Shown piece after piece: positions 1 to 58,498 of a stretch of 58,498 nucleotides of DNA (positions within the stretch are counted from its first letter, which is position 1; each line of letters starts with the position of its first letter). The translations under genes were made by a program, and so were the position numbers. Below the pieces are notes generated by a model. The model was not told the origin of the DNA. It ran no database searches and was given only the letters and a program-made list of their open reading frames with translations. Source of the stretch: Ignavibacteria bacterium (lineage in GTDB: Bacteria > Bacteroidota > Ignavibacteria > UBA10030); assembly GCA_016873805.1 (NCBI GenBank), contig VGVZ01000020.1, positions 1 through 58,498 on the forward strand, written 5' to 3'.

Positions 1-25
1 CTTGCTTCTGATCGCGTCCACGCAT
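1..25 (-). CDS. 5' end of an unidentified minus-strand gene (partial)
   Basis: On the minus strand an ATG at 25-23 opens a frame reading MRGRDQKQ that runs off the window. It is preceded at suitable spacing by AAAGGAG, a good Shine-Dalgarno sequence, which is the reason for calling a real start. The gene is divergent from the ATP synthase operon. Eight residues are too few to name a product. Confidence 0.4.
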
Positions 26-157
26 GAGGTTCTTCTCCTTTGATGTCTTGATTCGCCATACAACGTACATCGCATCAAAAAGTTCCTCATTGAACAAAAT
101 AATCTGAGTTTTTCAGCAACCTGCTAGATGTTGAATGATTCTCTCAATGGAGGAGCA

Positions 158-436
158 ATGGCTCCTTCGAATGAACACAACCGTGGGGGAAAATCATCGC
201 GGAACGATGAAGGGAGTGTGGGGGCGGCCCTCCGAGCATATGCGCCTTATTTGACGTTGGGATTTCAGCTCGCCGCGGCTGTTGCACTCTTCCTCGTTCT
301 CGGAATCTGGCTCGATGGCCGGATGGAGACCTCCCCGCTTTTTACCTTGATCGGCTTGTTTGTCGGGGCGGTTGGAGGATTCATCAAGTTCTTCCGGACA
401 ATCGCGGAATTACAGAAGAAGAAGTCGAATTCTTGA
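158..436 (+). CDS. AtpZ/AtpI-family membrane protein, first gene of the ATP synthase operon
   Basis: This is a 92-residue protein with a charged N-terminus and two predicted membrane helices (about residues 31-51 and 59-79). It ends in a basic tail, the layout of the AtpZ/AtpI family that lies ahead of F1Fo genes and is linked to c-ring assembly or Mg/Ca transport. I chose the ATG at 158 over the in-frame ATG at 128 because GGAGGAG lies just upstream of 158. The next membrane-protein gene follows after 10 bases and atpB shortly after, so co-transcription is likely. The family assignment rests on helix pattern and position more than on a diagnostic motif. Confidence 0.75.
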   Translation: MAPSNEHNRGGKSSRNDEGSVGAALRAYAPYLTLGFQLAAAVALFLVLGIWLDGRMETSPLFTLIGLFVGAVGGFIKFFRTIAELQKKKSNS

Positions 437-446
437 GACGTACGCT

Positions 447-836
447 ATGAAGATCAACTGGGCGTTTCTGAGACTTGTCCTCTACTGGTTTGGGGGTGTG
501 CTGCTGCTTGCCACGTACCCGCTCGCGGTGTACGGGACTTCCAGTGTGCGTGAAAGTGTAATCGTCGCGGCAATCGTGAGTATCGTGAACCTCCTGGTCG
601 GATACGCAGCAATCGAATACGCCTTCGAGAAACCGCACGAGGCTTTTCTGAAAGTGGTTCTGGGCAGTATGACCGCTCGGCTCTTCGTCCTCGCAGGGCT
701 CGTTCTTGTCCTCATCAAGGTGATCGGATTCGATGCGCTCTCTCTGATGATTGCGCTCCTCGGGTTTTACGTCCTGAATCTGGCGCTCGAGGTCTATTAT
801 TTGCAGAAGAAAGTCACCCTCACAAATCAGAGATAA
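447..836 (+). CDS. AtpI-like four-helix membrane protein of the ATP synthase operon
   Basis: A 129-residue hydrophobic protein starting MKINWAFLRL, with about four membrane helices (roughly 10-30, 35-60, 72-95 and 98-120) and a short basic tail. It sits between the AtpZ-like gene and atpB, where ATP synthase protein I (AtpI) or a cognate small membrane protein normally lies. An upstream extension of the frame overlaps the preceding gene and looks non-coding, so the ATG at 447 is preferred. The sequence has no motif I can name; the role in Fo assembly is inferred from context. Confidence 0.65.
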   Translation: MKINWAFLRLVLYWFGGVLLLATYPLAVYGTSSVRESVIVAAIVSIVNLLVGYAAIEYAFEKPHEAFLKVVLGSMTARLFVLAGLVLVLIKVIGFDALSLMIALLGFYVLNLALEVYYLQKKVTLTNQR

Positions 837-842
837 CTCTAC

Positions 843-1766
843 GTGCCGTTCGGCTCTCCCGATTCACTCAGTCAATCGTTTCATGGTGTCGGCTCGTCCC
901 TGTCGGACACGGTGCGGTCCACGTCGGCCGAACATCACGGGGAGTTCGACTTTGCCCATCTGCTTGACCATCTGAAAGACTCGAGAGCAATTGAGCTGCC
1001 GTTCGGACACATCGAACTCCCGGCTCTTCCTCCGATTCAGATCGGTGAATGGACCATCGACGTTTCTCCGACGAAGCATGTCGTGTTCCTGTTCGTCGCG
1101 GCAATCGTGATGGCAATCATGACGATCCGAGCCGCGCGCAAAAACACGCGCGAGCGGGTGCCCGCGGGCATCGGCAACCTGATCGAGGTGTATGTTGTGT
1201 TCGTGCGAGATGAGATCGTCCTGAAGACGATGGGAAGAGGAGGATTGCCATATCTTCCGTACCTCCTGACGACGTTACTCTTCATTCTGATTCTGAATCT
1301 GCTCGGACTTATGCCGTACGGGGCGACGGCGACCGGTAATCTCTCGGTGACGGCAACGCTGGCCCTTGTTGCGTTTGTGATGATTCAGGTTGCCGCGATC
1401 CGCGCACAGGGGATTGCGCACTACCTGGCCCATCTCACAGGAGGTGTTTCGTGGTGGCTCTGGCCGATTATGATCCCCATTGAGATTCTGGGATTGTTGA
1501 CGAAGCCCTTTGCGCTGGCGATGCGACTCTTTGCCAACATGACGGGCGGACATATTGTTATTCTCGCACTCTTGGGATTCATCTTCATTGCGCGCTCGTA
1601 TCTTCTTGCACCGGTACCGGTTCTCTTTGTGGTGGCGATCAATCTGCTGGAAATCCTCGTCGCGCTCATTCAGGCATATATCTTTACGATGCTCACGGCG
1701 CTGTTCATGGGGTTAGGGATTCCGCGCGACGGGCATGCGGCGCATCCTCACAAGAGCGACGCGTGA
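843..1766 (+). CDS. atpB: ATP synthase Fo subunit a
   Basis: Subunit a forms the proton half-channels of the Fo motor beside the c-ring. The 307-residue protein carries the family hallmark AMRLFANMTGGH, whose Arg is the essential stator residue, and C-terminal helices rich in the expected polar positions (NLLEILVALIQAYIF). The N-terminus has about 70 hydrophilic residues before the first helix, a periplasmic extension that is longer than in E. coli. The start is a GTG at 843; no in-frame ATG occurs before the first helix, and the Shine-Dalgarno sequence is weak, so coupling to the upstream gene is plausible. Confidence 0.95.
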   Translation: MPFGSPDSLSQSFHGVGSSLSDTVRSTSAEHHGEFDFAHLLDHLKDSRAIELPFGHIELPALPPIQIGEWTIDVSPTKHVVFLFVAAIVMAIMTIRAARKNTRERVPAGIGNLIEVYVVFVRDEIVLKTMGRGGLPYLPYLLTTLLFILILNLLGLMPYGATATGNLSVTATLALVAFVMIQVAAIRAQGIAHYLAHLTGGVSWWLWPIMIPIEILGLLTKPFALAMRLFANMTGGHIVILALLGFIFIARSYLLAPVPVLFVVAINLLEILVALIQAYIFTMLTALFMGLGIPRDGHAAHPHKSDA

Positions 1767-1835
1767 TCTCAGACTGGACTTGTAAGAAAGTAATCACACA
1801 CATCACTTGCACATGTTCAACGAGGAGGAATTACG

Positions 1836-2063
1836 ATGGAAGCAAACGTCATGGCGTATCTCTCGGCCGGATTCGGAGCGGGTCTGGTTATTCTCGGCGC
1901 CGCATATGGAATTGGAAAACTCGCTTCGGCAGCGATGGAAGCCAGCGGTCGACAACCGGAAGTGGTCGGTGAAATTCGCACCTCGATGATCATCGCGGCC
2001 GCGCTGATCGAAGGGGCGACCTTCTTTGCCCTGGCCATCTGCATCCTGCTTGCCCTCAAGTAA
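1836..2063 (+). CDS. atpE: ATP synthase Fo subunit c
   Basis: A 75-residue hairpin of two membrane helices joined by the polar loop ASGRQPE, typical of the proteolipid that builds the rotor ring. Helix 2 carries the ion-binding carboxylate Glu59. Glu59 is followed by Gly-Ala rather than Ser/Thr, and the position 33 residues earlier is Ile, not the Gln of sodium-type rings, so proton coupling is inferred. AGGAGGAATTACG precedes the ATG, the strongest ribosome site in the operon, which fits the high copy number of subunit c. Confidence 0.96.
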   Translation: MEANVMAYLSAGFGAGLVILGAAYGIGKLASAAMEASGRQPEVVGEIRTSMIIAAALIEGATFFALAICILLALK

Positions 2064-2084
2064 TTGCGCGAAAGAGATTAGCCC

Positions 2085-2570
2085 ATGTTTGATATCAACC
2101 CAGGCTTAGGCATCTGGACCTTTGTCGTCTTCATCCTTCTTGTGATTTTCCTTGGGAGAGTGGCGTGGAAGCCGTTGATCAAGGCATTGCAGGATCGGGA
2201 GGAAAGCATCCGCGATGCGCTTGCCTCGGCCTCCAAGGCCCGCGCGGAAGCTACGGCGCTCCTGAAAGAGAACGAGCAAAATATCGCTCGCGCCGAGGAA
2301 GAGTATCGGAAGACGATCCGCGCTGCGAAACTCGAGGCGGAGAAGATGAAGGAAGAACTTCTCGCGAAAGCACAGCAGCAAGCCCAGCGGCAGCTGCAGC
2401 AGGCGAAAGAAGAAATCCAGCGCGACGTCGAGGCAGCGAAACAGCAGTTGCGTTCCGAGGTGGCGGACCTTGCCATCAAGGCCGCGGAGAAGATTCTGGA
2501 GGAATCGATCGATGAAAAGAAGCACAAGCAACTCGTCGATGGGTTTCTGGGATCACTCCCGAAGAGTTAG
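2085..2570 (+). CDS. atpF: ATP synthase Fo subunit b
   Basis: This 161-residue protein has one N-terminal membrane helix (about residues 9-27) followed by a long, highly charged coiled-coil rich in Ala, Glu, Lys and Gln. That is the peripheral-stalk design that holds F1 against rotation. The C-terminus (DLAIKAAEKILEE) matches the part that contacts subunit delta. It lies 21 bases after atpE and 53 before atpH. No second b or b-prime gene is present. Confidence 0.95.
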   Translation: MFDINPGLGIWTFVVFILLVIFLGRVAWKPLIKALQDREESIRDALASASKARAEATALLKENEQNIARAEEEYRKTIRAAKLEAEKMKEELLAKAQQQAQRQLQQAKEEIQRDVEAAKQQLRSEVADLAIKAAEKILEESIDEKKHKQLVDGFLGSLPKS

Positions 2571-2623
2571 AAGATGAGAATGGTTTCAGCCATAGTGCGC
2601 GAATCCCGTGAAGGAATAGAGCC

Positions 2624-3175
2624 ATGAGTCAAATTCGGATCGCACGCAGGTATGCGGAAGCGCTGATCGGTATGGCGCAGGAGAAGAAAGAGCTTGCCCG
2701 CGTCGCCGAGGACTTTCGCTTGATCCATGATCTCGTGAAGGAGTCGCGTGACTTTCAGCTCTTCCTCAAAAGCCCGGTGATCACGAAAGAGAAGAAAGTC
2801 TCCATCTTCAGGGAAATCCTCGGGAATCGAATTCACCAGATCTCGCAATCGTTTCTTGAATTCCTTGTCGAAAAAGGCCGCGAGGGGGTGCTCCACGCCA
2901 TCATCACGCAGTTCTTCGTCGTCATGGATGAGAACCTGGGTATCGTGAGCATCGATGTTTGTGCTGCCGTCGATCTGTCGGATCGCCAGCAGGAGGAGAT
3001 CGAAAAACGATTTGAAAAGATCGCTCGCAAGAAGGTACGAGCGACGTACAGCCTTGACAAACAGTTGTTGGGCGGTTTCGTGGTAAGAGTTGGGGATACC
3101 ATGTTCGATGGAAGTGTGAAACAGCAGCTTCGACTGCTCCGGGAGCGATTCGCCGACGGAGTCGGTTCAAACTAA
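2624..3175 (+). CDS. atpH: ATP synthase F1 subunit delta
   Basis: A 183-residue soluble protein of the OSCP/delta family that joins the b stalk to the top of F1. The N-terminal helical domain begins with the usual IARRYAEALIGMAQE segment. The C-terminal part has YSLDKQLLGGFVVRVGDTMFDGS, the signature region. The start ATG follows AAGGAA at good spacing. Its place between atpF and atpA is standard. Confidence 0.95.
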   Translation: MSQIRIARRYAEALIGMAQEKKELARVAEDFRLIHDLVKESRDFQLFLKSPVITKEKKVSIFREILGNRIHQISQSFLEFLVEKGREGVLHAIITQFFVVMDENLGIVSIDVCAAVDLSDRQQEEIEKRFEKIARKKVRATYSLDKQLLGGFVVRVGDTMFDGSVKQQLRLLRERFADGVGSN

Positions 3176-3208
3176 CAGCACGGTAGATTAGCAACGAAGG
3201 ATAGCAGT

Positions 3209-4765
3209 ATGGCAGAAGTCAGACCTGATGAAGTTTCGGCGATTCTGCGGAAACAACTCTCTGGATTCGAGAAGGAAGTCGATGTCTATGAGGTGGGAAC
3301 GGTTCTCCAGGTTGGCGACGGTATCGCGCGTCTCTACGGGCTCTCCAATGTCATGGCGAGTGAGCTGATCGAGTTTCCCGGTGATACGTTCGGGATGGCG
3401 CTCAATCTCGAAGAGGACAACGTCGGATGCGTGATCTTTGGAGAAAGCTCGCACATCAAGGAAGGCGATACGGTAAAGAGGACGAAGCGCGTGGCATCGA
3501 TGCCGATCGGTGACCAGATGCTCGGCCGAGTGATCAATCCGCTGGGCGAGCCGCTGGATGGAAAAGGCGCAATCAGCACGGATAAATTCCTGCCGCTCGA
3601 ACGAAAAGCGCTGGGCGTCATTCAGCGCCAGCCGGTGAAAGAACCACTCCAAACCGGCATCAAGGCAATCGATTCGATGATCCCGATCGGTCGGGGTCAG
3701 CGGGAATTGATAATCGGCGATCGGCAGACCGGCAAGACAGCCATCGCAATCGACACGATCATCAATCAACGCGGCACACACTCTGAGAAAGCCAAAAAAG
3801 AGGGGGTCAAACCTGTCTACTGCGTCTATGTCGCAATCGGCCAGAAAGGATCGACCGTCGCACAGGTCGTGAGCAAGCTTGAAGAAGAAGGGGCGATGGA
3901 ATATACCACGGTGATCAGTGCGACCGCGAGTGATTCCGCTCCGATGCAGTTCATTGCCCCGTATGCGGGAGCGACCCTTGGTGAGTACTTCCGGGACAAC
4001 GGAAGACACTCATTGGTGATCTATGATGATCTCTCCAAGCACGCGCAATCGTACCGCCAGATGTCGTTGCTTCTGCGGCGTCCGCCGGGACGCGAGGCCT
4101 ATCCGGGGGACGTCTTCTATCTCCACTCACGACTTCTCGAACGTGCATCGAAGTTGAGCGAAGAGCTTGGCGGCGGAAGCCTTACGGCATTGCCGGTTAT
4201 CGAAACGCAGGCAGGCGACGTGGCAGCGTACATCCCAACGAACGTCATCTCAATCACCGACGGACAGATCTATCTTGAACCCGGTCTGTTCAATTCCGGC
4301 GTCCGTCCCGCGATCAACGTCGGCATCTCTGTTTCACGCGTGGGAGGAAATGCACAAATCAAGGCCATGAAAAAGATCGCCGGTCGGCTTCGTCTTGAAC
4401 TCGCCCAGTACCGCGAGCTGGAAGCCTTCGCGAAATTCGGATCTGACCTCGACAAAGCTACGCAGCAGCAATTGAGACGCGGATCCCGACTTGTAGAACT
4501 CTTGAAGCAGGGACAGTACGATCCGCGACCGGTCGAGAAACAGATTGTCGGGATCTTTCTCGGGACCGGAGGATTCCTCGACGAAATTCCGGTGGACCAG
4601 GTGCAGAGATTCGAGCAAGAATTTCTCGAGATGATGGAACTCAAACACAGCGATTTGCTCCGTGCGATTGCGGAACGAAAAGAGCTCACCGACGATGCGG
4701 CGAAGGTCCTGCAATCTCTTGCACAGCAATTTGTCGAACGCTTTACCGTGGGCGCAAGAGCCTGA
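3209..4765 (+). CDS. atpA: ATP synthase F1 subunit alpha
   Basis: The 518-residue non-catalytic nucleotide-binding subunit of F1. The Walker A loop GDRQTGKT falls at residues 170-177, followed by [13 protein letters not shown], and the subunit's Arg-containing region near the C-terminal third is intact. Length is normal for the family. GAAGGAT precedes the ATG. atpG follows after 21 bases; the catalytic beta subunit gene atpD is not next in line, as in other Chlorobi/Bacteroidota genomes with a split operon. Confidence 0.97.
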
Positions 4766-4786
4766 GCCGAGGAGACTGAAACGATC

Positions 4787-5677
4787 GTGGCGACTCTCAG
4801 AGAAATACGACGGCGGATTGGAAGCGTCAAGAACACGCAGAAGATCACCAGAGCGATGAAGATGGTCGCGGCGGCGAAACTTCGCCGCGCACAGGAGTCG
4901 ATCGTGTCGGCGAGGCCGTACGCCCGAAGAATCGGTTCGTTGTTGAAACATCTCCTGAATCAAGTCGATGCAAAACACAAACCTCTGTTGAGAGAACGCG
5001 ACATCAAAACGATCGCGATCGTCGTTGTGACGGCGGATCGAGGACTCTGCGGAGCGTTCAACAGTAATATCATCCGTACTGCCGTTCAGCAGATCGAGAC
5101 TCAGTATGCCGATCATCTCAAGTCGGATCGATTGAAAATCGTCACCGTGGGAAAGAAAGGTTTCGACTACTTCAACAAGCGTGGATATCCGGTCTTTGCG
5201 AAACACGTCGGGATCTATCACGACCTGGACTTCAACCACGCGCGCACAATTGTTACGGAACTGACGGATGCCTATCTCCGGGGATTGATCGATCGGGTTG
5301 TCGTCATCTACAATGAATTCAAATCGGTTGTCCAACAACGTATCGTTGTGGAGCAGTTCCTCCCGGTGCCGCCGATTGATGTCACTGAGCACGAAAACTC
5401 GACAAATCTTGTGAACTACATTTTCGAGCCGTCGAGTGATCGGATCATCGATGCGATGGTTCCGCGTCACTTGAATTTCCAGATGTGGCGCGTTCTCCTG
5501 GAATCGAACGCGGCCGAGCAGGGCGCGCGGATGACCGCCATGGGCAACGCAACCGAAAATGCGAAGGAATTGATTCGTGATTTAACGCTCGTCTACAACA
5601 ATGCCCGTCAGGCAGCGATCACAAAGGAGCTCCTGGAAATCACCGCGGGAGCAGAAGCGCTCAAGAAAGCGGGATAA
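4787..5677 (+). CDS. atpG: ATP synthase F1 subunit gamma
   Basis: Central rotor shaft, 296 residues. The N-terminus MATLREIRRRIGSVKNTQKI and the C-terminal helix with YNNARQAAITKELLEI are the two conserved ends that form the antiparallel coiled-coil inside the alpha-beta hexamer. The mid-region TADRGLCGAFN is also conserved. The start is a GTG at 4787 after GAGGAG. This is the last gene of the operon; a terminator follows, confirming that atpD and atpC are elsewhere. Confidence 0.95.
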   Translation: MATLREIRRRIGSVKNTQKITRAMKMVAAAKLRRAQESIVSARPYARRIGSLLKHLLNQVDAKHKPLLRERDIKTIAIVVVTADRGLCGAFNSNIIRTAVQQIETQYADHLKSDRLKIVTVGKKGFDYFNKRGYPVFAKHVGIYHDLDFNHARTIVTELTDAYLRGLIDRVVVIYNEFKSVVQQRIVVEQFLPVPPIDVTEHENSTNLVNYIFEPSSDRIIDAMVPRHLNFQMWRVLLESNAAEQGARMTAMGNATENAKELIRDLTLVYNNARQAAITKELLEITAGAEALKKAG

Positions 5678-5726
5678 ATCGCACAGAATCCGGTTTTCAT
5701 CTCGATTGATGCGACACCGGAATTTC

Positions 5727-5755
5727 TTGATTGAATTTCGATTTTTCGCTAAATT
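5727..5755 (+). promoter_or_regulatory. Candidate sigma70-type promoter upstream of ffh
   Basis: TTGATT (5727-5732) and TAAATT (5750-5755) are separated by exactly 17 bases. This matches the pattern seen at several other intergenic sites here. The predicted transcript start near 5762 lies upstream of the hairpin at 5783-5816, so ffh transcription from it would have to read through that hairpin. Confidence 0.5.
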
Positions 5756-5782
5756 TTCTTCACGTTTGAGGTGGTCTGCAGG

Positions 5783-5816
5783 CTTCCGAAGTCGTGATCG
5801 ACTTCGGAAGTTTTTT
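5783..5816 (+). terminator. Rho-independent terminator after the ATP synthase operon
   Basis: A perfect 12-bp stem (CTTCCGAAGTCG at 5783-5794 with its complement at 5799-5810) closed by a TGAT loop is followed directly by six T residues. It lies 105 bases after atpG and only 22 before ffh, so it can end the atp transcript. It may also act on ffh leader transcripts. Confidence 0.9.
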
Positions 5817-5837
5817 CTAGTGAGGGTATGCTGACGT

Positions 5838-7166
5838 ATGTTTGAAAACCTGAGCAAAAAGCTCGAGGTTGTGTTCAAGAAACTTCGTGGCGAAGGGAAG
5901 ATCACCGAAGCGAACATCGCCGAATCGCTCCGTGAAGTGCGACGTGTCCTTCTCGATGCGGACGTCAACTACAAGGTTGCCAAGGAATTCGTCGACAACG
6001 TCCAGAAGCGAGCGGTCGGACGCGAAGTGCTCACGAGCATCACGCCGGGCCAGCTGATCGTCAAGATCATCTATGAAGAGATGGTCAAGTTGCTCGGGGT
6101 GTCAAAGGCGGATATCCAGGATGCGCCGAATCCTCCCACGGTCATCATGATCGCGGGACTGCAGGGATCCGGGAAGACTACCTTCTGCGGGAAGCTGGCG
6201 CTCTATCTCCGGACAAAGGGAAGAAATCCGCTTCTCGTGGCCGCTGATGTTCACCGCCCCGCAGCGATTGATCAGCTTGTGCTCCTCGGCAAACAGGTAG
6301 ACATCCCGGTCTATCTGGAGCGGGACCGAGACGCCGTGACAATCGCGGGAAACTCGATCGAGTATGCGCGCAAGAACATCCGAGACACGGTCATCATCGA
6401 TACGGCAGGGCGCCTGCATGTCGATGAAGAGATGATGCGCGAAGCGATTGCGGTCAAGGAAAAAGTGAGGCCACACGAAATTCTCTTCGTGGTGGACTCC
6501 ATGACCGGTCAGGATGCCGTGAATACGGCGAAGGCATTTCATGATCGTTTGAATTTCGACGGTGTGGTTCTCACGAAGCTGGACGGTGATGCCCGCGGCG
6601 GCGCAGCGCTTTCCATTCGTCACGTCGTGGAAAAGCCGATCAAGTTCGCGGGAGTCGGGGAAAAGCTGGATGCGCTCGAACCGTTCCATCCCGACCGGAT
6701 TGCATCACGAATCCTCGGAATGGGCGATGTGCTCACGCTGGTCGAAAAGGCGCAGGAGCAATTCGAGGTCGAGCACGCGCAGAAACTCGAAGAAAAACTC
6801 CGCAAGGCGCAGTTTACGTTCGAGGATTTCCTTGAACAGCTCAGAGCGCTCAAGAATATGGGTCCGTTGAACCAGCTTGTGGGAATGATCCCGGGAATGA
6901 ATCGTCTCCCCGCCGACGCGGCGATCGATGACAAGGCACTTGTTCGCGTTGAAGCGATCATCCAGTCGATGACACGTGAGGAACGCATGCGGCCATCGAT
7001 TCTGAATGGATCGCGCAGACGACGAATCGCGAGGGGGAGCGGGACGACGATTCAGGAAGTGAACCGCCTCGTCAAACAGTTTGATGAAATGCAGAAGATG
7101 ATCAAGCGAATGTCGAAGGGAAATGTGCGGCGGGCGATGAAGGGATTGCAGTTTCCCTTGAACTAA
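5838..7166 (+). CDS. ffh: Signal recognition particle protein Ffh
   Basis: The SRP GTPase that binds signal sequences and 4.5S RNA and delivers ribosomes to FtsY. Domain order is N (1-90), G with GLQGSGKTT, DTAGRL and LTKLDGDARGG, then a Met-rich M domain carrying SMTREERMRPSILNGSRRRRI, the RNA-binding helix pair. At 442 residues it is of usual length. It heads the conserved ffh-rpsP-khpA-rimM-trmD-rplS cluster. The start at 5838 has only a modest ribosome site (GAGGGT). Confidence 0.96.
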   Translation: MFENLSKKLEVVFKKLRGEGKITEANIAESLREVRRVLLDADVNYKVAKEFVDNVQKRAVGREVLTSITPGQLIVKIIYEEMVKLLGVSKADIQDAPNPPTVIMIAGLQGSGKTTFCGKLALYLRTKGRNPLLVAADVHRPAAIDQLVLLGKQVDIPVYLERDRDAVTIAGNSIEYARKNIRDTVIIDTAGRLHVDEEMMREAIAVKEKVRPHEILFVVDSMTGQDAVNTAKAFHDRLNFDGVVLTKLDGDARGGAALSIRHVVEKPIKFAGVGEKLDALEPFHPDRIASRILGMGDVLTLVEKAQEQFEVEHAQKLEEKLRKAQFTFEDFLEQLRALKNMGPLNQLVGMIPGMNRLPADAAIDDKALVRVEAIIQSMTREERMRPSILNGSRRRRIARGSGTTIQEVNRLVKQFDEMQKMIKRMSKGNVRRAMKGLQFPLN

Positions 7167-7215
7167 TACCATGTAGTGGTCCATTTATTCAATTTCAATA
7201 ACAGGAGCAAGCTCA

Positions 7216-7644
7216 GTGGTAAAACTACGATTGCGAAGAGTCGGGAAGAAGAAGCATCCGATCTATAAGATCGTGGCGGCTGATTCGAGATCTCCACGCG
7301 ATGGACGATTCCTCGAGGCCGTCGGGCACTACGACCCGAACACAAACCCGATCAGCCTTTCGATCAAAGAAGATCGCACGTTCTACTGGTTGCGCAAGGG
7401 TGCGCAGCCGACGAACACCGTCCGATCTCTGTTGAAACGCAACGGCATGTGGCTGCGCTGGTCGTTGACCAAGCGCGGCGATGACGACGCGAAACAACAG
7501 GGCATCATCGAGCGGTGGAAGATGGCGCAGGCGGAAAAAGCCTCCCGCGAAGCCGATCGTAAGGCGCGACGTGCCGAGCGAAAAAAGAAAGCATCGGAAA
7601 CCAAGACAGAAACCCCCGCAGCCGAGGCGACAGCCGCATCATAG
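7216..7644 (+). CDS. rpsP: 30S ribosomal protein S16
   Basis: The first 80 or so residues (VKLRLRRVGKKKHPIYKIVAADSR through LKRNGMW) are canonical S16, which helps fold the 5' domain of 16S rRNA. The protein is 142 residues, much longer than the usual 80-90, because of a C-terminal tail rich in Lys, Arg, Glu and Ala. Such basic tails occur in S16 of Bacteroidota relatives. The start is GTG at 7216, behind AGGAG. Confidence 0.95.
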   Translation: MVKLRLRRVGKKKHPIYKIVAADSRSPRDGRFLEAVGHYDPNTNPISLSIKEDRTFYWLRKGAQPTNTVRSLLKRNGMWLRWSLTKRGDDDAKQQGIIERWKMAQAEKASREADRKARRAERKKKASETKTETPAAEATAAS

Positions 7645-7839
7645 CGCGTCGCATCCTGTCCGGGACCGATTTTCATACTCGTTGAGCATTCTAGACTTCT
7701 AGTCCCCTATGGCAAAGCCATCACCGTGTGACAGTTTTCCACAATGCGGAGGGGGTTGTACCTGGTGTGTCTGAGAACATAGGACGAACTCTCGGAAGAT
7801 GTCGGGCACGACCTTCACCCCAAGACAGGAGGTGGAACA

Positions 7840-8070
7840 GTGAAGGAATTCATCGAGTACATCGCCAAACATCTGGTGGATAACCCGGATGGGGTTTCGC
7901 TGGAAATGGAGGAGAAAGAAGACAAGCTCATCTTCAAGCTGAAAGTCTCGGAGAAGGATGTCGGCAAGATTATCGGACGGGACGGGAAGACGGCGTCGGC
8001 AATCCGGACGCTCCTCCGAGCGGTTGCGGCCAAAGAGGGGAAACGAGCTGTGCTCGATATCATCGGCTAG
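7840..8070 (+). CDS. khpA: KH-domain RNA-binding protein KhpA
   Basis: A 76-residue single KH domain. The GxxG loop appears as IGRDGKTASAIRTLLRA. KhpA (YlqC) proteins bind RNA, often with KhpB/Jag, and affect cell division and ribosome-related functions. The start is a GTG behind a strong AGGAGGTGG site. The gene sits 195 bases after rpsP in the standard position; that gap holds no other gene that I can see. The KhpB partner is not in the window. Confidence 0.9.
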   Translation: MKEFIEYIAKHLVDNPDGVSLEMEEKEDKLIFKLKVSEKDVGKIIGRDGKTASAIRTLLRAVAAKEGKRAVLDIIG

Positions 8071-8113
8071 AGAGATGTGCAGCCGATTGTCTTTCATCGC
8101 GAGAGGATAACTG

Positions 8114-8629
8114 TTGCGTGGATTGATCGCCATCGGCCACATCACAAAAAGCGTCGGCCTTCGCGGCGAACTCAAAGTTGTCCCCCTCACCGCTGATCCC
8201 GAGCGGTTTCACGACCTGACATCGCTGTGGCTTGGGCGAGATGAATCATCGGCGCGTGAATGTCGGCTCGCCGCATGCCGTGTGACCCCAAAAGGGGCGT
8301 TCCTGCGAATCGTCTCAATTGACAACAAGGAAGCGGCAGAGGAAGTCCGGGGATGGTATGTGTTTGTTCCCGAGGAGCAGGCGCTAAAACTTCCGCGCGG
8401 CACCCATTTCATCCACGAGATTGTGGGATTGGCCGTCGAGACCGAGACGGGGGAGAGAATTGGTACAGTGACCGATGTTCAGAACTATCCGGCACAGGAT
8501 ATCTGGATCGTCGGGACGGGATCGAAAGAAATCATGATCCCGGCAGTCAAAGAGATAGTTCGACAAGTGGACCTCAAAGAAAAACGAATCATCATTCGGG
8601 CGATCGAGGGGTTGCTTGATGCGAATTGA
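8114..8629 (+). CDS. rimM: Ribosome maturation factor RimM
   Basis: A 171-residue 16S rRNA processing factor that binds S19 during 30S assembly. The N-terminal barrel starts [15 protein letters not shown] and keeps the TADPERF box; a C-terminal PRC-barrel follows ([19 protein letters not shown]). The start codon is TTG at 8114, with AGAGG upstream; the nearest GTG is out of frame, so TTG is the only choice that keeps the conserved N-terminus. Its end overlaps trmD by 11 bases. Confidence 0.93.
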
Positions 8630-9302
8630 TATCATCACCGGATTGCCCAGGCTGCTTGTCAGTCCGCTCCAGGAAAGCATCCTGAAGCGTGCGCAGGAAA
8701 AGGGGAAAGCCACAATCGTCGTGCATGATCTCCGGGAGTATGCGCACGACAAACACCGCACCATCGACGACACGCCGTTTGGCGGAGGAGCGGGGATGGT
8801 GCTGAAGCCCGAACCGATCTTTGAGTGCATTGAATCGCTCCAGCGCGAGCGACGGTACGACGAGGTAGTCTACCTCTCGCCCGACGGCGAACCATTCACC
8901 CAGCGTCTGGCGAACGAGTTGTCCCTGAAAGAGCATCTTATACTGCTCTGCGGTCACTACAAGGGTGTCGACCAGCGGGTGCGGGACGCGCTCGTGACGC
9001 GTGAAATCTCCATCGGCGATTATGTGCTCACGGGGGGGGAGCTCGCGGCTGCCGTCGTTGTCGACGCGGTTGTTCGCCTGATCCCCGGCGTGCTAAGCGA
9101 TTCGGAATCGCTCCTGAGCGACTCGTTTCAGGATGGGCTCCTCGGATCGCCGCAGTATACCCGACCCGCAGATTTTCGAGGGATGAAGGTTCCCGACGTG
9201 TTGCTCGCGGGCGATCATAAAGAAATTGAGAGATGGAGGATGGAACAGCGACTCTCGCGCACGCATGAGCGGCGAGACGATCTGTTCCCTTCGAAAGACT
9301 AA
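8619..9302 (+). CDS. trmD: tRNA (guanine-N1)-methyltransferase TrmD
   Basis: Methylates G37 next to the anticodon to prevent frameshifting. The 227-residue SPOUT protein shows [25 protein letters not shown] and [16 protein letters not shown], the trefoil-knot SAM-binding motifs, and the C-terminal catalytic region [15 protein letters not shown]. The ATG at 8619 overlaps the end of rimM, implying coupled translation. rplS follows after 55 bases. Confidence 0.96.
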
Positions 9303-9357
9303 AGAGTAGAATTGTATTGAATAAACGAACAACGAATGACTTGTTGGAGACAGACCA

Positions 9358-9699
9358 ATGGACAAACGAAAGCTTGTGGAAGCCACGCAGTTGAGAAGCG
9401 ACCTTCCGGAATTCAAGCCCGGAGATACGGTGAACGTGCACGTGAGGGTCGTTGAGGGAGGAAAAGAACGTATTCAGCAATTCCAGGGCGTCGTGATCAG
9501 CCGTCGCGGTTCCGGTTTGAACGAGACGTTCACGGTCCGCAAAGTGTCGGACGGGGTCGGCGTCGAACGTATCTTCCCGGTGCATTCACCTCGCCTCGCG
9601 AAGATCGAACGCGTTAAAGAAGGAAAAGTCCGGAGAGCCAAACTGTACTATCTCCGGAACCTTGCGTCGAAGGCCGTGACGCAAAAGACCAGCGCGTAG
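9358..9699 (+). CDS. rplS: 50S ribosomal protein L19
   Basis: A 113-residue L19, which sits at the subunit interface. Family segments [22 protein letters not shown] and [13 protein letters not shown] are intact and length is normal. TTGGAGACAGACCA precedes the ATG. The next ORF begins 2 bases after the stop codon. Confidence 0.96.
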
Positions 9700-9701
9700 C
9701 G

Positions 9702-10556
9702 ATGTCTACGTTGAATCTCGGACTCTCTGAGGCGATGTACCTGGAGCCGATCATATCGGGGCTCAACGGTCTCGGGATTCCGACAAACATCCACCGTGAG
9801 ATTCCCGCAAAGCTCGCGTTGAACATGAGTGAAGCCAGCCCGCTCCTGAAGGCGGGCTGTGCTTTTTTGAGCCCTATCGACTATGGTCGGCGCGGCGGCG
9901 ACTATCGTATCGTTCCGCGTATCGCGATCTCTTCGTCCATTCCCACCGCAACCATCACACTTTCCATCAATCGGAACGTTAGCAACATACATCGCATTGC
10001 GGTTGATGTTCGCGTGACGTCGGAAATCATCCTCGCGAAAATCATCCTGCTCGAGAAGTTCCCGAATCTCGCGTCCGATACCGAAGCGATCCAGTTTGTC
10101 CCGATGATGCCCAACGTCCACGAAATGCTCTCGAAGGCCGATGCTGCGCTCGTGGTGAATCAGTATCCAAACCAATACCCCGCAGGAAACGTCTTCACCG
10201 TTGATCTCGTGCAGGAATGGCAGGACCTGACCGAGCTCCCGTATGTGCACGGGATCTGGGTTGGCCGCGAGGATCATCTGAATGACGAAGCAATTTCGGG
10301 GATGATCAATGGGCAACGGCATGGGGAGACCTTGCTTCCGGAGGCAGGGGAACGCGCGGCGGCAATGTTCAATCGGACTCAGGACGAGTGTCTGCGGCAT
10401 CTGGAATCCTTTCGGTATTCCCTCGGCGAGGCGGAAGAGCAGAGTCTTTCAGAGTTCTTCCGCTATGCATATTATCACGGAGTCCTTGGGGATGTCCCCG
10501 ATCTCAATTTTTTCGCTACCTCGCTTCCTCCGTTGCCACAAATCTCCTCGAACTGA
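9702..10556 (+). CDS. MqnA/MqnD-family menaquinone biosynthesis protein (chorismate dehydratase-like)
   Basis: A 284-residue periplasmic-binding-fold enzyme of the family that includes MqnA (chorismate dehydratase, first step of the futalosine menaquinone route) and MqnD. Recognisable parts are the opening LNLGLSEAMYLEPIISGL, the CAFLSPIDYGRR segment, an AVDVRVTSEI loop, and ELPYVHGIWVGRED near the C-terminus. It lies more with MqnA than MqnD, but divergence leaves the exact activity uncertain. The start ATG is only 2 bases after the rplS stop with no clear ribosome site. A terminator-like hairpin lies inside its first third. Confidence 0.72.
   Translation: MSTLNLGLSEAMYLEPIISGLNGLGIPTNIHREIPAKLALNMSEASPLLKAGCAFLSPIDYGRRGGDYRIVPRIAISSSIPTATITLSINRNVSNIHRIAVDVRVTSEIILAKIILLEKFPNLASDTEAIQFVPMMPNVHEMLSKADAALVVNQYPNQYPAGNVFTVDLVQEWQDLTELPYVHGIWVGREDHLNDEAISGMINGQRHGETLLPEAGERAAAMFNRTQDECLRHLESFRYSLGEAEEQSLSEFFRYAYYHGVLGDVPDLNFFATSLPPLPQISSN
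9836..9868 (+). terminator. Terminator-like hairpin inside the MqnA-like coding region
   Basis: An 8-bp GC-rich stem (CAGCCCGC at 9836-9843 and GCGGGCTG at 9852-9859) with an 8-base loop is followed by TGC and six T residues. It is placed 137 bases after the rplS stop, where a terminator of the ribosomal operon would be expected, but it lies within the downstream reading frame. Confidence 0.55.
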
Positions 10557-10580
10557 CACCGCTCCCGTTTTTGTCGCTTC

Positions 10581-10609
10581 TTGAATCTCCCTCATTTTTG
10601 ACATAGATT
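10581..10609 (+). promoter_or_regulatory. Candidate promoter of recN
   Basis: TTGAAT (10581-10586), 17-base spacer, TAGATT (10604-10609). The predicted start near 10616 gives a leader of about 20 bases before the recN ATG at 10635. Confidence 0.6.
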
Positions 10610-10634
10610 GGGAGACCAGAGCGACCCATCGCCT

Positions 10635-12356
10635 ATGCTCAAATCCCTCTTGATCAAGAATTACGCAATCATTGACTCGATTGAAGTGGAGTTCGAATCG
10701 GGGCTCAATATCCTCACGGGAGAAACCGGGGCCGGCAAATCAATTATCGTGGACGCGTTGGGCCTGCTCCTTGGGGAGCGCGCCAGCACCGATGTCGTGC
10801 GAAAAGAGGCGGAAAAAGCGGTCGTTGAAGGGATACTCCGTGTGGCCGGCAACCGCAACGCTCGGGCGGTCCTGGAAGCTCATGACATCGAATGGCTGGA
10901 TGATCTGATCATCCGGAGAGAAATCTCCGCAAAAGGTCAGAATCGCTGCTTTCTCAACGATACACCGGTCACCCTCAGCGTCCTGAAAACTGTCGGAGAC
11001 TTTCTCGTTGACCTCCATGGTCAGCATGAGCACCAATCGTTGCTGCGGACGGAGATTCATCTCGATCTTCTCGATGATTTTGGTGGACTTGCCGGACTGC
11101 GGTCCGAGTACCAAGGGACGTTCCGGAGGTTGTCCGATCTTTGTGCTCAGCTCGAAGAACTGGAGGAGAGAGGGGAGCAGCTGAAGGAAAAAAAGGAGTT
11201 GTTCGAATTTCAACTCCGGGAAATCAACGCAATGGATCCTCAGCCCGGTGAAGAGGAGTCGTTGCAGACGGAATTCACGATTCTCGAGAACTCGGAGAAG
11301 CTTTTTGAAGCGACCTCCCGTCTGCATGAAATGTTGTACGACGGCGAGCAGGCAATTCACGGCCAGCTCGTGCTCGCACGAAACCAGCTGGAGGATCTCG
11401 CCCGGATCGACAAGACCTTTGACGATGTGATGAAAGAATGTGCCTCCGCCGCGGCCATCGTCAGTGAGATGACAAAGTTCATCCAGAGTTACAACTCGAA
11501 GATCGAGTTCAATCCGGAACGGCTGGAGCAGATTCGAGACCGAATGGGTGGCCTCTCGATGTTGAAGAAGAAATACGGGGGCTCAGTTGATCGCATTCTC
11601 GAACACCGGGACCGCATCAGCAAAGAAGTCGCGCTGGCAGAAAACTTCGACGAGGAGATCAGCCGGCTCAAAGAGGCCATCGATGCGGCGCGCAAGGTAT
11701 GCTCGCATGCCGCTCAGCGCCTCTCCTCCAAACGACGCGAACTCGTGTCAGGCCTGAGTGCCTCCGTGGAAGGGGAGCTCAGGAAGCTGGGTATCGCCAA
11801 CGCGAAGTTTGATGTCTCCATCCTCAATCAGTCCATCGAGCGCAGGGATGGAAACGCCGGTACCTCTTCGGCCTATGTGAAACTTGGGAAGGAACAAATT
11901 GCGGCGACCGCGCGCGGAATAGACATTGTGGAGTTCCTTATCTCCACCAATTTGGGGGAAGACCCGAAACCGCTGGCGAAGATCGCGTCGGGAGGTGAGA
12001 TTTCGCGTATCATGCTCGCGCTGAAGACAATTCTTGCCAAGTCTGAACGACTCCCCCTCCTCATCTTCGATGAAATCGATGTGGGGGTGAGCGGCCGCAT
12101 CGCGCAAGCGGTCGGCAAAAGCCTCAAGAATCTGTCGAAATTCCACCAGGTCATCTCGATTACACACCTTCCTCAGATTGCGGGACTCGCCGACGCGCAC
12201 TATGTGGTCGAGAAGAGAGAGCGAAAAGGCCGGACGGCAGCAACTCTCTCCAAGCTGAGCGTCGACGAGCGGGTCACCGAGGTCGCCAAACTTATGAGCG
12301 GCGCAGAGGTGACCGATGCCGGAGTGAAGGGGGCAAAGGAATTGATGGGGCTCTAG
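10635..12356 (+). CDS. recN: DNA repair protein RecN
   Basis: An SMC-like ATPase of 573 residues used in double-strand break repair. The N-terminus MLKSLLIKNYAIIDSIEVEF leads to Walker A GETGAGKS. A central coiled-coil follows, and the C-terminal lobe has GGEISRIMLALKTIL (signature) and LIFDEIDVGVSG (Walker B). I chose the ATG at 10635, which gives the typical RecN N-terminus, over a TTG at 10608 that overlaps the -10 element. It appears to be a single-gene unit. Confidence 0.95.
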   Translation: MLKSLLIKNYAIIDSIEVEFESGLNILTGETGAGKSIIVDALGLLLGERASTDVVRKEAEKAVVEGILRVAGNRNARAVLEAHDIEWLDDLIIRREISAKGQNRCFLNDTPVTLSVLKTVGDFLVDLHGQHEHQSLLRTEIHLDLLDDFGGLAGLRSEYQGTFRRLSDLCAQLEELEERGEQLKEKKELFEFQLREINAMDPQPGEEESLQTEFTILENSEKLFEATSRLHEMLYDGEQAIHGQLVLARNQLEDLARIDKTFDDVMKECASAAAIVSEMTKFIQSYNSKIEFNPERLEQIRDRMGGLSMLKKKYGGSVDRILEHRDRISKEVALAENFDEEISRLKEAIDAARKVCSHAAQRLSSKRRELVSGLSASVEGELRKLGIANAKFDVSILNQSIERRDGNAGTSSAYVKLGKEQIAATARGIDIVEFLISTNLGEDPKPLAKIASGGEISRIMLALKTILAKSERLPLLIFDEIDVGVSGRIAQAVGKSLKNLSKFHQVISITHLPQIAGLADAHYVVEKRERKGRTAATLSKLSVDERVTEVAKLMSGAEVTDAGVKGAKELMGL

Positions 12357-12530
12357 TCTGTTGTCCCAGAAGTACTTTGAATAAGTCCTGGAGCAAAGCA
12401 GATCGCTGACGTTCTTTTCTATAGGCGCTTCCAGTAGTCCTTCAGAGGCAGGCGGGCGCGTCCCCGCGCAGGATGGAGTTGCCCAGTGTCAGAAGAATGA
12501 AAATCTTACCATCATAGAAAGCAGACATCC

Positions 12531-14645
12531 ATGCAACGAATGGCCGCTGTCATGACGATGATCGTGCTGATTGCAATACCACCGATGGCTCATACCCAAC
12601 AAACCACATCGCAACCCCCGATCGCGGAAAAGAAACCGATAAGCGTCACCCTCCACGGCGACACGCGCGTCGATCACTATGCATGGATCCGCGACAAGAA
12701 GAATCCAGAGGTGATCAAACTCCTTGAAGCGGAGAATACCTATACCGATGCCATCATGGCGCCGGCAAAAGACCTGGAGGAGAGACTGTACCAGGAGATG
12801 GTCGGGCGACTCAAAGAAACGGACCTCGACGTCCCGTACCGCGACGGCGACTACTACTACTACACGCGGACGGAGAAGGGAAAGCAATATCCGATCTATT
12901 GCCGCATGAAGGGCTCCCTCGAAGCTCCCGAGGAAATTATTCTTGATCAAAATGAACTGGCGAAGAGCTACAAGTACTTCCGACTTGGCGCGCTGACCGT
13001 CAGTCCCGATCACCGGCTCCTGGCGTACGCGATCGATACAACGGGCTCGGAGGAGTTCCGTCTGTTCGTGAAGGATCTGGCCGCAAACAGTATTCTTGGA
13101 GACAAGGTCGATGACGTGGTTTCCGTCGTTTGGGCGCTCGACAACAAGACGATCTTCTATACCACGCGCGATGCCGCAAAACGGCCCTACCGGCTCTTCC
13201 GACACACGCTCGGGACGCCGGCGTCGAGTGACGTCTTGCTGTATGAGGAGAAAGACGAGCTCTACCGCGTGTTCGCATCACGAACGCGGAGCAAGAGGTT
13301 CATTTTCGTTATTTCGGCAGCCAGCACATCGGGCGAGGTGCGCTACATTCCGGCCGATCGGCCTTTCGAGCCGCTCAAGATTGTCTCTCCGCGCGAACCG
13401 GACCATGAGTATTCCGTCGATCATCATGGCGATTCTTTCTACATTGTCACGAACAAAAGGGCGAAGAATTTCAAGCTCGTATCAGCGCCTGTAATCTCTC
13501 CCGGTCAGGAAAACTGGAAAGAGGTTCTGCCCCACCGTCCCGGCGTCAGACTCGAAAATGTCGACTTCTTCGAACAGTACTACATTGCGTACGAACGGGA
13601 GATGGGAATTCAGAAAATGCGAGTGACCGATTTCCGCAACGGAGCGGTCCACTATGTTGAGTTCCCTGAACCGGTCTATTCCGCATTCCCGAGCACCAAT
13701 CGAATCTTTAACACGAACATCTTTCGCTTCAACTATCAATCGCTGGTGACCCCAAGTTCCATCTATGACTACAATCTCGACAGTCGCGAACGAACCCTCA
13801 TGAAACAAACCGAAGTCGTCGGCGGTTACGATCCGTCGAAGTACCAGTCGGAGCGGATTTACGCAACAGCCAAAGACGGCAAACTTGTCCCGATCTCGGT
13901 CGTATACAAGAAGGGCTTCGTAAAGGACGGAAAAGCGCCTCTGCACCTGTCGGGGTACGGATCGTACGGTTCGTCGATATCGACAACGTTCTCTTCCAAC
14001 CGACTCAGCTTGCTCGATCGCGGGCTGGTTGTCGCGCTTGCACACGTCCGGGGAGGAGGCGATATGGGGAAAGAGTGGCATGACGACGGAAAGATGCTCA
14101 ACAAGAAAAATACCTTTACCGACTTCATCGCGTGTGCGGAACACCTTGTGGCAGAAAAATACACATCACCAGATCGTCTGACGATCGAGGGGGGAAGCGC
14201 CGGTGGCCTTCTGATGGGTGCCGTCACAAACATGCGTCCTGATCTCTTCAAAGCGGTCGTGGCACAGGTGCCGTTTGTTGATGTCATCAACACGATGCTT
14301 GATGCGTCGCTCCCACTGACGGTTGGCGAGTATCTCGAGTGGGGAAACCCGAATGAGAAGGAGCACTACGAGTACATCAAGTCGTACTGTCCGTACACGA
14401 ACATCACCGCAAAGGCCTACCCGAATATCCTCGTGAAAGTCGGACTCAACGATCCGCGCGTCGGATACTGGGAAGGGGCGAAGTGGGTAGCCAAACTGCG
14501 ATCGATGAAGACAGACAAGAATACGATTGTTCTGAAAGCGAACCTCGCATCGGGGCATGGGGGTTCGTCCGGCCGGTATGATCGATTGAAAGAAATCGCG
14601 TTTGATTATGCATACATCCTGAGTCAACATGAAATTCTCAAGTAA
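12531..14645 (+). CDS. Oligopeptidase B-like S9A serine peptidase with signal peptide
   Basis: A 704-residue prolyl-oligopeptidase-family enzyme: a beta-propeller in the first two thirds, then an alpha/beta-hydrolase domain. The catalytic Ser556 lies in EGGSAGGLL, the acid in GLNDPRVGYWE and the His in the closing GHGG. The HVRGGGDMGKEWH region and the overall layout are closest to oligopeptidase B, which cleaves after basic residues in short peptides. Unlike the cytosolic E. coli enzyme it has an N-terminal signal peptide (to about residue 22), so periplasmic location is inferred. A second S9 gene follows at once. Confidence 0.9.
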   Translation: MQRMAAVMTMIVLIAIPPMAHTQQTTSQPPIAEKKPISVTLHGDTRVDHYAWIRDKKNPEVIKLLEAENTYTDAIMAPAKDLEERLYQEMVGRLKETDLDVPYRDGDYYYYTRTEKGKQYPIYCRMKGSLEAPEEIILDQNELAKSYKYFRLGALTVSPDHRLLAYAIDTTGSEEFRLFVKDLAANSILGDKVDDVVSVVWALDNKTIFYTTRDAAKRPYRLFRHTLGTPASSDVLLYEEKDELYRVFASRTRSKRFIFVISAASTSGEVRYIPADRPFEPLKIVSPREPDHEYSVDHHGDSFYIVTNKRAKNFKLVSAPVISPGQENWKEVLPHRPGVRLENVDFFEQYYIAYEREMGIQKMRVTDFRNGAVHYVEFPEPVYSAFPSTNRIFNTNIFRFNYQSLVTPSSIYDYNLDSRERTLMKQTEVVGGYDPSKYQSERIYATAKDGKLVPISVVYKKGFVKDGKAPLHLSGYGSYGSSISTTFSSNRLSLLDRGLVVALAHVRGGGDMGKEWHDDGKMLNKKNTFTDFIACAEHLVAEKYTSPDRLTIEGGSAGGLLMGAVTNMRPDLFKAVVAQVPFVDVINTMLDASLPLTVGEYLEWGNPNEKEHYEYIKSYCPYTNITAKAYPNILVKVGLNDPRVGYWEGAKWVAKLRSMKTDKNTIVLKANLASGHGGSSGRYDRLKEIAFDYAYILSQHEILK

Positions 14646-14661
14646 TAGGGAGTCCACGGTC

Positions 14662-16653
14662 ATGAACAGAAAACACCTCTCCTTCTTTTTGCTCTTCGTA
14701 CTCCTCAGCATCGCCTGTGTGTCGATCGCGGCTCAGCCGAAAGTCCTGACTCCAGAAGCGATTCTCACCATCAGGACGATCATGGATGTTCAGCTCGCTC
14801 CCGATGGCAAGAACATCATGTTCCAACTCAATCGCCCTCGGACCGAGACGGAGCGTCCCGGAGGAACCATTGCGGAGATCTGGACAATGTCTGCAACCGG
14901 CGGTGAGCCGCGACGGTTCACATTCAACGAAAGAGGAGATCGCACGCCGCAGTGGTCACCCGACGGCAAGTGGATCGCGTTTCTCTCGTCGCGGGGTGAA
15001 TCGAGCGTCACGCAGGTGTATCTCGTCGCGTTTGACGGCGGCGAAGCAGTTCAGCTCACGAAAGCGGAAAAATCGGTCGGCGCATTCAAATGGTCCCGCG
15101 ACGGCGGACGGATTGCCTACACGATGGAAGACGCAAAAACCAAGGACGAGCTCGCTGCGGAGCGGGAAGGGAAGGACTGGACCGTTGTAGACCGGAACTA
15201 CAAGCATACGCATTTGTATACGATTGACGTGAAATGGAAAGTGGTGACGCTTGTGACAAAATCCGATCTCACGATTCACGATTTTGATTGGGCTCCTGAT
15301 GGGAAACAGTTTGTGGTTGCCGCCGCAGAGACACCGACGGTTGATGATTCCTACATGCGTAAGAGGATCATGAAAGTAAGCTCGGACGGTGGATCACCGG
15401 CCGCTGTCGTGAAGACGGTCGGAAAACTGGACAATGTGCGCTGGTCGCCCGATGGGAAATGGATCGCATGGCTCGGCGCGATTGCCGAAAACGATCCGTA
15501 TCAAGGAAGCGTCTTTGTCGTACCTTCGGGGGGAGGGAACGGAGAAAATCTCACTCAGGGATATCAAGGGACCGCGAACTGGCTGGGCTGGATGCCGGGA
15601 AAGCCGAGCACGATTGTTTTTCGCGCGATCGAGAGGCAGGCGACTGTTCTCCATACCTTCGATCTGCCTGAGAAGAAACGATCGCCGTTGATGACGCAGG
15701 CGCTCATCATCGGTGAGCCGAGTTTCTCGAAAGACGGGAAGTCGATGGCTCTATCTGCCAATACGCCGCAGCATCCGAACGAGATCTTTGTCGGCGCTTC
15801 AATGAACACTCCGCTGAACAAACTCACCACCATGAATCCCCAGCTCGCCGGAATCACACTCGGTGAGCAACGTGTGGTGAAATGGAAATCGACTGACGGA
15901 TGGGAGATTGAAGGCGTGGTGGTTCTGCCGGTGGGTTATCAGAAAGGAAAAGCGTACCCGACAGTCCTGCAGGCGCATGGCGGTCCGGAAGCGGCGGATC
16001 TCAACGGCTGGCTCGGGAGCTACTCGCGTTGGGGACAGATGCTTGCCGGAATGGGATACGTTACCCTCTATCCGAATTACCGCGGAAGTCTTGGAAAGGG
16101 GCCGGCGTTTTCGATGGCCGATCACAAGGATCTGATGGGGAAAGAGTTTGAGGACATGGTGGCCGGCATTGATTACCTGATCAAAGAGGGAATCACTGAT
16201 CCGAACCGCGTCGGCGTCGGAGGAGGAAGTTACGGAGGATATACGACCGGTTGGGCGGTAACGTACGCGAGTCAGCGGTTCAAAGCCGGTGTGATGTGGA
16301 TGGGGATTTCGAACTGGATCAGCATGACCGGCACGTCGGATATCTTCTATGAGAATTCGACGGTGCACTGGGACATGATGATGTATGACGACAACAACTA
16401 TGATATGTACTGGAAACGATCGCCGCTGGCACATATCAAGAATGCCAACACACCGACATTGATTATGCACGGCGCGGCGGATCCCCGGGTGCCGATCGGT
16501 CAGTCGTACGAAATGTACACCGCGCTGAAGTGGAAAGGGGTGTCGACAGAATTCGTCGTCTATCCCAGAGCGGGTCATGGGCTCTCGGAGAAGGCGCATC
16601 AGTACGATTCGATGAAGCGGATTCCGGCATGGTTTGATCGTTATCTCAAGTGA
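14662..16653 (+). CDS. S9 family peptidase (acylaminoacyl-peptidase / DPP-like), secreted
   Basis: A 663-residue two-domain peptidase. After a signal peptide (MNRKHLSFFLLFVLLSIACV...), propeller repeats of the WSPDGKWIAF type fill residues 40-390. The hydrolase domain has Ser523 in GGGSYGGYTTGW, an Asp in HGAADPRVP and a His in RAGHGLSEK. This is the S9C arrangement, which releases acylated amino acids or dipeptides. The ATG at 14662 is used because a longer frame reaches into the preceding gene and would bury the signal peptide. It is 16 bases after the upstream S9A gene and likely co-transcribed. Confidence 0.92.
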   Translation: MNRKHLSFFLLFVLLSIACVSIAAQPKVLTPEAILTIRTIMDVQLAPDGKNIMFQLNRPRTETERPGGTIAEIWTMSATGGEPRRFTFNERGDRTPQWSPDGKWIAFLSSRGESSVTQVYLVAFDGGEAVQLTKAEKSVGAFKWSRDGGRIAYTMEDAKTKDELAAEREGKDWTVVDRNYKHTHLYTIDVKWKVVTLVTKSDLTIHDFDWAPDGKQFVVAAAETPTVDDSYMRKRIMKVSSDGGSPAAVVKTVGKLDNVRWSPDGKWIAWLGAIAENDPYQGSVFVVPSGGGNGENLTQGYQGTANWLGWMPGKPSTIVFRAIERQATVLHTFDLPEKKRSPLMTQALIIGEPSFSKDGKSMALSANTPQHPNEIFVGASMNTPLNKLTTMNPQLAGITLGEQRVVKWKSTDGWEIEGVVVLPVGYQKGKAYPTVLQAHGGPEAADLNGWLGSYSRWGQMLAGMGYVTLYPNYRGSLGKGPAFSMADHKDLMGKEFEDMVAGIDYLIKEGITDPNRVGVGGGSYGGYTTGWAVTYASQRFKAGVMWMGISNWISMTGTSDIFYENSTVHWDMMMYDDNNYDMYWKRSPLAHIKNANTPTLIMHGAADPRVPIGQSYEMYTALKWKGVSTEFVVYPRAGHGLSEKAHQYDSMKRIPAWFDRYLK

Positions 16654-16701
16654 CAAGAGCGCGATCAACTTGAACTTGCGGCATTTTCTGAAGAGAGGTA
16701 A

Positions 16702-17724
16702 ATGTGTCGGATCGACCGGACGTGGTCATTAGGAGATTGGTTGAATTCAAGTGATTCCACCCACTTTCTGGAGGTCACGTTGAGCTACGAAAGTCGAGTC
16801 TTCAAACAGTTGTCGTTGCCCAAACGCGAAGAGGTGATCGATGCACTGCTGACAGCACTTCTCAAACGAAATGGGTATGTAAAAGAATTTGGCGCAGGCA
16901 ACCAAGAGTTTGTGAACCACTTGGCAGATTCCCTTGGATTGAGCGTGAATCAGCGCACATTCTCGATGCAGACTATCGTACGCAGAGAAGGAAGAGTGAA
17001 GAAGTTTCCAGCTTGGCACCGTCTGATTTTTCGTGCTGCTGACCTTGCAGCGAGACGCGGACTCCTTTCGCACCCGAAGGATACTCTCAAACTAACGGGG
17101 AGAAGAGAATGGATGTTGACTGAAAAAGGAATTGACAAAGCTATGCGAGTATCGAGGATTCCAATTTCCAGAAAACAAGAGCTTCCCGTTCTGACATATG
17201 AAGTGCAAAAGATCAAGAAATCTCTCGACGAAGCGAGACCCATACGTAACTACAGTCCCGTTGATTCACGCAAACAATCACGCGAGATCACAACACAGTC
17301 CTTGCTGCGGGCCCGCGGGTTCAGACACGCGATCGTTGAAGCATATGATCGTCGGTGTTGTGTCTGTGGGCTAAAACTAATTTCACCAGACGCAATGGTC
17401 TGGGAAGTTGAGGCCGCCCATATTGTACCTCATCGATTTCAGGGCAAAGATGACATTTGGAATGGGATGGCGCTTTGTCGTTTCCACCATTGGACCTTCG
17501 ACGTTGGGTGGTTTACACTGCGCCAGGACTACACAATTGAGGTCAATAGTCGGATTACGGCGGTTCCTCGTGACCATGGGTTCATGGGGGGGTTCGATGT
17601 CTTTCGATCACTACTGAAAGCAGATCGCCGTATCTATCTGCCCCAGAAGTCATCGATTTGTCCTCATGAGAACGCAATTTCATGGCACAGAGAAAATATT
17701 TTCGCTGATCTTACTCAACGATAG
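16702..17724 (+). CDS. HNH endonuclease-domain protein with N-terminal helical domain
   Basis: A 340-residue protein. The C-terminal domain shows RCCVCGL, VEAAHIVPH, NGMALCRFHHWTFDVGWF: an HNH_2-type nuclease in which a Cys pair and the His/Asn residues are all in place. The N-terminal half (residues 30-150) looks like a winged-helix DNA-reading region, as in Mrr-like or restriction-associated proteins. Base use is visibly more A/T-rich than the neighbours, suggesting acquisition. AGAGG precedes the ATG. A 59-residue ORF follows 9 bases later and then cysS. No methyltransferase partner is nearby, so an orphan restriction or defence nuclease is the guess. Confidence 0.8.
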   Translation: MCRIDRTWSLGDWLNSSDSTHFLEVTLSYESRVFKQLSLPKREEVIDALLTALLKRNGYVKEFGAGNQEFVNHLADSLGLSVNQRTFSMQTIVRREGRVKKFPAWHRLIFRAADLAARRGLLSHPKDTLKLTGRREWMLTEKGIDKAMRVSRIPISRKQELPVLTYEVQKIKKSLDEARPIRNYSPVDSRKQSREITTQSLLRARGFRHAIVEAYDRRCCVCGLKLISPDAMVWEVEAAHIVPHRFQGKDDIWNGMALCRFHHWTFDVGWFTLRQDYTIEVNSRITAVPRDHGFMGGFDVFRSLLKADRRIYLPQKSSICPHENAISWHRENIFADLTQR

Positions 17725-17733
17725 GATGACATC

Positions 17734-17913
17734 ATGAATCCACGAAAACATATCTACTACATCACCGTATCTGATGTACAGAACGTTGCCAAAGAGATTG
17801 GCGGTCGTCGTCTCAGCGATAGTGAACTGAAGAACGTGGTTGATAAACTGCTAGACAGAATCCAGTGGCTTGAACCGCTCGAATATGTGATTTACACCGA
17901 GACCAGCAGCTAG
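17734..17913 (+). CDS. Small conserved-looking protein of 59 residues between HNH nuclease and cysS
   Basis: An ATG at 17734, preceded by AGGATG, opens a 59-codon frame ending at TAG 17911-17913. The product begins MNPRKHIYYITVSDVQNVAK, continues with a charged helical middle containing LSDSELKNVVDKLLDRI, and ends YVIYTETSS. It is not hydrophobic and has no Cys. Start and stop fit tightly between the flanking genes (9 bases after the nuclease, 7 before cysS). I have seen similar short proteins of unknown function. Whether it serves the nuclease is unknown. Confidence 0.65.
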   Translation: MNPRKHIYYITVSDVQNVAKEIGGRRLSDSELKNVVDKLLDRIQWLEPLEYVIYTETSS

Positions 17914-17920
17914 GTGACAA

Positions 17921-19378
17921 ATGCCCCTTCACGTCTACAATACTCTCTCACGTGCTAAAGAGGAATTCAAACCTCTCCAGCCCGGCCGCGTGGGTATCTA
18001 TGTCTGCGGGCCGACGGTCTACGGACATCCCCATATCGGTCACGCGAAAAGCTATGTCTCCTTCGATGCCATCATCAGATATTTTCGATATCTCGAATAC
18101 AAAGTCCTCTACGTCCAGAACATCACCGACGTCGGTCATCTTACCGACGATGCCGATGAGGGGGAGGACAAGATCGAGCAGCGCTCGAAGATCGACAAAG
18201 TCCATCCGATGCAGATCGCGGAAGAGTACACGCAAAGCTACTTCGAAGATATGGATGCAATGGGAGTGCTGAGGGCGGATATCTATCCGCGCGCAACCGG
18301 ACACATCATCGAACAGATTCAGATGGTCGAAGAGCTTCTCCGGAATGGCTTTGCCTATGAGGTCGATGGATCGGTCTACTTTGACGTCCGAAAGTTCGGA
18401 GAGTACGGCAAACTCTCCGGTCGGGTGCTCGACGAGATGGTGGCAGGGACTCGCGTGGACAAGAGGTCAGACAAACGACATCCGGCTGATTTTGCGCTCT
18501 GGAAAAAAGCTGAACCGGGGCACATCATGCGCTGGATCAGCCCGTGGGGGGAGGGATACCCTGGCTGGCATATCGAGTGCTCGGCCATGTCGATGAAGTA
18601 CCTCGGCCAGCAGTTCGATATTCATGGCGGGGGAATGGATAACCAATTCCCTCACCACGAATGCGAGATCGCGCAGAGCGAATGCGCGACCGGGAAACCG
18701 TTCGTCAAGTATTGGCTTCACAATAATCTGGTGACCGTGAACGGCCACAAAATGGGAAAGTCACTCGGGAATTTCATCACCCTCAAAGATGCCTTCAAGA
18801 AATACGATCCGCTTGTCCTGCGATTCTTTATCCTGCAGAGTCACTACCGGAGCACCCTGGACTACAGCGATCAGGCGGTCCAGGGCGCTCAGACCGGATA
18901 CGAGAAATTGATCAATACGGTCAGGAATCTCAGAGATGAGCTGACAACGCATCCGCCAGCCGAGAGGAACACCGACGTTTCATCGGCCGTCAATTCATTG
19001 AAGGCGAAATTTCTGAGCGCAATGAATGACGATTTCAACACGCCGCAGGCGATCGCTGTGCTCTTTGACGGCGTCAAAGAGGTAAATCAGTTGCTCGGTG
19101 GAGACGTGAAGAAGGCTTTTCCCGAGTTGAACGCGTTCGATGCATTCTTCGATAACTGCGCGGGCGAAATCCTCGGGATTCTGCCGGACAAGTTGGACGC
19201 ACAGGCGTTGGAAGGGGGATCTCTGGAGCCGACATTGGTGGAATTGCTTCTCCGCGTTCGCGACGCGGCGAGAACTGAGAAGGCCTTCGCCCTCTCAGAC
19301 AAGATTCGGGACGGGCTCTCACAGCTCGGCATTATCGTCGAAGACCGAAAAGATGGAACGCGATGGCGCAAGAGTTAA
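17921..19378 (+). CDS. cysS: Cysteinyl-tRNA synthetase
   Basis: Class I synthetase of 485 residues that charges tRNA-Cys. The ATP-binding HIGH motif appears in GHPHIGHAKS and the KMSKS loop as KMGKS. Zinc ligands are visible as the Cys in YVCGPTVYG, Cys in HIECSAMSM and the His/Glu pair of PHHECEIAQSE. Length is normal. The ATG follows GGTGA. Confidence 0.97.
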   Translation: MPLHVYNTLSRAKEEFKPLQPGRVGIYVCGPTVYGHPHIGHAKSYVSFDAIIRYFRYLEYKVLYVQNITDVGHLTDDADEGEDKIEQRSKIDKVHPMQIAEEYTQSYFEDMDAMGVLRADIYPRATGHIIEQIQMVEELLRNGFAYEVDGSVYFDVRKFGEYGKLSGRVLDEMVAGTRVDKRSDKRHPADFALWKKAEPGHIMRWISPWGEGYPGWHIECSAMSMKYLGQQFDIHGGGMDNQFPHHECEIAQSECATGKPFVKYWLHNNLVTVNGHKMGKSLGNFITLKDAFKKYDPLVLRFFILQSHYRSTLDYSDQAVQGAQTGYEKLINTVRNLRDELTTHPPAERNTDVSSAVNSLKAKFLSAMNDDFNTPQAIAVLFDGVKEVNQLLGGDVKKAFPELNAFDAFFDNCAGEILGILPDKLDAQALEGGSLEPTLVELLLRVRDAARTEKAFALSDKIRDGLSQLGIIVEDRKDGTRWRKS

Positions 19379-19411
19379 GATATCAGTTCAAAGTAGAGCA
19401 GGGATTGAGAA

Positions 19412-20242
19412 GTGAGAGAGCTGACGCGCATACCTTCTGTCCGCAGACGCATCTGCGGTGTTCCGGTTGAACCTGTGGGGCAATCCGCCGGTTCCTGTCG
19501 GTCGAAAACCCTGCGGACGATTTCACGCTGGTGTGTTGTCTTTCTGGCGAGTACTTCATTCGGACAGATACCAAACAGTGCGACGCTCACGGGAACCGTA
19601 CTCGATCACTCGACGAAGGATCCTCTTCAGGCCGTCAATGTCCTCTTGAAAGATTCTCATCTCGGCGCGGCGACGGACAGTACGGGCCGGTATGTGATTA
19701 GAGGGATTCCTCCCGAGCTGTTTGTGATTGAGTTCCGGTATGTGGGCTATAAGACCAAATACCGGACACATTCGTTTCATCCGGGTCAACACATGACCAT
19801 CGATGTGATGCTCGAGGAGCATCCGATTCCGTTGGCGGAGATCACGGTTCGGGACACTGTGGATCGATCGGAAGAGATTCACCGGTATCCCGGAAGCATC
19901 GTCATTACGAGGCAACATATTCTCGAGAGCGGTGCCGATAGGGTATCCAAAGTGTTCCAGCAGCTTGCTCCTCGACTCGACCTGTATACAACACGAATCC
20001 GCTCACAGCGAAACCCCTCGCGCAGACAGATCAACATCATGCTTGTCATCGATGGAGTCCGGGTTCGTGTCGACTCATATGACATGATCATGTACGATCC
20101 CGACTATTTCGAAAAACTCATCACGATCGACGAGATCGACTACATGGTTATCCATCGCGATGCCAACGCGTGGCTCCGGTCGGGAGCGCGAAGACTCGAA
20201 CCGATGGATTGGATGATCGAAATTGTCCGGAGAAAGAAATAA
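19412..20242 (+). CDS. Carboxypeptidase-regulatory-like domain plus TonB plug-like domain, no barrel
   Basis: A 276-residue frame from GTG 19412. After a hydrophobic stretch (RWCVVFLASTSFG), the segment from about residue 57 (ATLTGTVLDHSTKDPLQAVN) is a CarboxypepD_reg-like beta-sandwich as found at the front of SusC/TonB receptors. It is followed by a plug-like domain (RHILESGADRVSKVFQQLAP ... IDGVRVR). The protein ends where the transmembrane barrel would begin. The first 30 residues are doubtful; a GTG further in would give a cleaner signal peptide. Function is unknown; it may be a barrel-less relic or a periplasmic binding module. Confidence 0.65.
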   Translation: MRELTRIPSVRRRICGVPVEPVGQSAGSCRSKTLRTISRWCVVFLASTSFGQIPNSATLTGTVLDHSTKDPLQAVNVLLKDSHLGAATDSTGRYVIRGIPPELFVIEFRYVGYKTKYRTHSFHPGQHMTIDVMLEEHPIPLAEITVRDTVDRSEEIHRYPGSIVITRQHILESGADRVSKVFQQLAPRLDLYTTRIRSQRNPSRRQINIMLVIDGVRVRVDSYDMIMYDPDYFEKLITIDEIDYMVIHRDANAWLRSGARRLEPMDWMIEIVRRKK

Positions 20243-20307
20243 TTGGCACCGAGCATCGATATGCCTTTCCTGAACTTGAATCTTATCCAGAATGATCGGA
20301 GGACCCG

Positions 20308-21081
20308 GTGAATCACCAACGACTCATCACACTGCTCTTACTCGTTTTGCTTGTACCGTGCCTGCTCGTGGCGCAAGGGTACGCGGGAGATCAGGCAACG
20401 CACGAGCCGACCATGCTCATCGATAAGCCGACGGCTGGAATGCTGAAGCGCGCGCAGTACGCCGTCAACGGCATTTTCTATCAGCGCGGGGGTGTACTGA
20501 TGGGAGTCTCCGTTGGATTGATCGATGCCTTCAGCTTCGGAATTTCGTACGGAGGTACGAACATCATCGGTGCAAGCAAAGTGCAGATGAATCCCGCGCC
20601 CGGCGTGAGAGCAAAGCTGCGACTGTTCGATGAATCGACCACAATGCCTGCCATGGCGATAGGTTTCGATTCACAGGGGAAAGAACCATACGTCGACAGT
20701 CTGAGTCGCTATCTTCTGAAGTCCCCGGGATTCTATGTCGTGGCGAGCAAGAACTATTCGCTTGCAGGAAACTTCAGCGTGCACGGCGGCTTCTGCTACG
20801 GCACGGAACACGGTGATGGAGACAAAGACCTGAACTTGTTTGTCGGGGTGGAGAAGTCGCTGGGTAACCTAGTATCGGTGCTCGCGGAATACGATTTCGG
20901 TCTCAACGATGATCACTACCGCGCCATTGGCCGCGGGAGAGGGTATCTCAATCTCGGCGTCCGTCTCTCCGCCGGAAAAGGATTCGTGCTGGGATTTGAC
21001 CTCAAGGATGTCATTCGCAACCAGAAGGATGTACATCTCGGAAATCGCGTGCTCGTCATGGACTTTGTCGGTTCTTTCTAG
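20308..21081 (+). CDS. Predicted outer-membrane beta-barrel protein, unknown function
   Basis: A 257-residue protein with a clear signal peptide (MNHQRLITLLLLVLLVPCLLVAQG) followed by alternating hydrophobic strands with Gly and aromatic residues, ending in VLVMDFVGSF, a plausible barrel C-terminus ending in an aromatic. The start is GTG behind GGAGG. I do not recognise a family. It sits in a run of envelope genes. Confidence 0.6.
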   Translation: MNHQRLITLLLLVLLVPCLLVAQGYAGDQATHEPTMLIDKPTAGMLKRAQYAVNGIFYQRGGVLMGVSVGLIDAFSFGISYGGTNIIGASKVQMNPAPGVRAKLRLFDESTTMPAMAIGFDSQGKEPYVDSLSRYLLKSPGFYVVASKNYSLAGNFSVHGGFCYGTEHGDGDKDLNLFVGVEKSLGNLVSVLAEYDFGLNDDHYRAIGRGRGYLNLGVRLSAGKGFVLGFDLKDVIRNQKDVHLGNRVLVMDFVGSF

Positions 21082-21343
21082 ATTGAGATGTCCGGGAAAG
21101 AACAGAATCCGGGGTCTGGAATCCCGACCCCACAAAGTCCTGAAAACGATTTGAATTCAAGCGTCAGGGGGGTGTTCTTCCTAGTGGACACTTCTGAACC
21201 CGGTTGTAAACAGCTCCGGATTCCCACACCCAGTCTGACTCAAATTTCGCCCAGAAATAGCATATTGTTCCAGCCGTCAAGTCTTTCCCCACGGCACCTT
21301 TGTTGAATAGACCACATGGGGGTGTACATACTTGGAGGATGTC
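21082..21343. other. Intergenic stretch of 262 bases
   Basis: No convincing ORF. A short inverted repeat (GGGGTC ... GACCCC) follows the upstream stop without a T-run. A possible promoter (TTGAAT at 21303, TACATA at 21325, 16-base spacer) lies very close to the next ATG, too close to leave a full ribosome site on the transcript, so it was not called. Confidence 0.5.
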
Positions 21344-22300
21344 ATGACCACTGTGCTGCGAACGCTGTTCATCTTCGTTGCGGCTTTGCTGATCTCACTG
21401 GGGCTCTCCGGGTGCTACACTCGGATTGCCACAGTGACAGACCGCCAACCCGAGTACGCAGAGGACGAAGAATATGTGATGGATGAAACTGAGGCGGACT
21501 CCACGGACGAGGATCGCGCGAGGTACTGGGATGATGAAATGCGATGGCGCGCGTATACGGGATTCCGGTACTACTACCCCTGGCACCGATCCTTCTACTT
21601 TGGATTCTATGATCCCTGGTACTTCGACCATATCTACTATCCGTGGTCATTCTACGATCCATGGTACTACTACTACAATCCGTATGCGTATCGCTACAGC
21701 GTTTTCGGTCCATACGGTAACTACTACTCACGGTACTACGGCTACTATGGACTTGGATATTATCCATATGCTCAGCCGGTAATCTATTACGGAAGTGGAA
21801 CCGGCCACGCGACAAGAAACTCCGGGTATAGTCGGACAGGAGATGTTCGGGGCAATCCGCGGTCACCGGGAGTCTCAACCAGCCCGGGAACGGCGCTGCC
21901 GCCGGCATCACGTTCGGGGGTATCACGAGATGGGGGACCAACGCGTTCGTCAGGCTCGTCGGGCGTTGAGCGTCGAAGCTCGTCAGGTTCTTCGCGAGGA
22001 TCCTCAGTCGGACGATCATCGCGAAGCGGTTCCTCGGGACGAGAAGGCGTTTCATCGGGCCGATCATCTGGTTCGAGTGGTCGTTCGTCAGGCACCGGAT
22101 CGAGCGGTAGTGGAGGGGGATCCGGAAGTTCGGGGAGCAGTCGTTCGACCGGCGGATCGCGCGGTGGCGGAGGAGAACCATCCTCCTCAGCGAGTGTTCA
22201 ACAGTCGTACTCACCCCCCGCGTCGCCGCCGCCAGCTTCCCCACCGGCGAGCAGTAGTGGTGGGAGTAACAGAAGTACGGGCGCAACCCGAGGTCAATAA
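21344..22300 (+). CDS. Lipoprotein with Tyr/Trp-rich region and Ser/Gly/Arg low-complexity tail
   Basis: A 318-residue protein with a lipoprotein signal and lipobox LGLSGC (Cys at about 25). Residues 70-150 are extremely rich in Tyr, Trp, Phe and Pro (for example YYPWHRSFYFGFYDPWYF). From about 165 to the end the chain is almost only Ser, Gly and Arg, then Pro/Ala/Ser. The ATG at 21344 is favoured over the TTG four codons upstream because TTGGAGGATGTC supplies the ribosome site. Such proteins occur as surface or cell-wall-facing lipoproteins; I can assign no function. Confidence 0.7.
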   Translation: MTTVLRTLFIFVAALLISLGLSGCYTRIATVTDRQPEYAEDEEYVMDETEADSTDEDRARYWDDEMRWRAYTGFRYYYPWHRSFYFGFYDPWYFDHIYYPWSFYDPWYYYYNPYAYRYSVFGPYGNYYSRYYGYYGLGYYPYAQPVIYYGSGTGHATRNSGYSRTGDVRGNPRSPGVSTSPGTALPPASRSGVSRDGGPTRSSGSSGVERRSSSGSSRGSSVGRSSRSGSSGREGVSSGRSSGSSGRSSGTGSSGSGGGSGSSGSSRSTGGSRGGGGEPSSSASVQQSYSPPASPPPASPPASSSGGSNRSTGATRGQ

Positions 22301-22478
22301 TGATGGGATTCGGATCGCGTGCGTCCGCCCGCAGGTTCGTTGGCGGGACAGAACTGGGAAAAGACAATTGTCGAGGGAATGAAAGTCGAGCTTGGAAGTC
22401 AAGACGCCCATTCTCTGCACAGGGTCGCACGGTGCGAATTGGAGCTGACAACGACGCGATTTTGGAAGGATTGGAATC

Positions 22479-23975
22479 ATGAAACGGCACAATTGGGTTC
22501 ATCTGAGAACAGGTCTGTGCATTCTCGCAATTACCGCTTTTGCATCTCCCCTCCAGGCACAGTTCGCGGAGGATGCGCTTCGTTTCTCACAATACGGTCT
22601 CGGCGTGGGGGCCCGATCACTCGGTCTGGGAAATACCTCAATCGGTGCGGTGAATGATTACTCGGCACTCTTTTCAAACCCCGGCGGCCTGGCGTTGATC
22701 CGTGACTTCGAATTTTCTGTCGGCCTTTCCTACCATGGCTACAACAACGATGTGAAGTTCTTCGGCAATGAGCTTGCAAGCAGTAGAAACTTTTCAAACC
22801 TCAACAGCCTCGGATTGGTTTATCCCATTCCGACGACGCGCGGAAGTCTAACGTTCGCTTTCGCCTTCGGACGGGTCGCCGATTTTGGAACGACCGCGGA
22901 GTTCAAGGGATTCAATCCGTCGAGCTCCCTCATCCTGGCAAAGACTCCAGTGACGAATCTCGCTTCACTCTCGATCAATGAGCGCAAGGGATTGCTCGAC
23001 AACAACATCCCTTACCAGCTTTTTCTTGCCGACACGCTCAACGGGAAACTCGTTTCCCATGTCAATGGCAACGTACAACAGAGCGTGGTCGTTCATGAGG
23101 GGGGCGGCCTCAACCATTGGTCCTTTGGGGGGGCGATCGACATTGCAAAAGATATCTCGTTCGGCGCAAGTCTGAATATTGTCTCGGGAAGCTATACCTA
23201 TGAGCGCGACTATGCAGAAGATGACACTCGCAATTTCTACCAACGTCTCCCCGGAGAATCGCTCGGGAGGTTCGATCATTTCTCCCTCGTGAGCACGATC
23301 GACGGCGAGTTGAACGGCGTGAATGGACTCCTCGGCCTGATGTACCGCCGTCCGGGGAAATTTCACCTCGGGCTCACGGTTCGAACGCCAACAACGATTT
23401 CCGTGAATGAAAACTATTCCGATGAGGCCAGAAGCCGATTCGATCCCAACGCCAATGGATCAGTCGATCGCTTCGATATCTCGTTCGACGGCAAAACGGA
23501 ATACCGGGTGATTACGCCCGCGATGTTCGGTGCGGGATTGTCGATCCAATTGAGAGAATGGCTGATGATTGCCGGCGACGTTGAATATGCCGACTGGACC
23601 CAAATTGAGTTCAATTCGAGCAATCCCGATCTGCTTGCCGAGAATCGGCTCATCAAGCGGATCTTCAGACCGACAACGAACCTGCGGGGAGGCGTCGAAC
23701 TGAGTCTGTGGAATCACGGCATTCAGCTGCGCGGCGGCGTCAATTGGAAACCCTCTCCGTACGAGAATGATCCTCCCGAGTACGATCAGCTCTACTACAC
23801 CGCAGGCATCGGATTTCAGCTTGACGCCCACATGACTCTGAACGGCGCGTTCGCTATCGGCTCGTGGAAGACGTTTCGCGATAACTACAGCATGACCGGC
23901 TTACCCTCGGCGTCTCGGACCGCCGAATCGGTCTCGACAAACAACCTCAACGTCACATTGACGTACAGGTTCTAG
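22479..23975 (+). CDS. OMPP1/FadL/TodX-family outer-membrane transporter
   Basis: A 498-residue barrel protein with a signal peptide ending near LQAQ. The N-terminal hatch carries GLGVGARSLGLGNTSIGAV and NDYSALFSNPGGLAL, the hallmark of FadL-like and PorV-like proteins that pass hydrophobic compounds through the outer membrane. The last residues LNVTLTYRF end in Phe, as expected for Bam recognition. A terminator follows at 24032-24065. Substrate is unknown. Confidence 0.85.
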   Translation: MKRHNWVHLRTGLCILAITAFASPLQAQFAEDALRFSQYGLGVGARSLGLGNTSIGAVNDYSALFSNPGGLALIRDFEFSVGLSYHGYNNDVKFFGNELASSRNFSNLNSLGLVYPIPTTRGSLTFAFAFGRVADFGTTAEFKGFNPSSSLILAKTPVTNLASLSINERKGLLDNNIPYQLFLADTLNGKLVSHVNGNVQQSVVVHEGGGLNHWSFGGAIDIAKDISFGASLNIVSGSYTYERDYAEDDTRNFYQRLPGESLGRFDHFSLVSTIDGELNGVNGLLGLMYRRPGKFHLGLTVRTPTTISVNENYSDEARSRFDPNANGSVDRFDISFDGKTEYRVITPAMFGAGLSIQLREWLMIAGDVEYADWTQIEFNSSNPDLLAENRLIKRIFRPTTNLRGGVELSLWNHGIQLRGGVNWKPSPYENDPPEYDQLYYTAGIGFQLDAHMTLNGAFAIGSWKTFRDNYSMTGLPSASRTAESVSTNNLNVTLTYRF

Positions 23976-24000
23976 CCTTCAATCTCTGCCGATCCGACGG

Positions 24001-24029
24001 TTGAATGAACCGTCAAGATTCTTTACATT
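24001..24029 (+). promoter_or_regulatory. Candidate promoter of the penicillin acylase operon
   Basis: TTGAAT (24001-24006), 17-base spacer, TACATT (24024-24029). The predicted start near 24036 falls inside the left arm of the terminator at 24032-24065, so transcripts from this promoter would not form the terminator. Confidence 0.6.
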
Positions 24030-24031
24030 CA

Positions 24032-24065
24032 GTCCACCCGATGCAAATCTGGTGGACTTTTTTTT
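24032..24065 (+). terminator. Rho-independent terminator after the FadL-type gene
   Basis: GTCCACC (24032-24038) pairs with GGTGGAC (24051-24057) around a 12-base loop, and eight T residues follow. It ends only 9 bases before the next start codon. Confidence 0.85.
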
Positions 24066-24074
24066 CTCTTCAAT

Positions 24075-26492
24075 ATGCGACTCCGCGCAAAACTTCTCAT
24101 AGGTCTTTCAGCGACGCTTCTCATTGTTGCCGTCGTCCTGGTTGCTCTTGCCTACCGGCTCACCACGAAGTCATTCCCGCAGACCACTGGTATCATAGAA
24201 CTTCCCTCGATCCGCAGTGAGGTGAAGATCTATCGCGATTCGTACGGTGTTCCGCACATTTTCGCCGAATCCGATTATGATGCCTACTTCGCTGTCGGCT
24301 ATGTCCATGCGCAAGATCGCCTCTGGCAGATGGAGCTTATTCGAAGGGCAGGGATGGGGCGTCTGGCTGAGGTGTTGGGAGCTGAGGCACTGCCGATCGA
24401 TCGAATGTTCAGAACCCTTCGCCTTTCGGAGAGCGCACAAAAAGTCTCGGCACTTCTTGAGGGGGTTGTGCTGAATTCCATGCAGGCCTACGCGGACGGA
24501 ATCTCGAGATTCATTGCCGATCATAAAGGCCGCTATCCGCTGGAACTCGATATGCTCGACATCCAGCCGGAGCCGTGGCGCATCGAGCACAGCACGCTCG
24601 TCAGCCGCTTGATGGCGTGGGAATTGAACTACGGCCGATGGATCGATCTTGTTCAGGGATACGTCGCAGAGAAGATCGGGATTGAGCGGGCTGGGGATCT
24701 CTATCCCGACTGGCCTTCCCACTCGCCCGTGATCATCCCCAAAGAATTGCACAACAAAAAGGTGGCTCTCGATGATTTTCCGATCATTGCTGCCGATCTC
24801 CTCTACCGTACCACGTTCGGTGGAGGAGGCCGCGCGGGAGGGAGCAATGCATGGGCGGTGACAGGTGCACGGTCAACTTCCGGTTCGGCGCTTCTCGCGA
24901 ACGATCCTCATCTCATGTTGAATGCGCCGGCACGATGGTACGAAATCCATCTCTCGGCACCTGGTCTGAATGTGTACGGAGTCTCAATACCCGGAGTTCC
25001 TTATGTTGTCATCGGCCGCAACGAACACATCGCATGGGGTGTCACGAATGCGATGCTTGATGACACGGACTTCTACATCGAGCAGGTCGATTCCCTCCAA
25101 CATCCGACACAATACCGAGTGAACAATCAATGGCGTCCCATGCGGCACCACGTCGACACGATTCTGGTGAAACATGGTGATCCCGTTATTCTCACCTCCT
25201 ACTATACGCACCGTGGGCCCGTGATCAACCGGATGGAGCCGGCGAAATCGCTGAGTACAAATCTCATTTCTATGCGCTGGACAGGACACCATATCACGAA
25301 CGATCCGGCGACATTCTATATCATCAACCGGGCATCATCCTGGGAGGAATTCGAGGAAGGCATCAAGCACTTCAACGCCCCCGCACAGAATTATGTCTAC
25401 GCCGATGTGAAAGGGAATATCGGGTATCGCACCGGAGGATCAGCTCCCGTTCGAGCCGGCAAAGGTCCGACACTTCCATATCCCGGTTGGACCGATACGT
25501 ACGATTGGAAAGGATTCATTCCTTTTTCCCAGATGCCGCATATCCTGAACCCCTCCTCCGGCTATGTCGCAACCGCAAATAACAAGATCATCGACGATCC
25601 CTATCCGTTCTACCTATCGACGTACTGGGAGCCTGACTGGCGCATCACACGCATCGTGGAGTTGCTCGGCGGCCAGGAAAAGATGAGTCTGAAAGACTTC
25701 GAGCGTTTCCAGAACGATGTAGTATCGCCGCAGGCCCGAATGCTCGTTCCGGTGATCCTGGGTGCTTTTGACGGGATCGAGATTGAGTCGCGAGAGGTGC
25801 GTGATGCTCTGGCATATTTGCGCAACTGGAATTTTGAAATGAGGCGAGACGACGTGGCGACGTCCGTGTTTCATGCGTTCCTCCTTCGCGCCTTGAGGAA
25901 TGTATTCCAAGATGAGCTCGGCAACGATGTGATGCGTCTCTACGACACGCTGGCGATGCCACCCATGAGAGCGATCACTGTTCAACTTCTCAGCGAACGG
26001 TCTTTGTGGTTCGACGACGCGAAAACCGAAGGGCGCGAAACAAAGGGGGAGATCATCCGGAGAAGCATGCGCGAAGGATTGGAACTTCTTCGATCTCATC
26101 TTGGCGGGGAGCTCAAGGAATGGCGATGGGGGCGAATGCACCAAGTGGAATTCGAACACATCTTCGGCACAAATGCCATGGTGAAAGGGATGTTCAACGT
26201 TGGCCCGTTTGCCGTTCCCGGATCGTATTCGACGGTGAACAACGGGTACTTCCTGTTGAACAATCCGTTCAAGAACAGCGTCGGACCCTCGACGCGTCTC
26301 CTTTTTGATCTTTCAACTCCCGACGGCTCTCGCGCGGTCACCCCCCCGGGACAGTCCGGTCATGCATATCATCCGCATTACGATGATCAGACGACCCTCT
26401 GGCTCAACGGCGGGTACCGGCGGGTCCTTCTTTCGCGTTCGCTCATCGAGAAGGCAAACTACGAACTCCTCATTCTCCGACCCAACGAATGA
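24075..26492 (+). CDS. Penicillin acylase family (S45) N-terminal nucleophile hydrolase
   Basis: An 805-residue precursor. A hydrophobic N-terminal segment (about 8-28) exports or anchors it. The alpha part opens with IYRDSYGVPHIFAESDYDAYFAVGY, typical of S45. Auto-cleavage is expected before Ser257 in GGSNAWAVTG, which then becomes the catalytic N-terminal Ser of the beta chain. Family members hydrolyse amides such as penicillins or acyl-homoserine lactones; the substrate cannot be read from sequence. No Shine-Dalgarno sequence precedes the ATG, which follows the T-run of the terminator. Its end overlaps the sirtuin gene by four bases (ATGA). Confidence 0.88.
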   Translation: MRLRAKLLIGLSATLLIVAVVLVALAYRLTTKSFPQTTGIIELPSIRSEVKIYRDSYGVPHIFAESDYDAYFAVGYVHAQDRLWQMELIRRAGMGRLAEVLGAEALPIDRMFRTLRLSESAQKVSALLEGVVLNSMQAYADGISRFIADHKGRYPLELDMLDIQPEPWRIEHSTLVSRLMAWELNYGRWIDLVQGYVAEKIGIERAGDLYPDWPSHSPVIIPKELHNKKVALDDFPIIAADLLYRTTFGGGGRAGGSNAWAVTGARSTSGSALLANDPHLMLNAPARWYEIHLSAPGLNVYGVSIPGVPYVVIGRNEHIAWGVTNAMLDDTDFYIEQVDSLQHPTQYRVNNQWRPMRHHVDTILVKHGDPVILTSYYTHRGPVINRMEPAKSLSTNLISMRWTGHHITNDPATFYIINRASSWEEFEEGIKHFNAPAQNYVYADVKGNIGYRTGGSAPVRAGKGPTLPYPGWTDTYDWKGFIPFSQMPHILNPSSGYVATANNKIIDDPYPFYLSTYWEPDWRITRIVELLGGQEKMSLKDFERFQNDVVSPQARMLVPVILGAFDGIEIESREVRDALAYLRNWNFEMRRDDVATSVFHAFLLRALRNVFQDELGNDVMRLYDTLAMPPMRAITVQLLSERSLWFDDAKTEGRETKGEIIRRSMREGLELLRSHLGGELKEWRWGRMHQVEFEHIFGTNAMVKGMFNVGPFAVPGSYSTVNNGYFLLNNPFKNSVGPSTRLLFDLSTPDGSRAVTPPGQSGHAYHPHYDDQTTLWLNGGYRRVLLSRSLIEKANYELLILRPNE

Positions 26493-27250
26493 CAATCTCA
26501 GCCAAAGGAATCTCTGTCCTTGAGTCCGCCGCGTCCGTCTGTGTGCTGACCGGCGCCGGGATCTCCGCGGAGAGCGGCGTCCCGACGTTCCGAGGAAAAG
26601 AAGGACTCTGGTCGAAATTCAAGCCGGAGGAGCTGGCAAACTTCCGCGCATTCATCAACAATCCTGATCTCGTCTGGGAATGGTATACGTACCGGAAAAA
26701 CGTGATGAAGGACGTGAAGCCCAATCCCGCCCATCTCGCTCTGGCAGAAATGGAACGGATTGTCGAGGATTTCACCCTGGTAACGCAGAACGTCGACAAT
26801 CTTCACCAGCGTGGAGGGAGCAGGAACGTCTATGAGCTTCACGGCAACATCGAGCGCAGTTACTGCATCGACTGCCGCAGACCGGAACAGAATGTCATGC
26901 TCGACGAACAGGGAAAAGCGCCACGCTGCAAATCGTGCGGGGGGTTGATCAGGCCTGATGTCGTGTGGTTCGGTGAGCTTCTGCCCTATGAGACATTTCA
27001 AATGGGGGCAGCCGCGGCGGCGAGGTGCGATCTCTTCCTCCTCATCGGCACCTCGGGCATCGTCTACCCTGCCGCATCGCTCCCTCTGGTGGCCCGAGAC
27101 CATGGCGCCTATGTGCTGGAAGTCAACCAGGAGTATACCGACCTCTCGTCGCGTGTTTCAGAAACCATTGTGGGTAAAGCTGGAGTGATCGTTCCGGAAA
27201 TGTTGGCCAGCATGAAGAATACTCGCAAGAGAGGAACGAACAGCGAATGA
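26489..27250 (+). CDS. cobB: NAD-dependent protein deacylase (sirtuin, CobB-like)
   Basis: A 253-residue Sir2 enzyme. NAD motifs TGAGISAESGVPTFRG and TQNVDNLHQRGG, the catalytic His of YELHGN, and a four-Cys zinc site (CIDC, CKSC) are all present. Residues Y66 and R69 (WYTYR) match the Tyr-x-x-Arg pair that class III sirtuins use to bind succinyl or malonyl groups, so desuccinylase activity is likely. It overlaps both neighbours by four bases, implying translational coupling in a three-gene operon. Confidence 0.94.
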   Translation: MTISAKGISVLESAASVCVLTGAGISAESGVPTFRGKEGLWSKFKPEELANFRAFINNPDLVWEWYTYRKNVMKDVKPNPAHLALAEMERIVEDFTLVTQNVDNLHQRGGSRNVYELHGNIERSYCIDCRRPEQNVMLDEQGKAPRCKSCGGLIRPDVVWFGELLPYETFQMGAAAAARCDLFLLIGTSGIVYPAASLPLVARDHGAYVLEVNQEYTDLSSRVSETIVGKAGVIVPEMLASMKNTRKRGTNSE

Positions 27251-28683
27251 AAGATACCGGATTGACGAAGATGGTGTGTACCATCGGACCGGCATCTCAA
27301 GATGTCGAGATGCTTATCCGTTTGATCAACGCCGGCATGAGTGCCGCGCGTCTCAATTTCTCCCACGGCACGCACGATCAACATCGTACGATGATCGAAA
27401 ACATCCGCGAGGCGAGTCGCCGCACGGGTGAAGTTGTTACCCTCGTCCAGGATCTCTCGGGGCCGAAGATTCGAACAGGTCGCCTGAAAACGTCCTTCGT
27501 CGATTTGATTGAGGACGAACGGATTGTCTTCACGACGGATGAGATTGTCGGCGATCGATCGAGAGTGACCACAACCTACAAACGGCTTCCGAAAGATGTG
27601 CGGCGCGGTGACACAATTCTTGTTGATGACGGGAGAATCAAGCTGGTGGTGGAGAGCACAGAGGAAACTGAAGTGACGTGCCGGATCGTCAATGGAGGGC
27701 GCCTGACCGAAAAGAAGGGAATGAACCTTCCGGGTGTCCGCGTGAGTGTCGAGTCGTTCACGGAGAAGGATATTGATGATCTGAAGTTCGGGATGGAGCA
27801 CGACATCGACTACGTCGCGCTTTCGTTTGTCCGGTCGGTGGAGGATCTCCGATCACTGCACGAGGTAATCGTCCGCGAAAACAAGACTGGGGAGAAGATC
27901 CCGATCATCGCAAAGATCGAGAAGCGGGAAGCGGTGGATTCATTGGATCTCATCCTCGAAGAAGCCGACGCGGTGATGGTCGCGCGGGGAGACTTGGGGG
28001 TAGAACTTCCCCCGGAAGACGTGCCGCCGCTTCAAAAAATGATCGTGCGGAAATGCAACGAAGCCGGTATCCCGGTCATCATTGCGACCCAAATGCTCGA
28101 GTCGATGATCGAGAATCCGCGGCCTACCCGGGCGGAGGCAAGCGATGTGGCGAATGCCGTCCTCGATGGGGCCGACGCGGTCATGTTGAGTGGAGAAACA
28201 TCGGTGGGGAAGTACCCGGAAGAGGTTGTTCAAACGATGGGAAGAATCATCCGGAAAGCGGAGGGCCAGCTGAGAGACCGGCAGGATCTCCTCGGCGAGG
28301 GAATGACGCACATTCCTGAGGTCTTTGATTCAATCGCACGGGCCGCGTGTGTTCTGGCAAGACAAGTCCGCGCGCGAGCAATTGTGTCGATCACCCACTC
28401 CGGAACAACGGCTTTCCGCCTGAGCAAATACCGGCCGCGGGCGCCAATCATCGCGGTGACCGGCCGCGAGAAAATCATCCGTCGCGTAAATCTTGCGTGG
28501 GGAGTGCGCGGTCTCCTTCTTCCTGACTATGAGCAAGATGCAGAGTCCGTCTTCGAAAAGATCCGCACGAAACTTGTGGACAGCGGCACTGTCCAGAAGG
28601 GCGACTACGTCGTCTACACGGCAGGTATCCCGATTGCTGCAAAGGAAACGACCAATACCATCACGATTGAACGACTTGAGTAG
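27247..28683 (+). CDS. pyk: Pyruvate kinase
   Basis: A 478-residue glycolytic enzyme converting phosphoenolpyruvate and ADP to pyruvate and ATP. Seen are TKMVCTIGPAS at the N-terminus, ARLNFSHGTHDQH, the catalytic Lys signature IIAKIEKREAVDSLDLIL, the MVARGDLGVELP metal site, and the C-terminal allosteric domain with ITHSGTTAFRLSKYRP. It begins inside the stop of the sirtuin gene (ATGA), so a protein-deacylation/glycolysis link is possible but unproven. Confidence 0.96.
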   Translation: MKDTGLTKMVCTIGPASQDVEMLIRLINAGMSAARLNFSHGTHDQHRTMIENIREASRRTGEVVTLVQDLSGPKIRTGRLKTSFVDLIEDERIVFTTDEIVGDRSRVTTTYKRLPKDVRRGDTILVDDGRIKLVVESTEETEVTCRIVNGGRLTEKKGMNLPGVRVSVESFTEKDIDDLKFGMEHDIDYVALSFVRSVEDLRSLHEVIVRENKTGEKIPIIAKIEKREAVDSLDLILEEADAVMVARGDLGVELPPEDVPPLQKMIVRKCNEAGIPVIIATQMLESMIENPRPTRAEASDVANAVLDGADAVMLSGETSVGKYPEEVVQTMGRIIRKAEGQLRDRQDLLGEGMTHIPEVFDSIARAACVLARQVRARAIVSITHSGTTAFRLSKYRPRAPIIAVTGREKIIRRVNLAWGVRGLLLPDYEQDAESVFEKIRTKLVDSGTVQKGDYVVYTAGIPIAAKETTNTITIERLE

Positions 28684-28710
28684 CGCGGCCCCGGCTTCGG
28701 CGCACGTTCT

Positions 28711-29796
28711 TCACAGATAGAGGTGGAGCACGAGCATCAACTGATTATTCTCCAAATCGACCGGCTTCTCCTTCCGAACCACAACCTGCGGTCGCAATTC
28801 GATTCCGCTGAGCGGGAAGAATTCCAAGCCCACCACAAACCGTTCCTCTGATCCACTCTGAATGTCAACATCGGGGTCGTAGAAGTCGTATCCCACTTTA
28901 GCTTCGAGGCCGGGCGTCACAACGTAGTTCAATTCGAAGAACGTGATCAATCCCTGACGTGTGGTGCGAAGGGTGTTTCGGTATTCTCTTCGGACATCAA
29001 CTTCTGCCAATGCCGTGAGGTTTGCGCCGAGACTCGCCGCCGCGAAACCGCCGAAGAGCGTCGTGACCCCATCGTTCTGTGCGTTGTTGTAGTACGATCC
29101 ACCCACTCTGATTTTCAACTGATTGAATGAGAATGCGGACTCTGCTCGTCCGAGGATTGCTTTGAAGCGATCGGGATCGCGCGTGGCAGGGCTTCCATTG
29201 CCGACGAAGAGGACGACATTCAGACGTCCCGGCTGCACCCCGATTTCGAGGCCTGCGTCGTGACCACCGTTCATTGGAAACAGGGTTTTCGCCCGCACAA
29301 AGATAGTATGATCATCCATCTTCAATCCGTACGCAGGCTCAAACCACCCCGCTTTTACATACCCTTTCATCGGCAGAACCTGGGCCTGGCCGAAGGCCTC
29401 GAACCGGTTTCCGATTCCTTTGGCGAGATAGAGAGAACTGTTGCGGGCGATGCGGGCTGAGAGGTAAAGATCGCTCTGCATCTGGAAAAACGTGTTCCGC
29501 GATTCGATCGGATCATCCTGGTACAAAAACACCGAACGAAAATCCGCGCCGATGGAAATGTTGTCGTTGAGCTTTGGAGAAAACTCGCCGATGGAATAGT
29601 CCTCGAGCCATATTGGAACGGGAAGCAGCTCGCGTCCGTATACTGTTGCCCCGTAGAACGTGCGCATGCCGCCGCCCGACGGATTCACGTGGCAATGCTG
29701 ACAGCTCTGGTTCGTGCGAGCGGCAAACTTCGGGAGCGCTTGCGCGTCGAAGAATAGAAGAATCGCGACGATTGCCGTCACGAGGGATGGTCGCAT
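28711..29796 (-). CDS. Outer-membrane beta-barrel with N-terminal monoheme c-type motif
   Basis: A 361-residue protein. A signal peptide (to about residue 20) is followed by one heme c site, SCQHCHVNPSGGG, with Cys32, Cys35 and His36. The rest reads as an outer-membrane barrel: alternating strands, many Gly and aromatic residues, ending LMLVLHLYL. The start at 29796 is fixed by a strong AGGAGGTACCC site; the frame extends upstream without one. Similar CxxCHxNPsGG barrels occur in Ignavibacteria and some other phyla, usually without assigned role. Electron transfer across the outer membrane is an inference. Divergently transcribed from thrC. Confidence 0.8.
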   Translation of the reverse strand: MRPSLVTAIVAILLFFDAQALPKFAARTNQSCQHCHVNPSGGGMRTFYGATVYGRELLPVPIWLEDYSIGEFSPKLNDNISIGADFRSVFLYQDDPIESRNTFFQMQSDLYLSARIARNSSLYLAKGIGNRFEAFGQAQVLPMKGYVKAGWFEPAYGLKMDDHTIFVRAKTLFPMNGGHDAGLEIGVQPGRLNVVLFVGNGSPATRDPDRFKAILGRAESAFSFNQLKIRVGGSYYNNAQNDGVTTLFGGFAAASLGANLTALAEVDVRREYRNTLRTTRQGLITFFELNYVVTPGLEAKVGYDFYDPDVDIQSGSEERFVVGLEFFPLSGIELRPQVVVRKEKPVDLENNQLMLVLHLYL

Positions 29797-29844
29797 GGGT
29801 ACCTCCTGGATGATGAAACGTGTTCTGCTCATGAGATTGAACCT

Positions 29845-29873
29845 ATGATACTCAATGATCGGCTTGATCTCAA
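29845..29873 (-). promoter_or_regulatory. Candidate promoter of the heme-barrel gene
   Basis: On the minus strand TTGAGA (29873-29868), 17-base spacer, TATCAT (29850-29845). It is divergent from, and 20 bases away from, the thrC promoter. Confidence 0.5.
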
Positions 29874-29893
29874 TACGGGGGAAGAGATTCACC

Positions 29894-29922
29894 TTGCTTC
29901 TCGTTCTATCTCGGCATACATT
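29894..29922 (+). promoter_or_regulatory. Candidate promoter of thrC
   Basis: TTGCTT (29894-29899), 17-base spacer, TACATT (29917-29922); the predicted start near 29929 leaves a leader of about 32 bases containing GAGAGGATC. Confidence 0.55.
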
Positions 29923-29960
29923 CAGTTCCACTTCATCGCTATCCGACTGAGAGGATCATC

Positions 29961-31133
29961 GTGACCAACTATCTTACGCATCTCGAATGCAGTGTGTGTG
30001 GCGACCGGCATTCGCCGCATGAAGTTCAAACCGTTTGCCGCTCCTGCGGAAGATCGTTGCTTGCCCGGTATGATCTTACCGCAGCACAACAATCATTGAG
30101 GAAAGAAGGTTTCCGCGATCAACGAGGGGGATTGTGGAAATTTGCTCCGCTTCTTCCGATCGAACAAGAAGAACATATGATCTCACTCGGCGAGGTGGTA
30201 ACTCCGCTTTTGCCGATGGTCACCCTCGCAAAGGAGCTGGGAATCGCGGAAATCCTCGTGAAGGAGGAAGGTTATCTGCCGACCGGTTCGTTCAAGGCAA
30301 GAGGACTCGCGACGGGAGTCTCGAAAGCGAAGGAACTCGGGGTGAAAGAGATGTGTATTCCGTCGGCCGGAAACGCAGCGGGTGCTCTTGCCGCGTACGC
30401 CTCACGCGCCGGCATGACGAGCCATATCTTCATCCCCGAGGATACCCCAGTAATCAACATCAAAGAATGCAAGGCATATGGGGCGAGAGTTGTGCTCGTG
30501 AAGGGAAACATCAGCGACGCGGCAAGGGCGATGAATGAGGAAAAGAAAAACAATCCGGGATGGTTTGATATTTCCACACTGAAGGAGCCGTATCGATTAG
30601 AGGGGAAGAAAACGATCGGGTATGAGCTTGGAGAGCAGTATGATTGGAATCTTCCCGATGTCATTATTTATCCAACAGGCGGAGGGACGGGATTGATCGG
30701 GATGTGGAAAGCGTTTGAGGAAATGGAAACGATGGGATGGATAGGAAGTAAGCGGCCGAAAATGGTGACGGCCCAGGTCGATGGGTGTGCGCCGATCGTC
30801 AAGGCGTTTCGCGAGAAGAAAAAGGAATCGGAATTCTGGTCCGGAGCCGAAACAATCGCTTCGGGATTGCGCGTTCCGAAAGCATTCGCCGATTACTTAA
30901 TACTTGATACTATTTACAAAAGCGCCGGAAGCGCTGTCTCCGTTTCGGATCAATCACTTATCGAAGCAGTGTACGAGATTGCCCAAAAGGAGGGGCTCTT
31001 TATGTGTCCCGAAGGGGCGGCGACGTACGTGACATTGAAAATCCTCACGCGTGAAGGATTTGTGAAACCGACCGACCGCGTGCTGTTGTTCAACACGGCT
31101 GCCGGCAACAAGTACCCCGAAGTGATTTCGTGA
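29961..31133 (+). CDS. thrC: Threonine synthase
   Basis: A 390-residue PLP enzyme converting O-phosphohomoserine to threonine. It has an N-terminal zinc-ribbon (Cys10, Cys13, Cys26, Cys29) as in archaeal-type and some bacterial ThrC proteins. The PLP lysine lies in PTGSFKARG, the phosphate-binding loop in SAGNAAGALAAYAS and TGGGTGLIG. Long Glu/Lys-rich loops follow. The start is GTG behind GAGAGG. Its stop overlaps a possible GTG of the next gene. Confidence 0.92.
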   Translation: MTNYLTHLECSVCGDRHSPHEVQTVCRSCGRSLLARYDLTAAQQSLRKEGFRDQRGGLWKFAPLLPIEQEEHMISLGEVVTPLLPMVTLAKELGIAEILVKEEGYLPTGSFKARGLATGVSKAKELGVKEMCIPSAGNAAGALAAYASRAGMTSHIFIPEDTPVINIKECKAYGARVVLVKGNISDAARAMNEEKKNNPGWFDISTLKEPYRLEGKKTIGYELGEQYDWNLPDVIIYPTGGGTGLIGMWKAFEEMETMGWIGSKRPKMVTAQVDGCAPIVKAFREKKKESEFWSGAETIASGLRVPKAFADYLILDTIYKSAGSAVSVSDQSLIEAVYEIAQKEGLFMCPEGAATYVTLKILTREGFVKPTDRVLLFNTAAGNKYPEVIS

Positions 31134-31150
31134 CAGAAAGGAACGCAATC

Positions 31151-32524
31151 ATGGCGCCAATCAGATGGGTTTGGTTTTCGACGGCGTTACTTTTCTTCTG
31201 CGGCGCCGAGCGTGCGATCGCACAGACCGGGTCGGTCCTGGAAGTTAATCCGACCATCCGGAAGATCGTCGCGGAAGTCTCTTCCGACAACATCAGAATG
31301 CTGGTTGACAAACTCGCCTCATTTGGGACGAGGCATACACTTTCTGATACCGTGAGTACCACGCGCGGCATCGGAGCCGCACGCCGGTGGATCAAATCGG
31401 AGTTTGAGAAATACGCGGCAGCCAGCGGAGGACGGATGAAGGTTGCGTTTCACGAGGCGCTCATTCCTGCCTCCAGAAGAATCCCACACCCCACGAATCT
31501 GGTCAACGTCGTGGCAACGCTGAATCCGAAGAACGCGGCGGCCGAGGGTCCGAAGCGATTCCTCGTAGTGGGAGGACACTACGATTCGCGCGCAGCCGAT
31601 GTGATGGACGCCGCCATCGACGCGCCGGGAGCGAATGATGATGGAAGCGGGACAGCGGTCACGATGGAGCTCGCGCGTGTCCTCAGCAGGCACAACTTCG
31701 ATGCGACGATTGTGTTCATCGCATTTGCCGGAGAGGAGCAGGGACTGCTCGGCGCCACGGCATGGGCCGAGATGGCAAGGGCAAACGGATGGAATCTTGA
31801 AGCGATGCTGAACAACGATATGGTGGGGAGCACGCGCAACGGATTGGGAGAGGAAGAAACCGGTGCGGTGCGCCTGTATGCCGAGGCATTGACACCGCTC
31901 GACACAGGATCCGTGCTGCGATCACGAAATAGTCTCGGCCTGGAGAACGACGGGCTCAGCCGTACACTTGCACGGCACATTACTGAAGTCGGCAAGAAAT
32001 ATGTTCCCGATTTCGATGTGCGGATCATCTACCGGCGAGATCGGTTTCTCCGCGGAGGAGATCATACGCCGTTTCATGAACGGGGATTTGCGGCAGTACG
32101 GTTCGTTGAGGTAAAGGAGAACTATGACCACCAGCACCAGAATGTCCGAGTTGAGGGGGGCAAACAATACGGAGATCTTCCCCAATTCGTCGACTACGAG
32201 TATGCAGGGAAGATCGCGAAGGTCAATGCTGCAGTTGTGGCATCGCTGGCATCGGCTCCGGCGCCGCCGAAGAATGTCGGACTCGTCACGAGTCAGCTCG
32301 GCTACAAATCGACTCTGCGCTGGGAGAAGAATCCGGAGCTGGATGTCGCAGGATATGTCGTGCGGTATCGAGAGACAACCTCCCTTGTGTGGCAGGGGTC
32401 GGTATTCACGGCGGATACGACGATCACGGTGGATCAGTCAAAGGACGACTATCTCTTTGGTGTTCAGGCTGTTGATCGAGAAGGGAATGTGAGTTTGGTT
32501 ATAACCCCGCGGCCGGTACAGTAA
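31151..32524 (+). CDS. Secreted M28 family zinc aminopeptidase with C-terminal Fn3-like domain
   Basis: A 457-residue protein. Signal peptide MAPIRWVWFSTALLFFCG ... AIAQ. The peptidase core has the two-zinc ligand set: GGHYDSR, PGANDDGSG, AGEEQGLLG, NNDMVGS and HTPFHERG. The last 90 residues (PPKNVGLVTSQ ... LFGVQAVDREGNVS) resemble a fibronectin type III module. I prefer the ATG at 31151 behind AAAGGAA to a GTG at 31130 that overlaps thrC. It probably releases N-terminal amino acids from peptides outside the cytoplasm. Confidence 0.9.
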   Translation: MAPIRWVWFSTALLFFCGAERAIAQTGSVLEVNPTIRKIVAEVSSDNIRMLVDKLASFGTRHTLSDTVSTTRGIGAARRWIKSEFEKYAAASGGRMKVAFHEALIPASRRIPHPTNLVNVVATLNPKNAAAEGPKRFLVVGGHYDSRAADVMDAAIDAPGANDDGSGTAVTMELARVLSRHNFDATIVFIAFAGEEQGLLGATAWAEMARANGWNLEAMLNNDMVGSTRNGLGEEETGAVRLYAEALTPLDTGSVLRSRNSLGLENDGLSRTLARHITEVGKKYVPDFDVRIIYRRDRFLRGGDHTPFHERGFAAVRFVEVKENYDHQHQNVRVEGGKQYGDLPQFVDYEYAGKIAKVNAAVVASLASAPAPPKNVGLVTSQLGYKSTLRWEKNPELDVAGYVVRYRETTSLVWQGSVFTADTTITVDQSKDDYLFGVQAVDREGNVSLVITPRPVQ

Positions 32525-32526
32525 CG

Positions 32527-32785
32527 CCCTTCGGAAGGCCGGCCGTCGCGACCTCCCATCCCTCTGTCACGGTCCGTACCGTGACAGTGGAAAGCCCGCG
32601 TCCATAGCGCCCTCCCGAAGGCTTCGCTGGTTTCGCCTGAGCATCCTTCCCCCAACGGGGTCCTGCGGACGAAGGTTCTACACACCAGCCCCCTCACCCT
32701 TCGGAAAGACGGCCGTCGCGATCTCCCATCCCTCTGTCACGGTCCGTACCGTGACAGTGGAAAGCCCGCGTCCATTGCGCCCTCC
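32527..32785. repeat. Composite palindromic intergenic repeat (modules A-B-A)
   Basis: Two about 88-base copies of module A (32527-32615 and 32697-32785) flank module B (32645-32675). Each A copy centres on the palindrome CTGTCACGGT-CCGT-ACCGTGACAG (32564-32587 and 32734-32757) and ends with TGGAAAGCCCGCG. Module B can fold as a three-way junction: outer CCTTC/GAAGG enclosing CCC-AAC-GGG and GTCC-TGC-GGAC. A further B-A unit lies at 38797-38946. No reading frame is supported here. Confidence 0.85.
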
Positions 32786-32797
32786 GGAAGGACTCGA

Positions 32798-33415
32798 CTA
32801 CTTCTTTTCGTACTTCCAGTTTCTTCCTTTTCCTTTAGCCAGCCACTCGATGGTCGTCGCAAGCCGTTTCTTCCGCGTTGCTTCAGTCTTCGCCTCCGTC
32901 ACCCATTCCACGTATTCTTTGCGGTGTGAATAGCTGAAGTTCTTAAATGTCTCCCACGCTTTCTTGTTCTTTCTGACTGCCGACGTGAAGTATGTGGGAA
33001 CCTTGAGGGTCTTCTTTTGCGCCGATCTCGGGTTCGCGGCTCGCTTTATTCCCTCGTCATTCAATCGAGCCGCTTCGCGAATGTATTTGATCAACACCGC
33101 ATCCGATGGAAGGTCGTCAAGCGACTGAATGCGGCCGAATTGTCCCATCGCTTCTCCTGATTGGGAGGCCGCGAAGATCTTCGCGGGGTCCGACATCATT
33201 GATGCGTTCCAGAAGCCGAAGACACAGTGTTGCTTAAACGATGCCATGCTGCACATCATCCCCTTGTAGTCAAAGTGTGGGAAGCTCCACTTCATCGTTT
33301 CCTGAACTTCCGGACATCCCTTGTGGACGAGTTTCCGAATGTGAGAGAGAATCGGTATGGCGAAGTCTGCCGATTTGTTGATGTATGCATCGATACGTTG
33401 GTCGCGTGAGCCCAT
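32798..33415 (-). CDS. YdeI/OmpD-associated (OmdA) family protein with DUF1801 domain
   Basis: A 205-residue cytoplasmic protein. The first 110 residues match the DUF1801 fold (GCPEVQETMKWSFPHFDYKG, then KQHCVFGFWNAS). The C-terminal part with ALKEN-like KAWETFKNFSYSHRKEYVEWV and KRLATTIEWLAKGKGRNWKY is the YdeI/OmdA bacteriocin-protection-like domain. The start at 33415 follows AAGGA by nine bases. Biochemical role is unknown in the family. Confidence 0.85.
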   Translation of the reverse strand: MGSRDQRIDAYINKSADFAIPILSHIRKLVHKGCPEVQETMKWSFPHFDYKGMMCSMASFKQHCVFGFWNASMMSDPAKIFAASQSGEAMGQFGRIQSLDDLPSDAVLIKYIREAARLNDEGIKRAANPRSAQKKTLKVPTYFTSAVRKNKKAWETFKNFSYSHRKEYVEWVTEAKTEATRKKRLATTIEWLAKGKGRNWKYEKK

Positions 33416-33428
33416 CTGTATCATTCCT

Positions 33429-34037
33429 TCATTTGAATTTGACGGCGTGGAAGACATCCTCCCGGAAAAGCGTTGAACCGACGTCTTTGAAGTCATCGAA
33501 CAGAAAGAAAACAAATATGTCCCCGACATCATCCCGGTGGAACACGTTGATGAGCGCATTGTTGAAGCCGCGGCCGAACTCCGAATTGAGTCTGACAAAC
33601 GTCGTTGCGCCTGCATCGGCATTGAAATCGGAATGCACGTCGTCGGAGTCAAAGGAGGTCGGTTCACACGGCACACCTCCCGACAGATTCAGACAGATGG
33701 TGAGAAGAAGTGCCTCATGAATCGAATTCGGATCCGGACCCGATGACTCTCCCCGTTTGAATGCTTCAATCTCTCTCCCAAGAGGTCGGAGAAGAATCCG
33801 CATCTCAAGTTTGACTTCAGTCGAAGTGAAGGCAAAATCGTATCGGACATTCGGATTCTCCCTGACGGAAACAGGTCGAAATCCATCAGGGATCACCAGA
33901 ACGGCCTGCGTTTCATCGAGGATCCGCGTCAACGACGAGGAATATTGTGGTTGCGCCGAAAGAACGCAAATGCACAGCAGCTGAGAAAGAAGAAATGGAG
34001 GGACACGAGACATGGAGTTCACGATTCGTGAGATCAT
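33429..34037 (-). CDS. Hypothetical exported protein
   Basis: A 202-residue protein with an N-terminal signal segment (PPFLLSQLLCICVLSAQ). The mature part is mixed alpha/beta with many acidic residues, including YDFAFTSTEVKLEMRILLRPLG and FVFFLFDDF. GGGGAGG precedes the ATG at 34037. It ends 14 bases before the YdeI-like gene and starts 78 bases after the methyltransferase gene, so the three probably form one minus-strand operon. No family recognised. Confidence 0.65.
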   Translation of the reverse strand: MISRIVNSMSRVPPFLLSQLLCICVLSAQPQYSSSLTRILDETQAVLVIPDGFRPVSVRENPNVRYDFAFTSTEVKLEMRILLRPLGREIEAFKRGESSGPDPNSIHEALLLTICLNLSGGVPCEPTSFDSDDVHSDFNADAGATTFVRLNSEFGRGFNNALINVFHRDDVGDIFVFFLFDDFKDVGSTLFREDVFHAVKFK

Positions 34038-34114
34038 TCAATCCTCCCCTGATTATCATGCGAATACCGTTGGAATCAAGTTCAAAGACCATGCAGCCCC
34101 AACGAGCCGCCCAA

Positions 34115-34867
34115 CTATTTCTCCGCGACAATCAGCATCTCGAAATGATCCGTTGTCAACGGGAGGTCGCGGCTCCACTTCCCGATATCGCAGCCACAAA
34201 TGGTGATGTTCTGAAATCCCAACGACGTCAGAAGCCAGTGCATCTCAGATGGAACGTAATACCGTTCGCTGCACTGGAGGCGTCGGGTCTTTCCCTCGTC
34301 ATCGACGAACTCGTATGTGGAGTGGTCACGAAAAGTGAGGAGATCAAACGTGTTGGCGCGGCTTACCCCCGTTGTCCCCTGGTTGACAAAGTCCCGGATC
34401 GAATGAAAGAGCGGAAACAATCCGTTCAGAGTCGTGAGGATCAGTTTTCCGCCTGGTTTGAGAGCCGATGCCGCGCTGCGGAGAATCTGATAGTTCATTT
34501 CATCCGTTTCCATGAGTGGAAATCCCCCCTCGCACACCATCATCACGACATCAAATGGAGTTTCAACGTGCAGAGTGCGTGCGTCCTGCCGGAGAAACTC
34601 GACAGTGACACCGGCCTGGATCGCCCGCTGCCGGGCTTTCTTCAGCATCGCCTCGGAGAGGTCTATTCCCACAACGTCATATCCACGACTGGCGAGCTCG
34701 ATGGAATGTCTCCCCGTGCCGCACCCGATGTCGAGAATCTTTTTTGATGTGTCGTACCGGATTTCCGCTTCGATGAAATCGACTTCACCGGAGGTCCCTT
34801 TTGTGAACTCCTCCTCTTCGTACGATCCAGCCGAATGATCGAATAATTCTTCATACCATTGTTTCAT
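34115..34867 (-). CDS. Class I SAM-dependent methyltransferase
   Basis: A 250-residue Rossmann methyltransferase. Motif I is ILDIGCGTGRHSIELASRG, the acidic residue after beta 2 lies in VVGIDLSEAML, and motif IV is PFDVVMMVCEGGF. The C-terminus carries an extra sheet (STYEFVDDEGKTRRLQCSERYY) seen in small-molecule methyltransferases. Substrate unknown. First gene of the local minus-strand group; GTGAGG lies upstream of the ATG. Confidence 0.87.
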   Translation of the reverse strand: MKQWYEELFDHSAGSYEEEEFTKGTSGEVDFIEAEIRYDTSKKILDIGCGTGRHSIELASRGYDVVGIDLSEAMLKKARQRAIQAGVTVEFLRQDARTLHVETPFDVVMMVCEGGFPLMETDEMNYQILRSAASALKPGGKLILTTLNGLFPLFHSIRDFVNQGTTGVSRANTFDLLTFRDHSTYEFVDDEGKTRRLQCSERYYVPSEMHWLLTSLGFQNITICGCDIGKWSRDLPLTTDHFEMLIVAEK

Positions 34868-35028
34868 CGCGCCTCACCGCAATACATGGGACAGTTCGCC
34901 ACTGCGCTTTAACTCGACGTGACCACACTGTCTCCGCCGTGGCGCCGACGACGCGTTAAGGATGTCTGTCGTGCACGTCAAGGTATCGAACCGTCGTCAC
35001 ACAGTCAACCGCAGATCACACTCTTCGG

Positions 35029-35057
35029 TTGATAACGACCGATCCTCGCACTATATT
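35029..35057 (+). promoter_or_regulatory. Candidate promoter of the 157-residue protein gene
   Basis: TTGATA (35029-35034), 17-base spacer, TATATT (35052-35057). The predicted start near 35064 leaves an 85-base leader before the chosen ATG at 35149. Confidence 0.65.
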
Positions 35058-35148
35058 AAGCCCAATCATGCGGAACGGTGAGAGGGTTGTTCAACTGTTC
35101 CTGATCCACAGGGATCGGCATCCGTGGAACGCTAAAGAGGAAAACCAG

Positions 35149-35622
35149 ATGAATGAAGCAGGAAAAACGATTCTGTTGAATACAGTGAAGGAGTGGACGA
35201 AGTTCGAAGCGGAGCGAGAAAAGTTGACGCTGATCGCAAAGGAGCTTTCGGCAATCACTGCCAAGGTGGTGCGGGATGCGCTGTCGGTGATGAAGAGTCA
35301 GAAGGTGGACGTCGAGTGTGAAAGCGATGAATCGATGAAGATTTTGGGCGTTCCGGTGGAGGTGCGCGAGGTTATCGAGGCCACGTTTCCGACGGTGAAG
35401 GCAAGTGTGATCATCAAATGTGCAGGGGCACAGCGATCGATTCTGATCAACCCGAACCTGAGCATCTCCACAGGGGCTCAACCGGTTCCCTACGAACAGT
35501 TCAAACGGGGGATTCCCGATGCCTTCATGACGAACGCCGCAGAGTTTGTGCGCGATGCATTTCTGTACGTTGCGAGAGGGGGTCCGGCAAAAGACGCGGC
35601 GACACCGAAATCCGCTCAATGA
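35149..35622 (+). CDS. Hypothetical cytoplasmic protein
   Basis: A 157-residue protein with an alpha-helical N-terminal half (MNEAGKTILLNTVKEWTKFE and following), then a small beta-rich part (SVIIKCAGAQRSILINPNL) and a helical end. I place the start at ATG 35149 behind AAAGAGG; longer in-frame starts overlap the promoter and give atypical residues. It converges with the RidA gene, 31 bases away. No family recognised; no membrane segment or metal motif is seen. Confidence 0.6.
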   Translation: MNEAGKTILLNTVKEWTKFEAEREKLTLIAKELSAITAKVVRDALSVMKSQKVDVECESDESMKILGVPVEVREVIEATFPTVKASVIIKCAGAQRSILINPNLSISTGAQPVPYEQFKRGIPDAFMTNAAEFVRDAFLYVARGGPAKDAATPKSAQ

Positions 35623-35653
35623 TCCGGGTCTCGTCTCGGGATCGATACCGTTC

Positions 35654-36040
35654 TCAGGAGACCAACGCTGTCGCTTCGATTTCGACGAGGTATTCTTCCG
35701 AAATCAGGCCGCTCACTTCGACCATTGAAGTCGCCGGTCTGATCTCGCGGAAGAACTCGCCGTGTGCTCTTCCCACTTCCTCCCACATCAGAATGTCGGT
35801 GACATACATTCTCGTGCGGATAATCTGCTTGGCTGATCCTCCAGCCTTCTCGACATAGGAGGAAATCTTCGAGAGAATGAATTTCGCCTGCTCGTATGCG
35901 CTTGTTCCTCCGATCACATTTCCATTCTCGTCTACCGCCACAGTGCCCGATACCTCTATCACGTTTCCGATCCGAACGGCGCGGCTGTAGCCGACGATAT
36001 CTTCCCACTTCGATCCCGAGCTCAGGTTCGTTCTGTCCAT
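35654..36040 (-). CDS. RidA/YjgF-family protein lacking the catalytic arginine
   Basis: A 128-residue trimer-forming fold. Family landmarks are VIEVSGTVAVDENGNVIG, the helix AKFILSKISSYVEKAGGS and VEIEATALV with the conserved Glu. The position that is Arg105 in enamine/imine deaminases (PARS box) is Thr104 here (PATSMVEV), so the classical deaminase activity is unlikely; it belongs with the Arg-less Rid subfamilies. GGAGGACAA precedes the ATG. It lies about 100 bases downstream of the THX gene on the same strand. Confidence 0.85.
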   Translation of the reverse strand: MDRTNLSSGSKWEDIVGYSRAVRIGNVIEVSGTVAVDENGNVIGGTSAYEQAKFILSKISSYVEKAGGSAKQIIRTRMYVTDILMWEEVGRAHGEFFREIRPATSMVEVSGLISEEYLVEIEATALVS

Positions 36041-36143
36041 TTGTCCTCCGAGGGATTACGAGCTGTCGTTTGAGAAATGATGGGGGTCCCTGGCAAACCG
36101 TGGCTGCAGGGAGAGGAGCGCTTCCAGGATGTCGGTCGTCGTT

Positions 36144-36281
36144 TCAGCGCGGTGCCGATTGCGTGGCTTGCGGCTGTGCAGAGGCCTTCACACCACGCTT
36201 TCTTTTCTTTCGCGGACGAGTCTTGCCGTATGTGCCTCGCCAAATCTTGCTTCGGCGAGAGCGCCGATCTCCTTTTCCCAT
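36144..36281 (-). CDS. thx: 30S ribosomal protein THX
   Basis: A 45-codon gene. The start [20 protein letters not shown] and the following basic [10 protein letters not shown] are nearly identical to the Thermus Thx peptide that binds at the head of 16S rRNA. The C-terminal 15 residues are an extra Ala/Gln-rich tail. GGGGG lies upstream of the ATG at 36281 and a well-formed promoter lies upstream at 36354-36382. THX genes are common in Bacteroidota relatives and easily missed because of their size. Confidence 0.93.
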
Positions 36282-36353
36282 GTCTTATCCCCCTGGATGG
36301 TAATATTCCTTGCAATCCCCTGCGTCGATATGCTCGAATCGCAGGGTCCTATG

Positions 36354-36382
36354 ATTGTACAAATGAGCCGGGGAGAAATCAA
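36354..36382 (-). promoter_or_regulatory. Candidate promoter of the THX gene
   Basis: Minus strand TTGATT (36382-36377), 17-base spacer, TACAAT (36359-36354), giving a start near 36347 and a leader of about 65 bases. The region 36383-36572 upstream holds no supported gene. Confidence 0.65.
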
Positions 36383-36572
36383 GCGCGATCGGAATGGCCG
36401 TGTCAAAAAGACGCTATGAAGATTCATTTTGCAACGAATATTGTTGAACAAAAGTCCGTGACGCGGATTATGTACATATGGGTGCGGCCAGAAGCCTCAT
36501 GACATGTCTCCGGCCTCCGTGAAAATCACAAGAAGCTTTCATTCAGTATCATTGTTCAGGTGGAGGAATACC

Positions 36573-37847
36573 ATGCGAACAATATTAGTTGGATTGTCGA
36601 TCCTTGTGCTACTGCCGCTGCTGGTCGAGGGATGCGGCGAGCGCACTGAAGAGATCGAGCGACCGGAACGTATCGTCAGTATGCGCGAAGTGGTCTATGA
36701 TCGAACGACATACGTTAAGCTGGCCGGTCTCTGGAGAGCCTACAATGACCGCTTTCCGTCAGAGGATGCATACGCCAATTGGATGTATGCCGCGCGCTAT
36801 GCACAAGATCCTGACTACGAGTCGCTTCTGAAAGCAGGCCGAAGCCGCTATCCGGCCAATCCGGTTCTCCTGTACCTCGATGCAATGGTCCATCACGGCC
36901 GATCGGGTGACCTTGAGGCACAGCATCTCCTTGAGCGAGCCACCCGACTCGATCCGTCGTTTATGGATCCGTGGTTTTCGCTTGTCATTCATTACATGGA
37001 GAGACGCGATCTGGAACGGCTTGATGCTGTTCTCCGTCGGTTGCTCGAGTCAGGCGCAGTTCAGGATGAGGTGATGGATTTCTCGTACAACATGATGTCT
37101 CTTCTCGAAAAGAACGCAATCCTGATCACAAACGGTGATAATGATACCTACCCCGGTTGGATCCTTGGGCGGATCGTCAAGCACAGACCGGACATAACGA
37201 TCGTCAACCGTTCGCTACTCAATACTGATTGGTACCCGGATTTCCTTGCGCAGGTCAATGGCGTTGTCATCTTGTCTTCGAAGAGATTGGAGAGTCTTCG
37301 GAAAGAAACCATGAACGCGATCAAAGAAGGGAAAAGGAAGATGCCGGAGGGAGGTCCGTTTTCCGATATGCTGATCGAGAGTTTGATTGACGCAGCAGAG
37401 CGGTCGGGACGACCAGTCTACTTCGCACATACGCTTGGATCATCCGAGACAATCGATTGGTACCGAAAGAACGGTCGAAGTCTCGGACTCGCCACGCTGG
37501 TGACGCAATCAAGAGATTCGTACAGTGTTCAACTCAAGCGAATGGCGAAGAGGTGGACGGAACAATTTCGTACGGCGGGAGTAGAAAGCTGGCGCGTGAA
37601 GCATGCCCCGCCAGCGATGGCAGGACGGCAGATCGTTACTAACTATGTTGCCGGATTGTATGCTGTTCTCGATGCAATTACTCAGCATGCACCCGAGTAC
37701 CGGAAAGCTCTCTTTACGTGGTATGTGGACTATGCTCGCGACGTTACCGCTCCGAAATTCACTGAGTCGATGGACGCTGCCTGGTGCAAGATTTCCGACG
37801 TGAAAGAGATTCGCGAGTGGTGTCGTAACCGAATGACAATCGAATGA
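36573..37847 (+). CDS. Lipoprotein with TPR-like region and DUF2723-C-terminal-like domain
   Basis: A 424-residue lipoprotein: signal MRTILVGLSILVLLPLLVEGC with lipobox LVEGC. Residues 55-190 look like helical TPR-type repeats (for example YPANPVLLYLDAMVHHGRSG). The segment ILITNGDNDTYPGWILGRIVKHRPDITIVNRSLLNTDWY closely resembles the soluble C-terminal part of DUF2723 glycosyltransferase-like membrane proteins of Bacteroidota, here without the membrane helices. The ATG at 36573 follows GGAGGAATACC. It overlaps the downstream sigma factor gene by four bases. Confidence 0.72.
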   Translation: MRTILVGLSILVLLPLLVEGCGERTEEIERPERIVSMREVVYDRTTYVKLAGLWRAYNDRFPSEDAYANWMYAARYAQDPDYESLLKAGRSRYPANPVLLYLDAMVHHGRSGDLEAQHLLERATRLDPSFMDPWFSLVIHYMERRDLERLDAVLRRLLESGAVQDEVMDFSYNMMSLLEKNAILITNGDNDTYPGWILGRIVKHRPDITIVNRSLLNTDWYPDFLAQVNGVVILSSKRLESLRKETMNAIKEGKRKMPEGGPFSDMLIESLIDAAERSGRPVYFAHTLGSSETIDWYRKNGRSLGLATLVTQSRDSYSVQLKRMAKRWTEQFRTAGVESWRVKHAPPAMAGRQIVTNYVAGLYAVLDAITQHAPEYRKALFTWYVDYARDVTAPKFTESMDAAWCKISDVKEIREWCRNRMTIE

Positions 37848-38377
37848 TATCGGATTGGGAATACCTCGGTCGTGCACGGAACGGTGAGGAGGAGGCATGG
37901 CGTCTCCTCTTCGAGCGTCACTATGGGGCACTGGTCCGGATGTCCGCGCTGATTATCGGTTCAATCGATACCGCCAAGGATATTGCACAGGAGGCATTCA
38001 CGTGTCTCCTGCACGATCGGAATGAACATCACGGCGGGAGTTTCCGCGCGTATGTCTCGACCATCGCCTTTCGGCTCGCTCTCAAAGAGAAAGCACGCGT
38101 GCGCCGCATTGGGCAATCTGGTCATCCCGAATCGGCGGATGATTCATACTCTCCGCTTCACTCTGTCATGCAGCGGGAAGAACAGAGGCATCTTGTTCGA
38201 GTGATTCACATGCTTCCCGATCAATACAGGGAGACAATCGTTCTCCGGTTCTACGGTGAACTGAGCTATGAGGAAATGGCCGAGACCTTGGGGGTGCCGG
38301 TCGGAACGGTGAAGTCGCGGATCTTCTATGCGGTGAAAGAATGTCGAAAACTGATGAAGAAAAGAGGTATGCTATGA
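37844..38377 (+). CDS. ECF-type RNA polymerase sigma factor
   Basis: A 177-residue sigma70-family protein with only regions 2 and 4. Region 2 includes YGALVRMSALIIGSIDTAKD and DIAQEAF; region 4 has the helix-turn-helix LSYEEMAETLGVPVGTVKSRIF. It starts within the stop of the lipoprotein gene and ends within the start of the anti-sigma gene (ATGA both times), a tightly coupled trio. Group within the ECF classes cannot be told by eye. Confidence 0.92.
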   Translation: MISDWEYLGRARNGEEEAWRLLFERHYGALVRMSALIIGSIDTAKDIAQEAFTCLLHDRNEHHGGSFRAYVSTIAFRLALKEKARVRRIGQSGHPESADDSYSPLHSVMQREEQRHLVRVIHMLPDQYRETIVLRFYGELSYEEMAETLGVPVGTVKSRIFYAVKECRKLMKKRGML

Positions 38378-38748
38378 CACGACATGTGAAGAATGATGAG
38401 CTCCTGAAATATCAGATGGATCTGCTGGAGGAGGGGAAGGCGAAATCGATCCGTCAACATCTGAAGAGATGCAGAACCTGCAGGTCAGCTCTCGACAGAG
38501 CGAAAGCAGATCTGCATGTGATTGGGGGTTTCAATCCGGAGATGGAGATCATTGTACCGCCGTTACCGACCAGTTCTTCCAGTCGTGTGCAATCCTTCCT
38601 TCGCGTTGCGGCAATTCTCGCCATTGGATTTTTGCTCGGTGTGCTTACCTCAGAGTCGTTGCGATCCCCTGCGGTGGAAATCGTCCCTCAGCATTTTGTC
38701 GGAAGTCCTCCGGCAACGACTGTGGGACAGTTTACGGTGTGTCCGTAG
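38374..38748 (+). CDS. Membrane anti-sigma factor with zinc-finger motif
   Basis: A 124-residue protein. The N-terminus has the anti-sigma zinc motif His-x3-Cys-x2-Cys (IRQHLKRCRTCRS), then one membrane helix (about residues 75-95, FLRVAAILAIGFLLGVLTS) and a short outer tail. It overlaps the sigma gene, as expected for its regulator. The outside domain is very small, so sensing may depend on a partner such as the upstream lipoprotein; that is inference. Confidence 0.85.
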   Translation: MTRHVKNDELLKYQMDLLEEGKAKSIRQHLKRCRTCRSALDRAKADLHVIGGFNPEMEIIVPPLPTSSSSRVQSFLRVAAILAIGFLLGVLTSESLRSPAVEIVPQHFVGSPPATTVGQFTVCP

Positions 38749-38796
38749 CGGATTCGTTCGCGCCCTTCGGAAGGCTTCTTAGGTTGTTTTAAGAAT

Positions 38797-38946
38797 CCTT
38801 CCCCAACGGGGTCCTGCGGACGAAGGTTCTCCGCTCATGCCCCCCCTTCGGAAGGACGGCCGTCCCGGCCTTCCATCCCACTGTCACGGTCCCCACCTTC
38901 ACGATGTTTCGGTGGGCAAGCGTACCGTGACAGTGGAAAGCCCGCG
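38797..38946. repeat. Composite palindromic repeat, second locus (module B-A)
   Basis: Module B (38797-38826) and module A (about 38845-38946) in the same order as at 32645-32785. In this A copy the outer arms CTGTCACGGT (38881-38890) and ACCGTGACAG (38924-38933) are kept, but the 4-base loop is replaced by a longer insert with its own stem CCCACC/GGTGGG. The preserved outer pairing with a changed loop suggests selection for, or spread by, the hairpin form. Confidence 0.8.
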
Positions 38947-38965
38947 GTGGGATCGTGGTTGTACG

Positions 38966-38997
38966 CCGATCGTCGCGGAGTGGTCCGCGACGATCGG
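38966..38997. repeat. Perfect 14-bp inverted repeat
   Basis: CCGATCGTCGCGGA (38966-38979) and its exact complement (38984-38997) around the loop GTGG. There is no T-run on either side, so it is not a standard terminator. It lies directly after the composite repeat. Confidence 0.7.
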
Positions 38998-39054
38998 AGG
39001 AGCTACGTTGGTCTGAGATCCAGACGACTCTGATTCTCGTTCAGTACAAAGAAA

Positions 39055-39187
39055 ACGGGTCTGTCTCAGAAGTCCTCCTTGAAGCGAAATCGTCAGGCTG
39101 AGCGCAGTCGAAGCCACGATTTCGCTCCAATGTCACAATTCGACTTCGCTCACTGTGACTCTCGGTGATCTTTTGGGACAGCCCCGT
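39055..39187. mobile_element. Candidate MITE-like element with imperfect terminal inverted repeats
   Basis: Ends read ACGGGTCTGTCTCAGAAG (left) and, complemented from the right, ACGGGGCTGTCCCAAAAG: 15 of 18 positions match. GGG-CTGTC-CAAAAG ends are typical of some DNA transposons. Inside is an 11-bp inverted repeat AGCGAAATCGT (39083-39093, 39116-39126) and two opposed copies of a GAGCGnAGTCGAA core (39100-39112 and 39139-39151). No transposase is encoded. No clear target duplication was found by eye. Confidence 0.45.
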
Positions 39188-39212
39188 CTTTTTTTGTGCA
39201 ACCCTGAATTTC

Positions 39213-40703
39213 TCAGCCTCCTTTGCCGTGAGGCGTCCGCGCGCTGATGAATATGCCGCCGATTCCGATGACGAGCATGATCGCCGCCTGCATCAGAGTC
39301 TTGTACGAAATTGTCTCGCCTGCCATCGTTGAGTCGTACAGGAACCAACCTCCCAGGAGAATCAGAATCGTGTAGATCCCCATCATGATCCTGCGCGCGC
39401 GGGCATTGGTCTCGGGCGTGTCTGCCGCGAAAAAGTAATTATAGAGAATCAGTCCGGCCATAGCCAGCACACCGAGTCCGGCAAAAATCAACCAAAAGGT
39501 CTGCAGTTCCCCTTCGACTCCCGTTTGGCCGACGAGAGGCTTCAGCATTGATTCGTACATCGTGCCTCCCAGATTTGATCCTACCAGACTTCCGATCACG
39601 CCATAGAGGAAGGCGTATCCCATGTAGACGGCCTTGGATTCCGACGGCGCAACGAGTCCCACATAGCTGTAGTATTTCGGATGCGCGGTCATTTCCCCGA
39701 TGGAAAAGATCACGATACCGGCTATGAGGACCCAAACGCTCGGTGAAAGCGAAAGGCAAAGAAAACCGATGGAGCCGATCACGATACCGCCGACCATTGT
39801 GTTGAGCGCCTTCAGGTTTTTCACCACTTTACTGACCACAACCTGCAGGAGAATGATCGTCCCGGCGTTGAGGACAACGACGTGCTCGACGTCAAACGTG
39901 ATAGTGATCCCAATGGAGCCGAGCAAGGCATCGACGGGCGCTGTGTCCACAAAATCCCGCATGTACCATAGAATTGAACCGAAGTTCTGGAAGTAGAGAA
40001 TCCAGAATCCGGAATAGACAAAAATCATCAGCATAAACCGTGCGTCGCCAAGAACCATCGCGGCCCCTTTGAGCACATCACGCAATGTCTTTGTGCTGGC
40101 TGGCCGATCAGGATCCTTGAAGAAGAAGAGCGTCGGAATGAACATCAGCGCGCAGTAGATCGACGACGCAATAAAGACATAACTCCACGAGAATCCCTTC
40201 AACACTGAAACCACGAGCGGCGCGAGAAATGCCCCGAGGTTGATCATCCAGTAATAAATTCCAAAGCCGAGTCCGGAATTTTCCTCGGTTGTCGTCCGGG
40301 CAACCGTTCCGGTGATGATCGGCTTGAACAGGCCGGAACCGGTGGCCATCACGAGGAGCGCCGCGAAGACCGCCCCATACGTTGTCATCTGCCCCGAGAG
40401 GAAGTAGCCGGTCGAAAGAAGAGCGAACGCAAACAGGAGCATTCGCCGGTAGCCGTACCGATCGGCAAGAGCTCCGCCAATGATCGGAACAACATACGTG
40501 AGCGCGTAGATTAGTCCCTGGAGGAACCCAACCTCCTGCGGGGAGAATCCCAATCCCCCCTCCATGACGGAATTCGTCAGATAGACGGCGAGGATGGAGT
40601 TCATACCATAGTAAGCCCCTCGCTCGAACAGCTCCATGATGTTTGCGCTCCAGAAGACTCGCGGAAAGGAACGCATAAGACTCAGGGTCGATTGTTTCGC
40701 CAT
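39213..40703 (-). CDS. POT/PTR family proton-coupled peptide transporter
   Basis: A 496-residue major-facilitator protein with about 14 hydrophobic segments. The first helix carries NIMELFERGAYYGMNSILAV, fitting the ExxER-type motif needed for proton coupling in peptide transporters; the loop ALADRYGYRRMLL and FALLSTGYFLSGQ fit PTR2 signatures. It likely imports di- and tripeptides, in line with the many peptidases around it. The start at 40703 (MAKQST) is behind GAAGGG; longer frames look artificial. Confidence 0.88.
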   Translation of the reverse strand: MAKQSTLSLMRSFPRVFWSANIMELFERGAYYGMNSILAVYLTNSVMEGGLGFSPQEVGFLQGLIYALTYVVPIIGGALADRYGYRRMLLFAFALLSTGYFLSGQMTTYGAVFAALLVMATGSGLFKPIITGTVARTTTEENSGLGFGIYYWMINLGAFLAPLVVSVLKGFSWSYVFIASSIYCALMFIPTLFFFKDPDRPASTKTLRDVLKGAAMVLGDARFMLMIFVYSGFWILYFQNFGSILWYMRDFVDTAPVDALLGSIGITITFDVEHVVVLNAGTIILLQVVVSKVVKNLKALNTMVGGIVIGSIGFLCLSLSPSVWVLIAGIVIFSIGEMTAHPKYYSYVGLVAPSESKAVYMGYAFLYGVIGSLVGSNLGGTMYESMLKPLVGQTGVEGELQTFWLIFAGLGVLAMAGLILYNYFFAADTPETNARARRIMMGIYTILILLGGWFLYDSTMAGETISYKTLMQAAIMLVIGIGGIFISARTPHGKGG

Positions 40704-40833
40704 AGCAAACCCTTCGATTGGTGAGGACGTCGGTGTGGAAAAAAAGCCACCGAGAAAATAGCGACTTCTTCCCATCCATCAAAGGAGAATCGGAGGAAAT
40801 CGGCATGCAGTCGAAAATTGACAACAACGAAAG

Positions 40834-40862
40834 AGGAGAGACAAGAATTCCTCTCCTTTTTC
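40834..40862. terminator. Hairpin between transketolase and the POT gene
   Basis: AGGAGAG (40834-40840) pairs with CTCTCCT (40851-40857). The T-run follows on the plus strand, while on the minus strand, where transketolase is read, the tail is only moderately U-rich (CTTTCGTTGTTG). It may end transketolase transcripts weakly. Confidence 0.45.
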
Positions 40863-40886
40863 GCAACCGTGAAGGTGGTCTGAAGG

Positions 40887-42887
40887 TTAACCCAGCATCG
40901 TTTTCGCCCTGCTGACAATGTTCTCTACCGTAAATCCGTACTCCATCATGAGCGTCTGATAGGGGGCCGAAGCGCCGAATGTTCTGATACCGATGATCTC
41001 TCCCGCGTCCCCCACATACTTTTCCCATCCCATCGGGGATCCGGCTTCGATCGCAATCCGCTTCTTCACGCTGGAGGGGAACACTCGCTCTTTGTACTCG
41101 CCCGACTGTCGTTCGAACAACTCCCACGACGGCATGCTCACGACGCGCGCGGCGATCTTCTCTTTGCTCAACGCATCAGCCGCGGCGAGGGCAAGGAAAA
41201 CTTCCGAACCCGATGCGACAAGGATGATCTGCGGATTCCCCGATTCGTGTGTGAGGAGGTAGCCGCCTTTGATCAGTCCGTCGGCAGAGGGATACTTCGT
41301 ACGATCGAGTGTCGGGAGCTTCTGTCGTGTGAGCGCGAGGGCGATAGGTCCCGAGGTATACTCGATGGCACATTTCCACGCAACCGCCGTTTCATTCGCA
41401 TCCGCAGGCCGGATCACGATGATATTCGGGATGACCCGCAACGCCGCAATCTGTTCGATGGGTTGATGCGTCGGTCCGTCTTCACCAAGCCCGATGCTGT
41501 CGTGTGTGAAAACATAGACCGGCCTGATTCCCATCAGCGCGGCAAGACGAATTGGCGGACGCATATAGTCGGAGAACACCAGGAACGTGCCGCCGTAGGG
41601 AATGATTCCGTCAGTCAGTGCCATCCCATTCAGGATGGAACCCATCGCATGTTCACGTACTCCGAAGTGAACATTTCGACCGTCAAAGCTCTTGGCTTGA
41701 AAGACGGGAAATCCTTTCAGAAACGTATTGCTGGACGGAGCGAGGTCGGCAGAGCCGCCGATGAGGGTTGGGAGATGCGGTGCAACCGCATTGAGGACTT
41801 TTCCCGATGCTTCGCGGGTTGCCATTCCCGATTCCGGACTGAAAACCGGAATGGCTTTCTTCCACTCGTCGCCAAACTCGAGATTGCGCATCCGTTCAAG
41901 TTCGCTCGCGAGATCGGGGAATTGTTTCCGGTATGACTCGAACAGGGTCTTCCATTCACCTTCGGTTCTCCTCCCGCGATCGACGGCCGAGCGGAACTGT
42001 TGCAGCGCGGGCTCCGGAATGTAGAATACCTTGTCCGGATCCCATCCAAGACTCTTCTTGGTAAGCTTGACCTCTTCTTCGCCGAGAGGCGAGCCGTGCG
42101 ATTCTGCAGTATCTTGTTTGTTGGGACTTCCGTACCCGATGTGCGTCCGAACCTTGATCAAGTGGGGCCGGTCGGGAATCGTCGAAGCCGCTTTGATCGC
42201 CGACTCAATTGCCGCGAGATCGTTGCCATCGGCGACGGATTGCACGTGCCAGCCGTACGCCTCGAATCGTTTTTCGACATCTTCCGTGAATGCGAGGTCG
42301 GTCGATCCGTCGATGCTGATGTGATTGTCGTCGTACAAGTAGATGATGTTTCCAAGTTTTAAGTGAGCGGCCAACGAAGCCGCCTCAGAGGAGACACCCT
42401 CCATCAAATCCCCGTCGCTCACAATTCCATAGGTCAGATAGTTGACGATCGGAAAGTCAGTTCTGTTATATCGCGCGGCGAGGAATTTCTGGGCGATTGC
42501 CATGCCGACACCCGTTGAGAATCCCTGGCCGAGAGGCCCCGTCGTCATTTCCACGCCGGCCGTGTGGCCGAATTCCGGATGACCCGGCGTTTTACTCTTC
42601 CACTGTCGGAATCGCTGAAGCTCTTCAAGCGAAAGATCGTACCCCGAGAGGTGAAGGAGACTGTAGAGAAGCATGGAGCCGTGTCCGGCGGAGAGGATGA
42701 AGCGATCCCGATTGTGCCATTTCGGGTTCTCGGGATTGTGACGAAGGAATCGAGCCCAAAGGACGTACGCCATTGGCGCCGCCCCCATCGGCATTCCGGG
42801 ATGACCGGAGTTGGCTTTCTGAACGCCGTCCATCGAGAGCGTGCGAATCGTGTTGATGCAAAGCTGGTCGAGATTCTGATTGTTCAT
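40887..42887 (-). CDS. tkt: Transketolase
   Basis: A 666-residue thiamine-diphosphate enzyme of the pentose phosphate pathway. Visible are [36 protein letters not shown], the TPP/metal motif [20 protein letters not shown] ... [10 protein letters not shown], and [20 protein letters not shown] in the pyrimidine domain. Length and order are standard. It has its own promoter at 42928-42956 and is followed by the POT gene on the same strand after 183 bases. Confidence 0.96.
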
Positions 42888-42927
42888 GTGAGATCCGCTA
42901 AGTATTCATTCATGCAAAAGTGACAAC

Positions 42928-42956
42928 AAGATACAGAACTCTCGGAAATATTCCAA
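42928..42956 (-). promoter_or_regulatory. Candidate promoter of transketolase
   Basis: Minus strand TTGGAA (42956-42951), 17-base spacer, TATCTT (42933-42928); predicted start near 42921, about 34 bases before the ATG. Confidence 0.55.
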
Positions 42957-43024
42957 CGCGCAGGATGATAGGGCTGAGGGAAATGAAGAGAAGGAAAGGT
43001 AGGAAGGAGGAATGCCTTGGAAGA

Positions 43025-43099
43025 GGGGACCGGAGATCTGTGCTCGGCAGATCTCCCTGTCCCAACTCAGTTTCCGATAGCGTTCGGAGAAATCTCCGA
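43025..43099. repeat. Two adjacent hairpins in the tkt-osmC intergenic region
   Basis: GGAGATCTG (43032-43040) pairs with CAGATCTCC (43048-43056), extended by GGGAC/GTCCC outside; then TCGGAGA (43084-43090) pairs with TCTCCGA (43093-43099). No T-run. The rest of the 233-base gap (42888-43120) holds the tkt promoter and no gene. Confidence 0.55.
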
Positions 43100-43120
43100 C
43101 GTCGGGTAACTCAAACGAAT

Positions 43121-43555
43121 CTATGTTTCGGACGGAGACTTAATTTGATACGAGTGTGACATCTTTGCGCTGGCGCCAAGAATCGCCGAGACGGAGCAGT
43201 ACTTGGTCTTCGAAAGTTCGATCGCCCGCTCAACATCCTCAAGTTTCAATCCGTCGCCGTAGAAGAGATATTCCACATGGATATCGGTGAAGATGCGAGG
43301 ATGCTCTTCTCGTTCTGTTCCCGTGACTTTGATTCCGAATCCTGTCAGGGGAGCTCGCTTCTTCTTGAGGATTGGAATGACGTCCATCGCCGTGCATCCG
43401 GCGAGCGCCATGAGCACGAGCTCTTTCGGCTTCGGCGCTCCGCTCGATCCGCCGAGTTCGGGATCACCGTCCATCATGATCCAGTGGTTTGAATCTCCTT
43501 TTGCAGCCAGCGTGATTCCATTCAACTGCCGCAGTTCAACGGTCTTCGTTGTCAT
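43121..43555 (-). CDS. OsmC-family peroxidase-like protein
   Basis: A 144-residue protein with the two redox cysteines of the OsmC/Ohr family: LMALAGCTAMDVIPI and the later KTKYCSVSAILG. Such proteins reduce organic hydroperoxides with thiols. The subgroup is the YhfA/OsmC-like one, with no long N-terminal domain. A strong AAAGGAG site fixes the ATG at 43555. Promoter-like boxes lie upstream. Confidence 0.9.
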   Translation of the reverse strand: MTTKTVELRQLNGITLAAKGDSNHWIMMDGDPELGGSSGAPKPKELVLMALAGCTAMDVIPILKKKRAPLTGFGIKVTGTEREEHPRIFTDIHVEYLFYGDGLKLEDVERAIELSKTKYCSVSAILGASAKMSHSYQIKSPSET

Positions 43556-43593
43556 GTATCTCCTTTCTGCGAATTGAGGTGCCTGTCCATCGC

Positions 43594-43622
43594 AAAGTAT
43601 GATGGAAATATGACCCACGCAA
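43594..43622 (-). promoter_or_regulatory. Candidate promoter of the OsmC gene
   Basis: Minus strand TTGCGT (43622-43617), 17-base spacer, TACTTT (43599-43594); predicted start near 43587. Confidence 0.5.
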
Positions 43623-43701
43623 GGAGCAGTGAAACGATCGTGACGGCGTCAAGGTGACACGACGGTACACGACCATCACATCACCGCTCCTGAAATATCA
43701 T

Positions 43702-43920
43702 TTACGCGCTCTGTTGCGAACTTGCCTTCTTGGTTGATAATTTGAACGGCGCGTACAGCGGACAGAAACCAACAAAGCTGGTTATGACGAAAATGACCGC
43801 AAACAGGCCGAGAATGCCGGCAGCCAACCCGGTGATCTGATCGGTGAGATAGAGCAATCCGATAACGATCGCTGCGAGGATTCGGACAACTCGATCAACC
43901 GTCCCCATATTCGTCTTCAT
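43702..43920 (-). CDS. DUF2892 small membrane protein
   Basis: A 72-residue protein with two membrane helices (about 9-28 and 32-52) and the family pattern MKTNMGTVDRVVRILAA ... VGFCPLYAPFKLST. The Cys-Pro-Leu-Tyr end matches the membrane part of YgaP-like rhodaneses. AAAGGAACG precedes the ATG. It is divergent from a rhodanese-containing gene, a link that may be meaningful because DUF2892 is often fused to rhodanese. Confidence 0.88.
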   Translation of the reverse strand: MKTNMGTVDRVVRILAAIVIGLLYLTDQITGLAAGILGLFAVIFVITSFVGFCPLYAPFKLSTKKASSQQSA

Positions 43921-44055
43921 CGTTCGTTCCTTTCAAATGATCCGTGTGAGAGTGTTTCCAAAAGCATTAGGTTACCATATGATGCAGCAAAATAGAAAAG
44001 GGGTCAGAGATTCGGAAAGATCGTTCCTAGCCCGCTATCCTTCAAGGATTGAGGA

Positions 44056-44085
44056 TTGTATCAGTAGCCAGTTTCTTCGTATCTT
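44056..44085 (+). promoter_or_regulatory. Candidate promoter of the MoeB-rhodanese gene
   Basis: TTGTAT (44056-44061), 18-base spacer, TATCTT (44080-44085). Its position inside an in-frame upstream extension supports starting the gene at 44114 rather than earlier. Confidence 0.45.
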
Positions 44086-44113
44086 GGAAAAGACTGTTGG
44101 CAGGCCATCTCGT

Positions 44114-45289
44114 ATGAAAGACATGAAACAAGATCCGTTGAAGCCAGATTTCGATCTCTCCAACGAGGAAATCAGGCGGTATGGAAGACACCTTATTCTC
44201 CCGGAGGTCGCCCTCGAAGGACAAATGAAGCTCAAACGCGCAAGCGTGATCCTTGTTGGTGTGGGGGGGTTGGGCTCTCCCCTGGCGCTCTATCTCGCCG
44301 CTGCGGGAGTCGGCACGATCGGGCTGATCGATTTTGACGTGGTGGAACATTCAAATCTTCAACGGCAGATCATCCACACAACCGACGATGTCGGCCGTTC
44401 AAAGCTGCACTCCGCCGAGGAACGCATCAGAGCAATCAATCCAAACGCTCGCGTCAGCACGTTCGAGACGAAACTCTCGTCCCGCAATGCGCTGGAGCTG
44501 TTTCGTGAGTTTGATATTATCGTTGACGGGACGGACAACTTCCCGGCGCGCTATCTGATCAACGATGCTTGCGTGCTCCTCGGCAAAGCCAACATCTATG
44601 GAAGTATCTATCGGTTTCAGGGACAGGTGTCTGTCCTCAGCACGAAGGAGGGACCGTGCTACCGGTGTCTCTATCCGGAACCTCCGCCTCCGTCTCTCGT
44701 TCCAAGCTGTTCGGAAGGCGGCGTGCTGGGTGTGCTGCCCGGGATTATCGGAACCATCCAGGGGGTCGAGACGCTCAAGCTCATCTTGGGGATCGGAGAT
44801 TCCCTCGTGGGCCGGCTTCTCTTGTTTGACGCGTTGAAAATGAAGTTCCGCGAGATCACGTTCGGCAAGAACCCGGAGTGTCCGGCGTGCGGCGACAGGC
44901 CGTCGGTCCGTGAACTGCTGGACTACGATGCGTTCTGTGGGATTGCGGCAGATCAATCCGGGCTCATGAGGTCCGATACCTCGATTACGGTGAAGGAACT
45001 CCAAACCCGACTGAGTGCCGGAGACGGCATGGTGCTGGTGGATGTACGGGAGCCCCACGAGCACCGGATTGTGAATATCGGCGGACGTTTCATCCCTCTA
45101 GGCGACCTCCCGCGGCACGTACATGAACTTGATCCGTCGCAGGAAATCATCGTGCTGTGCCACCATGGAGTGCGAAGCGGACGTGCAGTGGAATTCCTCC
45201 GTCAGGCGGGATTTCGCAAAGTGTGGAACGTTGAAGGAGGGATCGATCGTTGGTCGATCGAAGTGGATGACTCGTTGCCTCGCTACTAG
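44114..45289 (+). CDS. MoeB/ThiF adenylyltransferase fused to rhodanese (MoeZ-like)
   Basis: A 391-residue E1-like protein. The ATP site is ILVGVGGLGSPLALYLAAAG, the acidic loop is LIDFDVVEHSNLQRQIIH, and zinc cysteines are in CYRCLYP and CPACG. The rhodanese domain (about residue 290 on) ends with the sulfur-carrying Cys in IVLCHHGVRSGRA. Such proteins adenylate and sulfurate ThiS/MoaD-like carriers for cofactor or tRNA thiolation. The carrier protein is not in the window. A radical SAM gene follows after 21 bases. Confidence 0.9.
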   Translation: MKDMKQDPLKPDFDLSNEEIRRYGRHLILPEVALEGQMKLKRASVILVGVGGLGSPLALYLAAAGVGTIGLIDFDVVEHSNLQRQIIHTTDDVGRSKLHSAEERIRAINPNARVSTFETKLSSRNALELFREFDIIVDGTDNFPARYLINDACVLLGKANIYGSIYRFQGQVSVLSTKEGPCYRCLYPEPPPPSLVPSCSEGGVLGVLPGIIGTIQGVETLKLILGIGDSLVGRLLLFDALKMKFREITFGKNPECPACGDRPSVRELLDYDAFCGIAADQSGLMRSDTSITVKELQTRLSAGDGMVLVDVREPHEHRIVNIGGRFIPLGDLPRHVHELDPSQEIIVLCHHGVRSGRAVEFLRQAGFRKVWNVEGGIDRWSIEVDDSLPRY

Positions 45290-45310
45290 ACGACCAGCCC
45301 AGGACAGAAG

Positions 45311-46261
45311 GTGGAGACGTTGGTGAGGATGATGCAGGATGCAAAACCCGCGGCAGAACGATTTCGGCCTGCCTATCTCGAGCTGCAACGCTCGGGAGAA
45401 CTCGAGAAGAAAGCCCGGCGTCTGACCGCTCGACTTGCGAAGTGCGACACCTGCCCGCGCGTGTGCGGCAAAAATCGGCTTGCAGGGCACATCGGCAAGT
45501 GTCGCTCGGGATTTCTTCCGGTTGTCTCCTCAGCCTCGCCGCACTACGGAGAGGAACCGCCGCTTGTGGGAAGAAGGGGATCGGGGACGATCTTTTTCAC
45601 CAACTGCAATCTCGCATGCATCTTCTGCCAGAACTACGATATCAGTCGACTGAAACAAGGGCGCGAAATCGGCATCGAACACCTGGCGGCAATCATGCTT
45701 CATCTTCAGGAGATCGGTTGTCACAATGTCAATCTCGTCTCTCCGACTCACTTTGTGCCGCAGATTGTCTCTGCCTTGGATCTTGCCGCGTCGCGGGGTC
45801 TTTCACTCCCGATCGTCTATAATACAGGGGGATACGATTCGGTGGAGACGCTCCGGGAACTCGATGGGATCGTTGATATCTACATGCCCGATGTCAAGTA
45901 TTGGGATGATGAAAACGCGGTACGCTACTCGGGTGCTCAAAACTATCGGAAAGTCGTAACAGAGGCGCTTCGCGAAATGCACCGTCAAGTGGGAGATCTG
46001 GTGACCGATCAGCAGTGTGTGGCATATCGGGGGTTGCTGATTCGCCACCTGGTGCTGCCGAACAATCTGGCGGGAACAAATGAGGTGTTGAGGTTCATCG
46101 CGGAAGAGATCTCGAAAGAATCGTACGTGAATATTATGGATCAGTACCGTCCGTGTTTTCAGGCGTGGAGACGACCCGAGTTGAATCGAAGAATCACTTC
46201 AGATGAGCACGAATCCGCGCTGAGATTTGCCCGCTCCATGGGACTGCAGAGGGGATTCTAA
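45311..46261 (+). CDS. Radical SAM protein, PflA-like
   Basis: A 316-residue enzyme. The 4Fe-4S site is CNLACIFC (Cys-x3-Cys-x2-Cys), preceded by a cysteine-rich N-terminus (CDTCPRVC) and followed by VYNTGGYDSVETLREL and IYMPDVKYWDD, as in the pyruvate-formate-lyase-activating-enzyme-like COG1313 group of unknown substrate. GTG 45311 is used; ATG 45332 behind GTGAGG is an alternative that removes seven unconserved residues. Co-transcribed with the MoeB-like gene upstream and, 2 bases downstream, an M1 peptidase. Confidence 0.87.
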   Translation: METLVRMMQDAKPAAERFRPAYLELQRSGELEKKARRLTARLAKCDTCPRVCGKNRLAGHIGKCRSGFLPVVSSASPHYGEEPPLVGRRGSGTIFFTNCNLACIFCQNYDISRLKQGREIGIEHLAAIMLHLQEIGCHNVNLVSPTHFVPQIVSALDLAASRGLSLPIVYNTGGYDSVETLRELDGIVDIYMPDVKYWDDENAVRYSGAQNYRKVVTEALREMHRQVGDLVTDQQCVAYRGLLIRHLVLPNNLAGTNEVLRFIAEEISKESYVNIMDQYRPCFQAWRRPELNRRITSDEHESALRFARSMGLQRGF

Positions 46262-46263
46262 TC

Positions 46264-48288
46264 ATGACCCGAGCCGCCAATTCCAAAACCTCTCGCTGGT
46301 CGATACTCCTCTGTTTGGTCTCGATTGTTGCGACGTTTTCACCTGCGCAAATTCCATTGCACGAGGAGGAGGCAAAGCTCCGCGAGTGGGAGGAAGCGAA
46401 GTACCGACGGGTGCACAAATTGTGGTCGACCCCAAGTTCCACCGGTGAAAACATTGACGTCACGTACTATCGCCTCAACGTGCGGGTCACGTCAAATCCA
46501 AATGCAATCGGCGGAGCGGTGACGATCGGTGCGCGCTGCAGCGACGATAGCCTGATCGAATTCACCCTCGATCTGAGTTCGGCAATGCGTGTCGACTCTG
46601 TAGTGATGTCAGGAACAAAAAGATCATTCAGTCGCTCTGGCAATGTCCTCCGGATCACTACCGACAAGGTATACCGGCGGGGTGAGGTTCTTTCGGCGGA
46701 GGTGCATTACTACGGAACACCGGTTCCCTCGGGTTTCACGAGCTTCGCATTCTCTGCGACACAAGACGGTCTCCCGTGGATCTGGACGCTGAGCGAACCG
46801 TACGGGGCGCGAGACTGGTGGCCCTGCAAAGATCATCCGATCGACAAAGCGGACAGTCTCGATGTCTGGATCACATGTGACGGGCGGCTGAAAGCGGGCT
46901 CACAGGGCAAACTTGTCGAAACGATTCAGAATGTGGATGGAACGAAGACGTACAAATGGAGGCATCGTTATCCGATTTCGACCTATCTGGTTTCGCTCGC
47001 CATCGGCAACTATCGAGAATTTTCTTACTGGTACCGTTACACTCCCGCCGACTCGATGGAAGTGCTCAATTATGTGACGGCGCAATCGGAAACGAGTGCG
47101 AGACAACTCCTTCCTCCAACGGTCCCCATGCTCCAGATCTTCTCGGACCTGTTCGGACAGTACCCGTTTGTGACTGAGAAGTACGGTCACGCGCAGTTTG
47201 GGTGGGGGGGCGGAATGGAACACCAGACGATGTCGTCCATGGGGGGATTTTCGGAAAGCCTCGTCGCTCATGAACTCGCGCATCAGTGGTTCGGCGATAT
47301 GATCACCATGCGCACGTGGCCCGATATCTGGCTCAATGAGGGTTTCGCAACATACAGCGTTGCGCTCTTCCGCGAACGCTACTACGGTCCTTCCGGATAC
47401 TGGAGCACCATGGAGTACGATATGGGCCGGGCGAGGGATGCCACGGGAACGATTTCAGTAAAGGACACATCGACGGTATCGAGACTGTTCAGCGGCAATC
47501 TGGTGTATGGGAAGGGCGCGACGGTTCTCCATATGCTGCGGAAGGTCGTTGGAGATTCTTTGTTCTTCATCGCACTGAAGGCCTACGCCTTGGATCCGGC
47601 GTTCAGATTTGGCACCGCAAGTACTGCTGATCTCCAGTGGGTATTTGAACGAACGTCGGGAAAAAATCTGAAATACTTTTTCGATCAATGGATCTATGGC
47701 GAGAAGTTTCCGCGCTATCAGCTGTCCTGGGGATGGAAGGAAGAGGGGGGACGGTATCGCACACGAGCAACAATCTCGCAAACGACGGGGACGTCAAATC
47801 CGACGTTCTTCATCATGCCGATCGATCTCCGATTCTCTGCGGCAGGAAGAGACACCACAATCACCGTCGTGAACGATTCTCTTACACAATCCTTTACGTT
47901 CCATCTCTCATTTGCTCCCCACACCGCACTTCTGGATCCCGATCGCTGGATTCTTCGCGATGCCCAGAGTATCCAGGTCGAGATAGAAGGGACTCCCACA
48001 ATCCCCACCGATTTCTTGCTGGCGCAAAACTATCCCAATCCATTCAATACCGGGACAACGATCGAGTATGCCATCCCGAGGGCAAGCTTCGTTCGGATTG
48101 CTGTCTATGATGTTTGGGGCAGAGAACTGGACGTGCTCGTCGATCGAATTCACGATATCGGCATGCATCGTGTTCGATGGGATTCTCATAACTCCAGCGG
48201 CGTGTACTTCGTGAGGCTGGAAGCACACTACAACTTTGAAGAAGATACACGCATTCTTCTCAAGCGAAAGATGATTGTCATCAAGTAA
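46264..48288 (+). CDS. Secreted M1 family metallopeptidase with T9SS sorting domain
   Basis: A 674-residue aminopeptidase. Signal peptide to about residue 28. The exopeptidase motif reads WGGGMEHQTM and the zinc site is His336, His340 and Glu359 (HELAHQWF ... LNEGFATY). The last 80 residues, beginning LLAQNYPNPFN and ending RKMIVIK, are a type A T9SS C-terminal domain, so the protein should cross the outer membrane and stay on the surface or be released. No T9SS machinery genes are in the window. Confidence 0.93.
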   Translation: MTRAANSKTSRWSILLCLVSIVATFSPAQIPLHEEEAKLREWEEAKYRRVHKLWSTPSSTGENIDVTYYRLNVRVTSNPNAIGGAVTIGARCSDDSLIEFTLDLSSAMRVDSVVMSGTKRSFSRSGNVLRITTDKVYRRGEVLSAEVHYYGTPVPSGFTSFAFSATQDGLPWIWTLSEPYGARDWWPCKDHPIDKADSLDVWITCDGRLKAGSQGKLVETIQNVDGTKTYKWRHRYPISTYLVSLAIGNYREFSYWYRYTPADSMEVLNYVTAQSETSARQLLPPTVPMLQIFSDLFGQYPFVTEKYGHAQFGWGGGMEHQTMSSMGGFSESLVAHELAHQWFGDMITMRTWPDIWLNEGFATYSVALFRERYYGPSGYWSTMEYDMGRARDATGTISVKDTSTVSRLFSGNLVYGKGATVLHMLRKVVGDSLFFIALKAYALDPAFRFGTASTADLQWVFERTSGKNLKYFFDQWIYGEKFPRYQLSWGWKEEGGRYRTRATISQTTGTSNPTFFIMPIDLRFSAAGRDTTITVVNDSLTQSFTFHLSFAPHTALLDPDRWILRDAQSIQVEIEGTPTIPTDFLLAQNYPNPFNTGTTIEYAIPRASFVRIAVYDVWGRELDVLVDRIHDIGMHRVRWDSHNSSGVYFVRLEAHYNFEEDTRILLKRKMIVIK

Positions 48289-48675
48289 CCTCTTATCTGA
48301 TAACCACATATCCTTCCTTCAGAGCGCACCTCTTTGTCTCCTCTCTGACGTGACATTCATCACTCTCGATGAAGTTCGCGTTGACACTCCATCCTCACTT
48401 TCTTACTTTTTGTTGGTTCTCGGATGTCGCGGTTGAGAGCTCACTCCTCTCGGTGGTGAGCGATCGGGTGCGTGCGAAATCGAAGTGCTGAGCAAGTTCG
48501 AGCATCAATCCGGTTCCTTCCCCGTCAATCTTCAGCGCCTCGCATGTGTGATCATCGCCGAGACTGTTCCTGCAATACATTCTGGTTCGTTCAAGCGGAT
48601 GTCGATTTGCCGCACTCGATTCCGCGTGTGATCATCGGCAGATCGTGAAGTCATCGATGTGATTCACTCGGATCC
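48289..48675. other. 387-base intergenic stretch with no supported gene
   Basis: Open frames here are short, lack ribosome sites and show no recognisable product. No terminator-type hairpin or clear -35/-10 pair was found by eye. Confidence 0.5.
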
Positions 48676-51174
48676 ATGAAGAGTATGCGCCCAGTCCCCT
48701 GCTATGCATCAATACCTTCGACACTCTTCAGAATAGCGCGTGCGTGTTGCGTCCTCTTTGTGATTGCTGCAGCACTCCAACCGATTGCATCGTCGTTTCC
48801 ATCCTCGACGTTTCAGCTTCCCGAAAGTACTTCAGGCGGCAAAGACTCCACTCTCGCCCCTCCTGTCTTGATGTCACCCGTGAATGGTGCCTCTGATCTG
48901 AAGGAGAATGTGCAACTCGAATGGCAAAGCGTCGTTCATGCGACAGCGTACGACGTCGAGGTTTCGACGAAAAGCAATTTTGGCGGATCTCCCGTTTTCG
49001 AGTCATCGATGGCCCACACAAGCGCAGGTCTGAGTGGGTTGACCGGCGGCACGACATACTTCTGGCGTGTGCGAGCAAGAGACGGGAATCGCAAGAGCAA
49101 CTGGTCGGAACAACAATTCACAATTCAGAAAGCGCAAATCGGCGTTCCCCAACTGAGCGCACCGGCAGATAACTCAACAAGTGTATCGACCAGTGTAACA
49201 CTCTCATGGGGGGGAGTCCCAGGCGCCACAGGATACAACGTTCAACTATCAACGAAGCAGAACTTCAGCGAATTCATCGTCAATGCGAGTCATCATCCGT
49301 CGACACAGCTGGCACTCTCTGGTCTGGAGCCGAATCAACGATACTACTGGCATGTTTCGGCGGCGGATAGCGGGGGATCCGGCTCCTGGTCCGATACATG
49401 GAGCTTCCGGACAGAGAAGAAACCGCTCGGCGGTGTTCAACTGCTCTCGCCGCCGGACAATGCTACAGAGTTGCCCACGAGTGTGACGCTGTCGTGGCAA
49501 AGCGTGGAGGGGGCGACGGGATACAATATTCAAATGTCCACGAAGCAAAACTACAGTGACTATGTCGTTAACGCTACCGGATATACCCAAACGAGCATCG
49601 GCGTTTCAGGATTGGACAACAACCAGAATTACTACTGGCGCGTTTCGGCGTCGGATGCCGGTGGATCCGGCGGTTGGTCGTCGACATGGAGTTTCCGGAC
49701 GGCGAAGAAACCGTTGGGGGGTGTTCAGCTGATTTCCCCGCCGGATAACGCAACGGATGTTCCACCAAACGTGACACTCTCATGGCAGAGTGTTGAGGGA
49801 GCAACGGGATATACGGTTCAAGTTTCGACCAAGCAGAACTTCAATGACCTTCTGGTAAACGGATCGGTAACCGGCACCACCTATGCGCTGTCGGGACTGG
49901 ACAACAACCAGAATTACTACTGGCGCGTTTCGGCAACGGATGCCGGTGGATCCGGCGGTTGGTCGTCGACATGGAGTTTCCGGACGGTGAAGAAACCGTT
50001 GGGGGGTGTTCAGCTGATTTCCCCGCCGGATAACGCAACGGATGTTCCACCAAACGTGACACTCTCATGGCAGAGTGTCGAGGGAGCAACGGGATATACG
50101 GTTCAGGTTTCGACGAAGCAGAATTTCAATGACCTTCTGGTGAACGGATCGGCAACCGGCACCACCTATGCGCTGTCGGGATTGGACAACAACCAGAATT
50201 ACTACTGGCGCGTTTCGGCGTCGGATGCCGGTGGATCCGGCGGTTGGTCGTCGACATGGAGTTTCCGGACGGCGAAGAAACCGTTGGGGGGTGTTCAGCT
50301 GATTTCCCCGCCGGATAACGCAACGGATGTTCCACCAAACGTGACACTCTCATGGCAGAGTGTTGAGGGAGCAACGGGATATACGGTTCAAGTTTCGACC
50401 AAGCAGAACTTCAATGACCTTCTGGTAAACGGATCGGTAACCGGCACCACCTATGCGCTGTCGGGACTGGACAACAACCAGAATTACTACTGGCGCGTTT
50501 CAGCGTCGGATGCTGTTGGATCTGGCGGTTGGTCATCGACCTGGGGCTTCCGGACGATGCACAAACCCGGACCACCTGCTCCCAGACTTCTCAGACCGCC
50601 GCACAATGCAAGAGGAATTTCCACAAGCCCACAGATCGTGTGGACCAGCGCACCGAGCGCGACGGGATATTCGTTGGAGCTCTCAACGTCGGAGTCGTTC
50701 TCATCATCGACCACCGTGGTGAGGTTAAGCGGAATCCCCGACACAAATGTTTCGTTGCAGGGACTCGACAACAATACGAGGTACTACTGGCGTGTCCGCG
50801 CCACCGATAGCGGCGTTGTCGGCGATTGGTCAACCGTGAACGCATTTGAGACCGGCAGTATTACATCAGCAGAAACGTTCGATGCGATGCCGGCCGACTT
50901 CGTACTGCGGCAGAACCACCCAAATCCATTCAATCCTTCCACCACGATTCAGTTTCACCTCCCCGTATCGAGTGAAGTGAAATTGGAAGTGTTTGATGTG
51001 CGCGGCGAAAAGATCTCCACGATCGTTGATGGTGAACGAACGGCCGGGATCTATCGCGTTTCGTGGCACGCACCGTTTCCGAGCGGTACGTACTTCTATC
51101 GGCTCGAGGCAAGGAGCATGCACGATCCGCCCCGCACATTCATCGAGACGAAGAAAATGACCGTTGTGAAATAA
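48676..51174 (+). CDS. Secreted protein with seven fibronectin type III-like repeats and T9SS sorting domain
   Basis: An 832-residue protein. After a signal segment, repeats start near residues 62, 157, 248, 344, 439, 534 and 629; each has the pattern P-D-N-A-T ... V-T-L-S-W-Q-S-V ... Y-Y-W-R-V-S-A-x-D ... W-S-x-T-W-S-F-R-T. Repeats 4-6 are almost identical. The end (about 735-832) carries NHPNPFNPSTTIQFHLP and closes KKMTVVK, a type A T9SS domain. It has no enzyme domain, so a structural, adhesive or binding role at the surface is likely. Confidence 0.9.
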   Translation: MKSMRPVPCYASIPSTLFRIARACCVLFVIAAALQPIASSFPSSTFQLPESTSGGKDSTLAPPVLMSPVNGASDLKENVQLEWQSVVHATAYDVEVSTKSNFGGSPVFESSMAHTSAGLSGLTGGTTYFWRVRARDGNRKSNWSEQQFTIQKAQIGVPQLSAPADNSTSVSTSVTLSWGGVPGATGYNVQLSTKQNFSEFIVNASHHPSTQLALSGLEPNQRYYWHVSAADSGGSGSWSDTWSFRTEKKPLGGVQLLSPPDNATELPTSVTLSWQSVEGATGYNIQMSTKQNYSDYVVNATGYTQTSIGVSGLDNNQNYYWRVSASDAGGSGGWSSTWSFRTAKKPLGGVQLISPPDNATDVPPNVTLSWQSVEGATGYTVQVSTKQNFNDLLVNGSVTGTTYALSGLDNNQNYYWRVSATDAGGSGGWSSTWSFRTVKKPLGGVQLISPPDNATDVPPNVTLSWQSVEGATGYTVQVSTKQNFNDLLVNGSATGTTYALSGLDNNQNYYWRVSASDAGGSGGWSSTWSFRTAKKPLGGVQLISPPDNATDVPPNVTLSWQSVEGATGYTVQVSTKQNFNDLLVNGSVTGTTYALSGLDNNQNYYWRVSASDAVGSGGWSSTWGFRTMHKPGPPAPRLLRPPHNARGISTSPQIVWTSAPSATGYSLELSTSESFSSSTTVVRLSGIPDTNVSLQGLDNNTRYYWRVRATDSGVVGDWSTVNAFETGSITSAETFDAMPADFVLRQNHPNPFNPSTTIQFHLPVSSEVKLEVFDVRGEKISTIVDGERTAGIYRVSWHAPFPSGTYFYRLEARSMHDPPRTFIETKKMTVVK
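49705..50559 (+). repeat. Three near-identical 285-bp tandem repeats inside the Fn3 gene
   Basis: Units begin at 49705, 49990 and 50275. Units 1 and 3 are identical through most of their length (about the first 230 bases), whereas unit 2 differs from both at the same scattered sites, for example TTGAGGG versus TCGAGGG. The next repeat upstream (49417) is 288 bases and more divergent. Confidence 0.9.
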
Positions 51175-51199
51175 TGAGGGAGAGGGAGACGCTGTTGGA

Positions 51200-51227
51200 G
51201 GCCTCGGGATTCCGAGGTCTTTTTTTT
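51200..51227 (+). terminator. Rho-independent terminator after the Fn3-repeat gene
   Basis: GGCCTCGG (51200-51207) pairs with CCGAGGTC (51212-51219, one G-U pair) around GATT and is followed by eight T residues. Confidence 0.88.
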
Positions 51228-51243
51228 GCGGTCACCTGATATT

Positions 51244-51588
51244 TCAGGGATCTCGGACGAAGTGCGAAAGTTGGTCGGGTAAATCGATGGAGAGTTCGAC
51301 GAAACCGGAATAGACGCCATTTTGCTTCCATGGTGCCTGACAAATCAACTTCTTCTTGCCGTTCTTCTCGATCGTGTAGATGTTTGGTGTCGCATGCTCC
51401 AGCATGTTGCGAAGCTGGGTGCGAGACGGTTCCGGGTGACAATCGAGGACATTTGATCCCATCAGCGCTGCTCCTCCATCCTTGATGAATGTCTCGATTG
51501 ATCGGTCGTTCATTTCTATGATGATCCCCTCCGTATCACAGACGGTAATTGCGATCGGCAGTTCCTTGGACCATCTGTCAGCAGCCAT
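51244..51588 (-). CDS. Single-domain PAS protein
   Basis: A 114-residue protein that is nothing but a PAS domain: LPIAITVCDTEGIIIEMNDRS, LMGSNVLDCHPEPSR, YTIEKNGKKKLICQAPW and GFVELSIDLP. Small PAS proteins of this type occur in Chlorobi and other anaerobes and probably bind a ligand or relay a redox signal; no output domain is attached. It ends in LSHFVRDP. It has its own promoter at 51634-51662. Confidence 0.85.
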   Translation of the reverse strand: MAADRWSKELPIAITVCDTEGIIIEMNDRSIETFIKDGGAALMGSNVLDCHPEPSRTQLRNMLEHATPNIYTIEKNGKKKLICQAPWKQNGVYSGFVELSIDLPDQLSHFVRDP

Positions 51589-51633
51589 GATCTTCTCTCA
51601 AGTGGTGGTGGAAGAAGTACTTCTGTGAGGTCG

Positions 51634-51662
51634 AATATATCGACAAAACCACTCCCAGTCAA
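51634..51662 (-). promoter_or_regulatory. Candidate promoter of the PAS gene
   Basis: Minus strand TTGACT (51662-51657), 17-base spacer, TATATT (51639-51634). Predicted start near 51627. Confidence 0.65.
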
Positions 51663-51766
51663 AGGGACTTCTCGAGGTGTCGGTTGACCGGTGCCGTGAG
51701 GGATGACGACTCCTTTTTGTTTCCGCAGAAATTGCTTTGTTGAAGTAACCTCCCGAAGACACTCAC

Positions 51767-52150
51767 GTGAACATCCTCTCGACACCATCACGCCGAACGA
51801 TTCTCTTTGCCTCGCTCTACTTGAGTGAGGGATCCCCGATCGGATTCCAGTAGTGGTCTCTCCCGACGAGGTTGCGTGTGGCAGGAGTGCAGATCGAAGA
51901 GATTTCTCTGCTTGCTTCACTCCTCGCATTTCCACGGGCCCTGGAATTCCTGTGGGCGCCCATTGTCAACATCGGGAGATCGAAGCGATGGGGTTCCGGT
52001 TGTGGATTGTCTCCATGCAGATCTTGATGGGCCTTTCCATCCTTCCGTTGACGGTACTCGGTTTCGATGCAGAGTTCACCCTCGTTGTCCTCTTGCTTAC
52101 GCTTCCTCTTCTCAAATTCCTCAAAAACTCGGCGGATCATCCTTCCGATT
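51767..52150 (+). pseudogene. Decayed N-terminal fragment of an AmpG-like major facilitator permease
   Basis: From a GTG at 51767 the frame reads ILFASLYLSEGSPIGFQ, meets TAG at 51851-51853, and continues WSLPTRLRVAGVQIEEISLL ... FLWAPIVNIGRSKRWG. The match then moves to another frame near 51990 (MGFRLWIVSMQILMGLSILP), consistent with loss of one G from a G-run. The pattern is that of AmpG/PAT-type transporters (LYFSEG-P-GF, FLWAP-D). Homology stops near 52150, next to the end of the downstream gene, so about three quarters of the gene are gone. Confidence 0.75.
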
Positions 52151-52153
52151 GCC

Positions 52154-54544
52154 TCAGGGCTGGCGTGACCAGCGCGGAATCGTGTTGCTGAGAGACGCGA
52201 GACCGTATAATCCCGCTGCGATGATCGTCACCAGCACAAATCCCAATTCGACCGCTGCAATCAATGCGAGAGCTGTACCCACGACGGAAAGACAGCCGTT
52301 GATTCCCCATGCCCACGGGAGTTGTGCCTCGCTTCTTCCCCCGAGGAACCGAAGGCCCAGTGGAAAAGGAATCCCCATCACGAATCCCAGTGGCGCGATG
52401 AACGCCAGCGCGGTCAATATCTTCAATCCAAAAGGGAGGGACAAGGTGGCTTCCAGGAAGGGCATCAGGAAAAATGCGTACGCGAGGAGGAGAGCAACGA
52501 CGACAAGGGTAGTCGTCCGCAGGTTCTTGGGTGTTGGAGCGAATCGTGCCGAGGCGTAGCTTCCGATGCCCGCACAGACGAGCAGGCCGCTCAACACGGC
52601 GGCGGCGGCGTGAATCGGTTGACCGAAGTACAGCGTGAAGCGGTTGATGAGCACGATCTCGACGAACATAAACCCAGCTCCTAATGCGCCGAAATAGAAG
52701 AGTGTCCATCCCTTGTGCCGACCACGCCATCCGATCTTCAGAAGCGGCAGCACAATCAGAAGAAACGATATGACGAGAAGTTGCAGGGCAGTTACGACAA
52801 CCACGAGATACCCGATCTCGAGGAAGGGGAATGCCTGATCGCCATACACCTCACGCAGGTGGGGAATCGTTCGCCACCGGAGAAATTGGGAAAAAAAAGG
52901 ACGCTCATCTGTGGCCGGACGGATGTCAAAATCGTACCGATCGAGAACAATCTCCCGATGTCCGGAGAGAATGAAATCGATGAGGATGAAGAATGTATCG
53001 TCCGTCATCGCATTATGGAGGACGCGTTCTCGCGTGGCGATGTCTGGGAGCAGGGCAGGATCAAAGAGCATACTTGAGCAAAACTCGCGCGCAGCAGCGA
53101 TCTCGTCCGGATTGAATCGCGACCGCGAGACGACGAATGTCACCGTTCCCCAGCTACGAACCGCCATGATGTGATTCGACAGCTCCACGATTCCCTCTTC
53201 TTCCAGCACCTCCGCAATCGTTGCGAGTGCCTTGATCGGGTTTCGCAGAGGGAAGTCCATCCACGTCGAAATGCTGATCATCCCTTCTGCGTTCAGTCGA
53301 TTCCACATTTCCCTCATCGCTTCCTTCGTCATCCCGTACTGTTCCTTGAGTGCAAAGAGCCCCATCGTTCCGCCAAATGCATCGATGAGGGGAAGCTGGA
53401 TCAGATCATAATGCGAGGTATCCTTCATCAAGTGCGTTCGGGGATCAAGATTGGAGACTGTGACGAGAGGATGGTGAAAGAGAGAATCAGTCAAAGGCGC
53501 ACACTCGTGCCGGATAAGATCGATCACGCCGGTATGAGGTTCGACCGCTGTGACGGAGCGGGCGCCGTGGGTGAGCGCGTGAGCCGTGGAAATTCCGGTC
53601 GCGGCAAATAGATCGAGAACACGGGCCGGCTGGCGGATCGCGTACGGCAAGGCGAGTGTTGTGAAATCGAGCAAATGATTCGTGTCACGGCGGGACCATG
53701 CGATGATGGCGCCGTATCGGTCGCCGTTGTTGAATACAGTCTCCTGGCGCGGAACCTCCTTCTGGTAACTCAAGCTGAGGCCCGGGGCATAGCGGAGAGT
53801 GGGCGAAGAGACAACCTGCAGAAGGCCGTGCGATGTCGGTTCGGAAGAGACGATCTTCGATTGTGGCGGCAGCAGTGACTTGCTCAGACTCTTGTACTGG
53901 GAAAGCTGCAGAGGGGGAAGCTTGACCCCGATGACGCCGATGACACCAAGACCAAGGACGACCACGACAATGATGGGGCGCTTATTCTGCCGGGGCATGC
54001 TCAACAATCCCGCCACGATCGCGACAGAGGCCGAGACAACAAAGAGTTGCTGGACAAACAAGAGGGAAGAGAGTCCGACTGTGAACACGCCGCCAATACC
54101 AGATCCGATGAGATTGGCAAAATAGAGGGAGCCGATTTGTTTCACCTCCTTCACGAAGATCAGGCCGATGGAAAGCGCCCCAAAGAAGAATGGAGTGAAG
54201 AGAAGAAGATAGGTGAGGACCAATGAGAGAACGTGGTGCGGCTCAAACAGGACCAGGTGCGAATCGAATCGAAATAAATCCGCCTGCATGAGAGGAAGCG
54301 CAAGCATCATCATGATGCCGGAACAGACCATGCTCAGTGAGCAGACGAATTCGCCATGCTTCAACAACCAGGTCCGCGCAAGCGCGATCACCGTTCCGCT
54401 TGCGCCGAATCCCAGCAGTGCAATCGAGATGACCATGGATGCGAAGTGGTACCATTGCGTGATCGAAAAGGTGTACATCAAAATAATCTGATACGCGAGG
54501 ATGGAGATGGAAATCAGCAGAAGCGAAGGATGAAGTCGTTTCAT
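52154..54544 (-). CDS. Membrane-embedded spermidine-synthase-like (SAM-fold) protein
   Basis: A 796-residue protein in three parts: about six N-terminal membrane helices (residues 5-220), a soluble Rossmann domain of the spermine/spermidine synthase type (VLDLFAATGISTAHALTHGA, SVTAVEPHTGVIDLIR, residues 300-520), and seven or so C-terminal helices. Family members of this three-part form are widespread and unassigned. The glycine loop is altered (DLFAATG), so aminopropyl transfer is doubtful. It lies 14 bases after the Pcm-like gene in one operon. Confidence 0.8.
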   Translation of the reverse strand: MKRLHPSLLLISISILAYQIILMYTFSITQWYHFASMVISIALLGFGASGTVIALARTWLLKHGEFVCSLSMVCSGIMMMLALPLMQADLFRFDSHLVLFEPHHVLSLVLTYLLLFTPFFFGALSIGLIFVKEVKQIGSLYFANLIGSGIGGVFTVGLSSLLFVQQLFVVSASVAIVAGLLSMPRQNKRPIIVVVVLGLGVIGVIGVKLPPLQLSQYKSLSKSLLPPQSKIVSSEPTSHGLLQVVSSPTLRYAPGLSLSYQKEVPRQETVFNNGDRYGAIIAWSRRDTNHLLDFTTLALPYAIRQPARVLDLFAATGISTAHALTHGARSVTAVEPHTGVIDLIRHECAPLTDSLFHHPLVTVSNLDPRTHLMKDTSHYDLIQLPLIDAFGGTMGLFALKEQYGMTKEAMREMWNRLNAEGMISISTWMDFPLRNPIKALATIAEVLEEEGIVELSNHIMAVRSWGTVTFVVSRSRFNPDEIAAAREFCSSMLFDPALLPDIATRERVLHNAMTDDTFFILIDFILSGHREIVLDRYDFDIRPATDERPFFSQFLRWRTIPHLREVYGDQAFPFLEIGYLVVVVTALQLLVISFLLIVLPLLKIGWRGRHKGWTLFYFGALGAGFMFVEIVLINRFTLYFGQPIHAAAAVLSGLLVCAGIGSYASARFAPTPKNLRTTTLVVVALLLAYAFFLMPFLEATLSLPFGLKILTALAFIAPLGFVMGIPFPLGLRFLGGRSEAQLPWAWGINGCLSVVGTALALIAAVELGFVLVTIIAAGLYGLASLSNTIPRWSRQP

Positions 54545-54558
54545 GTGTATGGAGGACC

Positions 54559-55242
54559 TTATTTGGCGCGTGTGAAGGGGACGAACCGGACCGTCATCAC
54601 GCTTCGCGTGCTGATTTGGTTGCCGCGTTTTTCAACCAGCATGAGTTGCTGAACGAGGAACGGTGAGCCCACGGGAATGACCATCCGTCCACCATCCTTC
54701 AATTGACTGATGAGGGGAGGAGGGATGAATTCCGCAGCGGCAGTCACAATAATCGCGTCAAAGGGGGCGTGCTCTTCCCATCCGTAGTAGCCGTCTCCGA
54801 TCTTGATGGAGGCGTGTCGATAACCAAGTTCCTTGAGACGCTGGGCGGCGGCATTCCCGAGCTGGGGAATAATCTCGATCGTATAGATCGAGTCGGTGAT
54901 CTCCGCGAGAACCGCCGCCTGGTATCCGGATCCGGTGCCGATCTCGAGAATCCGTTTACCCGGAGAGGGTCGGAGGAGTTCGGTCATGTACGCGACGATA
55001 TACGGCTGAGAGATCGTCTGGCCATATCCAATCGGCAGAGGCGAATCGTCATACGCCGACCGCTTCTGATCGGCGGGGACGAACTGATGGCGTGGAACGG
55101 TTTGCATCGCCCGGAGCGTTGTAGTATCCCTGACCCCGCGGGCAATGATCTGCGTGCGGACCATCAGATCCCGTTCGCGATGGAATGGGTCTGTCTGGGT
55201 CTGGACAAGAGCAACAAGGAGGATGATCAGTGAGGAAATCAT
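54559..55242 (-). CDS. pcm: Protein-L-isoaspartate O-methyltransferase with N-terminal signal sequence
   Basis: A 227-residue repair methyltransferase. The core has MVRTQIIARGVRD, VPRHQFVPAD, DSPLPIGYGQTISQPYIVAYM (substrate loop) and ILEIGTGSGYQAAVLAE (SAM motif). Ahead of it is MISSLIILLVALVQTQT, which looks like a short signal peptide, placing the enzyme in the periplasm. A start at the internal Met (55164) would make it cytosolic, but the DPFHRERDLMV stretch before it looks like part of the domain. SAM supply in the periplasm would be a puzzle. Confidence 0.88.
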   Translation of the reverse strand: MISSLIILLVALVQTQTDPFHRERDLMVRTQIIARGVRDTTTLRAMQTVPRHQFVPADQKRSAYDDSPLPIGYGQTISQPYIVAYMTELLRPSPGKRILEIGTGSGYQAAVLAEITDSIYTIEIIPQLGNAAAQRLKELGYRHASIKIGDGYYGWEEHAPFDAIIVTAAAEFIPPPLISQLKDGGRMVIPVGSPFLVQQLMLVEKRGNQISTRSVMTVRFVPFTRAK

Positions 55243-55326
55243 GGAAGACGTTTCATCCGTTGGGACGGCGGAAAACTATGGAAGAAAGCGTTCGGATGCA
55301 AGAATCGGTGCACGAGCACGCGTGGA

Positions 55327-55938
55327 TTATATCGATTGCATGGGCGTGCGAGGAGAGGATTGAAACGCCAGGAGGTCCTGAAGAGTCGAGATGCCGCAGT
55401 GGTCTTGGAGAAATCCGAGGTATTTGATCAGGATAATCGAAGTCGCATACGCATCGCCCGAGGCCCGATGGCGCTGAGGAATCTGGACGTCAAGATGCTG
55501 TGCCACCAGTCCCAAGGACTTGCTCGGAAGCGTTGGCAGAAGCCGCCGGCTCAACCGAACTGTGCACACGCGAGGATTCGTCAACTCCACCGACTGCTCG
55601 CGTTTCACGGTCTGGCTGACGAATCCCCAATCGAACGGGGCGTTGTGAGCGACGAAGACGTCGTCTCCGAGAAACTCCAGAACAAACGGCACGACTTCGC
55701 GGGCAGGTGGAGCGTCCTGAACCATCACGTTGTCGATACCGGTGAGGTTCGTGATGAACGCGGGAATCGTGATGAGCGGATTGACGAGGGTCGAAAATTC
55801 ATCCACTGGCTTCCCGCCCCGCACCTTGATCATGGCGATCTCGGTAATCCGGTCTTCCTCGGCGCTCATGCCGGTGGTCTCGACATCGACGACAACGAAC
55901 GTGGTCTTGTGAAGCGGTTGTCGAGGCGGTGGAGGCAT
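55327..55938 (-). CDS. DnaQ-like 3'-5' exonuclease (DEDDh family)
   Basis: A 203-residue exonuclease resembling the polymerase III epsilon proofreading domain. ExoI is FVVVDVETTG, ExoII FVAHNAPFDWGF, and ExoIII HRASGDAYAT with the catalytic His. There is no polymerase or helicase domain attached. It begins 9 bases after fbp ends. It could act in proofreading or in general DNA/RNA turnover. Confidence 0.9.
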   Translation of the reverse strand: MPPPPRQPLHKTTFVVVDVETTGMSAEEDRITEIAMIKVRGGKPVDEFSTLVNPLITIPAFITNLTGIDNVMVQDAPPAREVVPFVLEFLGDDVFVAHNAPFDWGFVSQTVKREQSVELTNPRVCTVRLSRRLLPTLPSKSLGLVAQHLDVQIPQRHRASGDAYATSIILIKYLGFLQDHCGISTLQDLLAFQSSPRTPMQSI

Positions 55939-55947
55939 AGAGCGCTT

Positions 55948-56955
55948 CTATCGCTTCCCATGGAGGAATTCTTCGGCGAGGGCGACATCTTCATCGCTGC
56001 CGATGAAGAGAGGAGTGCGCTGGTGAAGTTCCGTCGGCGTGACATCGAGAATGCGTTTCCGGCCGTTGCTTGCGCGTCCTCCCGCCTGTTCCATGACAAA
56101 GGACATCGGATTCGCTTCGTAGAGCAGGCGAAGCTTCCCATTCGGATTTCGCTGGTCGGCGGGGTACATGAAGATCCCGCCGTACATGAGCGTCCGGTGA
56201 ATGTCGCCGATCATCGAACCGATGTAGCGTGAGGTGTAGGGCCGGTTTGTGGATTTGTCATCTTCCTGGAGAAACTTGATGAACTTCTTGACGCCCTCAT
56301 CCCAGAACCGATAGTTCCCCTCGTTGATGCTGTAGATCTTTCCCCGCTTTGGTACGCGGAGGTTTTCGTGGGAGAGGAGGAACTCACCAATGCTTGGATC
56401 GAGAGTGAATCCATGAACGCCGTCGCCGGTTGAATAGATCAACATCGTGGAAGAGCCGTAGATCGCATAGCCCGCGGCAATCTGTTTGTATCCCGGCTGG
56501 AGGCAGTCGTCCAGCGTTCCCTTCCCTCCGGGGCTGACGCGCCGATAGATGGAGAAGACGGTCCCGATCGTGATGTTGACATCGATGTTTGACGACCCGT
56601 CGAGCGGATCATACAGAAGGACATATTTCCCCTTGGGATACGCATCGGGAATGTTCAGCGCTTCTTCGTGCTCCTCGGAGGCCATAATGCAGAGATGCCC
56701 GGTGTGATCCATCGCTTTGCACACGGTCTCGTCGGCGAAGGCATCGAGTTTCTTGACTTGCTCGCCGTGGATATTCTCCTTGCCGGTGAGCCCGATGATA
56801 TCGACAAGTCCGGCCTTACTGACTTCCCTGTGGATGACCTTAAACGCGAGGGTAAGGTCTCTCAGCAGCGCAGAGAATTCACCGCTCGCGCCGGGGTGTG
56901 CACGTTCGCCCTCGATGATATGCCGTTCAATAGTGACGATTTTGGATTGTTTCAT
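55948..56955 (-). CDS. fbp: Fructose-1,6-bisphosphatase class I
   Basis: A 335-residue gluconeogenic enzyme. The metal site is LLYDPLDGSSNIDVN, the substrate region GGIFMYPADQRNPNGKLRLLYE, and AGGRASNG near the C-terminus is typical. I start at ATG 56955 (MKQSKIVTIERHI) because this matches usual length; the longer frame covers the promoter. It leads a four-gene minus-strand operon (fbp, exonuclease, pcm, spermidine-synthase-like). Confidence 0.95.
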   Translation of the reverse strand: MKQSKIVTIERHIIEGERAHPGASGEFSALLRDLTLAFKVIHREVSKAGLVDIIGLTGKENIHGEQVKKLDAFADETVCKAMDHTGHLCIMASEEHEEALNIPDAYPKGKYVLLYDPLDGSSNIDVNITIGTVFSIYRRVSPGGKGTLDDCLQPGYKQIAAGYAIYGSSTMLIYSTGDGVHGFTLDPSIGEFLLSHENLRVPKRGKIYSINEGNYRFWDEGVKKFIKFLQEDDKSTNRPYTSRYIGSMIGDIHRTLMYGGIFMYPADQRNPNGKLRLLYEANPMSFVMEQAGGRASNGRKRILDVTPTELHQRTPLFIGSDEDVALAEEFLHGKR

Positions 56956-57068
56956 TCCAGCAAACTCCGGTACGATCGCACAATGATGAAGGTGGGAGGG
57001 ATGCGGCGTTCGTTCAGTCCGAATCAACGGCTCTCGTGAAAGAGCGGCCTCCGTTGCGGACACGTGCC

Positions 57069-57097
57069 AATATACGGCACGCCGCCTCGTTTGTCAA
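57069..57097 (-). promoter_or_regulatory. Promoter of the fbp operon
   Basis: Minus strand TTGACA (57097-57092), 17-base spacer, TATATT (57074-57069): a perfect -35 and near-consensus -10. Predicted start near 57062, leader about 107 bases. Confidence 0.75.
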
Positions 57098-57456
57098 TCG
57101 ACGAGAGCTCGCGCATTTGCGTTCACTGATCCGTGTCTCATTGATGAGTCCTTTTAATGTCGTTTGTCAGGCCGATCGAGCAAGGAGAAAGGGATTGCGA
57201 CTTTTGCTTACCTATGTTTTTTGGTATATTGGCGCCGGAGGCAAGCATGATGCCCAACGGTGAGAGGAGAGCCAGCACCATGATATTTGGCCTAATCTTG
57301 AGGCTCTCAGTGAAGAAGAATAGGCACTGGAGTCATGGTGCCATTTCATTCCGTCAAAATTCTTCATCTAAAGACTGTGTAACTAATTGAGGATGCCGTA
57401 GAGAAAACAACCATCGAATAGCAATCACTAACATAGCGTAGCTTCGGCTGCTGTCT

Positions 57457-57606
57457 TGACCTGAAAACTCGCAATTTTCAAACCGACAAGATGGAGCCGG
57501 TCTGCGCCCCGAAAGGGGCGTGGGCTGGTGAATCCTTTGTCGGTGGGCATGCGAGTGCCTCAGGTCAGAGGGTCATCGGTTTCAAGCCCTTTGTTTTTCT
57601 GAGGCA
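57457..57606 (+). ncRNA. Strongly folded element, candidate structured RNA with alternative hairpin
   Basis: Five nested stems: TGACCTGA (57457-57464)/TCAGGTCA (57560-57567); ACTCGCA (57467-57473)/TGCGAGT (57550-57556); CCGACAA (57483-57489)/TTGTCGG (57537-57543); AGCC (57495-57498)/GGCT (57523-57526); CGCCCC (57505-57510)/GGGGCG (57515-57520) with a GAAA tetraloop. A competing hairpin TGCCTCAG (57556-57563)/CTGAGGCA (57599-57606) shares bases with the outer stems and is followed by a T-rich run. No protein frame crosses it. The strand is assumed from the following genes. It matches no RNA class I recognise. Confidence 0.5.
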
Positions 57607-57657
57607 TTTCTATTTTAGCCCACCACAAACGATTCAGCCGATCTTGTAACCGCCAGA

Positions 57658-57757
57658 TGTCATTCTGAGTCCCGACAACGTCGGGACGAAGAATCTGACT
57701 CAACTGGGTAATTCAGATTCTTCACTTCGTCCCTACGGGACTTCGTTCAGAATGACA
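57658..57757. repeat. 100-bp inverted repeat of the GTCATTCTGA/GAAGAATCT type
   Basis: TGTCATTCTGA (57658-57668) pairs with TCAGAATGACA (57747-57757), and GAAGAATCTGA (57688-57698) with TCAGATTCTTC (57713-57723). Each arm also has a small hairpin (GTCCCGAC/GTCGGGAC; GTCCC/GGGAC). Repeats with these ends are common in many environmental bacterial genomes; none carries a gene. Confidence 0.75.
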
Positions 57758-57826
57758 TTGGGAGGCAAGACACACCGAAGCTCCTTGTCCCGTTACGCTT
57801 CAAAACGGGACCAACTCACGGAGCTT

Positions 57827-58189
57827 ATGCCCCAACCTCGATACGACCAGCACGGTCGCTTACTTTCTGATGCAGAATTCATCCAGCGCTTTGCTGAAGC
57901 GGTAACGGCCAACGTCATCGCGCACTACGAATGCGGCTTCACCAAAGACGACCTCAAAGTCGGTGTGACGCCGGAAGGCTGCGTTGTTGCGACCAAAAAG
58001 ACGTACTTCGAAACACCCATCCCCAACCGACTCTCCCCAGAAGAATTCCAACGCTTAGGCAACACACTCGCCGCTCTCCTTGACTCGATTGATGCGCGCA
58101 CGGTTGATGCAGAGATGATCGAGCGGATCAGGCGGGAGAATGATGTGGAGCAAAAGAAGCAAGCAATTTCGGAGGCAAGAAGAAGATGA
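57827..58189 (+). CDS. Hypothetical protein upstream of a radC homologue
   Basis: A 120-residue cytoplasmic protein. It starts MPQPRYDQHGRLLSDAEFIQ at ATG 57827 (GGAG upstream); a longer frame from 57752 enters the inverted repeat and is not used. The chain is helical and charged with a compact middle (HYECGFTKDDLKVGV) and a Lys/Arg-rich end. Its stop overlaps the radC-like ATG by four bases (ATGA), so the pair is co-translated. No family recognised. Confidence 0.65.
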   Translation: MPQPRYDQHGRLLSDAEFIQRFAEAVTANVIAHYECGFTKDDLKVGVTPEGCVVATKKTYFETPIPNRLSPEEFQRLGNTLAALLDSIDARTVDAEMIERIRRENDVEQKKQAISEARRR

Positions 58190-58380
58190 AGAGAAAGTCG
58201 GTCTGGAGACACGGTCGAGTAAAGGAGGAAATCGGAGAACACAAACAGTGGAAGCACCCGGGTGGAAAACTCCGCGAGCTTGGTCCAGAAGCACTTACAA
58301 TTGAAGAACTCATCGCCATTCTCATTTCCACGGGAACCAAGGGGAAGTCCGCTACGGAGATTGCTCGGGCACTAGTGCCG
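58186..58380 (+). pseudogene. RadC-family gene interrupted after its N-terminal domain
   Basis: The frame encodes a RadC/UPF0758 N-terminus: KLRELGPEALTIEELIAILI followed by STGTKGKSATEIARALV, the helix-hairpin-helix part. From about 58380 the sequence turns A/T-rich, the family match ends, and the frame closes with unrelated residues at 58479. The JAB/MPN metalloprotease-like C-terminal domain is missing from the window. Insertion of a mobile element is the simplest reading; the rest may lie beyond the edge. Confidence 0.65.
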
Positions 58381-58385
58381 TTTCA

Positions 58386-58498
58386 AAAAAATAATCTTGT
58401 ACTTTTTACAAAGAGTACCTATTATCGGGAAGTCACAGACGAAAGGACTTCTCGATGGCCGTGTATGTTCGTTCTTTGAAAATCGCCGAAGGCAAGAG
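58386..58498 (+). mobile_element. Left end of a probable insertion sequence (partial)
   Basis: Base composition changes sharply after 58380. The segment contains the palindromic GTACTTTTT ... AAAGAGTAC and then a new start codon with ribosome site at 58455. The boundary is approximate and the other end is outside the window. Confidence 0.4.
58455..58498 (+). CDS. 5' end of a probable transposase gene (partial)
   Basis: AAAGGA precedes ATG 58455 by seven bases, and the frame stays open to the window edge, reading MAVYVRSLKIAEGK. Fourteen residues cannot identify a family. A transposase is suggested only by the position inside the sequence that breaks radC. Confidence 0.35.
   Translation, partial: MAVYVRSLKIAEGK

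Follow-up and report, generated by a model that had tools for sequence, protein, structure and literature searches.

The purine riboswitch is a transcription-terminating riboswitch with a loop-loop contact, and attenuators of the trp type work through a choice between 2:3 and 3:4 pairing. For restriction-modification systems, passages of one source describe EcoRI and Eco29kI as type II systems controlled by antisense RNAs from reverse promoters (PMC3874152). For the phylum studied here, excerpts of the literature present Flavo-1 and other Bacteroidetes/Chlorobi motifs as orphan structured RNAs (Weinberg et al. 2010, PMC2864571), with Flavo-1 described in sense or antisense of transcribed regions (PMC9723704).

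We analysed an element within a stretch of 58,498 nucleotides (the window) from an Ignavibacteria bacterium, contig VGVZ01000020.1. Judged from sequence comparison, it belongs to what is apparently an uncatalogued family of folded RNA leaders. Like terminating riboswitches, the family has an aptamer-like fold, a possible loop-loop contact, a strand common to an upstream arm and a terminator, and a co-directional gene; unlike them, it lacks an Rfam match and precedes very mixed target genes. Its three-strand logic, in which A:B would be the antiterminator and B:A' the terminator, resembles that of trp-type attenuators, whereas a large conserved sensor appears to stand where they have a leader peptide. 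RNA-level regulation of restriction-modification genes, as proposed for this family, is a likeness to EcoRI and Eco29kI; unlike the antisense RNAs described in those passages, the leader is sense and common to type I, IIG and III systems. It also differs from Flavo-1 and the related motifs, as far as the excerpts portray them, in matching no Rfam model at gathering score and in being mostly co-directional with its genes.

Fold, covariation and distribution of the element

The first-pass annotation had singled out five nested stems with a GAAA loop as unlikely to arise by chance, and our data agree. The segment 57458-57566 has a minimum free energy of -65.9 kcal/mol against a shuffled mean of -35.8 kcal/mol (z -8.0), and none of 200 dinucleotide shuffles folded as well; the same holds for the wider segment 57440-57630 (z -5.5, 0/200). 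The nested stems are real and conserved, and the GAAA loop is not kept among family members. The true 5' boundary lies at about 57436, upstream of the start first assigned, and adds a small hairpin, P1, followed by the short strand CTGTCTTG. Homology between copies begins at -2/-3 in many pairs. The features are collected in Table 1.

Table 1. Features of the element and its surroundings; positions refer to the window except in the last row.
Feature	Position	Strand	Remarks
5' block GCGTAGCTTCGGCTGCTGTCTT	57436..57457	+	near-invariant in the restriction-modification branch; contains P1
Hairpin P1	57438-57451	+	UUCG loop (cUUCGg)
PK1, 5' strand	57451..57458	+	partner 57487-57494 (CAAGATGG); z 5.9, 0/300 partner shuffles, 70 members
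Core, five nested stems P2-P6	57458..57566	+	fold z -8.0; covariation in 70 sequences
Stem P2	57458-57464/57560-57566	+	
H1	57463..57479	+	stem GAAAA/TTTTC enclosing 5' strand of P3; z 5.1, 0/300 partner shuffles
Stem P3	57467-57473/57550-57556	+	
Stem P4	57482-57490/57536-57544	+	
Strand A (P4a-P5a-P6a)	57482..57510	+	pairs with B; proposed antiterminator arm
Stem P5	57496-57502/57523-57529	+	
Stem P6	57503-57510/57515-57522	+	
GAAA loop	57511-57514	+	caps P6
Strand B (P6b-P5b-P4b)	57513..57540	+	pairs with either A or A'
H2	57545..57560	+	stem GGGCA/TGCCT enclosing 3' strand of P3; z 8.4, 0/300 partner shuffles
Second hairpin	57556-57563/57599-57606	+	TGCCTCAG with CTGAGGCA; present
Strand A'	57565..57592	+	pairs with B (-31.0 kcal/mol in the window, ~25 pairs) or self-folds as P7
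Hairpin P7, inside A'	57567-57573/57586-57592	+	short; -6.2 kcal/mol in the window
T-run TTTGTTTTT	57590..57598	+	proposed intrinsic termination site, from sequence
Tail pairing with 57535-57566	57597..57632	+	holds 3' arm of the second hairpin, 57599-57606
Conserved tail end CAGCCGATC	57635..57643	+	complementary to TCGGCTG of the 5' block; alignment and consensus pairs
Insert between leader and gene	57657..57757	.	palindromic, repeat-like; TGTCATTCTGAG...TCAGAATGACA, ~100 nt
First downstream ORF	57752..58189	+	probable start 57828, MPQPRYDQHG...; no Pfam match
Gene-proximal hairpin	57767..57829	+	AAGACACACCGAAGCTCC...GGAGCTT-ATG; abuts the probable start codon
RadC-like N-terminus	58186..58479	+	UPF0758_N, E 3.6e-11; open frame stops early near the contig end
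Element of locus L188	3466-3624	other strand	

Covariation was assessed in 70 aligned members, namely the window, 14 loci with the 5' block and 55 hand-picked places, mostly high-scoring model matches. In this alignment, which was fitted to the covariance model and is thus biased towards the modelled structure, 94.1% of pair cells form, and of the 51 pairs, counting those of P1 and P7, 45 have changed on both sides; double-change cells number 926. None of 500 shuffles equalled these values (68.7% paired, 36.7 pairs and 253 double-change cells), and pairing fell to 35-47% in a control with slid partners. The first 23 members agree (94.2% paired, 41/51 pairs, 286 double-change cells against 80 shuffled). 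Six antisense-strand model matches overlapping true ones were left out, and a stricter cut-off kept 70 members.

Three interactions, H1, H2 and PK1, lie outside the nested model. The 300 partner shuffles behind their z-scores leave sequence kinship in place, and the scores are support rather than proof. H1 occurs as GAAAA/UUUUC, GUAA/UUAC, GAAUA/UAUUC or UAAAA/UUUUA, and H2 as GGUA/UACC, GGCA/UGCC or GGGA/UCCC; PK1 pairs the strand after P1 (GUUCUU, UGUCUU or variants) with the P4-P5 join (AAGAAC, AAGACA). Because H1 and H2 flank both strands of P3, this helix may not be a plain nested stem but a kissing-loop contact of H1 with H2. In the window, the partner strand of PK1 shares four bases with P4, and therefore PK1 may be an alternative helix instead of a simultaneous pseudoknot. 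The predicted core has the form expected of a riboswitch aptamer, conserved, structured and covarying.

At the DNA level, a search of 100 related genomes gave matches in 14 at E 0.001, counting the genome of the window itself. The 22-base 5' block, with up to two mismatches, was located 16 times in 98 genomes of the order, 15 of which contain it; we used the window and 14 others (L049-L062) and dropped L029 from the counts as a cut or chance match (23.8 bits). A match in Aminicenantes (L009, 24.2 bits, genome E 0.03) was rejected as a chance 22-base pattern inside what appears by eye to be a coding gene. Covariance model R1, built from eight block loci, matched 24 places in 17 of the 98 order genomes at E 0.1 (L029 among them), eight of which have no block within two mismatches. 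Model R2, built from 23 members, was run on 391 genomes of the class, where it matched 73 at E 0.01 with seven candidates scored per genome, and on 395 of the phylum, where it matched 55 at E 1e-4; of the latter, 34 lie outside the window's class. Given these fractions, the distribution is patchy. An outside control, run without a positive genome, gave no match in 199 genomes of another phylum at E 0.01. In 12 genomes chosen for multiple copies, R2 found between 3 and 14 apiece, and the window's own genome holds one copy (next best E 1.67) with one target.

Named contigs with the block, L009 aside, are from Ignavibacteriae, Ignavibacteriales, Chlorobiaceae and Bacteroidota/Bacteroidetes MAGs. 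The other classes are probably mostly Bacteroidia, as suggested by neighbouring TonB-dependent receptors and rteR. Viral contigs contained no stretch with the 5' block and three with a core pattern; of these three, the model recovered L178 alone (E 0.01).

Rfam 15 assigned no family at gathering score to the elements of the window, 18 order or class loci and 20 other-class loci, the sole hits being a tRNA and two neighbouring rteR. Scanned at low threshold, the elements of the window, L157 and L188 yielded no match or matches far below gathering scores. Among the titles and abstract openings listed from open-access PMC none describes this RNA, which may nevertheless appear as an unnamed entry in a large candidate list, and the taxon and gene words searched for are absent from the main text of two discovery papers (PMC11109978, PMC8632094). 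The suggestion of a new structured RNA, to be checked by a covariance-model search of Rfam and a structure-aware search of related genomes, is therefore upheld on both counts: covarying homologues were found and no known family matches.

Alternative pairings around the T-run

Strand B can pair with either A or A', and both alternatives are conserved. Across the 70 members, A:B averages -32.9 kcal/mol (partner-shuffled -20.3) and is on average more stable than B:A', which reaches -27.0 kcal/mol (partner-shuffled -18.6, z -15.5). The A:A' control, at -13.8 versus -12.4 kcal/mol, is not clean in these members, since its z is -4.8. In 21 further rows, 20 from loci of other classes and one from a viral contig, with one strand clipped by the alignment in three (L178, L182, L199), B:A' averages -24.0 versus -18.9 kcal/mol (z -6.5), and A:A' shows no significant excess as a control (26/200 shuffles). 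A column-based count for B:A' gave 78.2% paired cells (69.1% shuffled), a covariation score of 0.36 (0.23 shuffled) and double-change cells above the shuffles, each with 0/500; two further measures were weak, being reached by 10/500 and 87/500 shuffles.

T-rich runs stand at the equivalent place in most family members, among the matches listed. Among the 21 other-class and viral rows, 12 have a P7 that by itself stays weaker than -6 kcal/mol (range over all rows -0.3 to -12.1), and with the much stronger average of B:A' the latter is usually the sole credible stem before the T-run there. In the window's class, P7 alone averages -10.5 kcal/mol and could terminate with A:B formed; the switch logic may therefore differ in that class. 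A simple terminator scan (loops of 3-8) did not flag the element, and a scan for sigma-70-like promoters, the one type scanned, found none in 57200-57900. At the level of predicted pairing, the element has the layout of an attenuator, with mutually exclusive helices that share a strand and a terminator followed by a U-run.

A switch had also been proposed in the first-pass annotation, built on a second hairpin followed by a T-rich run. Conserved, mutually exclusive helices do exist, but the conserved exchange is that of B between A and A' and not the 57556-57606 hairpin. That hairpin can form, but the T-run that fits, at 57590-57598, precedes its 3' arm. It forms the middle of a more extended pairing, between 57535-57566 and 57597-57632, worth about -36.4 to -36.6 kcal/mol in the window. 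In the 15 order loci with the block, this tail:core pairing averages -25.1 versus -17.8 kcal/mol for shuffled partners (0/300), whereas the other 55 loci as a group, L153 included, show no excess (-10.8 versus -10.4 kcal/mol, 37/300). As judged from these pairings, the second hairpin belongs to the tail of a restriction-modification branch, past the T-run.

Beyond this pairing, the tail-end motif is altered in some members. The insert at 57657-57757 is apparently outside the RNA proper; by eye, other loci have different inserts or none at its position. The gene-proximal hairpin is found within two mismatches beside 7 of the 15 block loci and is recognisable by eye in the rest. Copies of this UTR motif away from the block number 8 places in 98 genomes, versus 21 for a reversed control pattern.

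Genes downstream of the leader

ORFs were called with a simple program of our own that misses small genes. On this basis, 50 of 54 class loci have a downstream ORF running in the same direction as the RNA (55 loci, 54 with a called ORF; three of the 50 lie more than 400 bases away); among upstream ORFs the figure is 33 of 50 (Fisher p 0.0011). The first downstream ORF is co-directional in 16 of the 21 rows from other classes and the viral contig. By orientation and nearness, the element would lie in the 5' UTR of a co-directional gene, as an attenuator does. In the window, the upstream ORF (55948-57063, minus strand, fructose-bisphosphatase-like by eye) points away, and the two-gene unit previously noted downstream, a small ORF plus radC, is confirmed by the Pfam match to the RadC N-terminus. 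Homologues of the small ORF precede restriction-modification genes in L052 and L057. At 58380-58498, as seen by eye, a new short frame (ATGGCCGTGTATG...) begins at about 58455, as if an insertion had interrupted radC. Elsewhere, 48676-51174 encodes an 832-aa secreted-protein-like ORF with several near-identical repeats of ~95 aa (by eye).

A branch of the family, marked by the 5' block, is associated with restriction-modification genes: leaving the window aside, the order has 14 loci with the block, and in 13 of them such a gene occupies the first or second ORF position after the RNA. Type III mod and res genes follow in L052, L054, L056, L059, L060 and probably L061; type IIG genes in L049, L057 and L062; type I genes in L053 and, judged by its 92% DNA identity to L053, in L055. 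L051 has a methylase with an S subunit and L050 a DNA methylase. The exception is L058, in which the leader and UTR hairpin are followed by a short ORF, with a Fic gene further on. L056 and L057 have 4.6 kb of upstream sequence and the leader to +189 in common and then continue into different systems (type III versus IIG). The two loci are the same chromosomal site in two genomes, and the upstream genes appear by eye to be helix-turn-helix/S24-like and DUF559-like.

Outside the order, L153 carries the block with one mismatch and precedes a CarboxypepD_reg protein; the block alone thus does not dictate the gene. Restriction-modification genes also stand behind members that lack the block, namely an EcoRI-type methylase (L132), res (L135), a type III mod (L142) and a methylase (L166). 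The window copy is a member of the restriction-modification branch and its downstream operon is probably one of DNA defence; its own restriction-modification system is postulated, because the contig ends after the small ORF and radC.

We scanned the 50 co-directional class products against Pfam, L131 in part. Many had no match; among those that could be recognised are secreted proteins carrying a C-terminal sorting domain, proteins with a receiver domain, NAD_binding_4 reductases, one DinB-type polymerase and restriction-modification proteins. Several partners recur: receiver-domain proteins at L126 and L127 in one genome and L150 in another genus, NAD_binding_4 reductases at L136, L140 and L146 in three genera, and TonB-dependent receptors at L188, L193, L198 and L199 in four genomes of one genus. 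The scanned part of the neighbours in other classes also includes a sigma factor, a cyclic-nucleotide-binding protein and RibD_C proteins. The Pfam content is thus mixed and reveals no common pathway that would point to a ligand. Such variety is unusual for metabolite riboswitches and speaks against one.

At L188, L193 and L199, the RNA precedes a TonB-dependent receptor of ~1000 aa. At L181, L185 and L187, it lies beside RibD_C-type genes, and rteR sRNA matches near L181 and L185 suggest carriage on conjugative elements.

Proposed mechanism and rival explanations

A new structured RNA, of riboswitch-like leader character, is well supported by the comparative evidence; the mostly co-directional genes and the conserved pair of mutually exclusive helices bear out the second half of that description, which had been offered at first pass. 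The element is probably the 5' leader of the downstream operon and would act in cis as a riboswitch-like transcription attenuator. Several results count against this reading: the greater average stability of A:B, the strength of P7 by itself in the window's class, the two weak column measures, the share of only 16 of 21 co-directional ORFs in the other classes and viral contig, the mixed target genes, and the negative terminator and sigma-70-like promoter scans. The partner shuffles behind the B:A' scores likewise leave sequence kinship in place.

The sensor might answer to a protein instead of a small ligand: a regulator, such as an adjacent helix-turn-helix protein or a NusG-like factor, would bind the RNA and set termination versus read-through. 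Small, divergent HTH_3-type genes lie just upstream of the RNA in L182, L188, L193, L194, L195 and L199, a helix-turn-helix/S24-like gene (by eye) lies upstream in L056 and L057, and mixed target functions suit a protein signal better than a metabolite. We nevertheless regard this possibility as rather unlikely, since many loci, the window included, have no such neighbour (mostly by eye) and the core is compact and conserved, a property typical of ligand aptamers. Improbable, too, is a free-standing trans-acting sRNA that ends after P7 or B:A' and whose 5' hairpin (AGCUUCGG...UGUCUU) would bind, by base pairing, the gene-proximal hairpin (AAGACA..CCGAAGCU) in restriction-modification mRNAs, exposing or hiding the start codon. 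The 5' block and the hairpin before the ATG are both conserved in the branch and mutually complementary, the TGTCTC in the block of L030 is matched by GAGACA in its target, and a T-run follows the element. However, this complementarity is within shuffled expectation in each of the 15 single loci (5 to 29 of 100 shuffles as good), and another stretch matches the block better in 6 of the 15; block-to-UTR pairing is disfavoured as a mechanism. In addition, the target motif was not seen by eye behind most other family members, the downstream ORFs are predominantly co-directional, and the window's own genome contains a single copy and a single target.

The idea of a mobile-element end, raised in the first-pass annotation, is not supported, and a DNA-level site that marks swappable cassettes (an integron-like attC, an IS200/IS605-type end or another recombination site) is very improbable. 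Near-identical elements at the single site of L056/L057 do precede different restriction-modification operons, and homology between elements begins sharply in many pairs, but ordinary recombination in a common leader accounts for the swapping of cassettes. In attC arrays, one site follows each cassette gene and carries RYYYAAC/GTTRRRY boxes; here the copies are mostly on separate contigs with few same-contig pairs, no arrays were seen, the nearest two copies are ~2.1 kb apart, and such boxes were not seen by eye at the element ends. The T-run is strand-specific, the genes are mostly co-directional, the mutually exclusive helices covary, the window's own genome holds a single copy, and plasmid and phage collections gave no match for the window element or L157. 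Scarcely credible is a plain intrinsic terminator that serves the upstream gene and has gained extra stems by chance: the element does end in a hairpin and T-run, but the window's upstream gene points away, and paired cells and double changes are maintained over ~165 nt. A lone hairpin with a T-run is ruled out by the covariation of the further conserved structure.

For the attenuator, we propose the following model. If the element is transcribed, as we infer, the nascent RNA would first fold into a compact sensor comprising P1, P2 and the P4-P5-P6 arm with A:B formed, to which P3 may be added as an H1-H2 loop-loop contact and PK1 as a pseudoknot or alternative. As long as A holds B, the long stem with A' would be blocked and the polymerase favoured to read on. 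A change in the state of the sensor, caused by a ligand, ion or protein, would shift B to A', and the resulting hairpin of ~25 pairs right before the T-run would terminate transcription; the direction of this response and the kind of signal are part of the proposal. In the restriction-modification branch, read-through transcripts would gain the tail, whose pairing with the 3' half of the sensor should lock the sensor unfolded.

Extending this model, we tentatively suggest a new riboswitch class, spread across the phylum of Ignavibacteria and, probably, Bacteroidia, in which a kissing-loop sensor is joined to a three-strand terminator switch. One branch would have been taken over by restriction-modification operons of types I, IIG and III, which would be switched at the RNA level by an intracellular signal and latched by the tail after the terminator.

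Taken together, our analysis adds a recurrent orphan leader RNA, with an alignment, a model and a switch hypothesis. Its recurrent partners, including receptors, secreted proteins, receiver-domain proteins and reductases, are handles on the signal. The restriction-modification branch suggests that unrelated restriction systems can have one RNA controller in common, which bears on how restriction-modification operons are restrained upon entering a new host.
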